Shown here one piece after another: positions 1 through 64,000 of a stretch of DNA of 64,000 nucleotides (positions are counted from its first letter, which is position 1; each line of letters opens with the position of its first letter). Under the pieces are notes generated by a model, which worked only from the letters and a program-made list of their open reading frames with translations, was not told where the DNA came from and did not search any database. Source of the DNA: Saprospiraceae bacterium (GTDB lineage Bacteria > Bacteroidota > Bacteroidia > Chitinophagales > Saprospiraceae); the NCBI GenBank assembly GCA_022841345.1, contig JALHRR010000003.1:62001-126000 (forward strand), in the 5' to 3' direction. The position numbers and the translations under genes are program-made.

Positions 1-11
1 CTCTATAAATG

Positions 12-596
12 CTATTGAATAGTAATACTGGTAGCTCTAATTAAAAGCGAAGATCCACTCAATGTAGCTGTTCCTTCTTTTGTTTGTTTTTGTTCACATT
101 TAGAACAATTTTCTTCTGCCACGCAAGACACGCAAGTTGTATTGTTTGAGGTTGTATATGAAACTGAGCAAATACCTGAACCTGCTTTACATTCACATGA
201 AATAATGACCTTATCACCACCTGTACCAAATGCTCTATAATCATTAGGATTATCAAAACCAATCAAATAATAGCTTTCACCGGATAAGGATGATTTTAAC
301 TCCAGTTCCATTGGGTCTCCCATAGCGGAAGTTGTGATCCAATCTCTACCCGGACCTAAAATAAATGTTGTAGGCGTGGGTTCTGTACCGGAATAGGCAA
401 TTATACTTCTAGTTACAGTAGCTGCTCCTCCAGAAGTAAGTGTAACTTGCATTGTTATCAATGAATCTCCTGTGGCATTCATCGCATAAGCAGATTGAGT
501 CCCTGGAGTGTACTGAAGACATTGAGCATTTGAAACAGCAATGGAAAGTACAGCCAAAACTGCAATCATTATCCCGAATTTAAGATTATTTTTCAT
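12..596 (-). CDS. Cys-rich secreted protein of unknown function
   Basis: A 194-residue protein that starts with a clear Sec signal peptide (MKNNLKFGIMIAVLAVLSIA, cleavage probably after the Ala/Gln region near residue 24). The mature part is mostly Thr/Ser/Gly-rich and of beta-type composition. It ends in a cysteine-dense segment (roughly residues 133-168) with CxC, CVSC and CSKC motifs that could form disulfides or bind metal. I do not recognise a family. There is no typical T9SS sorting domain; the C-terminus is a short Ser/Ile-rich strand. It is monocistronic, separated from atpC by a bidirectional hairpin, and has a plausible Bacteroidota promoter just upstream. Export is likely; the function is unknown. 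Confidence 0.7.
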   Translation of the reverse strand: MKNNLKFGIMIAVLAVLSIAVSNAQCLQYTPGTQSAYAMNATGDSLITMQVTLTSGGAATVTRSIIAYSGTEPTPTTFILGPGRDWITTSAMGDPMELELKSSLSGESYYLIGFDNPNDYRAFGTGGDKVIISCECKAGSGICSVSYTTSNNTTCVSCVAEENCSKCEQKQTKEGTATLSGSSLLIRATSITIQ

Positions 597-616
597 AATA
601 AAATTATTTTGTGAAA

Positions 617-648
617 CAAAAATAAACTAAACTGAAAAAAAAAAACAA
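617..648 (-). promoter_or_regulatory. Putative Bacteroidota promoter for the Cys-rich protein gene
   Basis: Read on the minus strand, TATTTTTG (617-624) fits the TAnnTTTG -7 consensus. A TTG (646-648) lies 21 bases upstream as a -33 element. The start codon follows about 20 bases later. The sequence match is seen; promoter activity is inferred. Confidence 0.45.
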
Positions 649-676
649 CTAATATCGCATTTATTTTTCAAAATCA

Positions 677-712
677 AAAAGCCGGCTTCTCATCATTGAA
701 AAGCCGGCTTTT
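677..712. terminator. Bidirectional rho-independent terminator
   Basis: A perfect 12-bp stem, AAAAGCCGGCTT (677-688) pairing with AAGCCGGCTTTT (701-712), around a 12-base loop. The GC core is flanked by A and T runs, so it can terminate in either direction. It lies 26 bases beyond the atpC stop codon and most likely ends the atpD-atpC transcript. Confidence 0.85.
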
Positions 713-738
713 GTATATAGCCTTTATATTTAAATGGA

Positions 739-990
739 TCAGACTTTCAGGTCAGCACCGGTTACCAATAATGATACCTGATTATTCAGCACTTCGACAA
801 AACCTCCGTTGATGTTAAACTGTAAAGTTTCCTGAGGAGTTTTGATCTCGATCATTCCTTCTGTCAGAGAAGATACGATCGGTGCGTGATTGTTCAGAAT
901 CTGAAAACCACCCATCGTGCCGGGCACTTTGACGGATGAAGCTTCACCACTAAACAATTCTGATTCCGGAGAAATGACACTGACTTGCAT
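739..990 (-). CDS. atpC: ATP synthase F1 subunit epsilon (short form)
   Basis: An 83-residue protein matching the N-terminal beta-sandwich domain of F1 epsilon: it opens MQVSVISPESELFSGEASSV and contains GGFQILNNHAPIVSSL, the family hallmark. Typical epsilon subunits are about 130-140 residues with a C-terminal two-helix domain that can inhibit the enzyme. That domain is absent here, as is common in Bacteroidota. It sits 27 bases downstream of atpD on the same strand, forming the usual atpD-atpC pair. The rest of the ATP synthase operon is not next to this pair, so the F1Fo genes are split in this genome. Confidence 0.93.
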   Translation of the reverse strand: MQVSVISPESELFSGEASSVKVPGTMGGFQILNNHAPIVSSLTEGMIEIKTPQETLQFNINGGFVEVLNNQVSLLVTGADLKV

Positions 991-1017
991 ATATCGATTG
1001 ATTAACCTGTTGAATGA

Positions 1018-2568
<1,551 letters not shown>

Positions 2569-2580
2569 TCAAAATCGCTG

Positions 2581-2588
2581 CAAAGATA
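2581..2588 (-). promoter_or_regulatory. -7 promoter element of atpD
   Basis: On the minus strand the sequence reads TATCTTTG followed by CAGC, a perfect TAnnTTTG -7 box of the Bacteroidota primary sigma factor. It lies 51 bases before the atpD start codon. The -33 match is weak: the nearest TTTG is spaced only 14 bases away. Confidence 0.6.
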
Positions 2589-2594
2589 GAAGTT

Positions 2595-2765
2595 TTGCTT
2601 TACAAAGAAAATTTTGGGTCGTTTTATGTCCATTTAATGATCAGATGGGGGAAAAAATGGGATTGGAGGGGGTGAGATTGGAGCATACTAGCCATAGGAC
2701 AGATCTGACAAGCCATCTACGAACCTGTTCGCCAATAGCAAAAAGACCAATAACCAATAGCCAAA
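2595..2765. repeat. Low-complexity spacer built from CCAAT/GATTGGAG-type words
   Basis: This gene-free stretch between atpD and the ABC permease repeats short words: GATTGGAG and GAGATTGGAG near 2663-2684, then AGCCAATA-like units between 2732 and 2766. Its reverse complement resembles the CAATCTC/CACTCACACC spacers around 46.3-46.6 kb. No gene is supported here. Confidence 0.4.
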
Positions 2766-4097
2766 CTACCCCTTACTAAACAACCATTTTCCAATTTCTT
2801 TGAATGTTGCCTTCTTGCCATACATCAGTATTCCAATCCTGTAGATCCTTCCGGATAGCCAGACAAAAAAGAAAACAGAGAGGATCAGCAATCCTGCAGA
2901 AAGTATAATCTGCCAGGCAGGTGGATTGAAGGCCAGTCTTGCAGGCATGACAATTGGAGAAAACAGCGGAAATATCGAGGCCCAGACTGCGAGGCTGCTA
3001 TTCGGAGCCCTGATAGCTACTATCATGATATAAAATGCCAGAATTACAGGAATAGTTATAGGGATAGTGAGGGATTGCCCTTCACCCATGTCATCTCCAA
3101 TCGCTGAACCAACCGCAGCAAATAAGGAAGAATATATAAAGAAACCACCCAGAAAAAACAGAATGAACATAGGGATGATCAATAACCAGTTCATTCTTTG
3201 AATCTCTGCGATCAGAAGTCCCGGACTTAATCCGGAATCCATTAATTCTTCTGCTCCGGATGATCCCGGAGGCATCATCTGCTGGCTACTGTCAATTCCC
3301 ATAAAGAGAGACACGATCAATCCGATGAGCGGAATCAAAATTGCCCAGATCAAAAACTGAGTCAAACCTACAGCGCCTACTCCTATAATTTTGCCAAGCA
3401 TCAGCTGGAAAGGTTTCACACTCGAAATCATCACCTCTACGATCCTGCTCATTTTTTCTTCCATGACACTTCGCATCACCATAGATCCATTGATGAATAC
3501 CATGAGATACATGATGACTCCCATCAAACCACCCATAGCTGCAGCCACGGCAGTAGTAAGGGAGGTGAAGAGTTTTTCATCTTCCTGTCCATCTTTTTTA
3601 TTGATCTGATCCGGATCAATAGTAATCGCAACTTCCAGACTGGCCAGCTTTTCCTGGTCAAAACCCAGTTCTTTGATTTTATATTTACGAAGCTTTTTCT
3701 CCAATTCTGACTCCAGTGCACTATTGCTTTCAGGGTCAAGCTGTTCATCTGAGAGATACTGAACTTTAAATTTGCGGGACTGCAGATCCTTCACCGGAGG
3801 AATGACAAGAATACCATCAAATTCTTTATTGTTGTACCGGACTTTGAGTTCTTCCAGTGTTTCATCAGAAAAAGTAAAATACAGGGACTTTGAATCTGCC
3901 ATTGCATTACCCATTACTTCGCCCGGATCCTGAATGATTATTTTTCTGACATCATCACTTTGATAAGCAAATATGATGGTGATAACTACAAAGAAGATCC
4001 CAAAAAACAGAGGCGTCAGGAATGTTGCCAGGATAAAAGCTTTTCGCTTTACTCTGGTAAGGTATTCTCTCTTAATGATGATCCACAACTTATCCAT
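2766..4097 (-). CDS. ABC-2 type transporter permease (NatB-like)
   Basis: A 443-residue integral membrane protein. It has one N-terminal transmembrane helix (about 20-45), a large extracytoplasmic domain rich in charged residues (about 46-180), then five or six hydrophobic helices to the C-terminus. This is the architecture of NatB/YhaP-like ABC-2 permeases, often annotated as Na+ export or multidrug permeases. The gene follows the ATPase gene with a 5-base gap, so the two form a two-gene exporter operon. The substrate cannot be read from the sequence. Confidence 0.85.
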   Translation of the reverse strand: MDKLWIIIKREYLTRVKRKAFILATFLTPLFFGIFFVVITIIFAYQSDDVRKIIIQDPGEVMGNAMADSKSLYFTFSDETLEELKVRYNNKEFDGILVIPPVKDLQSRKFKVQYLSDEQLDPESNSALESELEKKLRKYKIKELGFDQEKLASLEVAITIDPDQINKKDGQEDEKLFTSLTTAVAAAMGGLMGVIMYLMVFINGSMVMRSVMEEKMSRIVEVMISSVKPFQLMLGKIIGVGAVGLTQFLIWAILIPLIGLIVSLFMGIDSSQQMMPPGSSGAEELMDSGLSPGLLIAEIQRMNWLLIIPMFILFFLGGFFIYSSLFAAVGSAIGDDMGEGQSLTIPITIPVILAFYIMIVAIRAPNSSLAVWASIFPLFSPIVMPARLAFNPPAWQIILSAGLLILSVFFFVWLSGRIYRIGILMYGKKATFKEIGKWLFSKG

Positions 4098-4102
4098 TAT
4101 TT

Positions 4103-5017
4103 TCAGTCGATTTTGACAGCTTCACCTGAAGCAGTTACTGTTTTGATAAATATTTCATTGATGCTTGGCAGTATTTCTTCAAATTTGGTGATGACCACGC
4201 CGTTCTGGATCAAATGTGCCAGAATTTGATTCATTTCACCCAAAGAAGAAGCAGAAGCTAATAATCTGCCGGGTTTTGACTCAATCAGGGTTTCCTGATT
4301 AATCAACCCACCCGGGATATTTCCGGAATAGCTGATTTCAAATTTATTTTCTTTAAAGCGCTCTTTTATTTCAGCCACCTTGCCGCTGAGCACGTTTTTT
4401 CCTTTATTGATCAGGACCATTTCGTCACAAATTTCTTCCACCTGCTCCATTCTGTGGGTGGAGAAAATGACAGAGATTCCTTCATTGTTGAGATTGCTGA
4501 TTTCGTCTTTGATTAGATTGGCATTGATGGGATCCAATCCCGAGAAAGGTTCATCCAGAATCAGGAGCTTGGGTTTATGTACTACAGTAGAAATAAACTG
4601 AATCTTTTGCTGCATACCTTTGGAAAGCTCTTCGATTTTCTTGTTGTACCAGGAATCGATGTCAAACTTTTCCATCCATACTGCAATTTCTTTTTTTGCA
4701 GTCTGTACAGGCATGCCTTTGAGCACTGCAAGATAAATCAAGTGCTCGCCAACCTTCATTTTTTTATATAATCCCCGCTCTTCAGGCATATAGCCTATCA
4801 TTTCAGGATGTCGTTCATTAAGGACTTCTCCATCGAAGAAAATAGTACCACTATCAGCTCTGGTGATACAGGTTATAATGCGAATGAGGGAAGTTTTTCC
4901 TGCGCCATTGGGGCCCAGCATCCCGAAAATACAGCCTTTTGGCATTTCAAAGCTGACATTGTCAACGGCTTTGTGATTGGTATAGGCTTTGTTGACATCA
5001 CGGAGACTTAGTATAGG
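4103..5017 (-). CDS. ABC transporter ATP-binding protein (NatA-like)
   Basis: A 304-residue ATPase beginning MPILSLRDVNKAYTNHKAV. It has Walker A GPNGAGKT, the signature ELSKGMQQKIQF (a variant of LSGGQ), Walker B LLILDEPFSGLD and the switch His in STHRMEQVEE. The C-terminal ~90 residues form the extension typical of NatA/CcmA-type subunits. The open frame extends to 5080, but a TATTTTTG -7 element at 5070-5077 and family length favour the ATG at 5017 (5059 is an alternative). It powers the permease encoded just downstream. Confidence 0.87.
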   Translation of the reverse strand, partial: PILSLRDVNKAYTNHKAVDNVSFEMPKGCIFGMLGPNGAGKTSLIRIITCITRADSGTIFFDGEVLNERHPEMIGYMPEERGLYKKMKVGEHLIYLAVLKGMPVQTAKKEIAVWMEKFDIDSWYNKKIEELSKGMQQKIQFISTVVHKPKLLILDEPFSGLDPINANLIKDEISNLNNEGISVIFSTHRMEQVEEICDEMVLINKGKNVLSGKVAEIKERFKENKFEISYSGNIPGGLINQETLIESKPGRLLASASSLGEMNQILAHLIQNGVVITKFEEILPSINEIFIKTVTASGEAVKID

Positions 5018-5126
5018 CATATTAGGGGGATTCGATATTTTAATTTGGATGTTATCCATCTCATGTGCCCAAAAATACAATTTGATCTTTGGAAAAATAC
5101 TATTTTCCGATCAACAAACAGAATAC

Positions 5127-6083
5127 ATGAAAGATCAGCACCCTTCTTCCGATAAAAGATCCTGGTGGATTATTGCGAATCCAACGGCACAATCCAACAC
5201 TTGCAGAAAAAAACTTCCCGGATATTTGAAGGAATGGGAGGCTATTGGACTGAGGTTTGAGCTATCCGAAACGGAATATGAAGGACACGCCGGGGAACTT
5301 GCCATTGAGGGAATTAGGAAAGGATATAGATTTATATTGGTTGTGGGAGGAGATGGCACCTTACATGAGGCAGTAAATGGAATTTTAAAGCAATTATTAA
5401 TCCCTGCAAATGAGGTCTATATTGCAATTGTACCGCTCGGTACAGCAAATGACTGGGCAAGGTATTACAAATTTCCTACCGGATATCAGGCGGTAAACAA
5501 TATTCTTCAAACCGGAAAAATGCATGTGCAGGATGCCGGCAAATTATTCTTTCCTCAAAACGGTAAAACACATTTTTTTATCAATGTTTTCGGTGCAGGA
5601 TACGATGGATATGTAGCTAAAAAGCTCCAGTCAGGAGAGAAGAAAAAGTGGGGGAAAGCATCTTATTTGCTGACAGTGGCAAAAGGACTCTTCAGTTACA
5701 AAGCTTCTGAAACAATTGTCTCGGATGAGGCAGGAAAAATCTGGAGACAAGATTCATTTTTTAGTGTCAATGCCGGGATTACCACATATTCAGGTAATGG
5801 AATGCGTGTTGTGCCTCATGCGAGACCTGATGATGGTTTATTGGGCGTTACACTGATCAGACAAATGCCTGTATGGCGCCTGGCTGCTAATTTGTACAGA
5901 TTATTTTCGGGAACTTTGATTCATCACCCATTAGTGGATCATGCACAGCAGGTGTCTATCACTCTGGATTATGCCCCCAGTGGAGAAGCCATCGACGTGG
6001 AGGCTGATGGAGAATGGCTGGGTGTGACGCCAGTAATTGTCACATGTATGCCGAATGCAATCGGGATAGTGCTGCCAGTGTAA
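5127..6083 (+). CDS. Diacylglycerol kinase-family lipid kinase
   Basis: A 318-residue protein of the DAGK catalytic domain family (DgkB/YegS-like), which phosphorylates a lipid alcohol with ATP at the membrane. It has the WWIIANPTAQ opening, the nucleotide-binding GGDGTLHEAVNGI at residues 74-86, the PLGTANDWAR segment, and a C-terminal beta domain with the VEADGEW motif. The frame opens at 4989, but the upstream part overlaps the divergent ABC ATPase, and the ATG at 5127 gives a standard N-terminus. It abuts the convergent glycosyltransferase gene with no space between stop codons. The true substrate (diacylglycerol, sphingoid base or other) is unknown. Confidence 0.85.
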   Translation: MKDQHPSSDKRSWWIIANPTAQSNTCRKKLPGYLKEWEAIGLRFELSETEYEGHAGELAIEGIRKGYRFILVVGGDGTLHEAVNGILKQLLIPANEVYIAIVPLGTANDWARYYKFPTGYQAVNNILQTGKMHVQDAGKLFFPQNGKTHFFINVFGAGYDGYVAKKLQSGEKKKWGKASYLLTVAKGLFSYKASETIVSDEAGKIWRQDSFFSVNAGITTYSGNGMRVVPHARPDDGLLGVTLIRQMPVWRLAANLYRLFSGTLIHHPLVDHAQQVSITLDYAPSGEAIDVEADGEWLGVTPVIVTCMPNAIGIVLPV

Positions 6084-6803
6084 TCAGCGGACAAATAAAT
6101 TGTATCTCAAAATACAATACAAAGCCCTCACCCCATCTCTCCAGCCGATTTTTTTACCCTCTGCGTATCCACGGCCGTAATAGCTGATACCCACCTCGTA
6201 GATCTTGATATTGGGTATCCGCGCAATTCTGGCAGTTACTTCCGGCTCGAAACCAAAGCGTTTTTCCTGAAGCTGGATGTTTTGGATGAGTTCCCGCTTG
6301 AACAGTTTATAGCAGGTCTCCATATCAGTGAGGTTGAGATTGGTAAATGCATTGGACCAAAAGGTCAGGAACTTATTCCCGATTGAATGCCAGAAAAATA
6401 ATATTCTGTGCGGATTTCCTCCCATGAATCTCGAGCCATACACTACATCTGCATATCCTTCCAGTATTGGCCTTAATAATTTGTTATATTCTCTGGGATC
6501 ATATTCAAGGTCTGCGTCCTGGATGATTACATAATTTCCTTTTGCTTTTGCAATCCCGGTATGCAGGGCAGCTCCTTTCCCCTGATTGACTTCATGCTTG
6601 TAATAGCTGATGGGCAGATCAGGATTGGCATCTATGTATTGTAGAATGGAAGATTCTGTATGATCTGTAGAACAGTCATTGACAATGATTACTTCCTTCT
6701 GAATATCATTCATCAGTGTGACGTCCTTGATTTTGTCCAGGATAAAATGAATGGTCGGACCTTCGTTGTAGGCTGGAATTACGATAGATAATGTGAGGCT
6801 CAT
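6084..6803 (-). CDS. Family 2 glycosyltransferase (dolichol-phosphate mannosyltransferase-like)
   Basis: A 239-residue GT-A enzyme without membrane segments. It begins [26 protein letters not shown] binds the nucleotide sugar and QDADLEYDP holds the metal-binding DAD. Overall it matches DPM1/DPG-synthase-like enzymes that load a sugar onto a polyprenyl phosphate. The ATG at 6803 is preferred over an upstream TTG at 6809. It is transcribed alone, divergent from the reductase gene and convergent with the lipid kinase. Confidence 0.87.
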
Positions 6804-6847
6804 ATGCAATGTGAGTACGTAATTTTAAAACAGAGGGCGAAATTAGT

Positions 6848-6855
6848 TATTTTTG
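6848..6855 (+). promoter_or_regulatory. -7 promoter element of the reductase gene
   Basis: TATTTTTG fits TAnnTTTG and lies 50 bases upstream of the ATG at 6905. A TTTTA about 20 bases further upstream could act as a weak -33 element. Confidence 0.45.
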
Positions 6856-6904
6856 CCATCTTTCTTGAAAAACCTGTGTTTAGCTGCAGTAGTAAATTAA
6901 AAAT

Positions 6905-7996
6905 ATGGTTCAGACATTTTATAAATTAAAGGTACAATCAATCATTCGCGAGACAGGCGACACTGTCTCCATCATACTCGGTATACCTGAAGATCTTAAG
7001 GAATCCTTCGCATACAAGCAGGGGCAATACATTACCATCAAACACGAATTTGGCGGAGATGAAATTCGAAGGTCCTACTCCATGTCAAGCAGTCCACTGG
7101 AAGATATGCTGAAATTTACGGTGAAAAAAGTTTCAGGAGGAACGATGTCCGTTTATCTCAATGAGCAGCTGAAAGAGGGAGATGTCCTGGAAGTTTCACA
7201 TCCGGACGGTCATTTTTTCACGCCTTTGCATCCTGAGCAACAAAAGTTTTATTACATGTTTGGGGCAGGTAGCGGCATCACACCGCTCATGTCACTGATC
7301 AAAACAACACTGGAAGTGGAGCCACTTTCTACAGTTCACCTTTTTTATGGAAACAGAGAAGAAACTGCGGTGATCTTCAAGGATGAACTGGACTCCATGG
7401 CCAAAAAGTATGAAGGTCAGTTCATCATGGAATACATTTACTCAGGCCAGGGAAAAAGCAGTGGTGGAATGAGTGGATGGTTCAGAAAAACCAGCGATGC
7501 ACTTGCAGGTCGTATAGATGGAAAAATTGCCGGAAAATTGCTTTCCCGCTATCCTGCCGGCAAGAAGAAATCGGAGTTTTTCCTTTGCGGTCCGGGTGAA
7601 ATGATAGAAAAAGTGGAGGCAGAGCTTAGAAAGCAGGGCGTTCAAAAAGCACAAATGCACAAAGAGTATTTCGTATCTGCAACGCCAGTAGGGACGGATG
7701 GCCCGGCTCCTTTTGACGGGGCAGTGGAATTGACAGTGACACTCAATGGCCATACCTCACAAGTTAAAATCCCCGCAGAAAAGACTGTTTTGGAAGGATT
7801 GATTTTGCAAAAACTGGATCCCCCTTATTCCTGCAGTGCAGGCGCTTGTTCGACCTGCATGGCCAAACTGGTCAGTGGACAAGTTAAAATGGATACCTGC
7901 CTGGCGCTGGATGATGACGAAGTGGCCAATGGATACATTCTGACATGCCAATCCAGAGCATTGACGCATCAGATTGAGATTAATTACGACGCTTAG
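6905..7996 (+). CDS. Ferredoxin-NADP reductase/2Fe-2S oxidoreductase (PaaE-like)
   Basis: A 363-residue electron-transfer flavoprotein with three modules: an FAD domain with RRSYSMSS near residues 57-64, an NAD(P)-binding domain with GAGSGITPL and FFLCGPGEMI, and a C-terminal plant-type 2Fe-2S domain. The cluster cysteines are C310, C315, C318 and C348 (CX4CX2CX29C). The order matches class IA oxygenase reductases such as PaaE of phenylacetyl-CoA epoxidase. No paaABCD genes are nearby, so the partner may be another oxygenase or desaturase. All key residues are present. It is monocistronic and followed by a repeat-rich spacer. Confidence 0.88.
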   Translation: MVQTFYKLKVQSIIRETGDTVSIILGIPEDLKESFAYKQGQYITIKHEFGGDEIRRSYSMSSSPLEDMLKFTVKKVSGGTMSVYLNEQLKEGDVLEVSHPDGHFFTPLHPEQQKFYYMFGAGSGITPLMSLIKTTLEVEPLSTVHLFYGNREETAVIFKDELDSMAKKYEGQFIMEYIYSGQGKSSGGMSGWFRKTSDALAGRIDGKIAGKLLSRYPAGKKKSEFFLCGPGEMIEKVEAELRKQGVQKAQMHKEYFVSATPVGTDGPAPFDGAVELTVTLNGHTSQVKIPAEKTVLEGLILQKLDPPYSCSAGACSTCMAKLVSGQVKMDTCLALDDDEVANGYILTCQSRALTHQIEINYDA

Positions 7997-8069
7997 TTTT
8001 AGCTACGAGCTGTGAGAGAACAGCCTGAGGAGCGCGCCTAGGGCGCGTAGAAGAAAGCTCCTGGCCCGG

Positions 8070-8145
8070 TGTGTGAGCTCGGGCGAAGCCCGGCTCGTGT
8101 GAGCTTGCGGCCTACGGCCGAGCGGGATGTGGTTCACTTCGTTCA
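8070..8145 (+). repeat. Left arm of imperfect inverted repeat
   Basis: The reverse complement of this segment aligns with 8327-8410. The shared words appear in the same order: ACCACATCCCGC, GCAAGCTCACACGAG and AGCTCACACAC. The stretches between the words differ and are mostly small hairpins here. Confidence 0.55.
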
Positions 8146-8326
8146 CGGGATGTGTAACAGCCAATGATCGCCGATGGCGATCAAAACAACAAAGCATATC
8201 GTAAGTTTTTTTCTTACACATACTTATCACTTTACCCACACGGGCTGTGTGTGTTCAACTCATCATTCATAACACATAACTCTCTTCTGGCTGTTTCCAC
8301 ACTCTCACACACCACTCACAATTCAT

Positions 8327-8410
8327 TCCGTGAGCTTTGCGAACCACATCCCGCGCTGCAGAATGCAGCAAGCTCACACGAGCAAGCAAAGCGCAGCTCA
8401 CACACGATCT
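8327..8410 (-). repeat. Right arm of imperfect inverted repeat
   Basis: This arm matches the reverse complement of 8070-8145. Conserved blocks ACCACATCCCGC, GCAAGCTCACACGAG and AGCTCACACAC are separated by diverged inserts of similar size (for example GCTGCAGAATGCAG in place of the CGGCC-TAC-GGCCG hairpin). Confidence 0.55.
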
Positions 8411-8500
8411 CTATTCGAATCTATCTGGCGTAGCCGACCTCCACCCGGCTGTTCAACTGTAACGAACTATCCAGTAGCGCAGCGGCACACACGATCTCTA
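8399..8500. repeat. Pair of 15-bp direct repeats CACACACGATCTCTA
   Basis: Exact copies at 8399-8413 and 8486-8500, 87 bases apart start to start. Between them lie the small hairpins around GGCGTAGCC and AGCGCAGCG. Confidence 0.6.
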
Positions 8501-8683
8501 CAATTAAACCCGCAGGCGCAGCCTATCTTAACTCAGTCCCTAAATACGTTGCTTCATTTCAAATCCAAAAACTTAACAGAAAACTTTAGCAGAGCAAGGG
8601 ACTTATAACTAGTTTTGCAGACAGTTCCATTTCTCGCATTAGAGAAAAGATCTAAAAAATTGACATTAGAAAAATTACCCTGC

Positions 8684-10090
8684 ATGCCGAAAGCAATATT
8701 AGAGACAGAACAGAAAGCACTGGAGATCAATCTGGATCCTCATATTTATGGGACTTTTGCAGAGATCGGAGCAGGTCAGGAAGTCGCCAGGTACTTCTTT
8801 CAGGCTGGAGGAAGTTCCGGTACTATTGCTAAGACCATGTCAGCCTATGACAAGACCTATTCAGATGCCATTTACGGCAGAGAACCAAGTGGAAGATATG
8901 TCTCAGAGGCCAGGATATACAAAATGTTGGATCATGAATATGAATTGATGGAGGAACGGATTCGGGAAGAAAGACCGGAGACGAGTTTTTTCTCATTTGC
9001 CAATACGGTTTCAGCCATAAATTACCAACGTACGATCAAAGGAAATGGCTGGATGGGACTTCGGTTTCAGACAGATCCAAATGTCGCTCCCAACAATATG
9101 GTTTTGCATGCCCGGATGCTGGACAATGACAACAGACTGCAACAAGATGCGATAGGAATTCTGGGTGTCAATCTGATTTATGCCTGTTATTATTTCAGAG
9201 ATGACATGCAGCGCTTTCTTTCATCTCTGATGGACAATCTGAAGGACCGCATCTTCATAGATATGATTAATGTGGAAGGCCCTGAATTTGAGCATGTCAA
9301 CCATAGATTGCTCTGTTTGGACATGGTTAGGCTGGGGTTGACAGATGTTGTGATGTTCAATCCGGAGGGCAAATGCGTGCAGGTTTCAGAGTTTTTATAT
9401 AAGAAATCCGTTTTAATCGTTCGAAGCAGATTCAGACCGGTGACTGTAATCAACTGGGAGATGTTTAATTCCGGCTTGAAACAATTCAGAGAAGACCTGC
9501 ATGATGATGATGCTTATTTGCTGACAGAAATCACATTGGGAGATCTGCGGTCCAAAGGCTCCATCGATAAAAAAGATTTTCTGGACAGAGTAACTACTTT
9601 GGCGGCCTTGAATCAGGTGGTGGTGATTTCCAATTGTGAACAACATCAGAAACTCATCACTTATTTGCTGGATTACAAAATTCAGAATGTCGGATTTGTC
9701 ATGAGTATCTGGCACTTAAAAGATATAATTCAGGAAAAATTTGATCAAAATAAAGATGGAGCGCTGATAGCTTCATTTGGAGATTTATTTTCCAAAAAAG
9801 TAAGGATATATGCCTATCCTGCCTATGAAGAAGAGAGTGGTAAATTGCTTAAAGCCGCCATTCTACCCGTTCCTGACGGGATGCAGTACCTTTATTTGCA
9901 TCTTTTGCAAAATAAACATATCGTAGATATAAAAGACTTCACGCCTGAAATTCTGCAAGTATATTCCAAAGAAGTGCTCAGATCTCTGCGTAATAACGAA
10001 CCTGGATGGGAAGAAATGGTACCACCGGGTATTGCCGATTTGATCAAAAAGGAGAAGCTTTTTGGGATAGAAGGAGGGGAGAGTAATTGA
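8684..10090 (+). CDS. Conserved protein of unknown function
   Basis: A 468-residue soluble protein starting MPKAILETEQKALEINL. Its N-terminal block (about residues 18-110, with HIYGTFAEIGAGQEVARYFF, GGSSGTIAKTMSAYD and SDAIYGREPSGRYVS) is strongly patterned. From memory it belongs to a widespread family seen in Bacteroidota and cyanobacteria, whose database names (TonB-dependent receptor, nicotinate-nucleotide adenylyltransferase) do not fit the sequence. It has no signal peptide, no barrel and no HxGH nucleotidyltransferase motif. An upstream TTG at 8615 would add 23 residues; the ATG at 8684 is preferred because conservation appears to begin there. The FkbM methyltransferase gene lies 40 bases downstream. 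The biochemical role is unknown. Confidence 0.75.
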   Translation: MPKAILETEQKALEINLDPHIYGTFAEIGAGQEVARYFFQAGGSSGTIAKTMSAYDKTYSDAIYGREPSGRYVSEARIYKMLDHEYELMEERIREERPETSFFSFANTVSAINYQRTIKGNGWMGLRFQTDPNVAPNNMVLHARMLDNDNRLQQDAIGILGVNLIYACYYFRDDMQRFLSSLMDNLKDRIFIDMINVEGPEFEHVNHRLLCLDMVRLGLTDVVMFNPEGKCVQVSEFLYKKSVLIVRSRFRPVTVINWEMFNSGLKQFREDLHDDDAYLLTEITLGDLRSKGSIDKKDFLDRVTTLAALNQVVVISNCEQHQKLITYLLDYKIQNVGFVMSIWHLKDIIQEKFDQNKDGALIASFGDLFSKKVRIYAYPAYEEESGKLLKAAILPVPDGMQYLYLHLLQNKHIVDIKDFTPEILQVYSKEVLRSLRNNEPGWEEMVPPGIADLIKKEKLFGIEGGESN

Positions 10091-10130
10091 TCCGCATTTT
10101 GTCAGCTTTAGTTCTCTATTTCCTGCTTCC

Positions 10131-10958
10131 ATGAAAAAAGCATTTAATATACTGCGGCGAATAGGGGGACACCCCGGAAATAAAGGTCGGAGATGGAAGG
10201 CTTTTGCACATGCGTTTTTAATGCATTGGAACATCAGCATACTGGGCAGCAATTGGATTTTCAGGTGGAAATTTCCGCTTCAGCTCAAGATCCGTAAAGG
10301 GTATCATAGCCTTAGTGCACAGGTCTATTTTGGATTGTCAGAATTTGAAGAAATGACTTTTTTGTTAGATCGGCTGAACCAGGGAGACTACTTTGTAGAT
10401 GTGGGTGCTAATCTGGGAGCATATTCCTTGCTGGCTGCCGGAGTTTGTCAGGCAGAAGTTCTGGCAATTGAACCGTGGCCTGCCAATGTGGCTGTACTCC
10501 GGGAGCAGGTGGAATTCAACAGACTTGGAGTAAAAGTGGAGATACTGCAAGCTGGGGCTAGTGATCAGGATGGAGAGCTTTTATTTCAAAGTGATTCTTC
10601 ACAAAACACCTTTGTAGTGGAAGCCAATCATGATGAAGCTACTGCTGTCATATCAGTGCCGGTTTATCGGCTGGACTCCATCCTGAAGCGTTGTCCGCAA
10701 TATATCAAAATCGACGTCGAAGGTCACGAGCTCAGAGTATTAAATGGGTTGGGAGCGTACCTTGATAATCCAGAACTGGAGGTAATTCAATGCGAGACAT
10801 TAACAGACAAAAACATGGATAATCTTCATCTAATCTGGCAATTATTGGTGCCTAAAAGTTTTGTTCCTTATCGATATGATCCGGATACAAGAAAATTGAT
10901 TGAAATCAAAATGGGAGAGCGGGAGAATACCTTGTTTGTGAGGGGGGGAAGGGCGTGA
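10131..10958 (+). CDS. FkbM family methyltransferase
   Basis: A 275-residue SAM-dependent methyltransferase. The SAM-binding glycine motif is FVDVGANLGAYSLLAA (about residues 87-102), an acidic ribose-binding segment follows in VLAIEPWP, and the FkbM hallmark IKIDVEGHELRVL is near residue 190. FkbM enzymes O-methylate sugars or polyketides. It converges with the glycosyltransferase/export cluster that starts 12 bases away, so it may modify the same surface polysaccharide (inference). The basic N-terminal ~40 residues may associate with the membrane. The start at 10131 fits family length. Confidence 0.87.
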   Translation: MKKAFNILRRIGGHPGNKGRRWKAFAHAFLMHWNISILGSNWIFRWKFPLQLKIRKGYHSLSAQVYFGLSEFEEMTFLLDRLNQGDYFVDVGANLGAYSLLAAGVCQAEVLAIEPWPANVAVLREQVEFNRLGVKVEILQAGASDQDGELLFQSDSSQNTFVVEANHDEATAVISVPVYRLDSILKRCPQYIKIDVEGHELRVLNGLGAYLDNPELEVIQCETLTDKNMDNLHLIWQLLVPKSFVPYRYDPDTRKLIEIKMGERENTLFVRGGRA

Positions 10959-10977
10959 AAAGTTGATATTCAACTTT
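10959..10977. terminator. Small convergent hairpin between the methyltransferase and glycosyltransferase genes
   Basis: AAAGTTGA-TAT-TCAACTTT is a perfect 8-bp stem with a three-base loop, placed exactly between the two convergent stop codons. The minus-strand stop lies in its right arm. It is AT-rich, so terminator strength is uncertain. Confidence 0.35.
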
Positions 10978-11878
10978 GAAATGAAGAGCTCCTTTTGATT
11001 AAAACTTTGATGAATGATAGAAAGCCTCTAAACAAAATTTTTAGTGCGTTCATCATTTCCTTGTTCTTAACCGCGTATTTAAAATAGGCATAGGTACAGC
11101 TGATAATCTTTTTAAGGCACATTACCAAAGGAACAGGAGACGTTTTAGAATGAGTGCGCTGAAATTCAATCGCGCCTTCAATGGCAGACAGTTCTTTAAA
11201 ATAATTTATCCCTGGATTTCTGAATTTAAGATATGATATACGCTTGCCATGATCTTCGATAATAACGCCGAAGCTTGCTATAAATGTAGAAGGGAACAGA
11301 CAAAGAGCCTTGTTTAAAAAAACAAAATCTTCAATAACCGGATAGTTCGTTTCAAACTCAATAATTTCTTTTAACGCGGAAGGAAAACAATAGTCACTCA
11401 TGGATGCTCCATACTTCCATACTTGAGGGAGCAGATGTCGGTCTGATTTGAAATTGCCTTCTTTATCTCTTGAACCGTTCTCCCGGATTAAAATAGTTCC
11501 TGTTTTACAAATAGTATTCTCATGAACTCCAAGAGTGTAAAATTGATAAAGCGTTTCCAGGTGATCTGATTCTAAATATTCATCATCGTCCAGAAAAATC
11601 AGATACAGTCCTGTTGACTTCTTAAGTCCAGCATTTCTTGCTGCACTTACCCCCATATTCCCTGAATGTAAAAGAACCAGTTTTTCATCCGTAGTATTGA
11701 TATGGTGCAATGCAAATGCCTCACCATCATTTACTAAAAGAATTTCATAGTTGGAACACGATTGGTTCAATACTGAATCAAGGCATCGAAGCAGTTGTCT
11801 TTCCCTGTCTTTTGTGGGAATGATGATAGAGAAAAAGGGAGTTCCTTTGACACCAGGAGGATTAATCACTTTGTCCAT
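10970..11878 (-). CDS. Family 2 glycosyltransferase
   Basis: A 302-residue GT-A enzyme: FFSIIIPTKDRERQLLRCLD at the N-terminus, ILLVNDGEA, the donor/metal segment LIFLDDDEYLE near residue 95, and a C-terminal helix region that could sit on the membrane. It is the last gene of the minus-strand run that starts with the PorU2-like sortase. Its start overlaps the end of the preceding glycosyltransferase by 17 bases, implying coupled translation. It probably adds one sugar to the polysaccharide exported by the Wzm/Wzt pair; donor and acceptor are unknown. Confidence 0.83.
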   Translation of the reverse strand: MDKVINPPGVKGTPFFSIIIPTKDRERQLLRCLDSVLNQSCSNYEILLVNDGEAFALHHINTTDEKLVLLHSGNMGVSAARNAGLKKSTGLYLIFLDDDEYLESDHLETLYQFYTLGVHENTICKTGTILIRENGSRDKEGNFKSDRHLLPQVWKYGASMSDYCFPSALKEIIEFETNYPVIEDFVFLNKALCLFPSTFIASFGVIIEDHGKRISYLKFRNPGINYFKELSAIEGAIEFQRTHSKTSPVPLVMCLKKIISCTYAYFKYAVKNKEMMNALKILFRGFLSFIKVLIKRSSSFQS

Positions 11879-12746
11879 TTATCAAATTAAGTGTTATGAG
11901 CTTTTGATAAATGCGGTAGTACCATGTGGTAAATATGACTTTAAAATACCACAAAAGATTTTTTTGATGCAAGTCTTCACTTTTTAAAATCTTGTAAATC
12001 CGTATTGGATTTGGGGGCCTCATCTCCAAAATCCTTCTGAAGTAGAATTTAAAAACTGACCCATCTTTTGAAAGGAAATATGTTCGGTCACTCACTCCAA
12101 TGCGAACCAATTTTCTAATCAATTCGCCATGTTTTTTGGGAGCATAAAATACTGGAAAATCCCAAACTGCAGTAACAATGTAACCAATTGAAATGGCTTT
12201 CTTTGACCATTCTGTATCCCCACCACTTCTATTAATAATAAAATCTCCAACAATTGAAAAAGATTTCCTATGAGCCAGGAAACAACCTGCCACTCCATTT
12301 AATCCTTCCTTTGCCAAAGAATTAAAAGTAAAAAACGAGATCATCTCACACCATTGACTTATGGAAAGGTGTTGCGTGATGGGTAAAATTCTGGCATAAT
12401 ATATTTTTTGGGGATCGGGGTCAATACCTATAAAGTGATCCAACCATTCTGACCCTTCTATTTTTATTTTTGAATCCAGAAACAACAGCCACTCCTTTGA
12501 TGAAATTTCTATCCCCTTATTTCTGCAAACATAAGGGCTTTTAGGATCGGGAATTTGATGTATTTTAATACCTTCTATTTGCTGAAGCATTTCCCAGGTG
12601 CCGTCGGTAGAGCCATTGTCTATAACAATTATTTCAATATTCCTTTTAGGATAATTCTGCCTGAAAAGTAAATTCAGGCTCTCTTCCAGATTGTTTACTT
12701 GATTTAAAACAGGAATGATTATGGAAACCTCAACTCGTGGGTGCAT
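11862..12746 (-). CDS. Family 2 glycosyltransferase
   Basis: A 294-residue GT-A enzyme with VSIIIPVLNQVNNLEESL, IEIIVIDNGSTDGTWEML and LLFLDSKIK in the place of the DXD motif (DSK, a degenerate metal site). GGDTEWSKKA matches the acceptor-side ED/W region of family 2. It is an ATG start, three bases after the preceding stop, and its 3' end overlaps the next gene. Part of the surface-polysaccharide run. The altered DXD could mean a changed mechanism or simply divergence. Confidence 0.82.
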   Translation of the reverse strand: MHPRVEVSIIIPVLNQVNNLEESLNLLFRQNYPKRNIEIIVIDNGSTDGTWEMLQQIEGIKIHQIPDPKSPYVCRNKGIEISSKEWLLFLDSKIKIEGSEWLDHFIGIDPDPQKIYYARILPITQHLSISQWCEMISFFTFNSLAKEGLNGVAGCFLAHRKSFSIVGDFIINRSGGDTEWSKKAISIGYIVTAVWDFPVFYAPKKHGELIRKLVRIGVSDRTYFLSKDGSVFKFYFRRILEMRPPNPIRIYKILKSEDLHQKNLLWYFKVIFTTWYYRIYQKLITLNLINGQSD

Positions 12747-12749
12747 AAC

Positions 12750-13688
12750 TCAAATGTATGCTTTTATTAAAAGAGGCCGATTATATCGAATCAGGTAAAT
12801 GTAACTATACAAAGCGTAAAGGATTTTCAACAACATACTATTTGTTTGAAAATATTCAACCCTATGACTTCTAACATATGCCCATACAAGTTTTTTGGCA
12901 GCCTTCTTCGATATTTTGCTTTCTTCTACAAAATGGTATATATCTTGAATATGAAGGGAATAAAAATACAATCGTCTCTTCAAAGACGCATTCCAACGAT
13001 TACCGGAGTGGATTCGGCGGATAGCAATGGGCGGCACATCTGACAGGCATTTAAAATTGCAACAATAAGCTAGTTTAAGAAGAAAATTGGTGTCCTGTGC
13101 AATTGTAAGTTTTTCATTAATTAGACCAGTTTTTTGAAACACTCTTTTATTTACCATCAAGCCAATAATGGATTGACTTCCAGCATTTGAAAGAAGTAAA
13201 GTCTCAAAAGTTTCTTTGGTATTTACATCAATATTTACTTTGGTAACAAGGTCAGAAACAGTCGTATTGTGCGATAGTCGTAAATGATCCAGGTATTGAT
13301 TCCTGCCTTTTTCATCATGGAATATTGCTCCAATTGGTTCACCGAGGGCATCTGTTTCAGGATGCATTTGTATGTATTGAAGGGCATTTTTAAACCTGTT
13401 TTCCAAATAAAAATCGTCTGCATCTAAAAAAGCTACCCATTCTTTGGTTGCATGTTGAATGCCAAGATTTCTACTTGCTCCCGCTCCTTTATTTTTTCCT
13501 TCAGAATGCTTAAGTAAAGTAACCATCTCATTTTCTTTGCTGAGTTCCTCGCAAATAGTTAATGATTCATCCAGAGAGCCATCTTCAATCAAAATAATTT
13601 CTGTCACCTCCGGCTGCCTGAGAGCTGATTGCACAGCTTCTTCTACAAATGCAGCAGCATTGTAAACCGGGATGATGACGGTGATCAC
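12750..13688 (-). CDS. Family 2 glycosyltransferase
   Basis: A 312-residue GT-A enzyme: ITVIIPVYNAAAFVEEAVQS, EIILIEDGSLDESL, and WVAFLDADDFYLENRF with a clear DADD metal-binding motif near residue 95. The start is GTG at 13688, overlapping the upstream stop as GTGA, so translation is probably coupled. The C-terminal third is rich in aromatic and basic residues and may contact membrane or acceptor. It belongs to the same polysaccharide operon; sugar specificity cannot be read. Confidence 0.85.
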   Translation of the reverse strand: MITVIIPVYNAAAFVEEAVQSALRQPEVTEIILIEDGSLDESLTICEELSKENEMVTLLKHSEGKNKGAGASRNLGIQHATKEWVAFLDADDFYLENRFKNALQYIQMHPETDALGEPIGAIFHDEKGRNQYLDHLRLSHNTTVSDLVTKVNIDVNTKETFETLLLSNAGSQSIIGLMVNKRVFQKTGLINEKLTIAQDTNFLLKLAYCCNFKCLSDVPPIAIRRIHSGNRWNASLKRRLYFYSLHIQDIYHFVEESKISKKAAKKLVWAYVRSHRVEYFQTNSMLLKILYALYSYIYLIRYNRPLLIKAYI

Positions 13689-14638
13689 TTAAATAGTTTT
13701 AAAAGTCTTCTCACATTAATATATCCTAGCCTTTTGTATAGATACAATCTCACCTTTTCTTTAAGTGGTAATAAAGACTTGTATTTGTCAAAAAAAACTT
13801 CAATAGTTGTATGATATTGTTCATGGCTTAATGTCGGATAATCTTGATATTGGATATATAATTTGGAGCTAATATTATTATATAAAACCCTAACATCTTC
13901 TTTCGTAGCAAATTCAATTTCATGCTCCATTAAATAAAAAATTTGTCTGAGTCTTAGCTGTAACCAGTTTTTGGCTAATTCAGAAGCTTTACCTTGACTT
14001 ATTTGACCGGACACTCGTTTTCGAATGACCGTTTTCGGTTCATTGTCAATTTTGATTTTAGCCCCAGCAGTGAACAACCTAAACATTATATCAATTTCTA
14101 CACTTGATTTTTGTTCGGGATCAAATCCATTAAGAGAAACTAATGTATTTTTTCTCCACAAATTTGAACATGTTGATCCAACTGATCTGTATCCTTCAAT
14201 TAATCCGAAAAGATGATTTTTGTTTGGGTGTGTAATTACTTCTGTTCCATCAATATTTCTTTCCACAGTTGCCGCGGCTATAAGATCCACATCATTTGTA
14301 ATTAGATTAACCTGATGTTCAATCTTGTCCGGAAGTAATAAATCGTCTGCATCCAAAAACTGAATCCATTCTCCTTTAGAGAGTTGTAGCCCCGTATTCC
14401 TTGCAATAGATACACCTTGCTTTTTTTCATGGGCAATTCTAATGTATATATGATTGTTATTAGTTATAAATTCTTGAACAATGCTCATCGTATTATCCGA
14501 GCAGTTATTGTCAACTATGATGACTTCATAATGTGGATATGATTGGGCAATCACCGATTGTAAGCACTCATATATATATTCTTCCACATTGTAACAGGGA
14601 ATAATAATACTGATGAATATCCTACGATTAAGTTTCAA
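13685..14638 (-). CDS. Family 2 glycosyltransferase
   Basis: A 317-residue GT-A enzyme with FISIIIPCYNVEEYIYECL, VIIVDNNCSDNTMSIV and the metal-binding WIQFLDADDLLLPDKI near residue 95. The frame starts with TTG at 14638; no in-frame ATG precedes the first strand, so a TTG start is likely. Nine bases separate it from the preceding gene. It is similar in layout to its downstream neighbour, suggesting an old duplication within the cluster. Confidence 0.84.
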   Translation of the reverse strand: MKLNRRIFISIIIPCYNVEEYIYECLQSVIAQSYPHYEVIIVDNNCSDNTMSIVQEFITNNNHIYIRIAHEKKQGVSIARNTGLQLSKGEWIQFLDADDLLLPDKIEHQVNLITNDVDLIAAATVERNIDGTEVITHPNKNHLFGLIEGYRSVGSTCSNLWRKNTLVSLNGFDPEQKSSVEIDIMFRLFTAGAKIKIDNEPKTVIRKRVSGQISQGKASELAKNWLQLRLRQIFYLMEHEIEFATKEDVRVLYNNISSKLYIQYQDYPTLSHEQYHTTIEVFFDKYKSLLPLKEKVRLYLYKRLGYINVRRLLKLFK

Positions 14639-14646
14639 AATTGATT

Positions 14647-15615
14647 TTATCTATTTGTAATGTTTAGCAATTTTCTACTAATAACTTGAAGGCCTTTTCC
14701 GATAATCCAGACGGGCCTATAATAGAATGGAATTACATTCATAGATCTAAGTTTACTTTTCAATGAACGATTATCTGCTACATCATAATAATAGTCTACA
14801 TTTTGAGGAAAAAAGACAGTGAAGTCTTCTGATAGGGACCAAGTATCAATAACTTGATTAACTTTCTCTCCTGACCATCTAATATTTAATTCTTTTTTTT
14901 CTGAAATTTGGAGTCCGGAAAATTGTTTCTTTATTTCAGAATAAGTTTCATCAATCGTAATCAATTTTTTTCTGTGTTCTAGACCAGCAATTAGCCCTTT
15001 TCTTGCAATAATAAAATCTTTAGAGTGATCAGCTCTTGATTTCCAGTATGGTAATAAGAGAGCTATGAATTTTGTGTGTTTATAAGAATGTACAAAACAC
15101 TTTCGAAAAATATCCTTATAAAATTGCTCAAAATCATGCAAGCCAACCACTAAATTTAATCTCTGAAATGGATGACCTTCTGCTTTCATTTTTAATAAAA
15201 TGTGATTTTCAGGACGATGTTTAAATTCTGCCTCATTTGTAAAGCGTATAGCCTGGGTTAATAAATTAGTTCTATATAAATGAATTCCTCCTTCTTTGGG
15301 GCCACCAAATAAATAATCCAGAATCATGCCTTGCGTTTCAAAAACATGTTCCGGCATTTTATCAGCCAGTTGTACAATTTGTGAGATAATTCCAGGTCTC
15401 AGGAGTACATCTGCATCTACACACATGGTCCATTTTTTTCCCTGATCAATACCAATTGTATAAGCTTTGTGTAAAGCAGAACTGAAAGGTGTTTCGTGTA
15501 TTATAAAAATCTGCTCAGCTGAAACCCCTTGCTCCAGAATTAGATTATAACAAGCAGACTCTGTCCTCTCATGAACACTTCGTATAATTACTGTAAGATT
15601 ATTTTCAATTATCAT
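14647..15615 (-). CDS. Divergent glycosyltransferase-like protein
   Basis: A 322-residue protein whose first 100 residues look like a GT-A fold (LTVIIRSVHERTE, then WTMCVDADVLLRPG with a DAD motif), but lacking the usual IPxYN start of family 2. The strand-1 Arg-Ser and the first-half spacing differ from its neighbours. The middle region is rich in His and aromatic residues (LVVGLHDFEQFYKDIF). It is the first glycosyltransferase gene after the exporter, seven bases past wzt. Its role may be specialised, such as a chain-initiating or terminating transfer (inference). Confidence 0.7.
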   Translation of the reverse strand: MIIENNLTVIIRSVHERTESACYNLILEQGVSAEQIFIIHETPFSSALHKAYTIGIDQGKKWTMCVDADVLLRPGIISQIVQLADKMPEHVFETQGMILDYLFGGPKEGGIHLYRTNLLTQAIRFTNEAEFKHRPENHILLKMKAEGHPFQRLNLVVGLHDFEQFYKDIFRKCFVHSYKHTKFIALLLPYWKSRADHSKDFIIARKGLIAGLEHRKKLITIDETYSEIKKQFSGLQISEKKELNIRWSGEKVNQVIDTWSLSEDFTVFFPQNVDYYYDVADNRSLKSKLRSMNVIPFYYRPVWIIGKGLQVISRKLLNITNR

Positions 15616-15622
15616 ACACCTA

Positions 15623-16864
15623 TCATAGCTTACTTTTTGTTGGAATAGCTTCTAAATTTTTACCTGATGTAATTTTTCCATCCAGCAATACCGAAGAAAA
15701 ACCTTTCACCTGATGACCGGATCCTGTCATTTCAAGAGGGAACATATTCCTGTAACAATAGTATTGTTGAATCCCTTCCGCATCCATTATAAAAAAGTGA
15801 ACTTTATATAACCCATCCGTAAAATTCAAATTTGGAATATTGAGATCACAGGCTTTTTCAAATGAAATATTTCTCATGGCATCACTACGATGTAAACTAT
15901 GATAGTGGGCAATAATTCGGTTACTACTATCCGCAAATTCTACTTTTATAGTAAATTGCTCAATGTTGCTATTAAGTTTAAGCTCAAATTGAATTTGTAA
16001 ATTATGTCCAAATGGGATTTTACATAAACCAGATTCCTTTAGAGGTATTTCATTTATGGAAATATTGGAAAGGATAGCCCATCCATCATGAATGTATTCA
16101 GTTCCCGGAGATGGACTTGTCTTTTCATATTGTGATATTCCATAAGAAATATCCTCTCCCAGGTAAGCCACTTTACTATTTTCAAGAAGGCAAACGCTAC
16201 TACAAATCCGGGCTATCTGATCCACAGAGTGACTTACAAAAATTACTGCTGTTTCCTGAATTAGGTTTGCCATCGCATTGAGCGACTTAATCTTAAATCC
16301 TATATCACCTACAGCAAGTACTTCGTCCAAAAGTAAGATATCAGGCTTTAAGTGAATTGCTATGGAGAATCCCAGTCGAACTCTCATTCCTGAACTATAA
16401 TATCTCACAGGACTATGGATGAAATGCTCTAATTCTGAAAAATCAACAATAGAGTCGTACAATAGATCAATCTCAAGTTTTCTCAAGCCTAAAATAGCCC
16501 CATTAGCATAAATATTTTCTTTGCCTGTCAATGCTGGATTGAATCCTGCTCCCAACTCAATAATTGCAGCAACTCTACCTCTCATAGTGACTTTGCCCTT
16601 GTCCGGCTTTATGATGCCATTCAAAATTTTGAGAAGTGTGCTTTTGCCGGCGCCATTTTGACCGATCAATCCCAGACATTCTCCTCTCCTCAATTGTATG
16701 TTGATATCCTGCAATGCCCAAAACTCCTTTGACCGCAATTCCGAATTCCTGGAAATGCCGAAAATCTCTCTGGATGAATCTTGCAAACCATACCATAAGG
16801 ACTTTTGTAAGTCCTTACAGTATTTTTTTGACAGGCCTTCTATTTGTATTAGATGATCAGACAT
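15623..16864 (-). CDS. wzt: Polysaccharide ABC transporter ATP-binding protein (Wzt-like)
   Basis: A 413-residue ATPase. Walker A GQNGAGKST is at residues 68-76, preceded by the N-terminal GLQDSSREIFGI segment that is characteristic of O-antigen and teichoic-acid exporters. The signature is YSSGMRVRLGF and Walker B is LLLDEVLAVGD. Residues ~260-400 form a beta-rich domain like the Wzt carbohydrate-binding C-terminal domain, which recognises the capped end of the finished glycan. With Wzm it flips lipid-linked polysaccharide across the inner membrane. It lies 15 bases after wzm. Confidence 0.92.
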   Translation of the reverse strand: MSDHLIQIEGLSKKYCKDLQKSLWYGLQDSSREIFGISRNSELRSKEFWALQDINIQLRRGECLGLIGQNGAGKSTLLKILNGIIKPDKGKVTMRGRVAAIIELGAGFNPALTGKENIYANGAILGLRKLEIDLLYDSIVDFSELEHFIHSPVRYYSSGMRVRLGFSIAIHLKPDILLLDEVLAVGDIGFKIKSLNAMANLIQETAVIFVSHSVDQIARICSSVCLLENSKVAYLGEDISYGISQYEKTSPSPGTEYIHDGWAILSNISINEIPLKESGLCKIPFGHNLQIQFELKLNSNIEQFTIKVEFADSSNRIIAHYHSLHRSDAMRNISFEKACDLNIPNLNFTDGLYKVHFFIMDAEGIQQYYCYRNMFPLEMTGSGHQVKGFSSVLLDGKITSGKNLEAIPTKSKL

Positions 16865-16879
16865 ATCAGCACTTTCGTA

Positions 16880-17752
16880 TTAGGAGCTGATGCGCTCAAT
16901 GATAATGGGAAGCGTAATTCTGTAAATGATCCACAATAAAACCAGAAAACCTATGCTAAGTAAACCGGTGACAAAGAATGCAGTTAAAGAAGGATTACCC
17001 AATCCCGTGGCTCCAAATCTTCCCGACTCTATAAGTACAGAAAGCGGATTTATTTGAATTATTTTAGATAGTAGTCCATTTTCTCCGGGAATAAAGACGA
17101 CCGGACTTACAAACATTCCAAGTTGTAATACAATGGGTAAAGCTTTGTTTACATCTGAATAAAGCATAGCAAAGGGAAAAAGACACATCCCGATGACCGT
17201 CCCTGCTATGATCAGCGACACTATACTCAATGGAAATAGTAGTAGATTCCAATCAGGTTTAAATGAGAAAAAAGATAGCATAACCAATAATAAAACACTT
17301 CGAATACCTGCATTTAACAATACTTGATATATACCACTTACAATAATGGCTTCTCTGGGAAAATTCAGTTTAACCAGAATGGATTTTGTATTTGCACCAT
17401 TTATAATCGGTGCATTGACTGCTTCTGAAAAAATGGTCCACAGAATTATTCCACTGGACATATATGCCAAATAGTTTACGGCCTCAGCACCGGAGTTTAT
17501 GATTTTATTCTGAAATAAAATATACCAAAGCAAAATTTGAACTGCCGGTAATATTAGTAACCAGGAAAGGCCCAGAAAGGCCACCCGATACTGAGCTTTA
17601 ATGTCTTTGATGAACAGCGAATAACCAAGATCAAGTGATAATCTGAAGTCTTTTCCAATGTCATGAAGGAATGCGACAGGCTTTCTGATTGCAGGCTCAG
17701 GAGAATAAATTCTTTCGGTTAAATAACTTGATTTTTGAGGATTCTCACTCAT
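16880..17752 (-). CDS. wzm: Polysaccharide ABC transporter permease (Wzm-like)
   Basis: A 290-residue ABC-2 permease with about six transmembrane helices between residues 60 and 285. It contains DIKAQYRVAFLGLSWLLILP, typical of Wzm/TagG/KpsM families, and PLSVLIESGRFG near the end. It forms the channel for lipid-linked glycan export with the Wzt-like ATPase. Its ATG overlaps the stop codon of the PorU2-like sortase gene (ATGA), a strong sign of translational coupling between a sortase and a glycan exporter. Confidence 0.92.
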   Translation of the reverse strand: MSENPQKSSYLTERIYSPEPAIRKPVAFLHDIGKDFRLSLDLGYSLFIKDIKAQYRVAFLGLSWLLILPAVQILLWYILFQNKIINSGAEAVNYLAYMSSGIILWTIFSEAVNAPIINGANTKSILVKLNFPREAIIVSGIYQVLLNAGIRSVLLLVMLSFFSFKPDWNLLLFPLSIVSLIIAGTVIGMCLFPFAMLYSDVNKALPIVLQLGMFVSPVVFIPGENGLLSKIIQINPLSVLIESGRFGATGLGNPSLTAFFVTGLLSIGFLVLLWIIYRITLPIIIERISS

Positions 17753-20700
17753 CTCAGTATCACCATTTTACTCCATCCATTGGTAGAAAACTCGTCCGAG
17801 CGTGTCTCATAGTGATCTACATCTTCTCTGGAACTGTTTTTTGAATGCATTCGATAGATATAGACACCATTCGCCAGTTGATTTCCATATGCATCCCTGC
17901 CATCCCAGACAAAATCAGTCAGGTGGGTTCCGACCTTCAGGGGACCGATTTCCAAATGATCAATTTCCCGAACAAGTTGTCCTCCTACTGTATAGATTTG
18001 AATTTTAAAGAATTCGGGAGAATCAGAACCGGTCAGGGTATACAAAAATCTTGTTTGCGTACTGAATGGATTGGGATAATTGAGCAGGCTGGAAATCATC
18101 TGTCTGGTGATCACCTGAAATCTCTTTTGAAAAGCCTGCGTTCCGGAACTGTTTCCGCTTGCATCCCTTCCACTCACTCTTAAATGATAATCCCCGTCGA
18201 GCAGGAATTCCGGTTTGTAAATGATGCTTGCCTCATTTTTTTTACCTTCTTCAGCAGGTATAAATAATAATTCTGAACTTGAAAATGAAATGTCTGTCCA
18301 TGCAGTGCTTCCCGGCACCAGTAACTGAATCACAAAGAGCGAGGTATCCTGCAATAATTTATATTGATTTTCATCCAGCAGTGAAATTTTGATCTCCGGT
18401 TTTGCAGAGACCAAATCTCCATCCATGATTTCAATGCCGTCAAAATAAGCCCTTAAAAGAGGATTTCTGGCATCGCCTTCCACATAAAAAAGGAAAGTGC
18501 TAAAGTTGTTATTATATCTTGATTCACGGAGTTCTCTGGTTTGATTGATATACAATTCTACCTGAACTAATCCATTCAGGTTAAGCGTTTCTACATCCTG
18601 ATTAATAGTTTGAGGTGAAAAAGGATTCATGGGATTAATTCTCACAGAATACTCTTTAACAATCTCATTATTTTGTCTCAACCTTATAGTCAGCCAGGAG
18701 GAATCAGAAGCTAGCCAACCTACATTTTCTGCAACCAATTGCAGCTTGTACAACTGGCCTTCCGGAATGGTATCAATTATCGTAAAATCTTTTTCTTTAT
18801 TATATATCAGCAAATCAGGAAGTCCGCCACCGATAATACTCCATGATTTGAGCTGACCAGTGATCCTCCCTGCATTATAGGATTCTAACTCCAGTTCCAG
18901 TGTACTTATTTCCAAGCTTGAATCAAGCAAAAGGAAATGCTCGTGCTCCTGCTGTATAATTTCAGAGAACACCACTTGCCCATCAATATCAGCGCCGGTT
19001 ATTTTGACTTTCACAGTATCATTCTCACTCAGAACTGAAGGCGTAATTTTCCATTTAATACTATCTATTTGTTGCAGACCGGCGCCGGATTCCCATTTAA
19101 CACTTCCTCTGGCTTGTCTTTCCTGATACGGAAATAAAAAATCAAGCACATCATTAGGTTGAGAAACAACTTCATCGTAAAGCACTTTTTCTCCTTTGAT
19201 ATATGCCGCTAAAAAAGTTTTGGAGCCTTCATTTTCTAAACTTCTCAAACTTTGAATTCCTTCATTTTCAAGGATATTAAAAAGGTTTAAGCCATTATTA
19301 TCGAGCGAATCTGCAGCCCATTCTTCAGGTGCAAAGGAGGAAGCCGCAGTGCGCAATATGGAATAAATCACAACAGGATGTCCATCCGGGACTATTTCAT
19401 TGAGCAGTTTTAATAAAGAGTCCCGCTGTGGTCTAAGTTTTGTATTAAAAGGAAAAGTAAGCATGTTGGTAGATGCCGTAGTATTCAAAGCACCAAATCG
19501 CCCTCCCGGAGGATTTCTCCAATGTAAGCCTGTTTCCGGATCAATAACTTGAACAATTACCCCCTCTGACAAAACATTGAAAGGAAACATGGAGCCAAAA
19601 TTAAAACCATCTATAGCCCCTGTTGGCAGAGATACTCCTATATATATTGCATTTTTTATTTCAAGACCTCTGTTGAGGGTCCCTAACTCCCAAACATTGG
19701 CATCATTTAATGCTAAAGATGGATTATTTAATTTCCTAAGCTGGTCGTGATGTCTCATACTTAAGCCTTCTCCCTCATCAAATGATATAGAAAAAGAGGC
19801 GTTTTCCCAGTTATATGTTTCATCCGCAGAAATACTGTCTGAACTCACTCGCCAATAATAAGTATTGAAATTTTGTAAAGGAGAGTCGGGCTTCCATCTG
19901 ATGACACCACCTCTTGATTTAATTTTTGTGCGCTCTTTCCAATCGCTGCTGAATGACTGAATTGTATCAATTTCAAAAACATAGTCTTTTTCCGGAGCAA
20001 ATAGATTTCCCGTAAAAGCGGTCAAAGTAATATCTGGATTTTTTAAGAGTGCCAGATTGGGGGGAAATGCAGGGCTTGCATTGATTCCAAAAATGAAAAA
20101 TCGGAATCCCTCCTGGTTAAGGTTGTTTTGTAGTGTGTTGTTTTCCCGCGCATCTGTATCGGGCTTTTCGGGAATGAGTAATTGCGGATCTATTTTTATC
20201 TTCAAAATATTTACCCCAAGACTTTTATCCCCTCGAACGGGAAGCTTCAGAGATAACTGATTTCTGTACCCGATACCGGCAATTTTTATTAGCTTACTAT
20301 CAATTGTTCCATCAGGAAATTCATGATCGATTTGGATCTCAACACTATCTGTGATTCCGCTCCCGATATTGATCATGTCCACACTAAAATGAAAACTATC
20401 CTGGGTTATATTGATGCTGCCTTCCTGAATTTTTGCTGTGGAATAGTCAAATGTGAAGTCGGGTCCTTCCTGAATATTCAATTTCAAAGCAGGGTCTCCA
20501 TTAATAGTAGTTTGTTCCAGCTGTTCCTGAAACAAACGATTGCCGGTGCCACTAAACTCCCGATGGACTTCCATTAAAGTCGTGCCTATATTGCTTTTTG
20601 AAGGGTTACCGAAATATTCGTAAAACTTCCTGCTGTAGTTCTCGAGGATACTTGGATATCCTAAACCTGAAGATGCAATAAAAGCAATTGCTCCTTTATT

Positions 20701-22734
20701 TGGATTAAAAGTAAATCGTTCACCATAACTTTTTTCCGGAGTATGAACATTTCCGACACTGCAACCCAAGGCCAGAAATACAGGGTATTTTCCTTTGTTT
20801 TGTATTTGCGCGAAATTATCAATATTGAAATCGATAGTTGTACTTCCTGAATGTCCCAAAAAAGACAAAAGGCTAATTCCTCCATTGATCAAGCCATAAA
20901 TTTCCTGAGGAACATTTCCTTCAACAGGGTCTGATGATAATTTGGCATATGCAAATAGATTAGCTGCAAAAGAATTGCTTTCCAGTTCATTTCCTATTCT
21001 TTCCATTATCCCTTTCAACTGCGCCTGCTCCGCTGCCGATGTCCCTCCACTCAAATGCAACACCCGCTTCTGCCAAAAACGATCTGCTTCTGCAATCGGA
21101 TAGCGTTGTGCATTTTCGTATTCTATTACCTTGTCGAGATATACCCGGATATCTTCCCCATTCACAGCAGGGATGCGGCCCAGGGAATACAGCGGATAAA
21201 CGGACTGATCTCCACAGACCAGCAACATATCCGCTCCGGGGCCCCCGAAGGTGGGAACAAAAAAACTGCTTGCTGCTGCAGCCACTTGTGCCGGTGTGCG
21301 CAATGCGCGGAAATCACGCCCCTTACCCAACAATAAAATGTGTTCTACAGGCGCCGCATTTTTGTGCAGGTAATGGAAAAAATTGCGCAAGGCTATGAAA
21401 TGACGGTCTACTCCCCATCCAAACTGATCATATATCTGTCGAACATCCGCCACTGTGACATTGAATGATCCCCCATCTGAAGAACTTCTGTAATCTGCAT
21501 ATGACTGCACCTGCCCATTTCCCACAGCTCCATTGATCAATTCCTCATGGCTTAGAATGAGATAGTTGCCTGTATTTGCTGTATAATTTTCGAAAGTAAT
21601 GGGAAGAATTTGAGGGACAACTTTGAACCCGGTGCTGAGACCCAGCACAAGTGTCGAAGCCTCTGATGGAGAATACCCGAAGGTCACAGTTCCGGCTGAA
21701 GACTCAGTCTGTACAGCACGATTTGTCTGAGGATCGAGCAACCAGGCCTCTTGTGTGGCAACATTTAATCCGGTCCAGACTATCTGTTGTTTTCCACTCC
21801 AATTGGGTTTCCAACTTTTGAATAATCCGTTGTTTAGCTGAAATAGCGAAGGATAGCGCAGAGAAGCAATTCCCAGACTATATCTATTTTCTGCTACACC
21901 CAGGCGATTAAAATTAAACTTATTCTGAGTTGTAAGTTCAGCAGTGGGAATAGCGTATTTTTTAGAAATGAAATTGAAATTGTTGAAAGTAAGTGTTTCC
22001 AGCTCCTTGTCATTGAACAACAATTGCAATTCATGATCCCTGGAATTATTACTTGCCAGACGAATTTCCAGCTGTGCATCCGGACCCTGTGCATAGAAAA
22101 AAGGTGTCGGAAGATTTGCCTGAGCATTCACTACTGCAGCACCGGCAAATCCTTCACCGGCACTAAAACGACTCAAACTGCCGGCACCATTGGGGCGCTT
22201 GATATAGGAAACTGTCTCTCTGTAAACAATCTCATCCATGAAGTACAATTCAGGATCGGGAAGATTCTGCAAATCATTGGGCACCATCTCATATCTCAAT
22301 CCGGGAGTCTCGTTCCATGTCAGAAAATATGCCGCTGTATCATTGACAAGGCTATATCCCGGATTCAACATATCAGCTTCTCCGTTAGCAAACAGGAAAG
22401 AATCCATTTCAGAGCGATTCGGCAAACCATAAAACAGCAAATAATCTGCATCCGTCAACGTTCCGCTATTGCTTACATAGATTGGAACCTGAACGCCCCT
22501 GCTGATGAGCTGGAGCAATCTGCCTTCCGTTTCTTCCACCGGAAAACCTGCCAATCGCAGTTCGCTCATACTCACTTTATAAACAGCTTCTTCTGCCACT
22601 TTCAGCTTGTAATAGCGCTGATTATAACGGATCCACTCATTACCGTAGATAGTATCCCCATTCATGGTCATCTGCGCCTGCAGCTGCAAGCTCCAAAAAC
22701 CCCAAACGAAGATCAAAGTCAAAATTATTCTCAT
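17749..22734 (-). CDS. porU2: PorU2-like type IX secretion sortase (peptidase family C25)
   Basis: A 1661-residue secreted protein with a signal peptide (residues 1-20). The gingipain-type C25 catalytic domain spans about 400-720: LLLVCGDQSVYPLYSLGRIP, the catalytic His628 in SFLGHSGSTTIDF and catalytic Cys658 in FLALGCSVGN. The spacing matches PorU (His657, Cys690 in Porphyromonas). After it come about 800 residues of beta domains (fibronectin- and CARDB-like), ending in a FlgD/T9SS-like domain with NYPNPFS and WDGRDAYGNQLANGVYIYR. PorU removes the sorting signal of T9SS cargo and attaches the cargo to A-LPS on the cell surface. The length fits the longer PorU2 group rather than PorU. First gene of the Wzm/Wzt run. 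Confidence 0.85.
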   Translation of the reverse strand: MRIILTLIFVWGFWSLQLQAQMTMNGDTIYGNEWIRYNQRYYKLKVAEEAVYKVSMSELRLAGFPVEETEGRLLQLISRGVQVPIYVSNSGTLTDADYLLFYGLPNRSEMDSFLFANGEADMLNPGYSLVNDTAAYFLTWNETPGLRYEMVPNDLQNLPDPELYFMDEIVYRETVSYIKRPNGAGSLSRFSAGEGFAGAAVVNAQANLPTPFFYAQGPDAQLEIRLASNNSRDHELQLLFNDKELETLTFNNFNFISKKYAIPTAELTTQNKFNFNRLGVAENRYSLGIASLRYPSLFQLNNGLFKSWKPNWSGKQQIVWTGLNVATQEAWLLDPQTNRAVQTESSAGTVTFGYSPSEASTLVLGLSTGFKVVPQILPITFENYTANTGNYLILSHEELINGAVGNGQVQSYADYRSSSDGGSFNVTVADVRQIYDQFGWGVDRHFIALRNFFHYLHKNAAPVEHILLLGKGRDFRALRTPAQVAAAASSFFVPTFGGPGADMLLVCGDQSVYPLYSLGRIPAVNGEDIRVYLDKVIEYENAQRYPIAEADRFWQKRVLHLSGGTSAAEQAQLKGIMERIGNELESNSFAANLFAYAKLSSDPVEGNVPQEIYGLINGGISLLSFLGHSGSTTIDFNIDNFAQIQNKGKYPVFLALGCSVGNVHTPEKSYGERFTFNPNKGAIAFIASSGLGYPSILENYSRKFYEYFGNPSKSNIGTTLMEVHREFSGTGNRLFQEQLEQTTINGDPALKLNIQEGPDFTFDYSTAKIQEGSINITQDSFHFSVDMINIGSGITDSVEIQIDHEFPDGTIDSKLIKIAGIGYRNQLSLKLPVRGDKSLGVNILKIKIDPQLLIPEKPDTDARENNTLQNNLNQEGFRFFIFGINASPAFPPNLALLKNPDITLTAFTGNLFAPEKDYVFEIDTIQSFSSDWKERTKIKSRGGVIRWKPDSPLQNFNTYYWRVSSDSISADETYNWENASFSISFDEGEGLSMRHHDQLRKLNNPSLALNDANVWELGTLNRGLEIKNAIYIGVSLPTGAIDGFNFGSMFPFNVLSEGVIVQVIDPETGLHWRNPPGGRFGALNTTASTNMLTFPFNTKLRPQRDSLLKLLNEIVPDGHPVVIYSILRTAASSFAPEEWAADSLDNNGLNLFNILENEGIQSLRSLENEGSKTFLAAYIKGEKVLYDEVVSQPNDVLDFLFPYQERQARGSVKWESGAGLQQIDSIKWKITPSVLSENDTVKVKITGADIDGQVVFSEIIQQEHEHFLLLDSSLEISTLELELESYNAGRITGQLKSWSIIGGGLPDLLIYNKEKDFTIIDTIPEGQLYKLQLVAENVGWLASDSSWLTIRLRQNNEIVKEYSVRINPMNPFSPQTINQDVETLNLNGLVQVELYINQTRELRESRYNNNFSTFLFYVEGDARNPLLRAYFDGIEIMDGDLVSAKPEIKISLLDENQYKLLQDTSLFVIQLLVPGSTAWTDISFSSSELLFIPAEEGKKNEASIIYKPEFLLDGDYHLRVSGRDASGNSSGTQAFQKRFQVITRQMISSLLNYPNPFSTQTRFLYTLTGSDSPEFFKIQIYTVGGQLVREIDHLEIGPLKVGTHLTDFVWDGRDAYGNQLANGVYIYRMHSKNSSREDVDHYETRSDEFSTNGWSKMVILR

Positions 22735-23064
22735 CAGTTAATGCGCTCTTACTTATCTCAAGTTGAATACAACAGCTTTATATACGTCGAAATTGTATGA
22801 AATTAAGAATGGATATTGAAAAAAACAGATCCATCAGGACTATTCCGGTTCCCTTTTTCATTTCTCAAAATCTTGTCATTCACAAAATTAGAGAAATTAC
22901 CCGTATTAACGGAAGCAAAGGAAACAGGGTTTGTGAACTTTGGAAGAAATGGTATAATTTATCCTTAGTTTGGCAATTGCATGAAGGAAAGCATTGATGC
23001 ACCTCTTTAAAATAATACTCACCCTACATCTGAATAGTGCCATTAGCTCGTATATTGCCAGCAT
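22735..23064. other. Divergent intergenic region
   Basis: 330 bases between the sortase operon and the DUF2064 gene. It must hold promoters for both directions, but I see no clear TAnnTTTG match and no convincing small gene; a 66-codon open frame (22797-22997) has no protein-like features. Confidence 0.4.
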
Positions 23065-23766
23065 ATGATGAATCCCGATTGCGGTAGTGCCATTTTGTTT
23101 TTCTCTCTTTCGCCTGAAGTCCAGACGCAGCAGAAGCAATGGAAAGGTGTTAGTAAGGCATTAGCCAGAAAAACGCATGCCAGATTATTTCAGCACACAT
23201 CAGCGATCATTTCAAAATCAGGACTTCCCTGTATTCATTCTGATGAGCATAATCAGGTAGGACTTGATTTTGGCTCAAAACTGGGCAATGCTGTGGAATC
23301 CGTATTCTCCCAGGGATATTCATCTGTTATTGTTTTAGGAAATGATTGTCCTGAATTGAATCAGGAGATTCTGAAATCTGCCATTCTGGAATTGAAAACA
23401 AACAAATTAGTTGTTGGTCCGTCTCAATCCGGTGGTGTTTATTTAATGGGATTTCATGCATCAAATTTTGACAAAGAAAATTTTCAAAATCTCCCCTGGC
23501 AAAACAAACAACTACAAAACTCCCTGCTGGAATATTTTCATAGGGAAATTAACGAAGTTGCCTTTTTGCCATTCCTTGCAAACCTCAACCAATATGAGGA
23601 GCTTTCATTTTTTACAGGAATAAAAAGTATTTGTAAAAACATCATACAAGTTTTTGAAGCACTTATTCAATGTTTTTTCAAAAATGAAAACAAGTATTAC
23701 AAACTGATCCATTCCTGCTACCACTCACACCCACATCCTCTCAGGGGTCCGCCGGCAAGCTGCTGA
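23065..23766 (+). CDS. DUF2064 (TIGR04282-type) nucleotide-sugar-transferase-like protein
   Basis: A 233-residue protein with the GT-A-like fold of the DUF2064/TIGR04282 family, named after arsenosugar-linked members. It has GLDFGSKLGNAVESVFSQG, the signature VIVLGNDCPELNQEIL near residue 95, and VVGPSQSGGVYLMGF. The biochemical role of the wider family is unsettled. No arsenic genes are nearby. The last ~18 residues (His/Pro/Ser-rich) are encoded by CACTCACACCC-type sequence like the low-complexity spacers, so the end of the protein seems to have grown into such a spacer. The TonB-dependent receptor follows 64 bases later. Confidence 0.75.
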   Translation: MMNPDCGSAILFFSLSPEVQTQQKQWKGVSKALARKTHARLFQHTSAIISKSGLPCIHSDEHNQVGLDFGSKLGNAVESVFSQGYSSVIVLGNDCPELNQEILKSAILELKTNKLVVGPSQSGGVYLMGFHASNFDKENFQNLPWQNKQLQNSLLEYFHREINEVAFLPFLANLNQYEELSFFTGIKSICKNIIQVFEALIQCFFKNENKYYKLIHSCYHSHPHPLRGPPASC

Positions 23767-23830
23767 AAATAGTTTAATCGGGATTTCATTTTACAACTTA
23801 CTGTTTTTCAACAGCTTTAATTTTCATTTC

Positions 23831-26824
23831 ATGAAGCAATATTTACTTATTTGCTGTACAATCTTTTTTTCTACTTATACTTTTTCTCAAAATATTCTGG
23901 AGGTCAAAGTTCTTTCATTGGCAGACAACCTTCCGGTAGCCAATCAAATGATTTACATCCAGCAAAGTGCTAGCACGCAAAGGGACTCTGTCATTTCAGA
24001 TGAGGCAGGACTGGCCATTTTTGAAGGTATTAGCACCGGAACTATCCTGAGTATTTTTTCGGAAGACGGAGAAATTTTCCAGGCAAGCACCCTGCCGAAT
24101 ATCCGGCAGCGTGAAGGAAAAGTATCCGTAGAAATAAAATTGCCAACTTCCCTGAGCGGGGTTTTTGGAGAAGTCTTGATTTCAAGCACTTCACTTGTCA
24201 GGATGAATACCGAAAATGCAGCAGTTTCAGGGCAAGTCAGCAAACTGGAATTGCAAAGAATGCCTATTGAAGGCAGAGATATCACCCGTTCTCTTTACAG
24301 ACTTCCCAATGTCACACTCGCTGTTTTGGGCTATGCAGAAGGACCCAATATAAGCATCAATGGCCTCAATGGAATTTTCACCAATTATCTGATCGATGGT
24401 ATGGATAATAATGAGCGCTTTCTGGGCAATATGAAATTCAACACCCCCGTGGGTTTTGTAGAAAACGTCACAGTGCTGACCAATAATTACTCAGCTGAAT
24501 GGGGAAACACCAGCAATGGAATCGTAAACGTATTGTCCCGTTCAGGAAGTAATGAGTTTACAGGAGAAGTCTTTTACCTGACCCGCCCCGGATCTATTGT
24601 AGATGCACCATCATCTTTCGCCACGCTCGATTTATATGGCAATCCGGTGAAGGATGGCTTTCAGCGACATCAGACCGGAGTGTCGCTGGGCGGGCCGATT
24701 AAGAAAGATAAAACATTCTTTTTTGTTAATGTTGAGCAGACCTACGATATCAAAGACAACCTTCTAAACTCTCCGCTGCTGGGTGTGAATGAAGTTGTCA
24801 GGGGACAAAACCGATTTACTTACGGATCTGCCAAAATCGATCATATCTGGAAACCCGGCTGGAAAACTTCCCTTCGGGGACAAGTAGGGCGTATCTACAA
24901 TCAAAGGCAGGGCGGCGGTCTCGAAGGTGGTGTGCTTTTCCCTTCTGCCAGCTCGGCTCAGGACAATGAAACCTATCTTTTTGCACTGCGGAATCAATAC
25001 AAGATTAATGATAAATTGAGCGGGGAACTAAATTATTTGCACAGTTTCTTCCGCTGGAATTACCGTCAGCCTGTTAATGATTCTACACCTTCAGTAACTA
25101 TTCAGGACCCTACCGGTGTTCAGATAGCAATTGTGGGACAATCAGGAGCTATTTTTGACGATTTTGAATATACACATCAACTCCAGAAAAAGTGGCTGTA
25201 TCGAACAGGTAATCACTTGTTTAAAGCCGGTGCAGAATTTATCACCTCAGATTTTCAGCTATTGGGAGGAGGAAATCCATACGGGACTTATACAGTCAGG
25301 CTAAATCAGGATCAACTGGAACAAATGAGAGCACTCAATCGTGGTTCTGCATTGAATGTGCAGGATATTCCGCTGGATGTAAATGTGCTGACTTATGATA
25401 TTGAGTTGAGGCCTACATCCTTTGGTGCCAGACAGAACGTTATCAGTGCTTATCTTGAAGATCAGTGGGCTGTGAGTTCACGTCTTAATATAACGCTGGG
25501 AGCGAGATGGGACTACGATAATCTATCTAAAGCAGGCGGAACAAAAGGAGACTTTAACAATCTGGGGCCCAGGACCAGCTTCAATTATAAATTGGACAAC
25601 CGGACAGTAATCAGAGGTGGGTACGGAATTTACTATGACAAAATCAAGTACTCCGTTCACAGCGATGCACTGCAATTCAACAGCACTTCAGCAGACTACA
25701 GGCAGCAATTGCTGGAACTGCAAAAGCTGGGAGTGCTGGACCCAACAGCTGATCTGGACAAAATCACATTTCCCGGAAATATCAGAGGCACTTCACCCAA
25801 TGTGACTTACCTCAATGGCCCTTCCTCAGAAGAGTTGCAGGGACGACGTGACAGACAGTTCTCCAACAATCTCAGGATTTTAAATCCCAATGGTCTGCAA
25901 AATCCTTATTCCCACCAATTTGCACTGGGTTTCCAGAAGAAACTGAACGATGAACAGCTATTTATCTTTGATGCGGTGCATACACGGACCAATAATCTGT
26001 ATGTCATCAGAAATTTAAATTCCCCTACAAGCTGGACTTTTGATAATCCCGCAGATTTTGTAGTTCGACCACAAGCGGTTGCGGATTCTACCAGACCGGT
26101 TCCGATTTACAGGGATGCGGCTGGTTTTTATGCATTGGCCAATGATGGGCAGGATACTTTGAGAGGAATTGCAAGAAATGTATTCATGAGTGAATCTTCC
26201 GGCATTGCAAGATATACGGCATTGAATTTTATGTTGCAAAAATCAATTGGAGACGATAAGATAGGATATCGTTTCTTGTACACGCTTTCATGGACAAAGA
26301 GCACCACCAGCAGCATCAATACCAGAGCGCAGGATAATAATGACTTTGATGCCGAGTACGCCTGGGATGAAAATGACAGACGACATGTGATGACAGGAGT
26401 TTTGATGTACGAGCCGGTTAAGGGCCTGTTGATTTCGCCGGCAGTCCTGATCCAGAGCGGACAACCGGTGACGAGAGTAGCCAATGCTGCCGTCTACGGC
26501 ACCACTGATCTCAATGGAGACGGAGAAAGTTTTGGTCTTCCGGCAGACAGAATGCCGGGTGAACCCAAAAGCGGAGACAGACTTCCCTGGGCAACCACAT
26601 TTGACCTCTCTATCAGATATCAGATTAAATTGAGTGGCTCTAATATTATTGAAATCAGTGCCGACATATTTAATGTGTTCAATGCACAGAATTTTTCAGG
26701 ATACAATACCACCCGCGGTGTGAGCAATCTGAGTCAGGTAGGTCCTATGTCTTCCAATACATACAGATATTTGTCGGCAGCTCCACCGAGACAGTTTCAG
26801 TTTGGAGCGAGGTACATATTTTAG
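23831..26824 (+). CDS. TonB-dependent outer membrane receptor
   Basis: A 997-residue barrel protein with a signal peptide (1-19). It has an N-terminal carboxypeptidase-regulatory-like beta domain (about 22-110), a plug domain (about 120-250, with ISINGLNGIFTNYLIDGMDN and NYSAEWGNTSNGIVNVLSRSG), and a 22-strand barrel ending in FQFGARYIF with the terminal aromatic residue. This class imports large substrates such as siderophores, vitamins or glycans using TonB energy. No SusD partner is present, so it is not a SusCD glycan system. It resembles Oar-like receptors. The substrate is unknown. It may be cotranscribed with the DUF2064 gene. Confidence 0.88.
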   Translation: MKQYLLICCTIFFSTYTFSQNILEVKVLSLADNLPVANQMIYIQQSASTQRDSVISDEAGLAIFEGISTGTILSIFSEDGEIFQASTLPNIRQREGKVSVEIKLPTSLSGVFGEVLISSTSLVRMNTENAAVSGQVSKLELQRMPIEGRDITRSLYRLPNVTLAVLGYAEGPNISINGLNGIFTNYLIDGMDNNERFLGNMKFNTPVGFVENVTVLTNNYSAEWGNTSNGIVNVLSRSGSNEFTGEVFYLTRPGSIVDAPSSFATLDLYGNPVKDGFQRHQTGVSLGGPIKKDKTFFFVNVEQTYDIKDNLLNSPLLGVNEVVRGQNRFTYGSAKIDHIWKPGWKTSLRGQVGRIYNQRQGGGLEGGVLFPSASSAQDNETYLFALRNQYKINDKLSGELNYLHSFFRWNYRQPVNDSTPSVTIQDPTGVQIAIVGQSGAIFDDFEYTHQLQKKWLYRTGNHLFKAGAEFITSDFQLLGGGNPYGTYTVRLNQDQLEQMRALNRGSALNVQDIPLDVNVLTYDIELRPTSFGARQNVISAYLEDQWAVSSRLNITLGARWDYDNLSKAGGTKGDFNNLGPRTSFNYKLDNRTVIRGGYGIYYDKIKYSVHSDALQFNSTSADYRQQLLELQKLGVLDPTADLDKITFPGNIRGTSPNVTYLNGPSSEELQGRRDRQFSNNLRILNPNGLQNPYSHQFALGFQKKLNDEQLFIFDAVHTRTNNLYVIRNLNSPTSWTFDNPADFVVRPQAVADSTRPVPIYRDAAGFYALANDGQDTLRGIARNVFMSESSGIARYTALNFMLQKSIGDDKIGYRFLYTLSWTKSTTSSINTRAQDNNDFDAEYAWDENDRRHVMTGVLMYEPVKGLLISPAVLIQSGQPVTRVANAAVYGTTDLNGDGESFGLPADRMPGEPKSGDRLPWATTFDLSIRYQIKLSGSNIIEISADIFNVFNAQNFSGYNTTRGVSNLSQVGPMSSNTYRYLSAAPPRQFQFGARYIF

Positions 26825-27012
26825 CAGACGGGTGTCGTTGATTCGGTTAAAGGTTTAATCGAAGTGGGGGTTAGGGTTAAGTGTGTGGTGTGGGTTCGTT
26901 AAAGCGTTGAGGCGGTTATGCGTTGAGTCGGAGTGTGTGTTTGAGTTGTGAGTGCGGTGTGTGGATCGTTAAAGTGTTGTAAAAACACAGCCCATTGAGG
27001 CACTGGCAATAG

Positions 27013-27032
27013 TCACGTTGCATGCAACGTGA
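27013..27032. repeat. 20-bp perfect palindrome
   Basis: TCACGTTGCATGCAACGTGA is fully self-complementary. From memory, the core ACGTTGCATGCAACGT occurs as an intergenic palindrome in many Bacteroidota and cyanobacterial genomes. Confidence 0.7.
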
Positions 27033-27097
27033 TGGATTTGAAGATAGAATGTTCGTTTAAAGCTCGCAGTAAAACGGGGTGTGCGCTAGAGTGGCGC

Positions 27098-27143
27098 AAA
27101 TTCAATGTAGGGGCGATTCATGAATCGCCCCTACATTGAATTT
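27098..27143. repeat. 46-bp perfect palindrome
   Basis: The sequence from 27098 to 27120 is exactly complementary to 27121-27143. The centre is GGGGCGATTCATGAATCGCC, inside GTAG...CTAC and TTCAAT/ATTGAA flanks. With no loop it could form a cruciform. It resembles known dispersed intergenic palindromes with GTAGGGGC ends; mobility is inferred, not shown. Confidence 0.8.
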
Positions 27144-27169
27144 CGATACTTGCCTGCCCTTTGTTTGCG

Positions 27170-27222
27170 CTAGCTGTCACCCGGGCTTGGCGCAGCCATG
27201 CCGGGGCGACACCCGTGAAAGG
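27170..27222. repeat. Imperfect inverted repeat with GGCGCAGCC core
   Basis: The arms TGTCACCCGGGC (about 27174-27185) and GCCGGGGCGACA (about 27202-27213) are complementary with mismatches. The centre carries the tri-loop hairpin tggc-gca-gcca. This is a style of dispersed element seen elsewhere in Bacteroidota (from memory). Confidence 0.4.
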
Positions 27223-27283
27223 TCAAAAGCCCGTTAAGTCACCAACAATTGAAAAACGATTTCAGACAAAACAAACGAAGAAT

Positions 27284-28276
27284 ATGCATATAGACAAAAA
27301 CAACAGCGAACAAATAGCCTTATATCTGAGGGCCAGAGGTTTGATATATGAAAATGAATACGTTGAATCTGTTGAGAAAGCAGGAGAAGGAAATATGAAT
27401 TATACACTGCGGGTCAAAACCTCAGATAAAAGCCTTATTCTGAAACAAGCTCGTCCGTATGTAGAAAAATATCCTTCTATCCCTGCTCCAGTTGAAAGGG
27501 CATCCATGGAAGCAGCTTTTTATACAACGGCTGCACTATGGCCCGTCACTGCAGCTCATTTGCCACGACTCATTGATTTCGATGAAGAGGAACATATTCA
27601 GGTGATCGAAGATCTGGGAGAAGGCAGGGATTTTACGCAATATTATCTGCCAAACCGGCCCTTTCCGCTGAAAGAACTGGAGATTTTGCTGGATTTCCTG
27701 AAAGCGTTACATACAAACAGCAGGACAAGTAAGATGGCGCCGGACTTTACAAACATGGCGATGCGTGAGCTCAACCATTTTCATATGTATGTATTTCCTT
27801 TTGATGGGCAAAATGGATTTGATCTGGATGGAATTCAACCGGGATTAAAAAAACTGGCAGTTGAATATCTTTTTGAAAATGAGAAATTGAAAGAAAAGAT
27901 TCGTCTATTGGGAAATTGCTATTTGACCCGGGGAGAAACTTTACTGCATGGGGACTTCTTTCCGGGGAGCTGGTTGCAGACGGATAAAGGGGTATTTGTA
28001 ATTGACCCTGAATTTTGCTTTCGGGGATTTCCGGAATTTGATCTGGGAGTATTGCATGCACATTTGATATTTTGCGGAATGAAATGGGAGGAAGCAAGCA
28101 TACACCTCGAGCTTGGATATCCAGATCATTCCCTGCAATTGATGCAAGCTGTTTCTGCTGCTGAAATCCTGAGACGTTGGTACGGTGTAGCTCAGCTGCC
28201 CACAGTATTCAGCATTCAGGAAAAGGCTGAATGGACAGCATTTTTAACTGATTTTTTAATCACAACAGAACTATGA
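27284..28276 (+). CDS. Phosphotransferase, methylthioribose kinase-like
   Basis: A 330-residue kinase of the APH/choline-kinase fold. Its motifs resemble methylthioribose kinase MtnK: EKAGEGNMNYTLRV (nucleotide loop), LILKQARPYVEKYPSIPAPVERA, LHGDFFPGS with the catalytic HGD at 222-224, and FVIDPEFCFRGFPEFDLG with the metal-binding DPEF at 241-244. MtnK phosphorylates 5-methylthioribose, released from methylthioadenosine. The frame opens at 27161, but ATG 27284 fits the family and avoids repeat DNA. Its stop overlaps the start of the nucleoside-hydrolase gene (ATGA), so the two are likely made together. The substrate may be methylthioribose or another ribose derivative. Confidence 0.75.
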   Translation: MHIDKNNSEQIALYLRARGLIYENEYVESVEKAGEGNMNYTLRVKTSDKSLILKQARPYVEKYPSIPAPVERASMEAAFYTTAALWPVTAAHLPRLIDFDEEEHIQVIEDLGEGRDFTQYYLPNRPFPLKELEILLDFLKALHTNSRTSKMAPDFTNMAMRELNHFHMYVFPFDGQNGFDLDGIQPGLKKLAVEYLFENEKLKEKIRLLGNCYLTRGETLLHGDFFPGSWLQTDKGVFVIDPEFCFRGFPEFDLGVLHAHLIFCGMKWEEASIHLELGYPDHSLQLMQAVSAAEILRRWYGVAQLPTVFSIQEKAEWTAFLTDFLITTEL

Positions 28277-29268
28277 GATATTTAACAACACTATTTTTTG
28301 TCATATTAATTATTAGCAGCTGCAGCTCATATTTGCAGGCTCAGAATCAGGAAAAACCGACCCGGATTTGGTTTGATACCGATATCATGATAGGACTTCC
28401 TGAAAGAGCTCCCCGCGAAGTGGATGATGGTGTTACGCTTATCATGGCCCTTGCATTGCCTCAGATAGAGATAGCAGGAATCAGCACGATAACATATTCT
28501 GATTACGGGTATGATGTAACAAAAAAAATTCTGAATTACTATGCACCCGAACGTGACATCCCTGTTTATAAAGGTTCAGATTCTGCAGCAGATGTGGGTG
28601 TAGAAAATGATGCTACCCAGGCTTTGGCCGCAGCCTTACGCAAAGAGAAACTTGTCATTCTTGCTCTGGGACCTGCGACCAATATTGCTACAGTATTGAA
28701 GAACCATCCGGAACTGGCTTCGCAAATGACCGAAATTGTTTTTTGTGCAGGCAGAACAGAAAACTTTCCTTTCCAGCCCGGGCTGGGACTCAGTACGGTG
28801 GGTGATTATAATTTTGAAAAAGATGTGGAATCCTTTCGAATCATTATGGATAGTGGTGTGAAAGTCGTGTTATCGGGATTTGAATGCAGTGCCTACCTAC
28901 TAATAGGCAGACCGGATATTCAATTTTTAAAAAATGGAAATGAAGCAGATCTGTGGCTGTATAGTATGTTGGTTCCATGGCAGCAAAGAGCATTAAAATT
29001 GTTTGGAGTGGAGGGTTTCATTCCCTATGACGTGACACCACTGGGACATATCACTCATCCACAGTTTTTCAAATACTACAGGGATATCCCTGTTGTCATC
29101 CGGGACAAAAAGAATGATGCTACTATCGGACAAAACCGGGCTGAGATCAAAAAATTTCTGGAGGTGAGCTATGATTTCGATCCAAAATGGAAAGTGGACT
29201 ATGCCTATAAAACACTACCGGGTTTTGAGGAGATAGTTATAGAGTTAATGAAAGCTCCCGAAAAATAA
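28273..29268 (+). CDS. Nucleoside hydrolase-like lipoprotein
   Basis: A 331-residue protein of the inosine/uridine-preferring nucleoside hydrolase fold, with a lipoprotein signal (ISSC, lipid-modified Cys17). The calcium/catalytic aspartates are present but unusual: DTD at 35-37 and DD at 51-52 are separated by about 13 residues, whereas classic enzymes have DTDxxxDD. It also has LALGPATNIATVLKNHPELA, the family's second hallmark, and VTPLGHITHP near the expected C-terminal site. Nucleoside hydrolases split nucleosides into base and ribose. Coupling to an MtnK-like kinase suggests a salvage route, although this enzyme is exported and the kinase is not. Activity is unproven. Confidence 0.75.
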   Translation: MRYLTTLFFVILIISSCSSYLQAQNQEKPTRIWFDTDIMIGLPERAPREVDDGVTLIMALALPQIEIAGISTITYSDYGYDVTKKILNYYAPERDIPVYKGSDSAADVGVENDATQALAAALRKEKLVILALGPATNIATVLKNHPELASQMTEIVFCAGRTENFPFQPGLGLSTVGDYNFEKDVESFRIIMDSGVKVVLSGFECSAYLLIGRPDIQFLKNGNEADLWLYSMLVPWQQRALKLFGVEGFIPYDVTPLGHITHPQFFKYYRDIPVVIRDKKNDATIGQNRAEIKKFLEVSYDFDPKWKVDYAYKTLPGFEEIVIELMKAPEK

Positions 29269-29272
29269 AAAA

Positions 29273-29297
29273 AGCCCGAAGCATAAAGCTCCGGGCT
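29273..29297 (-). terminator. Rho-independent terminator of the T9SS cargo gene
   Basis: AGCCCGAAGC (29273-29282) pairs with GCTCCGGGCT (29288-29297), nine of ten bases, with an ATAAA loop. On the minus strand it is followed by a run of seven T, so it mainly ends the minus-strand gene. It may also stop the plus-strand nucleoside hydrolase transcript. Confidence 0.75.
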
Positions 29298-29336
29298 GCG
29301 TGGCATTTAAGGTGGATTGTGTACTTTAAATTGCTT

Positions 29337-31193
29337 TTATTGTTTCACAATGCGGAAAGTCTCACTGACTTCAGCATTTTCAATTTTAATCCAGTAAACT
29401 CCGGCTGCAAGATTGTGGAGAGAAATAGTTTGATCTCCCTGTGGTATCATGAGTCCGAATTGCTTCACAATAGCTCCCTGTGTATTTACTATACTGACCT
29501 GTACTTCCATTTCTTTATCTGAGAAAACTGTGGTGTAGTCAGAAACTGCAGTTGGATAAACGCGCATTTTTTGATTAATATCTGCACGTACAGATCTCAG
29601 TGGGGAGTAAGCAAATTTCTGGTCCTGATCTATTTGCTTAATACGGTAGTAAATCAAGCCTGAGCGATCATGTTTGTCCGTTAACTCATACGTCTCTGAG
29701 AAGGCTCCCCCTCTTGCGGGTATTGTTGAAACTGATTCAAAAACTTTTCCATCATAACTTTTTTCAACTTCAAAGGAACTGGTATTTATTTCATTGGCTG
29801 TAACCCATTTGAGAAAATTGAATCCCCTATCGTGACTTACATCAAATGCCAACCAGTCTAATGGTAATGGTGCATTATTAATATCTCCACCCGTAATTTC
29901 AGCATTAAAGTCGGCAATACCATTAATAGTATATGTAGTTCCACTCAAATTTCCCGGGGCCATTGCAACCCATGGATCATAGCTATCAATGGCTCTTCTG
30001 AACAAACTGAAATTAGCCTGAGAAGGAATAAAATTTGGAGATTCAAAATCTTTGAAAGTAAATGCCATTGTGGCATTGAGATTGACATTATTAGTAGGAA
30101 CAATTTCAAACCAGCGAGCGATAGATAAATTATCTCCCGAACCCTCAAACACTCCAGTGACCCGTTTAACATTCGTCAGTCCTGCAGCTACCGGAGTTGT
30201 AATACTAAGTCCGATTCCTCCGAATGTTTGAGGGACACCTGATACAATGACACGGGAAACCAATAAATTTCCTTTAATATATCCGTCATTTTCATTGATT
30301 GTCACATTAGCACCAAGCGTAAGATTATGCACACCTGTGGATAACACAGCATCGTCCTGTAATATTAAACTATCTACAATGCTGGCAGCGCCATTAAGTC
30401 TGATATTAGCGGCCAGTTTGCCCGAATGTACTGTTCCGGAAAATACGCCTCCTTCAAAATCTTCATCAGGGTCCATCGCAATGCTGATATCATCAATTGC
30501 AAAGGCGTCTCTGGTACCTGAACCTGCCGCATCTTCTCCGGCCCACCTTATATGCAGAAATCCATCCATTGGAATCGAGAGTCCCGATATTTTAACAGAA
30601 TACACATATTTTTTCCAGGTTGCGGACATGTCCGCAGCAATAGGAGTTTCAAAATCAAAATCTGGTAAAGGAATGAAGTTGAATCCATCCAAAGAATAGG
30701 ACAACTTAAAACTTGTGCTAAAATTGCCATTGTTAAATACATAATAGACAAAGCTGACATAGGCTTCTTCTACTGTCTGACCGGTCTTGTTTTGTGATCT
30801 CAACTCGAAAAAACCACCGGGACTTACAGAAAAAACATTGGCATTCATTTGTACGAAAGGCTTAACGCCCATCGCAATATTGTCATCATCTGTTTGGAAA
30901 GCATAAAGGCCATTTGTGGCAGAAGCTCCAGGATTAAGCCCTCTTGCAAATAGCGGTGAAGTGGTTGCTGGGCTATTGTACAGAGTAGATCCCCCGGGAC
31001 CCGGATTTATGCTAACTCTCCATGCACTGGTATTCAGCCTGCCAGGTACATTAGCAGGGCTCAATCCTGCGCCAGTATAAGGTCCATTCAATACACCCGG
31101 AACTGTCTCCTGAAAATTAATCAGGTAAGCAGTTGAAGGCTCTGTGATTTGCAATCCCGGAGGACTAAAGGGTGTTAAAGCCTGAGCTACCAA
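29337..31193 (-). CDS. C-terminal part of the frameshifted T9SS cargo protein
   Basis: A 618-residue open frame from a TTG; the same frame stays open upstream to the frameshift near 31346. It contains lamin-tail-like and other beta domains, a fibronectin-like region with WLAFDVSHDRGFNFLKWVTA and DLTDKHDRSG-type residues, and a typical T9SS type A sorting domain (VYPTAVSDYTTVFSD, IVNTQGAIVKQF, LAAGVYWIKIEN, FRIVKQ). On its own it has no signal peptide and could not be exported. It therefore functions, if at all, only joined to the upstream fragment. Confidence 0.7.
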   Translation of the reverse strand: MVAQALTPFSPPGLQITEPSTAYLINFQETVPGVLNGPYTGAGLSPANVPGRLNTSAWRVSINPGPGGSTLYNSPATTSPLFARGLNPGASATNGLYAFQTDDDNIAMGVKPFVQMNANVFSVSPGGFFELRSQNKTGQTVEEAYVSFVYYVFNNGNFSTSFKLSYSLDGFNFIPLPDFDFETPIAADMSATWKKYVYSVKISGLSIPMDGFLHIRWAGEDAAGSGTRDAFAIDDISIAMDPDEDFEGGVFSGTVHSGKLAANIRLNGAASIVDSLILQDDAVLSTGVHNLTLGANVTINENDGYIKGNLLVSRVIVSGVPQTFGGIGLSITTPVAAGLTNVKRVTGVFEGSGDNLSIARWFEIVPTNNVNLNATMAFTFKDFESPNFIPSQANFSLFRRAIDSYDPWVAMAPGNLSGTTYTINGIADFNAEITGGDINNAPLPLDWLAFDVSHDRGFNFLKWVTANEINTSSFEVEKSYDGKVFESVSTIPARGGAFSETYELTDKHDRSGLIYYRIKQIDQDQKFAYSPLRSVRADINQKMRVYPTAVSDYTTVFSDKEMEVQVSIVNTQGAIVKQFGLMIPQGDQTISLHNLAAGVYWIKIENAEVSETFRIVKQ

Positions 31194-31339
31194 AGATGTA
31201 TCGGTAAGATAATTTTGAGAATTACCTGTCCCTACGTTGTATTCATAAATGGCAAAATGGTAGGTAGTGGCTGGATTAAGGCCAAAAATGGTTGCCTGAA
31301 ACAGGGAACTATCAGTATCAAATACAAATTTATTGCCGT

Positions 31340-32449
31340 CTATTTCGGAGCCATACTAAAGTTTTCATTTGCAGGCAAAGGAGGAACCCCATCCATTGGT
31401 ATAAAATCTACGGGCGATCCTTGTTTGGCAATTATGAGTCTTCTGTTCCCATCTCCAGGCTCCCATTGTAATGAAATCAGACCATTAGCATTTGCAGTAG
31501 CTGTGAATGAAGGGGTCACCACACCAGGCTCTTCTGCAATTGCCGTACCGAAGACCGTAACAATCGTATCCTGGCCTCCAAAAGTACTATGCCTGAAGAT
31601 TCCTGTCTCATCACCAATTGCTTCTAATGGCCTGTGCCTGACCAAAACAGTGACCGTGTCCATAGGGCCGAGGCTGTCCTTATCCAAAGTAAGGGAAGGT
31701 CCCCATATGCTATCCACCGGATCAAAAATCTCGAAGGAAGGATTTTCAGAAACTATTTCTACATCCTGAATTAAATTTATTGCAGACACAGTATATTCTA
31801 TTGAGTCATATTCACCGACAGCGACAGGAGGCAATGACAGACTATCATCTGAAAGGGAAATTACCGGGATATAATAATCTCCTATTAATGATATATCGTC
31901 TATCCTGTATAGCGTAGAATCCGTAACAGGAGTTATTCTTCTCCAATTAAGTACCAGGTTATCCAGATTCTGAGCGGAGAAGGGAAGATTGATAATAACA
32001 TGATGCCATGTATCTGTACCATCTCCGGTCGGTAGGGCCGGCACAGGTAATGGAAGGTAATTTATACCTCCATTAATAGAAAATTCAAGAGCAATCCCTG
32101 CTCCGTCAGCATCGGCTGAGTTTTTATAAATGCCGAAAGAGAGCTTTAAGAATATATAGTTCTGGGTATTGATATTAGATATTCTAAAAAAACGCGGACC
32201 ATCATTATTAAGAAATATATTTCCGGCCCCGGAAGCTTCCGGATATCCCTCAGATGGCTCACTTGCCATCACCAGCGCATTTCCGAAAAAAGTAAGCAAT
32301 GGTTCGTTCTGAAATGCGTGTGCAATAATTTGGAGTGTATCGTCCCCCGGATCCCCAATATTTTCCGAAAAAATCTGCGTTTCTACCGGTGGTTGAGCGA
32401 ATAAAACAAAGCTGAAAAGAGTAAAAAATAGTATGTAAATAAACTTCAT
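31340..32449 (-). CDS. N-terminal part of the frameshifted T9SS cargo protein
   Basis: A 369-residue open frame with a signal peptide (MKFIYILFFTLFSFVLFAQ). Then comes a beta-sandwich domain with FSINGGINYLPLP and YRIDDISLIGDY, an Ig-like domain with TVSAINLIQDVEIVSENPSF, and the first half of a fibronectin III repeat (LISLQWEPGDGNRRLIIAKQ). The frame stops inside that repeat at a TAG created by the shift. Without the downstream fragment it lacks a T9SS sorting signal and would remain in the periplasm. Confidence 0.7.
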   Translation of the reverse strand: MKFIYILFFTLFSFVLFAQPPVETQIFSENIGDPGDDTLQIIAHAFQNEPLLTFFGNALVMASEPSEGYPEASGAGNIFLNNDGPRFFRISNINTQNYIFLKLSFGIYKNSADADGAGIALEFSINGGINYLPLPVPALPTGDGTDTWHHVIINLPFSAQNLDNLVLNWRRITPVTDSTLYRIDDISLIGDYYIPVISLSDDSLSLPPVAVGEYDSIEYTVSAINLIQDVEIVSENPSFEIFDPVDSIWGPSLTLDKDSLGPMDTVTVLVRHRPLEAIGDETGIFRHSTFGGQDTIVTVFGTAIAEEPGVVTPSFTATANANGLISLQWEPGDGNRRLIIAKQGSPVDFIPMDGVPPLPANENFSMAPK

Positions 32450-32849
32450 CGTTCTTTAATTTTTAAATGCAAGGGGGAGCCCCGAAAATCATGCCTAAAA
32501 TCCGCCTGGTGGGGATGAGTACAGCTAATTGGGAGAGATACTCCCTCAAAACAAGGGCAAAACTAAGGATAAATTATTATTTTATTTAATGTGTAATACC
32601 CCTTTTTGTTAAAATATTTCTCCCTCACCCGATATTTGTACCCTCTCCGCAGCTCAGATTTCCCGGTTGCTTAACCCCCTATACCTCCTTAAATGCTATT
32701 TGGTTGGGCTCAATAGAAGTTTTCTAATGAATCTGTTGAATTGCAGTCTTCAGCACAAATAAAGATTTGTGTCAAAAAGAAACAGGCTGAATCCGTAATG
32801 AATTCAGCCTGTTTGTGTCGTGTTTACTTTTCTGTCAACTCAAGGTGGA
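32450..32849. other. Intergenic region upstream of the frameshifted cargo gene
   Basis: 400 bases between two minus-strand genes. Apart from the terminator at 32780-32814 and a short GGGGGAGCCCC hairpin near 32473-32483, I see nothing gene-like and no clear promoter box. Confidence 0.4.
32780..32814 (-). terminator. Rho-independent terminator of the outer membrane protein gene
   Basis: A perfect 13-bp stem, AAACAGGCTGAAT (32780-32792) with ATTCAGCCTGTTT (32802-32814), and a 9-base loop. On the minus strand it is followed by CTTTTTG. It lies 36 bases past the stop codon. Confidence 0.8.
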
Positions 32850-34229
32850 CTAAAAGAAGGCATACGAAAACGTCAAATTACTTTGAAAACCATTGGTACT
32901 CCGTCTGACATCAAATGAAGAATTCAGCTCATTTCTTCTATCAAGGAAAGAGGAATTATAATTGATAGTAGCATTGATCCTACACTGGAAATTAACAAAA
33001 TAATCTGCACTCAGGCCAATTCTTGCCATAACATTATTTTCCGCATACAATACCTCCTGCTCCACTTGAAAGGAAGGAGTATATTCTATTGAGCCACTCG
33101 CACTTACTCTCGTTCTTGAATTCGGAAACCAGCCATAATATTGACCCACACTTGCAAATGGAGAGATAACATTAGGGAAGTTATCTCCACATCCCGGGCA
33201 GGCGAATAAAGCTCCTCCTGATATTTCAAAAACGGATTGCCAATATTGATTAATAGGCTTGTGAATCTGATAATCTGCACTTAATTCCAATCCCAGTGTG
33301 GCTTTTGGCGAGCTGCCATCTCCAAGTTGATCGGTCCATTGAACAAAGGGGGTCAAGCCAATTGTAGTGCGTTTACCGGAGAACCGGGTATTTCTGAAAG
33401 CATACAACCAATTATCATTTAACACAGTAAAATATCTGAAATCCTGTGTGCTCACTAATCCGGATTGTGAAAACCATTTGTCAATTTCAGTCAGTTCATA
33501 CATTCTTAATCTCCTGAAATCAAAGATTCGCTGATTACGTACAAATGCCATAGTGGAGCCTAGTTCAAATAATTGATCCTGTGTCAAATCCTGATTCAGT
33601 ATTCCGGCATCTTTCATATCATCTACCATGAATTTTGCCAGAAAAACGTCGCTAATAGGCTCAAGGCGACCCCAGCCAAATATGAAACCGGGCGCAACAT
33701 CAATTGCCAATCTGCTGTCCCGGGAATCCATTTGAGTAATTCGGTTACGATTAAACGCATGACCCAAATCTGTAACAACATTCATTTTATAGCCCATGAA
33801 TCTATTTGGAACATGGTAATATCGATATTCACTCTGATATTGAGGCAATAAGCGGAAATTTCCACTCACTACGTTGGCAGGATTATTAATTGAATTATTG
33901 AGACTCCTATTTCTGGAGAAACTTTGATTGAATGTTAAAGTTTCAATGGCCTGAATCTTTTCAAGGTTTCGGAATCTCGAATAGAACAGAAATAGATTAT
34001 TGGAAAATGAAGATCCGCGGGATTCTGCATTTGTTACAGGCAAGTAGATCACACTTAGACTTCCACCATTTGTGAGACTCAAACTTCCTTCCAAAGCCTT
34101 TCTGTCAATATTTGGAAATCGAAAGTCTTTGTACTGGTACTGAATGCCTGCCTCCTGCGCAAGTGCGGAGTGAAATGTGAACAGGGACATGAAGAGCAGA
34201 CATAGCCTGGGTAGTAGATTTTTACACAT
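32850..34229 (-). CDS. Outer membrane beta-barrel protein of unknown function
   Basis: A 459-residue protein with a signal peptide ending SALAQ (about residue 24). It is followed by alternating amphipathic strands with many aromatic residues, and a terminal strand SNLTFSYAFF ending in Phe, the usual signal for the BAM insertion machinery. No plug domain or TonB box is present, so it is a porin-like or structural barrel rather than a TonB receptor. I cannot assign a substrate. It is monocistronic with its own terminator; the 259 bases upstream hold no obvious promoter box. Confidence 0.75.
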   Translation of the reverse strand: MCKNLLPRLCLLFMSLFTFHSALAQEAGIQYQYKDFRFPNIDRKALEGSLSLTNGGSLSVIYLPVTNAESRGSSFSNNLFLFYSRFRNLEKIQAIETLTFNQSFSRNRSLNNSINNPANVVSGNFRLLPQYQSEYRYYHVPNRFMGYKMNVVTDLGHAFNRNRITQMDSRDSRLAIDVAPGFIFGWGRLEPISDVFLAKFMVDDMKDAGILNQDLTQDQLFELGSTMAFVRNQRIFDFRRLRMYELTEIDKWFSQSGLVSTQDFRYFTVLNDNWLYAFRNTRFSGKRTTIGLTPFVQWTDQLGDGSSPKATLGLELSADYQIHKPINQYWQSVFEISGGALFACPGCGDNFPNVISPFASVGQYYGWFPNSRTRVSASGSIEYTPSFQVEQEVLYAENNVMARIGLSADYFVNFQCRINATINYNSSFLDRRNELNSSFDVRRSTNGFQSNLTFSYAFF

Positions 34230-34488
34230 CTTGATTTTTATTTAGGAGAACAACAATGGTTTAAACTGCAAAACGCAAATGAAATGATTGCAAGCCTAAT
34301 GTAATTTACCGTTTATGAATGAATGGCAAGATTAGATACTAAATTTCGGGCGAACATACAGAATTAACTTTTCATTTATCACAAATTAGATCATTTGTTA
34401 ATCTTTTCCTAAAAATTTGGCGATTTTAAGAAAACGAAGAGAAAGGTGTGTTTGCTTATTTTGTAGGAGCAATTGTATAAGCCTCTCT

Positions 34489-35739
34489 TTAATCAATCAC
34501 TTTTATTTCCAGTCCCAATGACATCATCTCATCCCAAAACCTGGGAAATGACTTCTCCACTACCATCGGATCCTCTATGATAACAGGTGCAATTATAGAT
34601 AGGAGAGAAAAAGCAAGCGCCATTCGATGATCATGATAAGTTGAAAACACCGGAGTTACGGAAAGATTAATTTTTTCTTCTCCGTCATATTTCAGCAAAA
34701 TATCTCCTTCATCATATTCTGCTCTCAGGTGAATACCGGCTTTTGCCAGTTCACTGATAAGCGCTTGTACACGATCCGTCTCTTTGACCTTGAGTGTGCT
34801 CAGTCCATTGAAGGAAAAAGGAATTTTCAGAGCGGACATCACAACGGCAAGTGTCTGTGCAATATCAGGACATAGCTCAAAATCTGCTTCGAATGAATCC
34901 GGAAGAGCATGTTGCAATTTACTGATTTGAACACCGTCGCTCCATTCCTCAGTTTGAACACCCAAATCTTTCATAAATGAAGCCACAACAGCATCCCCCT
35001 GCAGACTTTGCAGACGCAATCCGGGAATTTTGATAGAAGCCTTATCTGCTAAGGCAGCTAACCCATAAATATAGGAAGCGGAGGACCAGTCTGCCTCTAC
35101 TTCGATTTCCATCTCAAAAGCTTGTCCCGGCGGTATATAGATCATTTTGTCTTTCCAGAAAGCTTCTATTCCGATCTGATGCAATAGCTTCATGGTCATT
35201 TCAATGTAGGAGGCGGAAACAACTTTTTCTTTGAGATGCAGGGTAAGTCCTTCAGGAAGTGCAGTTCCTATCATCATCAGGGCAGAGATAAACTGACTGC
35301 TGATATCGGCGGATATATTCAACTCCGGGTGTCCCGGAGGCGGCGTAAATCCTTTCACCGCAATCGGTAAAAACCCTTCTTTTTCAAGATACTCCAGGTC
35401 AGCCCCCAATTGTCTCAGTGCTTCTGCCAATGGAGCTACCGGCCTTTGCCTCAACCGTTCTGAACCGGTAAGGATACAAGGTTTTCCCTTGATTGCTTTG
35501 TAGGCCATGAGAAATCTGATAGTTGTGCCTCCATGACCGGCATCCAAAACCTCCTCATCAGATGTCAACAGTTTTTTTAATCTGACTGTGTCTTCAGCAT
35601 TTGACAGGGATTTTATCTTCAAAGCCCCCCCCGAAAGGGCCGATAGTATCAAAAGCCTGTTGCTGATGCTTTTGGAACGGGAAACTTCTATAACACCATT
35701 TAGTTCTTTGTGTGGCCAGGAAAGCTGGTACTTTACCAT
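34489..35739 (-). CDS. aroA: 3-phosphoshikimate 1-carboxyvinyltransferase (EPSP synthase)
   Basis: A 416-residue shikimate-pathway enzyme that joins phosphoenolpyruvate to shikimate 3-phosphate in the cytoplasm. It has SRSKSISNRLLIL (substrate lysine), the loop AGHGGTTIRFLMA in place of the usual GNAGTAxR, RQRPVAPLAEALRQLGA, the catalytic region CPDIAQTLAV, KETDRVQAL and YHDHRMALAFSL. The His for Asn in the first loop is a divergence seen here; function is still expected. It overlaps the OsmC gene by 7 bases and forms an operon with osmC-like and phoH. Confidence 0.93.
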   Translation of the reverse strand: MVKYQLSWPHKELNGVIEVSRSKSISNRLLILSALSGGALKIKSLSNAEDTVRLKKLLTSDEEVLDAGHGGTTIRFLMAYKAIKGKPCILTGSERLRQRPVAPLAEALRQLGADLEYLEKEGFLPIAVKGFTPPPGHPELNISADISSQFISALMMIGTALPEGLTLHLKEKVVSASYIEMTMKLLHQIGIEAFWKDKMIYIPPGQAFEMEIEVEADWSSASYIYGLAALADKASIKIPGLRLQSLQGDAVVASFMKDLGVQTEEWSDGVQISKLQHALPDSFEADFELCPDIAQTLAVVMSALKIPFSFNGLSTLKVKETDRVQALISELAKAGIHLRAEYDEGDILLKYDGEEKINLSVTPVFSTYHDHRMALAFSLLSIIAPVIIEDPMVVEKSFPRFWDEMMSLGLEIKVID

Positions 35740-36134
35740 TGGTAGGTAATTACCTGTTCTAGATCAGGATGCAGGGAAAGCGCTACGGGGCAGTTATTGC
35801 CCACATTTTCCAACCAAGTTTTTGTTTCAGCACTGAAAGTCCCAGGAGGCATACTCACTGTGACTTCCACTTTTTTCACTCTTCGGGGATCAGATGCCAT
35901 ATGCTTAGTTACTGAAGCTGAGGCGCCTGTGATATCAATTGATTTCTTACTGGCGGCCAATGCCATGGTCGTTAAAAGACAAGTTCCAAGTGCGGTAGCA
36001 AGATTGTCGGTTGGAGAGAAAGCCTCCCCTTTGCCAAAATTGTCAATGGGAGCATCCGTAAATGCTGAATCGCCACTGGCAATATGAGTGGCCTCAGTAC
36101 GCAGATCACCAAGATATTTGATTTCAGATGTCAT
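35733..36134 (-). CDS. OsmC family peroxiredoxin-like protein
   Basis: A 133-residue OsmC/Ohr-fold protein. The two reactive cysteines lie in ALGTCLLTTMALAA and NNCPVALSLHPDLEQ, the arrangement used to reduce organic peroxides. An N-terminal TSEIKYLGDLRTEATH strand pair is typical. It probably acts in the cytoplasm as a hydroperoxide reductase. Its ATG overlaps the phoH stop codon as ATGA, so all three genes (phoH, osmC-like, aroA) are coupled. Confidence 0.87.
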   Translation of the reverse strand: MTSEIKYLGDLRTEATHIASGDSAFTDAPIDNFGKGEAFSPTDNLATALGTCLLTTMALAASKKSIDITGASASVTKHMASDPRRVKKVEVTVSMPPGTFSAETKTWLENVGNNCPVALSLHPDLEQVITYQW

Positions 36135-37186
36135 TCCTCTTCTTTTACTTCTTTTGATTCCTTTTCGGCATTCTCAACTTTAGCAGGAGCAGCATTCTGC
36201 TGATTTCTTGGCCGGTTCTGCTGGTATTCATAGTCTTTGTCAGAGCGGTCATAAGCCTTGATGATTTCCTTCACAAGCCTGTGCCGGACCACGTCTTCTT
36301 CATTGAGATGAATGATACCAATGCCGTCTACACCTTTCAGAATATCCAATGCCCGGAGTAGCCCGGATTTTTGGCTGTACGGTAAATCTATTTGAGTAAG
36401 ATCACCGGTGACAATGCACTTGGCGCTGGGTCCCAGACGGGTTAAAAACATTTTCAACTGTAAAGTAGTGGCATTCTGTGCTTCATCCAGTATGATGAAA
36501 GCATTGTCCAGGGTCCGGCCCCTCATAAATGCTAGCGGAGCAACTTCAATGACACGATTTGTCATCAGGAAATTCAGCTTTTCCATAGGAATCATGTCAT
36601 CCAGCGCATCATATAAAGGCCTTAAATAAGGATCAATTTTCTCCTTCAAATCCCCGGGTAAAAATCCAAGATTTTCGCCGGCCTCTACGGCAGGTCGGGT
36701 AAGAATGATCTTTTTGACGACTTTGTTCTTTAGCGCTCTGACTGCCAGGGCTACTGCGGTGTAGGTTTTACCGGTACCGGCAGGACCTATTGCAAAAACA
36801 ATATCATTCAGCTCTGAAGACTCTACGAGTTTCTTTTGATTTTTTGTTTTGGCCCGGATGATTTTTCCTTCCCTGCCATGAACAATTGCTGAATTAGGAT
36901 TTGTATCCATAGGAATCCGGCTTTCAAACGGATTATCTCCCTTCATCAAATCTTCCACCTGCTGATAGCTGAGCTCTCTGTGTTCCTTGAGCATACGCAC
37001 CATGAGTTCAAATCTGGATTTGGCCTGCTGAGATTCTTTTTTGTCGCCTGTGATCTTCAGACTATTACCTCTGGAAACAAACTGGACATCCGGGAAAGCC
37101 TTTTTTAATAAATTCAACTTGACATTGTTCTCACCGTAAAGCTCTACGGGATCAACGCCTTCTATGGTTAAAATAATTTCGCTCAA
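36131..37186 (-). CDS. phoH: PhoH family ATPase
   Basis: A 351-residue protein. An N-terminal KH/R3H-like region (1-110) precedes the PhoH ATPase domain with Walker A GPAGTGKT at 134-141, ILTRPAVEAGENLGFLPGD and Walker B AFIILDEAQN. The C-terminus is an extended acidic tail (about 320-351) rich in Glu, Lys and Gln. PhoH-like proteins are linked to RNA metabolism and often neighbour ybeY; no ybeY is seen here. It is the first gene of a three-gene operon with aroA. Confidence 0.92.
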   Translation of the reverse strand: MSEIILTIEGVDPVELYGENNVKLNLLKKAFPDVQFVSRGNSLKITGDKKESQQAKSRFELMVRMLKEHRELSYQQVEDLMKGDNPFESRIPMDTNPNSAIVHGREGKIIRAKTKNQKKLVESSELNDIVFAIGPAGTGKTYTAVALAVRALKNKVVKKIILTRPAVEAGENLGFLPGDLKEKIDPYLRPLYDALDDMIPMEKLNFLMTNRVIEVAPLAFMRGRTLDNAFIILDEAQNATTLQLKMFLTRLGPSAKCIVTGDLTQIDLPYSQKSGLLRALDILKGVDGIGIIHLNEEDVVRHRLVKEIIKAYDRSDKDYEYQQNRPRNQQNAAPAKVENAEKESKEVKEEE

Positions 37187-37439
37187 GCGTGGTTGTTTCT
37201 ATTGGATAAAAAATTGAATATTTAATTCGCGAATAAAGTTAGCATTAGATCATTTCTATGCAAATTAATTTATAGTTAATTTAAATATGTTCGCATGACC
37301 CCTTAAAAATCTACGTAATTCGTCGTTTACTTTGCTTCGCTTTAAACGGAAATAAATGCAAAGTGGTTTCATTTACTGTATGCCTGATTTTTATCATCCA
37401 TCAGTATTACCTTTGATCCTAAGAATCAAAATACACATT
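37187..37439. other. Divergent promoter region between phoH and the ABM-domain gene
   Basis: About 250 AT-rich bases. On the minus strand a TAACTTTA near 37230-37237 is one base off the TAnnTTTG -7 consensus and could drive phoH. No gene or repeat is seen. Confidence 0.35.
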
Positions 37440-37730
37440 GTGATCAAGCGAATTGTAAAAATGAATTTCAGAGAAGAAGAAGTCCCATCCTTCATGGAAG
37501 TATTCGAAGCATCCAAACATGCCATCAGGTCCTTCCCCGGATGTCAGCACCTGGAATTGCTTCAATCCAAAACTGAAAAAAATATACTTTTCACTTTTTC
37601 AGTTTGGGAAAATGAAAGCGCTTTGGAAAATTACCGCCAATCAGAACTTTTCATCACAACCTGGAGGAAGACCAAAGTTTTATTTTCAGAAAAAGCAGAG
37701 GCATGGACTCTGGAAATGCTGCACCCATGA
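37440..37730 (+). CDS. Antibiotic biosynthesis monooxygenase (ABM) domain protein
   Basis: A small ferredoxin-like-fold protein: VIKRIVKMNFREEEVPSFME, a central FPGCQHLELL strand, and ENYRQSELFITTW near the end. Such dimeric proteins act as heme- or quinol-modifying monooxygenases or have unknown roles. A GTG at 37440 gives a family-sized protein of 96 residues starting on the first strand; an ATG at 37356 would add 28 residues that do not fit the family. Its stop overlaps the aroB start (ATGA), suggesting coupling. Confidence 0.72.
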   Translation: MIKRIVKMNFREEEVPSFMEVFEASKHAIRSFPGCQHLELLQSKTEKNILFTFSVWENESALENYRQSELFITTWRKTKVLFSEKAEAWTLEMLHP

Positions 37731-38803
37731 ATTCAATAGCGCCCCCAAGCTGGCCATGGAGCCCCATTTTATATGGTAACCTGAGCGAAATTCTAAAAGA
37801 AACTGAAATATTTAGAAGAGCAGATAGTTTGTTTATTCTGCTGGATGACAACACAGAAAAATTTTGCTTTCCTATACTTGCCCCTTTACTGGGGAATCTG
37901 AAATATACAACTATTGTGATCAGACCAGGAGAAGGAGAAAAGCAACTGGAAACCTGTCAGCAGATTTGGAAAGAGTTGATAGAAGGAGGATGCACCAGGC
38001 ATTCGCTGCTTATTAATCTGGGTGGTGGCGTGATAGGAGATATGGGTGGATTTTGTGCCGCAGTCTTCAAACGGGGGTTTGCACAGATTCAGATACCCAC
38101 CACATTATTGTCCCAGGTAGACGCTTCCATCGGCAATAAAACGGGAATTGATTTTATGCATTTCAAAAATATCATAGGTGCATTTTCTCCACCTGAAGCT
38201 ATCCTGATTGATCCTCAATTTTTACAAACTTTACCTTCAAGAGAATTAGTCAGCGGTCTGGCGGAATTGATCAAACATGCATTGATATATGATTTAAATT
38301 TATGGAACAAATGCCTGGGTTATGGAAAGGAATTAGCTTCTGCTGAGGTGCTGAGCAGTATGATTCCTCAAGCTGTCCGTATCAAATGCGATGTAGTCGA
38401 AAAAGACCCGGAGGAAAAAGGGCTGCGAAAAATACTGAACTTCGGGCATACAGCCGGGCATGGAATTGAGAGTGTTTTGCTGGAAGAAGGAAATCCGGTT
38501 TTGCATGGTGAAGCTGTTGCTGCGGGTATGATCATCGAAGCCAATATTTCCCGGCAGCTGGGATTGCTCGATGAGCCGAATTATCTGACCATCCAAACAT
38601 TTTTGTTTGATCTTTTTCCAAAAATTGATCTGAGTGCAGAACAAATAGAGAAAGCACTTGTATATATGCTTCAGGACAAAAAGAATAAAGGCAATTCGAT
38701 TTCGTTTACTTTGCTGCAATCTCCCGGAAAAGCAGTTTTTGATCGTATGTTAACAGAACCGGAACTCATTCGTCTGGCATTATTAGAATACAAAAGTCTG
38801 TAA
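37727..38803 (+). CDS. aroB: 3-dehydroquinate synthase
   Basis: A 358-residue NAD-dependent enzyme that closes the ring of DAHP, the second shikimate step. Motifs are RPGEGEKQLETCQQIWKEL, INLGGGVIGDMGGFCAAVFKRG, IPTTLLSQVDASIGNKTGID, LAELIKHALIYD and the zinc-ligand region LNFGHTAGHGIE. The frame opens at 37703 but ATG 37727 gives the ATGA overlap with the preceding ABM gene and a normal N-terminus. It faces aroA across a divergent region, so two shikimate genes lie within 4 kb. Confidence 0.95.
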   Translation: MNSIAPPSWPWSPILYGNLSEILKETEIFRRADSLFILLDDNTEKFCFPILAPLLGNLKYTTIVIRPGEGEKQLETCQQIWKELIEGGCTRHSLLINLGGGVIGDMGGFCAAVFKRGFAQIQIPTTLLSQVDASIGNKTGIDFMHFKNIIGAFSPPEAILIDPQFLQTLPSRELVSGLAELIKHALIYDLNLWNKCLGYGKELASAEVLSSMIPQAVRIKCDVVEKDPEEKGLRKILNFGHTAGHGIESVLLEEGNPVLHGEAVAAGMIIEANISRQLGLLDEPNYLTIQTFLFDLFPKIDLSAEQIEKALVYMLQDKKNKGNSISFTLLQSPGKAVFDRMLTEPELIRLALLEYKSL

Positions 38804-38829
38804 ATAAAGATAAGCCCCTGATTTCTCAT

Positions 38830-38837
38830 TACTTTTG
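38830..38837 (+). promoter_or_regulatory. -7 promoter element of the PBP1A gene
   Basis: TACTTTTG fits TAnnTTTG and lies 24 bases before the ATG at 38861. No good -33 TTG is present at the expected distance. Confidence 0.45.
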
Positions 38838-38860
38838 CACAAAATTCACTGACTATACTT

Positions 38861-41431
38861 ATGGCTCAAAGTAAAAGTAAACCCCCTCAACCTTCTGCAA
38901 CCCAGCAATTGTGGGCCAAGCGACTATGGAAGGCACTTGGTATTGGAATTGGATTTATGATATTAGTTTTTATCATACTTTCCTTTACGAAGCTTCCCAG
39001 TTTTGATGACCTGGAGAACCCCATTGATGTATATGCGAGTGATGTCATTGCTGCTGATGGTAAAGTGATCGGTCGTCATTTCAGCCAAAACAGAGTTCCT
39101 GTCATTTATGATTCTCTTAGTCCACATCTCGTTAATGCACTTATTGCAACTGAAGACGCACGTTTTTATTCTCATTCTGGAGTAGATTTCAAAGCTTTAA
39201 TCCGAGTTGGTTTCAGGACAATATTACTCCGTCAGAAAAGCGGAGGAGGAGGAAGTACCATTACTCAACAGCTTGCAAAAAGACTATTTTCTGACAGGGA
39301 TTTCAGCGGAATGAACCGCGTTTTCAGATATTTCAATCTTGTAGTCATCAAATTCAAGGAATGGATCGTTGCCGTCAAGCTGGAGCGAAGATATACAAAG
39401 GAGGAAATTATAGCCATGTATTTTAATGAAGTGGATTTTATACATGATGCATATGGGATTCAATCCGCTGCCGAGACCTATTTTGGCAAAAATCAGCAGG
39501 ATTTAAGTATTGAAGAGGCAGCAATGTTGGTGGGTATGCTAAAAAACCCTGCCTTATATAATCCGATGCGCAGACCCGAAATAGCCCAGGAAAGAAGAAA
39601 TACTGTTCTTAATCAGATGCGTAAAGCTGGCCACATCAACAGAGAAGAACTGGACTCTCTTAAGTTGATCGATATTGATATGGGGCGCTTCAAAAGAGCC
39701 ACTCACAGTGAAGGTCTAGCCAGATACTTTATGATGGAGGTAAAAAGAGAGGTTGAAAAGATCCTGAATGACCCTGAGCATCGCAAACCGGATGGTTCTA
39801 AATACAATATTTACCGCGACGGTCTGAAGATTTATACCACTATTGATACCCGTATGCAACAGTATGCGGAAGAAGCAATGGTCGAGCATATGACAGAAGT
39901 TCAGAAAAGATATAATCAGGAATGGAAAAACAGAGATCCGTGGAAGGACGGTGCAGACAATGCACAAAAGGAGCTTCGTCAGGAAGTGTTAAAATCTCAG
40001 GTAAGAAATTCTGAAAGATACAGAGACTTGAGGAGCTATCATATGGACGATGTGCTTGCAAAAATTTCAGATAATTTTAGTGATATCAAACTCAGCGACC
40101 GTGATCTTGAATTGATGCATGAAGAGCGTTCTTCAAAAGGTACTTTCGTTGCTTTACAAAAGCAAAACAGAATCAATTCTGACAGAGTCTCCAAACTGGA
40201 GCGTATCATGAAATCTGATTCATGGGAAGAGTTGAGTGCTGCCTGGCTGACATTTCAGGAGCAAATGAAGAAGGATTTTGAAACAAAAGTAAAAATGAAG
40301 GTTTTTGCTTACAATCCTCCCACATTTGAAAAGGACACACTGATGTCCCCGCTGGATTCAGTTCGGTATCACAGAATGATTATGCAAGCCGGGGTATTGG
40401 CTGTAGAACCTTCCACCGGATATATCAAGGCATGGGTAGGCGGGGTCAATTACAGATACTTCCAATATGATCATATCCGCTCCAGCAGACAAGTAGGTTC
40501 TACTTTCAAGCCATTTGTGTATGCTGCCGCGATTGCTAATTATGGAATTTCTCCATGCTTTCCGGTACAGGACATACAATATACGATCAGCAAGGATGAA
40601 GGAAATTTTGGTTTGCTGGAGTCATGGTCTCCCAAAAATTCTGAAGGCAAATTTACAAATACCAGCATGACACTGTATTCTGGTCTTCGCAATTCAGTGA
40701 ACTCTGTATCTGTCTTCTTAATGAAGCAATTAGGTGATACAGAGCCTATTCGTGGCATGCTGCATTCTATGGGAATTGATAGTACAGAAAAAAGGCAGGA
40801 TGGGGGATACAGATTACCCAAATCTCCTTCCATATGTTTGGGAGCTGCTGATTTGTCAGTGTTTGAAATGACGGGAGCATACGCCACTTTTGCCAACAAT
40901 GGTGTCTTTAAAAAACCTCAATTTATCACACATATAGAAGATCATACCGGGCGGGTTGTTTACCGGGCAGTAGCTGAAGAGACGGTGGCTCTTCCATCTG
41001 AGGCAAATTATGTTATGGTGGATTTGCTCAAAAATGCCTCCGGCGGAGCCCCCGGAATAGGCTCTTTGAAAAGTGAGGCTGGTGGAAAAACAGGAACAAC
41101 CAATGATCACGTGGATGGTTGGTTTATGGGAATCACTCCGGGACTTGTGGTGGGAACCTGGGTGGGAGGTGAAGATCGCTGGATCAGATTCAGATCATTT
41201 GCCAATGGTCAGGGAAGTCGTATGGCCAGACCTATTTTTGCCGGATTAATGAAGAGGATTGAAGCAGATAGTCAGGTGGATTATGACCCTAAACTGCGAT
41301 TTTTTGTTCCTCCTGAACCCCGTGCCATCGTCACAAAATGCAATGAATATCGCAACCCCTTATATGACAAAGTGAATTCTTCCGGTGAATATGATGAGAT
41401 TGATGAAGATTTCAAGATGGAGGAATTCTGA
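38861..41431 (+). CDS. mrcA: Class A penicillin-binding protein 1A
   Basis: An 856-residue bifunctional peptidoglycan synthase of the inner membrane. A short cytoplasmic N-terminus precedes one transmembrane helix (about 26-44). The GT51 transglycosylase domain has the catalytic Glu98 in TEDARFYSH and the GGGGSTITQQLAKRLF motif. The transpeptidase has STFK with Ser547/Lys550, SVN at 612-614 and KTGT at 743-746. All catalytic motifs are intact. The C-terminus ends in a short acidic tail. Length is normal for PBP1A. It likely forms its own transcription unit. Confidence 0.94.
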   Translation: MAQSKSKPPQPSATQQLWAKRLWKALGIGIGFMILVFIILSFTKLPSFDDLENPIDVYASDVIAADGKVIGRHFSQNRVPVIYDSLSPHLVNALIATEDARFYSHSGVDFKALIRVGFRTILLRQKSGGGGSTITQQLAKRLFSDRDFSGMNRVFRYFNLVVIKFKEWIVAVKLERRYTKEEIIAMYFNEVDFIHDAYGIQSAAETYFGKNQQDLSIEEAAMLVGMLKNPALYNPMRRPEIAQERRNTVLNQMRKAGHINREELDSLKLIDIDMGRFKRATHSEGLARYFMMEVKREVEKILNDPEHRKPDGSKYNIYRDGLKIYTTIDTRMQQYAEEAMVEHMTEVQKRYNQEWKNRDPWKDGADNAQKELRQEVLKSQVRNSERYRDLRSYHMDDVLAKISDNFSDIKLSDRDLELMHEERSSKGTFVALQKQNRINSDRVSKLERIMKSDSWEELSAAWLTFQEQMKKDFETKVKMKVFAYNPPTFEKDTLMSPLDSVRYHRMIMQAGVLAVEPSTGYIKAWVGGVNYRYFQYDHIRSSRQVGSTFKPFVYAAAIANYGISPCFPVQDIQYTISKDEGNFGLLESWSPKNSEGKFTNTSMTLYSGLRNSVNSVSVFLMKQLGDTEPIRGMLHSMGIDSTEKRQDGGYRLPKSPSICLGAADLSVFEMTGAYATFANNGVFKKPQFITHIEDHTGRVVYRAVAEETVALPSEANYVMVDLLKNASGGAPGIGSLKSEAGGKTGTTNDHVDGWFMGITPGLVVGTWVGGEDRWIRFRSFANGQGSRMARPIFAGLMKRIEADSQVDYDPKLRFFVPPEPRAIVTKCNEYRNPLYDKVNSSGEYDEIDEDFKMEEF

Positions 41432-41575
41432 TAAATTCTTTCAAATGTGTATTTTCACGCTGCTAATGATGTGAGATTTTCCGTGTGTTTACAGGGATGA
41501 TCGCATATCTGGCCCGATTGGAATAATTTATCTAAAACATTTACGGACTCCGGCCCGGATCTATCGTTTCAAAGT

Positions 41576-43594
41576 ATGCGGAAATTGCTGTTTCTATTGC
41601 TCCTGGCTTTTATGATAAGCTGCGTTCCGGCCAAAAAAGAGCCGCCATCCCCTGAAGCACTAACATTTATACCCAATTTTGCAGAAACAAAGCATCAGAT
41701 AATTTTCAACTGGCAGGACAAATCAGCTTCTGACAGCTTATATCAGTTTCTACTGGACGAGTCGCCGCAAATCCGTTACTTAGCAGCTATGGCTTTCGGG
41801 TCCAACAGGGACTCCAGTGCAGTACCCAAATTAATCCCCCTGCTATCTGATTCTTCCATTGCTGTCCGAATAGCTGCTGCTTATTCCCTGGGCCAGATAG
41901 GTAAAATTGAAGCAGAAAAGCCATTGACAGATGCATTTATTCACCATGACTCTGTGCCCGGATTTCAGAAACTTAATGGAACTATTCTGGAAGCTCTTGG
42001 CAAATGCGGATCTTCTCAAACGCTCAAACTGATAACTGAGACAAGTACCTATGTGCCTTCCGATACTTTAATACTACTGGGTCAGGCAAGAGGAATATTC
42101 CAGTTCATGCTGCGCAATATCACCCTGCCCACAGGGACCGATATTATGATTTCATTCTTAAGCAATCCATCGGTGGATACCAGTACCCAGTTATTAGCTG
42201 CCTATTATTTGCACCGTGGTAAAAATCTGAATCTGGAAGAGAAATGGCCTGCATTACTAACTGCTTACAATAATCAAAAATCAGTCAATGTCAGGATGTA
42301 CCTGGTCAGCGCGCTGGGAAAAACAAAAAATGAAAGAGCTTTTGCGACGCTTAAATCCATCATCGAAGATGAATCCGATGATTACAGAGTGCGAGTCAAT
42401 GCCATTAAAGCACTTCAATATTTGGAATATGTTCCTGCAGAGCCCTTGATTGCCCTGATGATTCAACATCAAAATCCGCACATCGCCCTGACCGCAGCAG
42501 AGTATTTTCTGCAATTCGGACAGGCTGAACGGGGCTCTTACTATCAGGAGCTGGCCTATAAAATGAATCCTGCCGCATGGGAGGCATATTACACAATGTT
42601 TGCAGCAGCCCAAAAATATATTCCTTCTTTTTACAAAGAGCCTAAGGCTGCCATGACTGCATTTCTGAAGGAAAAACTTGAAAAAGAAAGCAACCATGTA
42701 ATCAAAAGAAAAATTCTGGCGGCACTCGGATATGACATGAATAATATGGTTTTCCTGAAAGAGATTATGGTTTCTTTGGAACCGGTTCCTGTCAGATCCG
42801 CCGCCGTAGAAGCGATGGGTATCCTCTCCTCTCATCCTGAATTCAATGCCTTTTTTAAGTCCTTCGCTATTGATTCACGTAATTTTATGGCCAGGTATTT
42901 ACTGCAATTATGTGAAAACCCCCGTTCTCCTTTAATTGCTGTGGCAGCTTCAGTGTTAAGTAATCCTGAAAACAATCTTAAGATTTACATACCTGATTCT
43001 ACTGATTTAGAGCTTGTGCTGGACAGCCTTAAAATGCCCGTACAAATTGAAGACTATGTCGAATTGCGTAATCTTATTAATAGCATAAAAGGTATAACTA
43101 CACCCCCTTCCTTCAAACCTGCTTTCAATCACCCCATTGAGTGGGTAGTTTTGCAACAGATCGCTGACACTTCAAAAGTGGTACTCAAGACCAATAGAGG
43201 TGATATTTCTTTAGAATTGTATAAAAATATTGCACCCGGTACAGTATTGAGTTTTCAAAAACTGATAGAACAAGGGTTTTATAAAGGCAAAATATTTCAT
43301 AGAGTTGTACCCAATTTTGTCATTCAGGGTGGTTGTACACGAGGTGATGGATTCGGAAGTTTGGATTTTACCCTCCGATCGGAATTGCCACCTGTGTATT
43401 TTGAATCTGAAGGTCTTCTTGGTATGGCATCTGCGGGGGCGGATACGGAAAGTCAACAGTTCTTTATCACCCATTCTGCTACTCCACACCTTACGGGGAA
43501 ATACACCATTTTTGGAAAAGTCACCCAGGGTATGGATATTGTGCACCAGATAAGAGCAGGTGATATCATTCAGGATATGATCTGGGTTCAATAA
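41576..43594 (+). CDS. HEAT-repeat lipoprotein with C-terminal cyclophilin domain
   Basis: A 672-residue lipoprotein (signal MRKLLFLLLLAFMIS, Cys16). The body (about 50-460) has repeated helical pairs of HEAT/PBS-lyase type, for example PLLSDSSIAVRIAAAYSLGQIG and SDDYRVRVNAIKALQYL. The last ~140 residues (from about 530) are a cyclophilin-type prolyl isomerase: VLKTNRGDISLELYKNIAPG, GKIFHRVVPNFVIQGG, ESQQFFITHSATPHLTGKYT, FGKVTQGMDIV. The layout suggests an outer-membrane- or periplasm-anchored folding helper with a scaffold for a partner protein. The gene is followed 39 bases later by gcvT. Confidence 0.85.
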   Translation: MRKLLFLLLLAFMISCVPAKKEPPSPEALTFIPNFAETKHQIIFNWQDKSASDSLYQFLLDESPQIRYLAAMAFGSNRDSSAVPKLIPLLSDSSIAVRIAAAYSLGQIGKIEAEKPLTDAFIHHDSVPGFQKLNGTILEALGKCGSSQTLKLITETSTYVPSDTLILLGQARGIFQFMLRNITLPTGTDIMISFLSNPSVDTSTQLLAAYYLHRGKNLNLEEKWPALLTAYNNQKSVNVRMYLVSALGKTKNERAFATLKSIIEDESDDYRVRVNAIKALQYLEYVPAEPLIALMIQHQNPHIALTAAEYFLQFGQAERGSYYQELAYKMNPAAWEAYYTMFAAAQKYIPSFYKEPKAAMTAFLKEKLEKESNHVIKRKILAALGYDMNNMVFLKEIMVSLEPVPVRSAAVEAMGILSSHPEFNAFFKSFAIDSRNFMARYLLQLCENPRSPLIAVAASVLSNPENNLKIYIPDSTDLELVLDSLKMPVQIEDYVELRNLINSIKGITTPPSFKPAFNHPIEWVVLQQIADTSKVVLKTNRGDISLELYKNIAPGTVLSFQKLIEQGFYKGKIFHRVVPNFVIQGGCTRGDGFGSLDFTLRSELPPVYFESEGLLGMASAGADTESQQFFITHSATPHLTGKYTIFGKVTQGMDIVHQIRAGDIIQDMIWVQ

Positions 43595-43633
43595 ATCTAT
43601 TAAAAAATCAATACAAAAACAGAACATCATACA

Positions 43634-44746
43634 ATGATCAAAAACACACCATTGACAGCCATTCATGAAGCATTACAGGCCAAAATGGCTGAGTTTGCAG
43701 GATATAATATGCCCATTTCTTATAAAGGAATTATAGAAGAACACCTTAATATCAGAAATAATGTGGGGGTGTTTGATGTCTCTCACATGGGAGAATTCAT
43801 AGTCAGAGGAAGACAGGCGCTTCCATTTTTACAATTAGTCACCAGCAATGATGTTTCAAAACTGGAGATTGGCGATGTTCAGTATTCCTGTCTGCCAAAC
43901 AAGGAGGGAGGGATCGTGGACGACTTGCTGGTTTATCGGCTTACAGAAGAGATGTGCAGCGAAGGCGAGCAATCATATATGCTGGTCGTCAATGCGTCCA
44001 ATATAGAGAAAGACTGGAACTGGCTGGAAGGGCACAAGTCCGGATTTGAGGTAGATATGATCAATATCTCGGAAGAAACCGGATTGATTGCCGTACAAGG
44101 CCCCAAAGCAGCGGAGGCGCTACAATCATTGACAAATATGGATCTTGCCGGAATGAAATATTATACATTTGAAAAAGGTCGTTTTGCCGGTCTTGAAAAT
44201 GTATTGGTGTCAGCTACAGGGTATACAGGCTCCGGTGGATTTGAAATATACTGTGCTTCCGGACAATTGGTGGAGGTTTGGAATGCTGTATTTGAAGCAG
44301 GAAAAGCGCTGAATATACAGCCGGCAGGCCTCGGTTGCAGAGACACATTAAGGCTGGAAATGGGATTCTGTCTGTACGGAAATGATATTGATGATACGAC
44401 TTCTCCATTGGAAGCAGGGTTGGGATGGATCACCAAATTGCAAAAAGGAAACTTTCATTCCTCCGAAATTATGACACAACAAAAAGAAAGTGGTGTTGTT
44501 AAGAAGCTTGTGGGTTTTGAGGTCAATGACAGGAGAGTTCCGAGACATGGATATCCCATAGTTGACGCTACAGGCAGTGTTATTGGAGAAGTTACTTCGG
44601 GAACTATGTCACCCAGTCTTGAAAAGCCTATCGGCATGGGTTACGTCAGGACGGAATTTGCAAAAGCGGGAACAGAAATATTTGTTCAGGCAGGATCTAA
44701 AAATCTGGCTGCAAGTGTTGTGAAGCTCCCGTTTTTAACAAAATAA
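43634..44746 (+). CDS. gcvT: Glycine cleavage system T protein (aminomethyltransferase)
   Basis: A 370-residue folate enzyme that takes the aminomethyl group from lipoylated H protein, releasing ammonia and forming methylene-tetrahydrofolate. Motifs: [34 protein letters not shown], the folate-binding region [30 protein letters not shown] and [20 protein letters not shown]. Length is standard. gcvP and gcvH are not in the window. It may be cotranscribed with the preceding lipoprotein, and the GbsR-like regulator lies 37 bases downstream. Confidence 0.96.
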
Positions 44747-44783
44747 TATCGGTAGCGTTTTATGTTTTATAAATGAGTCTATC

Positions 44784-45287
44784 ATGCAACTGAAAGAAGC
44801 AAAAGCCAGGTTTATACATACCTGGGGACAGCAGGGAGTGAGTTGGGGGATATGCAGAACGATGGCTCAGGTGCACGCCTTGCTTTTGATTTCATGCAAA
44901 CCTCTATGTGCGGACCAGATCATGGAAGAACTCAACATTTCCAGGGGTAATGCAAATATGAATATCCGTGCATTGATGGATTGGGGCCTCATTTACAAAG
45001 TACCCAAAGAAGGTCCTGACCGAAAGGAATATTTCGCCGCCGAAAAACAAATGACAGTAGTCTTTAAGCAAATTGTCAAACAACGCAAAAAGAAAGAACT
45101 CGATCCGATTATCGATCTGCTTGATGAATGTGAAGATCTCAAATCAAGCTGCCCCGAATCTCAGGAATTCAGCAAAATGGTAACGGAACTCAAATCGTTT
45201 TCACAGAAAGCAGATATGGCTCTGGACAACCTCATCAAACTGGATAGTCACTGGCTTTCAGGAACACTGCTGAGGATGATAAAGTAG
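44784..45287 (+). CDS. GbsR/MarR-family transcriptional regulator
   Basis: A 167-residue DNA-binding protein. The winged helix spans about residues 15-75 (GICRTMAQVHALLLISCKPL, then the recognition region LNISRGNANMNIRALMDWGLI) with a KEGPDRKEYFAAE wing. A helical C-terminal region (about 80-167) probably mediates dimerisation. The family includes GbsR, a repressor of choline uptake and glycine-betaine synthesis. No choline or betaine genes are in the window; the upstream neighbour is gcvT. Its target is unknown. Confidence 0.83.
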   Translation: MQLKEAKARFIHTWGQQGVSWGICRTMAQVHALLLISCKPLCADQIMEELNISRGNANMNIRALMDWGLIYKVPKEGPDRKEYFAAEKQMTVVFKQIVKQRKKKELDPIIDLLDECEDLKSSCPESQEFSKMVTELKSFSQKADMALDNLIKLDSHWLSGTLLRMIK

Positions 45288-45291
45288 TAAA

Positions 45292-45636
45292 TCATTCCAA
45301 AAATTCATTCTCATAAATTAAAATTATTAATCTCTCGAGTTCAGACAGATCTTGAGTAGCAAAGTAAATTCGTTCTAATTTTATTCCATGATAAACATGG
45401 ATAATATAGTTTCTGAATGAGCGGGGAATATGCCATGGATAATTGTATTTGCTCAAAATTTGATTATCGATATATCTGATAGCTTCTCCAATAATTAAGA
45501 ATTGAAATTGAACGGCACTTTGAATTTGTGAATCTACCATAAATGCTGCTTCATCAACGTCAAGGACAAATTCCCGAATCAACCCGATTGCTTTAAGTAT
45601 ATGTTCAACTCTTTCTTTAGGAGTAGGCTTATCCAT
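45292..45636 (-). CDS. hepT: HepT-like toxin (HEPN/DUF86 ribonuclease)
   Basis: A 114-residue all-helical protein of the HEPN/DUF86 family. It contains the RX4HXY catalytic motif as R75, H80, Y82 (RNYIIHVY), used by HepT toxins to cut RNA. The long N-terminal helices, including EHILKAIGLI, fit HepT. It overlaps the upstream MntA-like gene by 8 bases in the same orientation, the standard layout of type VII HepT/MntA modules. In characterised pairs the antitoxin adds AMP residues to the toxin tyrosine to silence it. Confidence 0.87.
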   Translation of the reverse strand: MDKPTPKERVEHILKAIGLIREFVLDVDEAAFMVDSQIQSAVQFQFLIIGEAIRYIDNQILSKYNYPWHIPRSFRNYIIHVYHGIKLERIYFATQDLSELERLIILIYENEFLE

Positions 45637-46213
45637 AGATTTTAATCATATCTGCTTCTGCTGATTTCAATGCAAAATCTTTCAAACAGTCTTTTTCCAC
45701 CAGATCCACTTTTCTATTGACCATTTGCTCTATTTTATAAGCAATATCCACCAAATCAAAAAAGGAGTAATTTTGCTTATCATTCATTTCCACCATTATA
45801 TCTACATCACTTTTCACATTTTCCTCCCCGCGCGCCACTGAACCAAATAACCATGCTTTTGCTACCCGGCCATCGTTTTCGATTATAGTCTGAATATAGG
45901 GGATTATCACAACTCTTAGAGGTTTACTCGCGTACACCATTTGCTCCTCTGCAGCTTGCAAAGCCTCTATAGCGTTCTCTTCTCCATCCAGCTCCCGCAA
46001 GACTTTATCAGATAACCATGGCACCAATAATTCTTTTTCTTCTACTTCATAATAAGCCGCCAGCTTCAATACCATTTCCCGGCTTGCAGGGCGCAATCCT
46101 CTTTCTATTTTACTTAAAATGGCCTGATCAATATCAAGAAAGGCAGCCACCACTCGCAATGGCAATTTCTTTTCCTCCCTCAACTTTCGTAATTTCTCCT
46201 GGAGACTATTCAT
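45629..46213 (-). CDS. mntA: HTH-MNT fusion antitoxin (MntA-like nucleotidyltransferase)
   Basis: A 194-residue fusion. Residues 1-60 are an XRE/Cro-type helix-turn-helix (LPLRVVAAFLDIDQAILSKI with the ERGLRP turn). A linker leads to the MNT nucleotidyltransferase domain (from about 105) with GSX10DXD: G124, S125, D136, D138. In known systems MntA AMPylates HepT. The added HTH would let the antitoxin also repress its own operon. A palindrome of TTTGACA half-sites overlaps the promoter and start codon. Most MntA proteins lack such a DNA-binding domain, though HTH-MNT fusions exist. Confidence 0.87.
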   Translation of the reverse strand: MNSLQEKLRKLREEKKLPLRVVAAFLDIDQAILSKIERGLRPASREMVLKLAAYYEVEEKELLVPWLSDKVLRELDGEENAIEALQAAEEQMVYASKPLRVVIIPYIQTIIENDGRVAKAWLFGSVARGEENVKSDVDIMVEMNDKQNYSFFDLVDIAYKIEQMVNRKVDLVEKDCLKDFALKSAEADMIKIYG

Positions 46214-46246
46214 TTGACAAAAATTGTTTTGACATATTTTGTCAAA
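46213..46246 (-). promoter_or_regulatory. Putative operator of the HepT/MntA operon
   Basis: TTTGACATATTTTGTCAAA (46228-46246) is a palindrome with 7-bp arms and a 5-base centre. A third half-site TTTGACA at 46213-46219 abuts the start codon, 15 bases from the first. This is the kind of site bound by XRE-type proteins; binding by the MntA HTH is inferred. Confidence 0.65.
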
Positions 46247-46250
46247 TATA
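46243..46250 (-). promoter_or_regulatory. -7 promoter element of the HepT/MntA operon
   Basis: TATATTTG on the minus strand matches TAnnTTTG exactly. Its TTTG is also the first half-site of the palindrome, so a bound repressor would block the promoter. The start codon is about 30 bases downstream. Confidence 0.5.
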
Positions 46251-46597
46251 CAGTATTTTGTTGAGACAGTTTGATTAATACTTGCTTAATAAATCTTAAA
46301 AGCAGAAAAATTCAGTTCGTTTCAATCCTCTCAATCTTCCCAAACTCTACCCAAAATATTCGCACTCATCAAGGGCTGATGATTGGCTGTTCAGTTGTTG
46401 CTTGGCTGTTTCATTCGCTAATTCGCTAATTCACTAATTTCTTCCGCACTCTCCACTCCATCCCCTCCACTCACACCATCAATCTCTTTCAATCTCACCC
46501 ACACTTCCTCTCTCAACACTCATAACCAGCACCCTTCAATCTCCATCAATCTCCATCAATCCCATCAATCCCATCAATCTCCCCTCACTCACACCCA
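46251..46597. repeat. Low-complexity spacer with short tandem repeats
   Basis: No gene is seen. ATTCGCTA occurs twice plus a variant ATTCACTA (46413-46436). Near the end CAATCTCCAT occurs twice (46537-46556) and CAATCCCAT twice (46557-46574). Other stretches are CACTCACACC/CAATCTC words, as in the other spacers of the window. Confidence 0.65.
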
Positions 46598-48277
46598 TCA
46601 TTCCACTTTCTTCATCGGCATCTGTCGTCCACTCTGATGCAGAACAAGTCTTATAATTTTATTTTGTTCATCCCGCACAAACTCAATCTCCGCATCTACC
46701 TCTCTGGGATAGAAGCGATCCTTTGCCAAAGGAACCAATTCAAACGGAGGCTGAGCAGTAGCCTGAGCTATTAAACTAGTATTTTCTACAAAAACCCGGA
46801 TAGCGAATGACTCCTGCAATTCATACTTTCCGATATACTGTAGCAGCTCTTCAGGGCTGATTTTGAACTCCTTTTTTTCTACCGCTATATCTTCAATTCT
46901 TGTCCAGATTTGGGCCTCTCTTGTACCTGTTTTGAAACTGAGATTATCTACAACACCCTGCTCATTTCTGTTGAAAGTTATCCTGGAATCTGAACCGGTA
47001 AAAAACACTTTATCCTTGTCCATGAATTTGAGATGAAATTCTGCCCCACGTCCGCGTTGAGAAAACAGGGAATCATTTCTCACAAAAATTCTGCGCTTCT
47101 CAGCCACATCATTTGTAAATAATCCAACATATTGAGAAAAAATCTTTGGCTCCACTCTGATCTCTGTATATTCAAATGGTTTATCAATAGCTACAGCTCC
47201 CATTTGTACAGTTAAAGAAGGAGGCTGTCCTTCTGAATTGCTAAATCCAATAACATACACATCTTCGGCAGGAAAATAAATTCCATTACTCAGAAAGCCG
47301 TTGATTCCTCCACTGTGTTCAATTGTTTTGCTTCCATCCAGATCGCCCAGGATCAATCCATAGGCATAGTTGGTTTTTTTACCATTGTTCAGCGTGGCAG
47401 GGATTAAGGCCTTTTCAAGTGATGCTTTTGAAATCACTTTTCCCGACATAAGGGCATTATTCCAGATTAACATATCATCTACAGTAGATAAAATGGAGCC
47501 CGCAGCATAAGGCTGAGTCATACTAAGATAGGGTGCATTGATTACACCTTCATCCCGCATCGCATATCCCTGGGCCCGGTTGGGAATAATGGTCCGGGCA
47601 TCGTCATAATAAGAATGCTTCATACCAAGAGGTTCGAAAATATTCTTCTGTAAGTATTCTTCATAGGTCATTCCTGAAACTTTCTCGATAATGTATCCCA
47701 GCAGGATATATCCTGAATTATTATACCTCCATTCTTCACCTGGAAGAAAGTTCATAGGTTCATTTTTAAAATAATCAACCAGAGCAGACACAGTAAAATC
47801 CTTTTTGCGGATTTCATCATCCCAGCCAGCCATGTCTGTATAACTTTGAATTCCGGAAGTATGATAGATCAGATGCGAAACTGTAATCCGGTTTCCATGG
47901 GTCGGATAATCAGGGATAAATTTGGTGATTTCATCATCCGCACTGATCTTACCCTGCTCTATCAATTGCATAATTGAAACCGCAGTAAATTGCTTGGTGA
48001 TAGAACCTATTCTGAACACATGCTCTGGTTTGAGATCAATATTGTGTTCCAGGTTTGCCTTCCCAATGGCTCTGCGATAAATGGCTTTTCCATTTTTTGC
48101 AATCAGTATAGCCATTCCGGGTCCATCCGGTTTGACTTCAGCTTCAAACAAACTATCGAATGCCATGGCATACTTGTCCGGTTTGTTAGTTTTTGAAGGA
48201 TTCTTTTTTTGGGCAACAGCAATTGATGAAGCTCCCATTACAAAAATGATGACGAGAAGAATAGATTTTGTTTTCAT
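46598..48277 (-). CDS. Class C beta-lactamase-family serine hydrolase
   Basis: A 559-residue exported hydrolase: signal peptide (about 1-22), then the penicillin-recognising enzyme fold. The nucleophile motif is SITK at 92-95 in FRIGSITKQFTAVS, the YxN element is near 185-187 in WRYNNSGYILLGYI, and HSGGINGFL near 320 replaces the KTG motif. A C-terminal beta domain (about 380-559) follows, as in many AmpC-like D-aminopeptidases and esterases. Family members hydrolyse esters, D-amino acid peptides or beta-lactams; this one is probably not a resistance enzyme. The frame opens at 48313, but ATG 48277 starts the signal peptide. Confidence 0.85.
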   Translation of the reverse strand: MKTKSILLVIIFVMGASSIAVAQKKNPSKTNKPDKYAMAFDSLFEAEVKPDGPGMAILIAKNGKAIYRRAIGKANLEHNIDLKPEHVFRIGSITKQFTAVSIMQLIEQGKISADDEITKFIPDYPTHGNRITVSHLIYHTSGIQSYTDMAGWDDEIRKKDFTVSALVDYFKNEPMNFLPGEEWRYNNSGYILLGYIIEKVSGMTYEEYLQKNIFEPLGMKHSYYDDARTIIPNRAQGYAMRDEGVINAPYLSMTQPYAAGSILSTVDDMLIWNNALMSGKVISKASLEKALIPATLNNGKKTNYAYGLILGDLDGSKTIEHSGGINGFLSNGIYFPAEDVYVIGFSNSEGQPPSLTVQMGAVAIDKPFEYTEIRVEPKIFSQYVGLFTNDVAEKRRIFVRNDSLFSQRGRGAEFHLKFMDKDKVFFTGSDSRITFNRNEQGVVDNLSFKTGTREAQIWTRIEDIAVEKKEFKISPEELLQYIGKYELQESFAIRVFVENTSLIAQATAQPPFELVPLAKDRFYPREVDAEIEFVRDEQNKIIRLVLHQSGRQMPMKKVE

Positions 48278-48811
48278 ATGAACTCTTTTATGGTCTAGGA
48301 TGACACAAATCAAAGGAAAGTTACAGATGCTTACAATTTTATTGGCCTCAATACAGCATTTTATGGATTAAAGTGATGCATTTGAGGTTTGAACTTGATT
48401 TGGTGATATTGTATACGAAATCCTTTGTGCTGTTCCAGGGCTATTAAAATTAGTCAAAAAGTATTAAAAAGTGTAAAAAATTGTATGGGGAGATGGGTTT
48501 GAATTCATACAATCCCAGTCAACAATCATTATGAATTTAATACATTCAGGGTTATTACCATTGAAGATTCATGCTATACTTATTAAATCATAATCACCTG
48601 ATTCTCTCATTAATATGAGAAATGAAAATATAGACTTCAGAATGGGAAGCTTGATTGCGGGCATAATTTTTGAACGTTCTGTTTTGCAATTAATGTGTAC
48701 TGTACAAAGTAAAAAAGTCTGGAAAAGGAACTGGAACCAAAAGTCCCTTTGAATTGCTTTTGGGAATTAGGTGATGCTTGCTTACATTGTTAATTAATTA
48801 TACTGTTCATT
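48278..48811. other. Divergent intergenic region upstream of the hybrid sensor kinase
   Basis: About 530 AT-rich bases with no gene. It contains the phased AAAAAGTGTA repeats at 48446-48485 and a short palindrome TGTAC-T-GTACA (48696-48706), followed by AAAAAAGTCT, a possible weak further copy. No clear TAnnTTTG box was found for either direction. Confidence 0.5.
48446..48485 (+). repeat. Four phased 10-bp direct repeats (AAAAAGTGTA type)
   Basis: Consecutive decamers AAAATTAGTC, AAAAAGTATT, AAAAAGTGTA and AAAAATTGTA, each starting exactly 10 bases after the previous. Ten-base tandem sites are typical for OmpR-family regulators. Copies also occur near 63268-63288 and 63950-63969. Confidence 0.6.
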
Positions 48812-51800
48812 TTGCACTTTAAGGCTATTATATTCATTTTGATCTGCGTCTCTGCGCTGAACTTTGTTCCGGCGTTTGGACAGGAGGGCAAAGTCAGATT
48901 TGAGCGAATCAATCTGGAACACGGTTTGATTCAGGGCCATATTTTTGATATTGTTGAGGACAGTTTTGGATTTATATGGTTTTGTACAGGAGGTGGACTT
49001 GCACGCTATGATGGCCACACTTTCAAAAACTATACGCATGAAATGTTTGACTCGAGCAGCATTTCTTCTGATTGGATCACCAGTGGAATCATAGATAAAA
49101 ACCACAAAATGTGGCTGGGAACCCGTCAGGGGCTCAATGAAATGGACCTGAAATCAGGCAAATTTATCAGATATAAAAACATCCCCTCAGATCCTTCCTC
49201 CTTGGGGCACAATATGATCCGCTCTGTATTTGAAGATTCAGATGGAGACATTTTAGTTTCACATCCGGCAGGAGTTGATATTATTAACCCAAACAGTAAA
49301 AAATTACAAAGCATATTCATTGCCGGGCTTCAGAGTAACCGATATGACACAAAGTTTTTCCAGGAAAAGAGCGGGCGGATTTGGCTAAGTTCATCCTCCG
49401 GTTTGTATTTGATTGATAAGAAATCAAGAAAATACCAACATTATCTCCTGGAGTCAGATGCTATTTGGCCTGCAATAATGCAGACAACTTTTGAATTTAT
49501 AGAGTTACCGGATGGCAGATTATGGATCGGAACAGCAAGAGGCATTTATGAGTATCAGGAACACAAAAATCAGTTCAAATCCATAAAACTGAATCCTTTT
49601 CTGGACCAAACAGAGGTCAGGGTATTTATGATTGACAAGGATCAAAAACTATGGATTGGTACCATTGACGAAGGTTTGTATTGTTATGATCTTCTTACAA
49701 ATAAAATAATTCGTCAATTCAAATATAAAGCGACTGAACCGGACGGTATCAGCAATAATTACATCTATTCGCTTGAACAGGACAAATGGGGCAATATCTG
49801 GATTGGAACATTCAATGGAATCAACAAAATACACCCCGCTGCTGAAAAATTTCCGTTTTATCAGAATGCAGATGGGCTTGACAATTTCTTCAATTTTGTT
49901 CTTAAATTATATGAAGACAAACAGGGGAATGTGTGGACCAACACAATGTCCGGAATATTCAGGTTGAATAAGGGCAATGGACCGGGTGTCCAGGCATTTA
50001 AACCTCCAATTGTTCCCCATGACGATTACACCTCGGTTGGCGATTTTCAGGAGTATGAGGGTGAGATTTGGTTTATTGCGAAAGAACACGGACTTGTACG
50101 CGGCAATCCTGAGACCCGGAATTGTCAGGTTGTACAAAACCGGAACTACTTCAATAATGCTAATCTGCATCAAATATACATGGTCAGTGAGTTTCCGGAT
50201 GTTTTCTGGATTACTACCAATAAAGGCCTTTGTAAATATTATCTGAAAACGAAGAAATCTGAATGGTTTTTGCCCTCAGCATTTCAAAAGAATTTGGCGG
50301 ACGACATCGTCAATCTCATTACAAGTGACCACAACAGACTGTTTTGGATCTCGGGGCATGAAGGAAAAATTTATTCTTTCGACCCTCACAAGAATGAGTT
50401 TAAGACTTTTCTTCCGAAAAAAGATGAAATAGCCAACACCCAAATTATGGGAATTGCTGCAAATCAGTACGGGGTTTTTATTGGCAACAAACAAGGGCTT
50501 TACCGTGTAAATCCTGAGAAGGCAGAATGGAAATTTTATAACCGCAGCTCAGGAATGAAACAGGATGATGTACACGCACTACAATCTGACAAATCAGATA
50601 ATCTTTGGTTGACTTCTCTTAATTATTTGATCAAATTTGACCCCCGGACAGAAAAATTTATCAGTTACAATATTCTCGGTTCTATCAAGGAAAGCGCTAC
50701 TTATTCCACATATCAATCTGAAAAGGGGAAACTGTACTTCGGAGGCTCGAATGGTTTTATTGCATTTTATCCATTTGACATCAAAATGGATAGCTTATCG
50801 CCCAAACCTGTATTAACGGATATCAAAGTTTTGAATGAACCCTACCAAACTGATCTGAGCCCCGAGTACCTGACTGAGCTGAAACTGGGATACAAGGATA
50901 AGGTTTTTACGCTGAACTACGCAGGTTTGCACATGACGAGGCCTCAGGACAATATCTACAGATACAAGCTGGAAGGATTTGACAAAGACTGGCAGGAGGC
51001 CGGAAATAAAAGAGATGTTACTTATACCAATCTTAACCCGGGGATTTACACATTTTATCTGCAATCTGCCAATGGAGACGGGGTCTGGAGCAAGGAGACG
51101 GAAATGTTAAAAGTCATTGTAGGAGCGCCTTACTGGCAAACCAACTGGTTCTATTTATTGGTATTGCTGGTGTTTTCCAGTCTTGCATTTGTATTTATTG
51201 ACAGTCGCAAGCAATCAAGACGACTCGCTCAGGAAAAAGAAGTTGCTGAAAAATCTGCTCATTATAAATCTCTTTTTCTGGCCAACATGAGCCATGAAAT
51301 AAGAACTCCGATGAATGCCATTCTGGGAATGAGTAAGCTCATGTTTGATACACAGCTGGATGAAAAACAAAAAGAATATGCGGCTATAATCAGGGAATCT
51401 GCAGAGAATTTGTTGGTAATTATCAATGATATTCTGGATCATTCCAAGATTGAATCCGGAAAATATACATTCCAGAAGAAACCATTTGAAATGGATATTC
51501 TTGTAAGACAGCTTCGTACTATTTTTCAATACAAGGCTGAGGAAAAAGGGTTGGAGTTTATCATAGAAACTGATCCTGCAATTCCTTCAAGATTGAAAGG
51601 AGATCCCATCAGGCTCAATCAGATTCTGATCAATCTGATCAGCAATGCTATTAAGTTTACCGAAAGTGGGCGGATAGTCTTAAGAATTATTCCCGCGCAG
51701 ATCCAGCATGACAAGTGCTTCCTGAAATTTATAGTAGAGGATACAGGCAAGGGAATTCCGGAAGAAAAACTGGATAAAATCTTTGAAAGCTTTGCTCAGG

Positions 51801-52393
51801 TAAAAGGACCCCTTGATGATACTATCTCAGGTACAGGATTGGGGCTGGCAATCGCCCGACAATTGGTGGAACAACAGGGGGGGAATATCAACGTAATCAG
51901 TGTTCCTGGACAGGGAACAATTTTTACAGTACAGCTAAACTTTGAAATCGCTACAGCTGAAAAAGAGCCGGTGGCAGCTTTGCCTGAAACAGATTTTCTT
52001 TTTGGAAATTTAAATGTCTTGTTGGTAGAAGATACTTTGTTCAATCAATTTTTGGCAATAGAAGTGCTGAAAAAAAGCATACCGGAAATACGGATCGATG
52101 TTGCAGACAATGGTCGTGTAGCTTTGGAGAAAGTTCAACAGCAGGGTTACGATTTGATTTTGATGGATGTAAAAATGCCGGTCATGGATGGCTATGAAGC
52201 TACAAAACATATTCGTCAATTAGCAGATCCGGACAAACGCAATATTCCTATCCTGGGACTCACCGCCAATGCCATTCAGGAGCAACTGGATCAGTGTATT
52301 GCTTCCGGAATGAATGATGTTATAACAAAACCGCTGGATGGGGAGGAGTTAATCAGTAAAATATTCAGTCTTATCAAACCTGCCAACACATGA
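48812..52393 (+). CDS. Hybrid two-component sensor (propeller - Y_Y_Y - HisKA - HATPase - REC)
   Basis: A 1193-residue hybrid sensor. A signal-like N-terminus precedes a periplasmic two-component-regulator propeller (about 25-690) with repeated WIGT/GLY motifs, for example KLWIGTIDEGLYCYD, and a Y_Y_Y domain (about 700-770) with YRYKLEGFDKDWQEAG. A transmembrane helix lies near 775-797. HisKA has phospho-acceptor His828 in NMSHEIRTPMNAILG, then the ATPase (ISNAIKFTES, GTGLGLAIARQL), and a receiver domain with Asp1119 in DLILMDVKMPVMDGYEA. No DNA-binding output domain is present; phosphate probably passes to the adjacent HPt. The start is TTG at 48812, since a stop lies just upstream. Confidence 0.92.
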   Translation: MHFKAIIFILICVSALNFVPAFGQEGKVRFERINLEHGLIQGHIFDIVEDSFGFIWFCTGGGLARYDGHTFKNYTHEMFDSSSISSDWITSGIIDKNHKMWLGTRQGLNEMDLKSGKFIRYKNIPSDPSSLGHNMIRSVFEDSDGDILVSHPAGVDIINPNSKKLQSIFIAGLQSNRYDTKFFQEKSGRIWLSSSSGLYLIDKKSRKYQHYLLESDAIWPAIMQTTFEFIELPDGRLWIGTARGIYEYQEHKNQFKSIKLNPFLDQTEVRVFMIDKDQKLWIGTIDEGLYCYDLLTNKIIRQFKYKATEPDGISNNYIYSLEQDKWGNIWIGTFNGINKIHPAAEKFPFYQNADGLDNFFNFVLKLYEDKQGNVWTNTMSGIFRLNKGNGPGVQAFKPPIVPHDDYTSVGDFQEYEGEIWFIAKEHGLVRGNPETRNCQVVQNRNYFNNANLHQIYMVSEFPDVFWITTNKGLCKYYLKTKKSEWFLPSAFQKNLADDIVNLITSDHNRLFWISGHEGKIYSFDPHKNEFKTFLPKKDEIANTQIMGIAANQYGVFIGNKQGLYRVNPEKAEWKFYNRSSGMKQDDVHALQSDKSDNLWLTSLNYLIKFDPRTEKFISYNILGSIKESATYSTYQSEKGKLYFGGSNGFIAFYPFDIKMDSLSPKPVLTDIKVLNEPYQTDLSPEYLTELKLGYKDKVFTLNYAGLHMTRPQDNIYRYKLEGFDKDWQEAGNKRDVTYTNLNPGIYTFYLQSANGDGVWSKETEMLKVIVGAPYWQTNWFYLLVLLVFSSLAFVFIDSRKQSRRLAQEKEVAEKSAHYKSLFLANMSHEIRTPMNAILGMSKLMFDTQLDEKQKEYAAIIRESAENLLVIINDILDHSKIESGKYTFQKKPFEMDILVRQLRTIFQYKAEEKGLEFIIETDPAIPSRLKGDPIRLNQILINLISNAIKFTESGRIVLRIIPAQIQHDKCFLKFIVEDTGKGIPEEKLDKIFESFAQVKGPLDDTISGTGLGLAIARQLVEQQGGNINVISVPGQGTIFTVQLNFEIATAEKEPVAALPETDFLFGNLNVLLVEDTLFNQFLAIEVLKKSIPEIRIDVADNGRVALEKVQQQGYDLILMDVKMPVMDGYEATKHIRQLADPDKRNIPILGLTANAIQEQLDQCIASGMNDVITKPLDGEELISKIFSLIKPANT

Positions 52394-52725
52394 TGAATCT
52401 GGATTATTTGCAGAAATTGATGGGCGGAGATCCTGAAAAAGTGAAGCAGTTTTTGGGAATTTTTGCAATGGAGGTCCCCAGACAATTGCAGGAATTAAGA
52501 TCGGCAATCTCTTCTCAGTCATGGGAAGAAGCGAGTATTACAGCTCATAGTATGAAAAGCCAGCTAAGATATTTAAGTCTTGACGCATTGGCACAATTGG
52601 CTCAGCAAATCGAAAATGAAACTGATCAATCGGGACATTCCAGTTCCATTGAAGCCCTGCTTATAGAGCTTGAGCAACAACTGCAAATTGTACTGAAAGA
52701 GGTGGAGCTTAAATTAGCAGAATGA
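52390..52725 (+). CDS. HPt (histidine phosphotransfer) domain protein
   Basis: A 111-residue all-helical protein: LQKLMGGDPEKVKQFLGIF, ITAHSMKSQLRYL with the phospho-accepting His53, and a helical C-terminus. It carries phosphate from the receiver of the hybrid kinase to another response regulator. The start ATG overlaps the kinase stop codon (ATGA), so the two are made together. The response regulator at 62449-63138 is the nearest candidate partner, 10 kb away (inference). Confidence 0.85.
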   Translation: MMNLDYLQKLMGGDPEKVKQFLGIFAMEVPRQLQELRSAISSQSWEEASITAHSMKSQLRYLSLDALAQLAQQIENETDQSGHSSSIEALLIELEQQLQIVLKEVELKLAE

Positions 52726-52738
52726 ATAACAGCATTAT

Positions 52739-55700
52739 TCATTTCTGTATGATCAGCTTTCCATGCATAATTCCTCCGGCTCCCTCGGCTGTGATCAGAT
52801 AAAAGCCACTCGACAATTGATCTGTTTGCAATAGGATATCATATCCCAAATCCTGAATTTTCTGTTTATAAAGTACCTGCGCATTAAGGTCAAAAATCCT
52901 TACTGTGCCTGGTCCCTCCAATGTGTTATTGGTGCTTATGATACAATTATCAGATGCCGGATTGGGTGTGATGATCAGCTTAGGATGCGACTCAGCAATG
53001 AATTCTTCTGTTGTTGAAATAACATCTTCAAGCATTTTGGTACTCACCGTATTGGTAGTAACGGTTCTGGTCTTATCAAAAATGATATTAGCGTTATTTG
53101 AAAAATTAAAATCAAGATTGTTATCCTTCCTGATTCTGATGGCAAAGCTAAGGAAACCCTGACTGCGCTGATCCTCCATTGAATTTGGGGCTAAATTCAT
53201 GTTGTCAAAAAAGACTCTTAATATCCCTGAAGGGAGCAGTTCCCATTTGCTGATTTCATGACTGGAACCTACTATTCTGATGGATTTAAAGTCAAGCACA
53301 GTTGGAAGTGCATCTGAAATTTGGACACTATTGACCACATGGTCAAATGGATTTTGAAAGCGAATGGTGTACTCCAGTTCTTTTCCTTCCAGCATCTCCT
53401 CCACAGTCATTCCTTCAGCAGGAAAAACGCTCTTCTGATTGGGAATGAAGGTACTTACAATTGAATCCTGAATTAAAAAATGATTGTCAGCCATCGCAAT
53501 ATCAGTATGGGATGGATGGATACTTGCAGCCATTGTGATCAATGCTCCATCAGTCATAGTCGAAGACAATTTACCCTCAACTAGAATTTGATTTTTGCCT
53601 GATATGGGCAGCTCTTCAAAATGCCAGACAATGCTATCAGCACCCACTAATTCAGAAGGAGGAGGAGATGAATTGATAAAAGCAAATTCTGGATCCAATC
53701 TCAATCCTACAGATCCTGACATCGGGATAGTCCCGAGATTCTGATAGATTAAGTTGGCTGTTAATTCTCTTCCTGCTCTCGGTTGTATGTTGAATTTTCC
53801 ACTGATTTTACCGTCCGTTATATTTGGGTGAAAACGCACTGCGAAGTCATATTTCTCAATGCTGTCATTAGTGATAAAAAAAGGTGGTTCTACGCTTTCT
53901 ATATATTCTGATAAGATATTAGGTCTGATTGTATCATCAGATTCAAATGTAGGTCTGATCTCAAATTGGCCATCCTGATTGCTCAATGAGAAGTAGTTTT
54001 TTTGCGGTTTCTCTGCAGTACTTACCATAATCTGAATATCAGGCATGTTTGCCTCCGCCGAGTCTTTTATTCCATTCCCATTGAGATCATGAAATATAGA
54101 ACCCTTTGCAAAATGCCCTTTGAATCGTGGCATCTTAGATTTAAATACACCCCCACCTGACTCGCTTCCAATATAGACAGTATCATTTACAATTGTAAGC
54201 GCTTCATTTAAGTTTGGCAAATCTACATGCTCCCAGCTGGAGCAATTATCAAGAGAATAATATAAACCAGAATAAATGGTTTGTATGTAATATATACCAT
54301 TGTATTCCCACATTTTTTTATTTGAATATTTGGTACCATCATTGAAATTATTTGGTAATCCATCTCTGGAGAACTGCCAGTTGTAACCATCAGCTGAACT
54401 ATATAAAGAAGAATGAAAATTAGGATTAGATACAAAGATTCGATCGCCAACAACGTGTAATAAAAAAAATTGAAATGGGGCATCTGCATTTTCCCAACTC
54501 AATCCATAATCGGAAGAAACTATTATTTTTCCCGGACTTTCCCATGTCCAGATTTGATCCCGGAATATTACTGGAGAAATTAAAGGTTTAGTTATAGGTT
54601 TCCAAGTAGAACCAAAATCTGTACTTATGAAATAACGATCATTTCCTTCTATATAAATATTATCCTCGATCCAGGAAATTTTGTCTATTTCTGCAATATG
54701 ATTAAAGGGAATGTTTAATGTATCCCAACTAATTGCATTGTTTGTTGAGATAAGTACTTTACCTATTTTTGAGTCCAAATAAAGTAGTTTTTCTGATTTA
54801 CTTATTGAAAACTTGAAGGACGGAGAATCCGATGCCGGAAGGCCGGAAGAACTCCATACACCAGAGCGCATATCTAGTTTATGGAGACTATTATTTGATT
54901 TTAATTGTGCCCACAAATGGTATTGACCTGCCAATAAATGAAGTGTCCTGGAAGATTTAAGACCTTCATTAGCAGGTAGATAGGTATTATTTATGTCATC
55001 AAATAAAATGCATGCGGTTTTATCAGAGAATAAAAGAAATTGATTTTGAGCCAGGCAAAAGGTTTTATATGAGGCATCCAACTGAATACTTTCCCAGCTT
55101 TGTCCCCCATTATCAGTATATCTGAGCCATTGACCACTATGGAAATAGACCTTATTATCTTTCCTTACAAAATCGGTATTTAAAGAGCCTGCTACTCCGT
55201 GAACATTCCATGTCTCTCCTTGATTTGAACTTGAATATAAAAAGTTTGCACCTAAGGCAAGTATATTATTACCATCAAAATGTACATCATAAATTACTGC
55301 AGATGGGGGAGCATTCCAGGTGTGATTCCATTTACCCAATTGAGGATTAAATTCAAATATTTTGTCCTCAATTCTTCCAAAGATTTTATCATCTGCAGAA
55401 AATAATGAATTCAAGGGTATACCGTCGTAAGATATCAGCTTCCAGCTTTGACCATCGGTTTGAGATATGTAAAGCTTTTCTCCTGCTTTGAAATAAATGC
55501 CGTGAGAACAAAGCATAACCTGATTGTTATTATGATATGCATCATTTGGTACAGACGCATTGAACCAGGAGTCACCATTATCTGCACTGAGAATAAATTG
55601 AATCTCTATTGGCTTATCCGGGCCTAAATTTATTTCACGGTAAATAGAGAGCCTGTTTTCAGTGACAACAATTTTGCCGGACGGAGTCGAATTAATGAGC

Positions 55701-55885
55701 TCCCAGGTCTGTCCACCACCGTTCCTATACAATTGAAAATCATCATACAGAAAAGCAAAATCTTTATTATAGTATGTGGTATAAGTTCCAAGACCTTCAG
55801 GCCCGCCGGTATGTTCCCAATTAAATTGAGAAAAGACAGAAGTGGATAGACACAATAAGCCGAAATACAAGTAGAGTATTTTCAT
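52739..55885 (-). CDS. Secreted propeller protein with T9SS sorting domain (tandem paralogue 1)
   Basis: About 1048 residues from MKILYLYFGLLCLSTSVFS (an upstream ATG at 55921 would add 12). After the signal peptide comes a long beta-propeller with many Asp-box-like SxDxGxxW motifs (ISTDFGSTWKPI, VSSDYGLSWENA) of BNR/VPS10-like type. Then an SdrD-B-like domain (KGSIFHDLNGNGIKD), a DUF11/DUF7619-like domain (GKELEYTIRFQNPFDHVVNS) and a C-terminal T9SS type A sorting domain (ITPNPASDNCIIS, IMHGKLIIQK). It is probably secreted and surface-attached by the type IX system. The gene ends 13 bases from the convergent HPt gene. The function is unknown. Confidence 0.85.
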   Translation of the reverse strand: MKILYLYFGLLCLSTSVFSQFNWEHTGGPEGLGTYTTYYNKDFAFLYDDFQLYRNGGGQTWELINSTPSGKIVVTENRLSIYREINLGPDKPIEIQFILSADNGDSWFNASVPNDAYHNNNQVMLCSHGIYFKAGEKLYISQTDGQSWKLISYDGIPLNSLFSADDKIFGRIEDKIFEFNPQLGKWNHTWNAPPSAVIYDVHFDGNNILALGANFLYSSSNQGETWNVHGVAGSLNTDFVRKDNKVYFHSGQWLRYTDNGGQSWESIQLDASYKTFCLAQNQFLLFSDKTACILFDDINNTYLPANEGLKSSRTLHLLAGQYHLWAQLKSNNSLHKLDMRSGVWSSSGLPASDSPSFKFSISKSEKLLYLDSKIGKVLISTNNAISWDTLNIPFNHIAEIDKISWIEDNIYIEGNDRYFISTDFGSTWKPITKPLISPVIFRDQIWTWESPGKIIVSSDYGLSWENADAPFQFFLLHVVGDRIFVSNPNFHSSLYSSADGYNWQFSRDGLPNNFNDGTKYSNKKMWEYNGIYYIQTIYSGLYYSLDNCSSWEHVDLPNLNEALTIVNDTVYIGSESGGGVFKSKMPRFKGHFAKGSIFHDLNGNGIKDSAEANMPDIQIMVSTAEKPQKNYFSLSNQDGQFEIRPTFESDDTIRPNILSEYIESVEPPFFITNDSIEKYDFAVRFHPNITDGKISGKFNIQPRAGRELTANLIYQNLGTIPMSGSVGLRLDPEFAFINSSPPPSELVGADSIVWHFEELPISGKNQILVEGKLSSTMTDGALITMAASIHPSHTDIAMADNHFLIQDSIVSTFIPNQKSVFPAEGMTVEEMLEGKELEYTIRFQNPFDHVVNSVQISDALPTVLDFKSIRIVGSSHEISKWELLPSGILRVFFDNMNLAPNSMEDQRSQGFLSFAIRIRKDNNLDFNFSNNANIIFDKTRTVTTNTVSTKMLEDVISTTEEFIAESHPKLIITPNPASDNCIISTNNTLEGPGTVRIFDLNAQVLYKQKIQDLGYDILLQTDQLSSGFYLITAEGAGGIMHGKLIIQK

Positions 55886-55927
55886 CACTTTTGATTTAAA
55901 GGCAAAGCAGTAAGTGGCCATACCTGT

Positions 55928-58900
55928 CTATTTTTGTATGATAAGTTTTCCATGCATAATTCCTTCAGCTCCCTCGGCAGTGATCAGGTAAAATCCATTC
56001 AGAAGTAGATCAGTTTGCAAAGCAATCTCTGAATTCAGATCCAGAACCTTCTGTGTATATAGCATTTGACCATTTGGATGAAAGATCCTTACTATGCCTG
56101 AGCCTTTCAAATTGCCATTCGTGCTTAGAGTACAAGCATTGGATACCGGATTAGGTGTTATGCTCAGCTTAGGATGCGACTCAGCTATGAATTCTTCTGT
56201 TGAGGAAATCACATCTTCAATCATTTTGGTATTCACTGTATTCGTAGTTACAGTCCTGGTCTTTTCAAAAATGATATTTGCTTTGTTTGTAAAATTGAAG
56301 TTAGGATTGTTATCCTTCCTGATTCTGATGGCAAAGCTAAGGAAGCCCTGACTGCGCTGATCCTCCATTGAATTTGGAGCTAAATTCATGTTGTCAAAAA
56401 AGACTCTTAATATTCCCGCAGGCAGTAATTCCCACTTTGTGATTTCGTGACTGGATCCGGTGATACGGATGCTATTATAGTCCAGATTAGTGGCAAGCGC
56501 ATCTGAGATTTGAGCACTATTTACCACATGGTTAAAGGGATTTTGAAAGCGAATGGTGTACTCCAGTTCTTTTCCTTCCAGCATGTCTTCCACAGTCATA
56601 CCTTCTGCCGGATAAACGCTCTTCTGATTGGGAACGAAAGTGCTTACAATAGAATCCTGAATCAAAAAGTGATTGTCAGCCATCTCAACATCAGCTGTGG
56701 ATGGAAGGATATTTGCCTCCAATGAAATCAAAGCGCCATCTTGTAAATTGGAGGACAATCTGCCCTCAACAAGGATTTGATTTTTAGCTGAAGCGGGAAG
56801 GTCTTCAAAATGCCAGACAATGCTATCAGCATTAACAATCTCAGAAGGTGGAGGTGAAGAATTGATAAATGTAAACTCCGAATCCAGCTTCAGTCCAACA
56901 GATCCTGACATTGGAACTGTTCCTTTATTTTGATAAGCGATATGAGCAGTAAGCTCTTTTCCGGCCTCTGGTAGAATATTAAATTTTCCGCTAATAGTAG
57001 CATCTGTCACATCGGGTCGAAAACGGACTGCGAAATCATAATTATCAATACTGTCATGAGTGATATAAAATGGAGGTTCAATACTTTCTACATATTCAGA
57101 TAATACATTAGGCCAAAGTTTGTCTCTGTTTTCAATTGAAGGCCTTATTTCAAATTGTCCATCCTCATTACTGAGTGTGAAATAGTTTTTTTGCGGATCC
57201 GCAGCTGTACTCAGCATAATCTGAATATCATTCATGTAATTTTCATCGGCATCTTTTATTCCATCACCATTCAGATCATGAAAAATAGATCCTTTTGCAA
57301 AAGGCCTGTTGAAGCTGGGCATTTTAGATTTGATTACACCTCCACCGTGCCTGCTACCAAAATATAATGTGTCATTCAAAACAACAATGTCGCTATTGCT
57401 GTCATCCGGCAAAACCAGTTCCCAGCTGGAGCAGTTATCAACAGAATAAAAAAGTCTCGAGAAAGCGCCCTGAAAAAAATATATGTCATTTTGTTTCCAA
57501 ACCTTTCTTTCAGAAAATCTTCCAGTTGAAGGACCGACCAGTAATAATCCATCACTGGAATACTCCCAGCTTAATCCATCAGTGGAACTAAACAAAGCCA
57601 GGTGACCGGCAGAATTAACAACAAAAATTCTTTCTTCCACAGTGAGCAAGGATATGACACCTTGTATTTCTGTATCCACATCATTCCAACTGAGCCCAAG
57701 ATTATCTGAGACTACTAATTTCCCTGCATCGTCACCCGCCCATATTTTATCCCTAAAAATCACGGCTGATTTTAAGCGTTTAATTATTGGTGCCCATGTT
57801 ATCCCAAGATCTGTGCTGATAAATTGGTTAAATTCTCCTTGGATGTAAATTAGTTCCTCTATCCAAAAAAAGTTACTTACATCAGAATGGTGATTATATG
57901 GCAAATTTAAAGTGCTCCAGGAAATACCCATGTCTGCGGAAATCTGAATATTTCCCGACTTTGGTTGATATAATAAATTACCTGACGAACTTATAAAAAA
58001 AGTTGGATTGAAAGAATCGCCTTTTGGAAGTCCGGAATAATTCCAAAGGCCTGAGCTGACATCAAATTTGTAAATATTGTCGTTTGAAAATAGCTGAGCC
58101 CAAATTTGGTTTTGAGCTCCCCATAAGTACAGGATTTCCGAAGAATTTAATCCCTCATTAGCAGGAAGATATGAATTAGACTTGTCATCAAATAAAACAC
58201 AACCAACTAAAGATGAAAATAATAGGAACTTGTCTTCAAATAGGCAATATGTTTGATATGGTTGATCAAGAGAGAAAGTGTTCCAGCTTTGTCCTCCATC
58301 TTCAGTGTATCTCATGACATTTCCACCAAGTGAATAAACCTTATTGTTTTTCTCGATCAGATATTTTGGATCGTTAGATGAAATATGATTAATTTTCCAT
58401 ATTTCACCCTTGTTTTGACTCGAATAGAATCTGTTTCCAGTCTGAATTATAATATTGTTACCCTTAATAAAGATAGATTCAAAATTTGAAGTGGGTGGCA
58501 CCTTCCAGGAATATATCCATTTACCGGACTGATGGTTAAATTCATATATTTTGCCTTTATTTCTTCCAAAAATTTTATCAGTAGAAGAAAACAGAGAATC
58601 AAATTCTATACCGTCATAGGATACTTGCTTCCAGCTTTGACCTATATTTTGAGATCTATATAGCTTTCCCCCGGCATTGAAATATATGCCGTGAGAGCAA
58701 AGCATTGTCAAATTTGTATTAAAATATGCTTCCTCGGGAATAAGAGCTGTGTACCAGGTGTCACCATTATCAACGCTGAGTATAAACTGAATTTCTTTAG
58801 GATTGTGAGCTCCTTTATACTGTTCTGAATAAATAGAAATTATGTTATCAGTGACATTGACTTTGCTCGATATGGCCGTATTAATAGCTGTCCATGATTG

Positions 58901-59074
58901 TCCATCACCCGTTCTGTACAGCTGGAAATTATCATACAAGAAAGCGAAATCTTTGTTATAATACATTTCAGCAGTACTGAAGCCTTCAGGTCCGCCGGTA
59001 TGTTCCCACTGAAATTGAGCAAAGACAGAAGTGGAAATGCAAAATACTGCAAAAAGCAGGTAGAGTGTTTTCAT
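55928..59074 (-). CDS. Secreted propeller protein with T9SS sorting domain (tandem paralogue 2)
   Basis: About 1048 residues from MKTLYLLFAVFCISTSVFA, with the same layout as its neighbours: signal peptide, propeller with SxDxGxxW boxes (STDLGITWAPI, STDGLSWEYS), SdrD-B-like domain (KGSIFHDLNGDGIKD), DUF11/DUF7619-like domain and T9SS sorting domain ending IMHGKLIIQK. An alternative ATG at 59110, six bases past the upstream stop codon, adds 12 residues almost identical in paralogue 1. The C-terminal half is much more alike between paralogues 1 and 2 than the propeller, where exposed loops differ. The spacer between genes is only 42 bases. Confidence 0.85.
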   Translation of the reverse strand: MKTLYLLFAVFCISTSVFAQFQWEHTGGPEGFSTAEMYYNKDFAFLYDNFQLYRTGDGQSWTAINTAISSKVNVTDNIISIYSEQYKGAHNPKEIQFILSVDNGDTWYTALIPEEAYFNTNLTMLCSHGIYFNAGGKLYRSQNIGQSWKQVSYDGIEFDSLFSSTDKIFGRNKGKIYEFNHQSGKWIYSWKVPPTSNFESIFIKGNNIIIQTGNRFYSSQNKGEIWKINHISSNDPKYLIEKNNKVYSLGGNVMRYTEDGGQSWNTFSLDQPYQTYCLFEDKFLLFSSLVGCVLFDDKSNSYLPANEGLNSSEILYLWGAQNQIWAQLFSNDNIYKFDVSSGLWNYSGLPKGDSFNPTFFISSSGNLLYQPKSGNIQISADMGISWSTLNLPYNHHSDVSNFFWIEELIYIQGEFNQFISTDLGITWAPIIKRLKSAVIFRDKIWAGDDAGKLVVSDNLGLSWNDVDTEIQGVISLLTVEERIFVVNSAGHLALFSSTDGLSWEYSSDGLLLVGPSTGRFSERKVWKQNDIYFFQGAFSRLFYSVDNCSSWELVLPDDSNSDIVVLNDTLYFGSRHGGGVIKSKMPSFNRPFAKGSIFHDLNGDGIKDADENYMNDIQIMLSTAADPQKNYFTLSNEDGQFEIRPSIENRDKLWPNVLSEYVESIEPPFYITHDSIDNYDFAVRFRPDVTDATISGKFNILPEAGKELTAHIAYQNKGTVPMSGSVGLKLDSEFTFINSSPPPSEIVNADSIVWHFEDLPASAKNQILVEGRLSSNLQDGALISLEANILPSTADVEMADNHFLIQDSIVSTFVPNQKSVYPAEGMTVEDMLEGKELEYTIRFQNPFNHVVNSAQISDALATNLDYNSIRITGSSHEITKWELLPAGILRVFFDNMNLAPNSMEDQRSQGFLSFAIRIRKDNNPNFNFTNKANIIFEKTRTVTTNTVNTKMIEDVISSTEEFIAESHPKLSITPNPVSNACTLSTNGNLKGSGIVRIFHPNGQMLYTQKVLDLNSEIALQTDLLLNGFYLITAEGAEGIMHGKLIIQK

Positions 59075-59116
59075 CACTTTTGATTTAAAGACAAAGCAGT
59101 AAGAGGCCATACTTCT

Positions 59117-62100
59117 CTATTTTTGTATGATAAGTTTTCCATGCATAATTCCTTCCGCTCCCTCAGCTGTGATCAGGTAAAATCCACTCAAAAGTTGATT
59201 AGTTTGTAACTCAATATTCATATTGAAATCCTGCACTTGTTGGAAAGAGAGTAACCGGCCATTTGCATTGAAAATTCTTACGATTCCTGTCCCTTTTATT
59301 CTGCCATTAGTACTGAGATAACAATTTTCTGAAGCTGGGTTGGGAATGATACTTAGCTTTGGCAGCGTCTCTGTATCAATTTCTTCTGTGGATAAAACAA
59401 CAGCCGGGAGTATACGAGTGATAACGGAATTGGTGGTGATTGTCCTGATATTTTCAAAAATGATATTAGCTGAGTTTGAGATAGGAAGAACATCATTGTA
59501 GTCGGTTTTGATTCGAACTGCAAAGCTGAGAAAACCCAGACTTTGTCTGAAATCTGTATTAACAGGAGCTAAGTGCATGTTGTCAAAAAAGACTCTGAGT
59601 ATTCCGGAAGGCAGTAATTCCCATTTCGCAATTGCATGGCTGGAGCCAACAATTCGTATAGATTTAAAGTCAAGGTTTGATGAAAGTTTATCTGAAATTT
59701 GGACAGAATTAACCTCATAAGTAAGTGGGTTTTGGAATCTTATAGTGTACTCCAGCTCTTTTCCTTCCTTGATTTCTGCAACTGTCAAACCGTCTTGAGG
59801 TATGACGCTTTTTGAATTTGGAACCGGGCTAATCTCAAACTTATCCTCTATCTCAAATTGATTATCAGATAAATAGATATCATTACCGTTTAGCAGGAGA
59901 GTACCGGACATAGCAACCAATGTACCCGCCGGTACTGCCGGAGATAATCTCCCTTCAATGAGAATTTCATTTTTTCCGGATATGGCAAGATCCTCAAAAT
60001 GCCATACCAGACTATCAGTATTAATTATTTCAGAAGGAGCAGGGAACGACTTAATAAATAAAAATCCGGGATCCAGTTTCACTCCCACCTCACCAGACAC
60101 AGGGACAGTACCCTTATTTTGATAAGTAATAAATGCATTTAACTGATCCCCTGAAAATGGCAGAATATTAAGCTTTCCGGTGATTTTCCCATCTCTCACG
60201 TTAGAGCGAAAATGTACTGCAAAGTCATAATTCTCTATGCTGTCATTGATTATGTAAAATGGAGGTTCAATACTTTCCACATATTCTGATACTATGTTTG
60301 GTCTTAGAGTATCATTTGATTCCAGTGAAGGTCTGATTTCAAAATATCCTTCCTGATTACTGAGCGTAAAGTAATTTTTTTGCGGATTCACATTTGTATT
60401 TACCATAATTTGTACATCGGGTAAATTTGCTTCATTCAGGTCTTTTATTCCATCCTTATCGTAATCATTGAATATAGAACCTCTTGCAAATGGTCTTTTA
60501 AACTGAGGTATAGGAGACGAAAGGACTCCTCCTCCGGTATCGTGTCCTACATACACAGCGTCATTTAGTGAGGTAAATGTTGTCAGATATGAATCTGATA
60601 ATTTTATCTGATCCCAACTAGATCCATCATCCAGAGAATAATAAAAGCCGTGAAAACCCTGATACGAAAAATACATATCATCATGTCTCCATATCTGACC
60701 CCTTAAAGTAAAACTACTTACAGAATATTCATAAATCGATCCATCCCCTGAGTATTTCCAGTTTACACCATTTGTAGAAGTATACATGGCTTCTCTTTCA
60801 GTTGGTGAAATAATATTTGTAATTGCAAAAATCCTGTCATCAGCAGCATTCAGACTCATTACATGTTTCAGCCCGGGTTCCACCTCAGTCCAACTGATTC
60901 CCTGATCAGCCGACACTAATAAATACCCAAATGAACCAATTGACCAGATTTTGTTCTGGAAAAACACAGGAGAGTTCAGTCGTTTATTCAAAGAATTCCA
61001 TGTTGCTCCCAAATCTTTACTAATATAATGATTAGAAATGCCCTCTAAATAAATTAAGTCATCCAGCCAATAAACTTGTCTTAATTCATAAATGTAGTTA
61101 TAAGGAAGGTTTAATGTATCCCATGAAGCACCTTTATCTATTGAATACAGAACCTTATCAATTGCAGCATCTGTATATAGTAAATAGCCGGACGTACTAA
61201 TTAATAAAGTGATATAAGGATATATTGTGGGAGGGAGGTCTGAAGGGCTCCAAACGCCTGAATTTAAATCCAAAGAGTAAAGCTTGTTATTTGGTATGGT
61301 CTGAGCCCAGATTTGATCTTTGCCGGCCCATAATTGCTTTATTGCCGAAGATAAGAAACCTTCATTAGCCGGCAGATAGGTATTATTTACTTCATCAAAT
61401 AAAAAGCAACCAGCTGTCTGAGAGAACAAGAGAAATTTATCCTGAAACAGGCAGTACTGTTGATAGGGTCCATTGAGACTGATACTCTTCCAGTTTTGTC
61501 CCACATTTTCAGTATATCTGAGTGTTTGTCCATTCTGAAAGTAAATCCTGTTTCCTTTTTCTATAAAGTAGGTATTTAAATTTGCCCCTGCTCCATAAGT
61601 TTTCCATGTTTCTCCTTTATTGGCACTTGCATAATAGAAGTTTGTTCCTAATGTAATGATATTGGACCCATCCACGTATACATCCTTAATGATTTCGGAG
61701 GGAGGAGCTTTCCATGTGTAGATCCATTTACCTGATGAAACGTTGAACTCGTAAACCTTTTCTCCATTTCTGCCAAAGATTTTATCATTGGAGGAAAACA
61801 AAGAACTAAAGGCAATACTATCATATGATACCTGCTTCCAGCTTTGTCCGTCAGTCTGAGATCGATATAACTTTTCCCCGGCTTGGAAGTAAATGCCATG
61901 GGAACAAAGCATTACCTGATTCTGATTAAAATAAGCATCAGGCGGTACAGGTGCAGCGTACCAGGAATCTCCACTATCAGCACTGAGCAGAAACTGAATC
62001 TCTTTTGGAATATTATTACCTCTATTCTGTTCCCGGTAAATGGACATTTTGTTATCAGTAACTTCGATTTTTCCGGCTTGAGTGGTATTAATTATTTCCC

Positions 62101-62281
62101 ATGTTTGTCCATCACCGGTTCTGTACAACTGGAAATTGTCATACAGAAAAGCATAATCCTTGTTGTAATATGTTTCAAAACTACCAAGACCTTCAGGACC
62201 TCCGGTAGGTTCCCATTGAAATTGAGAATAGAGGGAATGGGACAGGCATATTAAGCCCAGGAGAGCGTATATTTTTTTCAT
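59117..62281 (-). CDS. Secreted propeller protein with T9SS sorting domain (tandem paralogue 3)
   Basis: 1054 residues starting MKKIYALLGLICLSHSLYS. Same layout as the other two: propeller (ISKDLGATWNSL, SADQGISWTEV, YSLDDGSSWDQI), SdrD-B-like domain (RGSIFNDYDKDGIKD), DUF11/DUF7619-like domain and T9SS sorting domain. It is the most diverged copy and the first transcribed, so it is probably closest to the promoter and may be the ancestral copy. It lacks the 12-residue upstream extension of the other two. A small hairpin lies in the upstream region (62348-62364). Role unknown, presumably at the cell surface. Confidence 0.85.
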   Translation of the reverse strand: MKKIYALLGLICLSHSLYSQFQWEPTGGPEGLGSFETYYNKDYAFLYDNFQLYRTGDGQTWEIINTTQAGKIEVTDNKMSIYREQNRGNNIPKEIQFLLSADSGDSWYAAPVPPDAYFNQNQVMLCSHGIYFQAGEKLYRSQTDGQSWKQVSYDSIAFSSLFSSNDKIFGRNGEKVYEFNVSSGKWIYTWKAPPSEIIKDVYVDGSNIITLGTNFYYASANKGETWKTYGAGANLNTYFIEKGNRIYFQNGQTLRYTENVGQNWKSISLNGPYQQYCLFQDKFLLFSQTAGCFLFDEVNNTYLPANEGFLSSAIKQLWAGKDQIWAQTIPNNKLYSLDLNSGVWSPSDLPPTIYPYITLLISTSGYLLYTDAAIDKVLYSIDKGASWDTLNLPYNYIYELRQVYWLDDLIYLEGISNHYISKDLGATWNSLNKRLNSPVFFQNKIWSIGSFGYLLVSADQGISWTEVEPGLKHVMSLNAADDRIFAITNIISPTEREAMYTSTNGVNWKYSGDGSIYEYSVSSFTLRGQIWRHDDMYFSYQGFHGFYYSLDDGSSWDQIKLSDSYLTTFTSLNDAVYVGHDTGGGVLSSPIPQFKRPFARGSIFNDYDKDGIKDLNEANLPDVQIMVNTNVNPQKNYFTLSNQEGYFEIRPSLESNDTLRPNIVSEYVESIEPPFYIINDSIENYDFAVHFRSNVRDGKITGKLNILPFSGDQLNAFITYQNKGTVPVSGEVGVKLDPGFLFIKSFPAPSEIINTDSLVWHFEDLAISGKNEILIEGRLSPAVPAGTLVAMSGTLLLNGNDIYLSDNQFEIEDKFEISPVPNSKSVIPQDGLTVAEIKEGKELEYTIRFQNPLTYEVNSVQISDKLSSNLDFKSIRIVGSSHAIAKWELLPSGILRVFFDNMHLAPVNTDFRQSLGFLSFAVRIKTDYNDVLPISNSANIIFENIRTITTNSVITRILPAVVLSTEEIDTETLPKLSIIPNPASENCYLSTNGRIKGTGIVRIFNANGRLLSFQQVQDFNMNIELQTNQLLSGFYLITAEGAEGIMHGKLIIQK

Positions 62282-62413
62282 GGCATGGGATTTAATGCCA
62301 AAAACAAGCGTATAAACCGAAACAGCTTAAATGTACGATTATTCCAGATAATCGAAAAGATTATTCGGGTAAATTCCAGAAAATTAACATTTGTTGGTTG
62401 GGCAAGATTATGA

Positions 62414-62445
62414 TATCCCTGGCTTGCTGTTTTTACGCCAGGATA
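62414..62445 (-). terminator. Hairpin downstream of the response regulator
   Basis: TATCC(c)TGGC pairs with GCCAGGATA, a 9-bp stem with one bulged base and a 13-base loop, 3 bases past the stop codon of the response regulator. There is no clear T run after it, so termination is uncertain. Confidence 0.35.
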
Positions 62446-62448
62446 GCT

Positions 62449-63138
62449 CTATTTGACTACCAGCCGGTACCCTACTCCGTGCACGTTCAAAATCTCGATT
62501 CGCTCATCTTGTCTCAATAATTGTCTTAGCTTGGAAACATATACATTAAGGCTTCGGCCATGTAGAAAATGATCATCTCCCCAAATACGCTTCAGTGCAT
62601 TTTCTCTGTCCAGAACTCCATTTTGATGCTCTGTCAGCATCTGTAACAATCTTGATTCTATGGCAGTTAATTTAATAATGTTATCCTGAAATCTGAGCTC
62701 CCGGGAGATGGCATCCAGCTGATATTTGCCCACATCATATTTTTCAGAAACCGTCTTTTCTGCTACAGCATATCTTACCCTTTTCAGAATATTCTGAATG
62801 CGAAGACTCAGCTCCTCCATGCTGAAGGGTTTTGTAATGTAATCATCAGCACCCAAAGTAAGCCCTTTGATCCTGTCTTCCTTTTCCTGCATCCCTGTCA
62901 AAAAAATGATGGGAGTATGGCCGTTGATTGCCCGGATTTCGGCCGCTAATGTGAAACCATCTTTCATAGGCATCCGAATATCCAGTATGCACAAATCAAA
63001 CTCCTGCGTCTGAAAAGCATGCAAACCTGCATCTCCACTGTGAACCAAAGAGACCTCATGATTCTTTGCTTCAAGGTATTCCTTGGTCATGGCACTGAAC
63101 TGCCGCTCATCATCTACCAGCAATATTTTTGGTTTCAT
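62449..63138 (-). CDS. OmpR-family response regulator
   Basis: A 229-residue regulator. The receiver domain (1-120) has the acidic pair in LLVDDE, phospho-acceptor Asp53 in CILDIRMPMKDG, the switch Thr in FLTGM and the conserved Lys in YITKPFS. The C-terminal winged helix (about 135-229) has KLTAIESRLLQML, the recognition region RSLNVYVSKLRQLLR and the hairpin HGVGYRLVV. It resembles RprY-type regulators of Bacteroidota. No kinase gene adjoins it; the HPt/hybrid kinase 10 kb away is a possible partner. The frame opens at 63198; ATG 63138 starts the receiver. Tandem 10-bp repeats lie about 130 bases upstream, suggesting autoregulation. Confidence 0.9.
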   Translation of the reverse strand: MKPKILLVDDERQFSAMTKEYLEAKNHEVSLVHSGDAGLHAFQTQEFDLCILDIRMPMKDGFTLAAEIRAINGHTPIIFLTGMQEKEDRIKGLTLGADDYITKPFSMEELSLRIQNILKRVRYAVAEKTVSEKYDVGKYQLDAISRELRFQDNIIKLTAIESRLLQMLTEHQNGVLDRENALKRIWGDDHFLHGRSLNVYVSKLRQLLRQDERIEILNVHGVGYRLVVK

Positions 63139-63267
63139 ATCCAATTGATTTGATCCTGCAAGAAAGAACTTATCTCTTAAATAATATCTGTGCCTCAATA
63201 TGCTATCATAAATGTAGTACAGATTTTACAAGCATGCAGCCTCCCGGCAAAATAGATACATTTTTTT

Positions 63268-63288
63268 AATACTTTTTAGTACTTCTTG
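63268..63288 (-). repeat. Phased 10-bp direct repeats upstream of the response regulator
   Basis: On the minus strand, AAGAAGTACT then AAAAAGTATT (63268-63277), followed by an A run. AAAAAGTATT is identical to the second unit at 48456-48465 and the repeats are spaced 10 bases apart. Confidence 0.5.
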
Positions 63289-63372
63289 ATGGACCATTGA
63301 ACCTTTTCAAGCTCGGGCAGCGTCAATTTTGTATTTAATAATTCACACCTGTTACATCCAAATTTTGACCTT

Positions 63373-63945
63373 TTGATCAGGCATATAAACAATTTTATTA
63401 CCCGCTTTAGCAGCAAAAAGCACCTGCTTCTGGTAGCAATGTTACTTCTGCTCCTCATTGTCATTGTATTGCCTGCTGCAGAAAAAGATCTGGATTCCAT
63501 AACCGGCAGCTCTCATTATTTAGAGGGATATTTTTTTGTAAATCCTTCAGAACTGCTTCCCTATATCACCAGCCTGAACAATGAAGCAATAACATTTTAT
63601 ATGTTTTACCTCCTGACTATTGACATGATTTTTCCCCTTATATACTCAATCTTTTTATGCCTGGTCCTGGAGCGTATGCGCAAAACAATCTTGCCTGCAC
63701 TCTCAGTCAGACGGACATTGCTGCCTTTACTTTTATTGTGTATAAACCTCCTGGAAAATACTTTGCTAATATATATTTTATGGTCCTCTCAGTTAGATTT
63801 CACTTATTGGATAGCAATCCTTTGGATGCTTAATCTGATGAAATGGCTACTCATTTTGGTTGTCGGATTTGATGTTCTGCGTGGATTATTAATCCTTCTT
63901 TTTGGCCACCTTAAAAGATTCAGACAAGATCAATTAATGCCCTAG
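63373..63945 (+). CDS. Small integral membrane protein of unknown function
   Basis: About 190 residues with four likely transmembrane helices: LLLVAMLLLLLIVIVLPAA (about 20-38), FYLLTIDMIFPLIYSIFLCL (about 77-98), LLPLLLLCINLLENTLLIYI (about 115-135) and LMKWLLILVVGFDVLRGLLI (about 155-175). No recognised family. The start is TTG at 63373; no in-frame ATG lies closer than residue 23. It is divergent from the response regulator and near phased repeats on both sides, so it may be a target of that regulator (inference). Confidence 0.6.
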   Translation: MIRHINNFITRFSSKKHLLLVAMLLLLLIVIVLPAAEKDLDSITGSSHYLEGYFFVNPSELLPYITSLNNEAITFYMFYLLTIDMIFPLIYSIFLCLVLERMRKTILPALSVRRTLLPLLLLCINLLENTLLIYILWSSQLDFTYWIAILWMLNLMKWLLILVVGFDVLRGLLILLFGHLKRFRQDQLMP

Positions 63946-63949
63946 CCTT

Positions 63950-63969
63950 TACACTTTTTTACACTTTTT
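63950..63969 (-). repeat. Two exact tandem copies of AAAAAGTGTA
   Basis: Copies at 63960-63969 and 63950-63959 on the minus strand, abutting, five bases after the stop codon of the membrane protein gene. They equal the third unit at 48466-48475. The sequence continues beyond the window. Confidence 0.6.
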
Positions 63970-64000
63970 AAAATGTGCTTAAACTTTGGTCCATCAGGAA

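Follow-up and report, generated by a model that had tools for sequence, protein, structure and literature searches.

A dispersed multi-hairpin repeat in a Saprospiraceae genome looks like an unusually large relative of REP repeats

What fills a hairpin-crowded spacer between two genes of a Saprospiraceae bacterium, and do its hairpins act as RNA or as DNA? The spacer occupies positions 7997-8683 of the window, by which we mean the whole 64,000-nucleotide stretch that was analysed, taken from a draft genome of 5.87 Mb in 310 contigs. Its 5' neighbour is a ferredoxin-NAD reductase-like gene (6905-7996; FAD_binding_6, NAD_binding_1 and Fer2 domains). The 3' neighbour, a conserved gene at 8687-10087, has no Pfam match, and the nearest relatives of its protein are mostly Saprospiraceae, Phaeodactylibacter and Lewinella records at 54-60% identity (80 loci kept). 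The first-pass annotation had described the spacer as packed with tri-loop mini-hairpins inside a long, diverged inverted repeat, with hairpin inserts that seemed to be exchangeable modules.

The crowding of hairpins exceeds the shuffle level. Five tri-loop hairpins with perfect stems of at least 5 bp lie in 7997-8683, against a mean of 0.66 in 500 dinucleotide shuffles, only one of which reached that number; with stems of at least 4 bp there are seven, against 2.44 (4/500). Since loops of 5 and 7 nt are over-represented as well (4 vs 0.65 and 4 vs 0.66 at stems of at least 5 bp; 1/500 and 3/500), the excess is not limited to three-base loops. Loop sizes 4, 6 and 8 showed no enrichment over shuffles in the same interval, and over the whole window tri-loops are not in excess over other loop sizes. 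An isolated GC-rich tri-loop hairpin, CTCCGGG TGT CCCGGAG, stands at 35323-35339. The inverted repeat is borne out too, as 60 nt of 80% complementarity between 8093-8152 and 8324-8383. Folding both strands, a check that had been proposed with the annotation, placed 8000-8460 far beyond 100 shuffles, with z-scores of -8.9 for RNA and of -9.15 and -9.13 for the two DNA strands.

A BLAST search of the bacterium's own genome with 7997-8683 returned at least 79 matching pieces at E<=1e-3 (40 of 103 candidates scored). They define a repeat, here called M1, that is present at no fewer than 35 loci: both arms were seen at 20 of them, the left arm alone at 3, of which one touches a contig end, and the right arm alone at 12. 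This count leaves aside two further weak covariance-model matches as well as L043-L047, which match in spacer words only. With other copies in the genome and hairpins above the shuffle level, the original observation is real and was understated. The copy in the window is a non-coding repeat of about 418 bp at 8027-8444 with some seven hairpins; the tri-loop hairpins of the whole spacer, followed by the parts of this copy, are listed here.

8001-8011, 8033-8047, 8080-8092, 8108-8120, 8165-8183, 8355-8369 and 8514-8524: tri-loop hairpins of the spacer
8027-8184, plus strand: left module of M1 (H1, H2, H3 and H5 on a conserved backbone), aligned with 16 further genomic copies
8029-8032, plus strand: tetranucleotide foot of H1, GGAG in this copy
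8033-8047, plus strand: hairpin H1, CGCGCC TAG GGCGCG
8075-8096, plus strand: hairpin H2, GAGC T CGGGC GAA GCCCG GCTC; a second repeat, M2, in its place in two other copies (by eye)
8108-8120, plus strand: hairpin H3, CGGCC TAC GGCCG; missing in L012, M2 instead in three copies
8156-8162, plus strand: AACAGCC, able to pair with GGCTGTT at 8289-8295
8165-8183, plus strand: hairpin H5, TGATCGCC GAT GGCGATCA
8188-8288, no strand: variable spacer between both modules, differing from copy to copy
8316-8444, minus strand: right module of M1, the inverted homologue of the left module, aligned with 22 further copies
8355-8369, plus strand: right-arm counterpart of H3, GCTGCA GAA TGCAGC; elsewhere other hairpins or M2
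8380-8399, plus strand: right-arm counterpart of H2, GAGC...GCTC; five alternative hairpin types among copies
8427-8438, minus strand: weak tail hairpin GGC GTA GCC (3-bp stem), ending in CGAC
8399-8500, plus strand: tail repeat, with CACACACGATCTCTA occupying both 8399-8413 and 8486-8500

M1 spacers and tails (8188-8290 in the window, and in other copies) include stretches of low complexity, for example AACTCATAACTC or GAAGCTCGAAGCTCG, often after GGCTGTT. Two small ORFs, 8164-8433 and 8330-8608, for which a coding function was considered, cross hairpins that differ among copies.

The left module could be aligned in 17 of 23 copies; five interrupted by M2 were left out, together with L022, which has no H5. 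In these 17 copies, H1, H2, H3 and H5 sit on a nearly invariant backbone. A covariance model built from the left modules, the window copy among them, scores 189 bits on 8027-8184 of the plus strand. The same model matches 8316-8444 on the minus strand with 57.6 bits and matches the right modules of other copies as well. M1 is therefore an inverted pair of related hairpin chains with a variable spacer between them. The left-arm hairpins have three-base loops, and the loops of the right arm are more varied. The H5 pattern was found at 15 genomic places, every one of them inside a fetched M1 copy; among copies, one central pair of its stem is either C-G or T-A and the loop is variable. A special role that had been suggested for the GCGAAGC mini-hairpin is rejected, because the loop reads GAA in only 3 of the 17 aligned copies, and this hairpin is incidental.

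Both arms end in a short foot. GTAG lies directly 5' of H1 in 13 of the 22 left modules examined; the foot of H1 is GTAA in L016, and one further, 23rd left module also reads GTAA there. On the other side, a GGC/AGC-NNN-GCC hairpin is followed by CTAC, that is, GTAG on the minus strand, in 16 of 23 right modules (32 are known). Hence, GTAG feet point outward at both sides in most copies. The feet of the window copy differ, being GGAG on the left and GTCG on the right (CGAC on the plus strand).

Comparison of the genomic copies upheld the suggestion that the hairpins are exchangeable modules. Told apart by pattern, there are two types of H2, three of the right-arm H3 and five of the right-arm H2. 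All four combinations of H2 type and H5 stem type are present (3, 6, 5 and 2 copies), and the right-arm H3 and H2 types form nine combinations among 16 copies and are somewhat associated (type II goes with d in 4 of 6, for instance). H3 is cleanly missing in L012. M2, a repeat of about 90-150 bp with an ATTTA-loop hairpin of varying stem, was seen by eye to replace H3 in L021, L041 and the second copy of L033, H2 in L039 and the first copy of L033, and the right-arm H3 in L019, L022 and L042; it also lies in the spacer of L022, L023 and L039. One and the same junction can hold a small hairpin, nothing, or M2, and the hairpin sites are exchangeable. M2 has 23 genomic matches, 13 of them away from M1. 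In several M2 copies GTAG precedes a hairpin, and several of the stand-alone copies (L140-L151) lie near another repeat containing AAAAATGCGTTTTC.

A bolder reading of this exchange is that M1 belongs to a combinatorial family of mobile DNA whose unit of exchange is the single hairpin. The long inverted repeat would offer fixed junctions to alternative cassettes, M2 included; Y1 transposases, or template switching during replication, would copy these in as single-stranded hairpins, and the family would evolve by hairpin swapping rather than by point mutation. We regard this extension as tentative, at about one chance in four.

Paired changes are seen in the stems of the left arm. Across 28 pairs and 17 copies, 95.1% of the cells are paired, 7 of the 28 pairs have changed on both sides (2.2 in shuffles), and double-change cells number 18 against 4.4, a count that none of 500 shuffles reached. 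The signal is lost when the partner column is slid. Further pair types in the left module were not above the shuffle level (11 vs 12.4). In the left arm, paired changes thus preserve the stems, and the loops vary. The right arm shows less regularity: perfect 6-bp stems with loops of 2-3 nt, in five stem sequences, occupy its H3 site in 7 of 23 rows, and the other 16 rows have longer-looped or irregular hairpins instead. Its RNAalifold consensus is weak (-9.2 kcal/mol, an unfavourable covariation term, 1 of 18 pairs doubly changed), because the alignment mixes hairpin types.

The strong folding and the paired stem changes could also suit a multi-copy structured non-coding RNA gene or an RNA-level processing element with hairpins acting in transcripts, as REPs of other species are thought to do (PMC3733652). 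Several results speak against such a role. Wobble cells in the left stems are few and show no strand preference, with 3 G-T and 5 A-C among 470 cells, a small sample, so that an RNA role gets no support from them. The long-range stem P3 departs from Watson-Crick pairing in 8 of 266 cells (19 copies); two of these eight are G-T and none is compensated, unlike changes in the local left-arm hairpins, although P3 varies little. Altogether 20 long-range cells have changed, 8 in P3 and 12 in P4, not counting a constant T-G position of P4, a false match in L010, or L022, which M2 has altered. Over all pairs, 18 of 44 changed local cells in the left arm are compensated; the figure is 17 of 28 once two H2 pairs are set aside that fall in an internal loop of one H2 type. 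The difference from P3 gives Fisher p values of 0.04 and 0.003, respectively, which are indicative only because the copies are related and their cells not independent. A simple scan found no sigma-70-like promoter or terminator, Bacteroidota promoters being different from that type, and no Rfam family matched at its gathering score, the best hit being at chance level (E 0.49). The idea that one global RNA fold is what is conserved was likewise rejected, as the changes in the long-range stems, which vary little, are uncompensated. The earlier idea of a role in RNA structure gets no support from wobble, long-range compensation or Rfam, and we consider an RNA-level explanation of M1 improbable.

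The copies are dispersed between genes. By rough ORF calls, M1 copies lie between longer frames, and no frame of at least 150 aa contains one; frames of up to 148 aa overlap some copies, and a 243-aa frame overlaps one M1 end in L021. M1 was found by BLAST in none of 39 other relatives (one from its genus, 23 from its family and 15 from its order), nor by the covariance model, under strict filters with 19 candidates scored per genome, in 149 other genomes of the family. Such absence from relatives is as expected of species-specific REPs. The exact M1 core pattern had no match in the genome-contig and viral-contig collections, and no similar DNA turned up among plasmids and phages, collections from which the bacterium's own genome was possibly left out. 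An empty M1 site was not found by synteny: only 1 of the 80 related loci passed a filter for both neighbour genes, and these were not adjacent in this order.

MITEs are non-coding, non-autonomous, dispersed and palindromic elements. Dispersed non-coding copies with inverted homologous arms, some of them one-armed, would fit a MITE-like passenger of another transposon type, whose DDE enzyme or tyrosine recombinase would use the inverted modules as its recognition ends. Yet no terminal inverted repeat with a target duplication was recognised when the ends were compared by eye, which also sets M1 apart from MITEs in general, and DDE enzymes are not known to require covarying small hairpins. This origin appears unlikely, to much the same degree as an RNA-level one. 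Least probable is a purely mutational account. On this view, template switching at quasi-palindromes would copy one half of a stem over the other, and unrelated recombination would have scattered the copies. Joint rewriting of stem halves would indeed give 18 double-change cells against 3 wobble intermediates, but whole-hairpin exchange between copies would give identical double changes, and the feet at both ends, the replacement of hairpins by M2 at the same junctions and the dispersal would all go unexplained.

Does the genome encode an enzyme that could move such a repeat? Three genes (C1, C32 and C44) exceed the NCBIfam cut-off for REP-associated tyrosine transposases (RAYTs). Each lies between repeats with perfect stems of 6-8 bp and 3-nt loops, and these repeats recur across the genome, as 21 pieces, 52 pieces and 15 exact hairpins, with 6, 7 and 2 of them lying at the gene in question. 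The C44 family is an imperfect palindrome, and pieces of the C1-linked repeat adjoin M1 in L016 and L041. M1 and the RAYT-linked repeats have a tri-loop building style in common. At stems of at least 6 bp, loop size 3 is the commonest both in 19 M1 copies (41; sizes 4-10: 7, 22, 5, 23, 4, 18 and 4) and at the three RAYT loci (25; sizes 4-10: 4, 17, 4, 13, 2, 0 and 2), and the remainder of the window shows no preference for it (17; sizes 4-10: 24, 26, 34, 25, 32, 22 and 29). At four Y1 loci, however, the best covariance-model score for M1 was only 6.0 bits (E 0.37), and a fifth, weaker RAYT-like gene had no significant M1 match around it. Copies flanking a cognate RAYT, as in a REPtron, were therefore seen at none of these five Y1 or Y1-like loci.

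Other features of these loci were recorded. In L057 (contig 32), the RAYT gene lies between tandem arrays at 951-1200 and 1855-2574 with a unit of roughly 110-150 bp, which carry CCGTAGCT-GRA-AGCTACGG hairpins with 52 related pieces in the genome. The weaker RAYT-like gene, in L178 (contig 8), is a distant open frame (NHVH, YILNNP) with no significant M1 or M2 match around it. In L056 (contig 4), a 148-aa IS200-like gene lies between direct repeats of about 361 bp (1109-1469 and 1962-2321, 97% alike), the first of which overlaps its 3' end. Its motif is Y...Q..HH, which is given for subclass 1.2 (PMC6006769).

We favour the interpretation that M1 is a large composite element of the REP/BIME type, whose hairpins are kept at the DNA level and which a Y1 transposase spreads in trans, and give it a probability of roughly 0.58. 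The enzyme, strand and reaction we infer would be these. Single-stranded M1, for example on the lagging-strand template during synthesis, would fold into its local hairpins. Hairpin and foot would then be recognised in trans by a RAYT-type Y1 (HUH) tyrosine transposase, which would cut at the foot and join copies elsewhere. Hairpin modules would be swapped as units between M1 copies and with M2 and the RAYT-linked repeats, through the same strand transfer or through template switching, and so give rise to a mosaic.

REPINs reportedly consist of two inverted REP-like units spread as one mobile unit (Bertels and Rainey 2011). M1 is REPIN-like in plan, with two homologous hairpin modules in inverted order and GTAG-type feet outward. 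Unlike REPINs, it is far longer and has multi-hairpin arms, and a link to a cognate RAYT was sought and not found.

Repeats of the GTAG superfamily are described as extragenic, often species-specific, and marked by a GTAG foot at a short hairpin, with most stems of 6-9 bp, loops of 2-3 nt in many families, and alternative complementary stem letters; the HH type is an inverted dimer whose GTAG feet face outward, and some dimers have structured spacers (PMC3733652). M1 shares the extragenic position in many copies (35 loci), the short-loop hairpins, the alternative complementary stem letters and the outward-GTAG inverted arrangement. Its left arm, and in part its right, has short-looped stems of about 5-9 bp that covary, and the GTAG or degenerate foot 5' of the hairpin is present at the level of the family, not in the GGAG and GTCG of the window copy. 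In the same account, REP units measure 20-40 bp and lie mostly 20-100 bp apart in dimers, the GTAG foot exceeds 90% in most families, and G-T pairs are frequent in the stems (Di Nocera et al. 2013, PMC3733652). By comparison, M1 has several hairpins per arm on a conserved backbone and about 420 bp in total, its hairpins are replaced by a second repeat, its G-T pairs are few and its feet are less constant. The size, the number of hairpins, the 3-bp tail stem, the raised odd loop sizes 5, 7 and 9 and the irregular right arm all count against this assignment. Membership of the REPs is unproven, as M1 lacks a linked RAYT gene and its feet in the window read GGAG and GTCG.

In Bacteroidetes, tnpA-REP genes of subclass 2.6 are flanked by atypical secondary structures with copies elsewhere in the genome, which are weaker and lack GT[AG]G (Quentin et al. 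2018, PMC6006769). This Bacteroidota genome resembles such systems in its three RAYT genes with flanking tri-loop repeats, and the genes might, at a guess from motifs compared by eye, belong to subclass 2.6. M1 differs from the repeats described there by GTAG in the majority of copies and by the lack of gene linkage.

In the account cited above, REP-type repeats are described mostly from Proteobacteria and as single small hairpins or pairs (PMC3733652); a literature search found nothing that joins repetitive extragenic palindromes with Saprospir- names. M1 seems to be related to these repeats, at an unusual size and complexity. Several such families in one Bacteroidota genome, up to an element of seven hairpins, form a natural series for how hairpin repeats grow, mix and find a transposase. 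The empty, filled and M2-filled junctions within a single genome make hairpin exchange directly testable.
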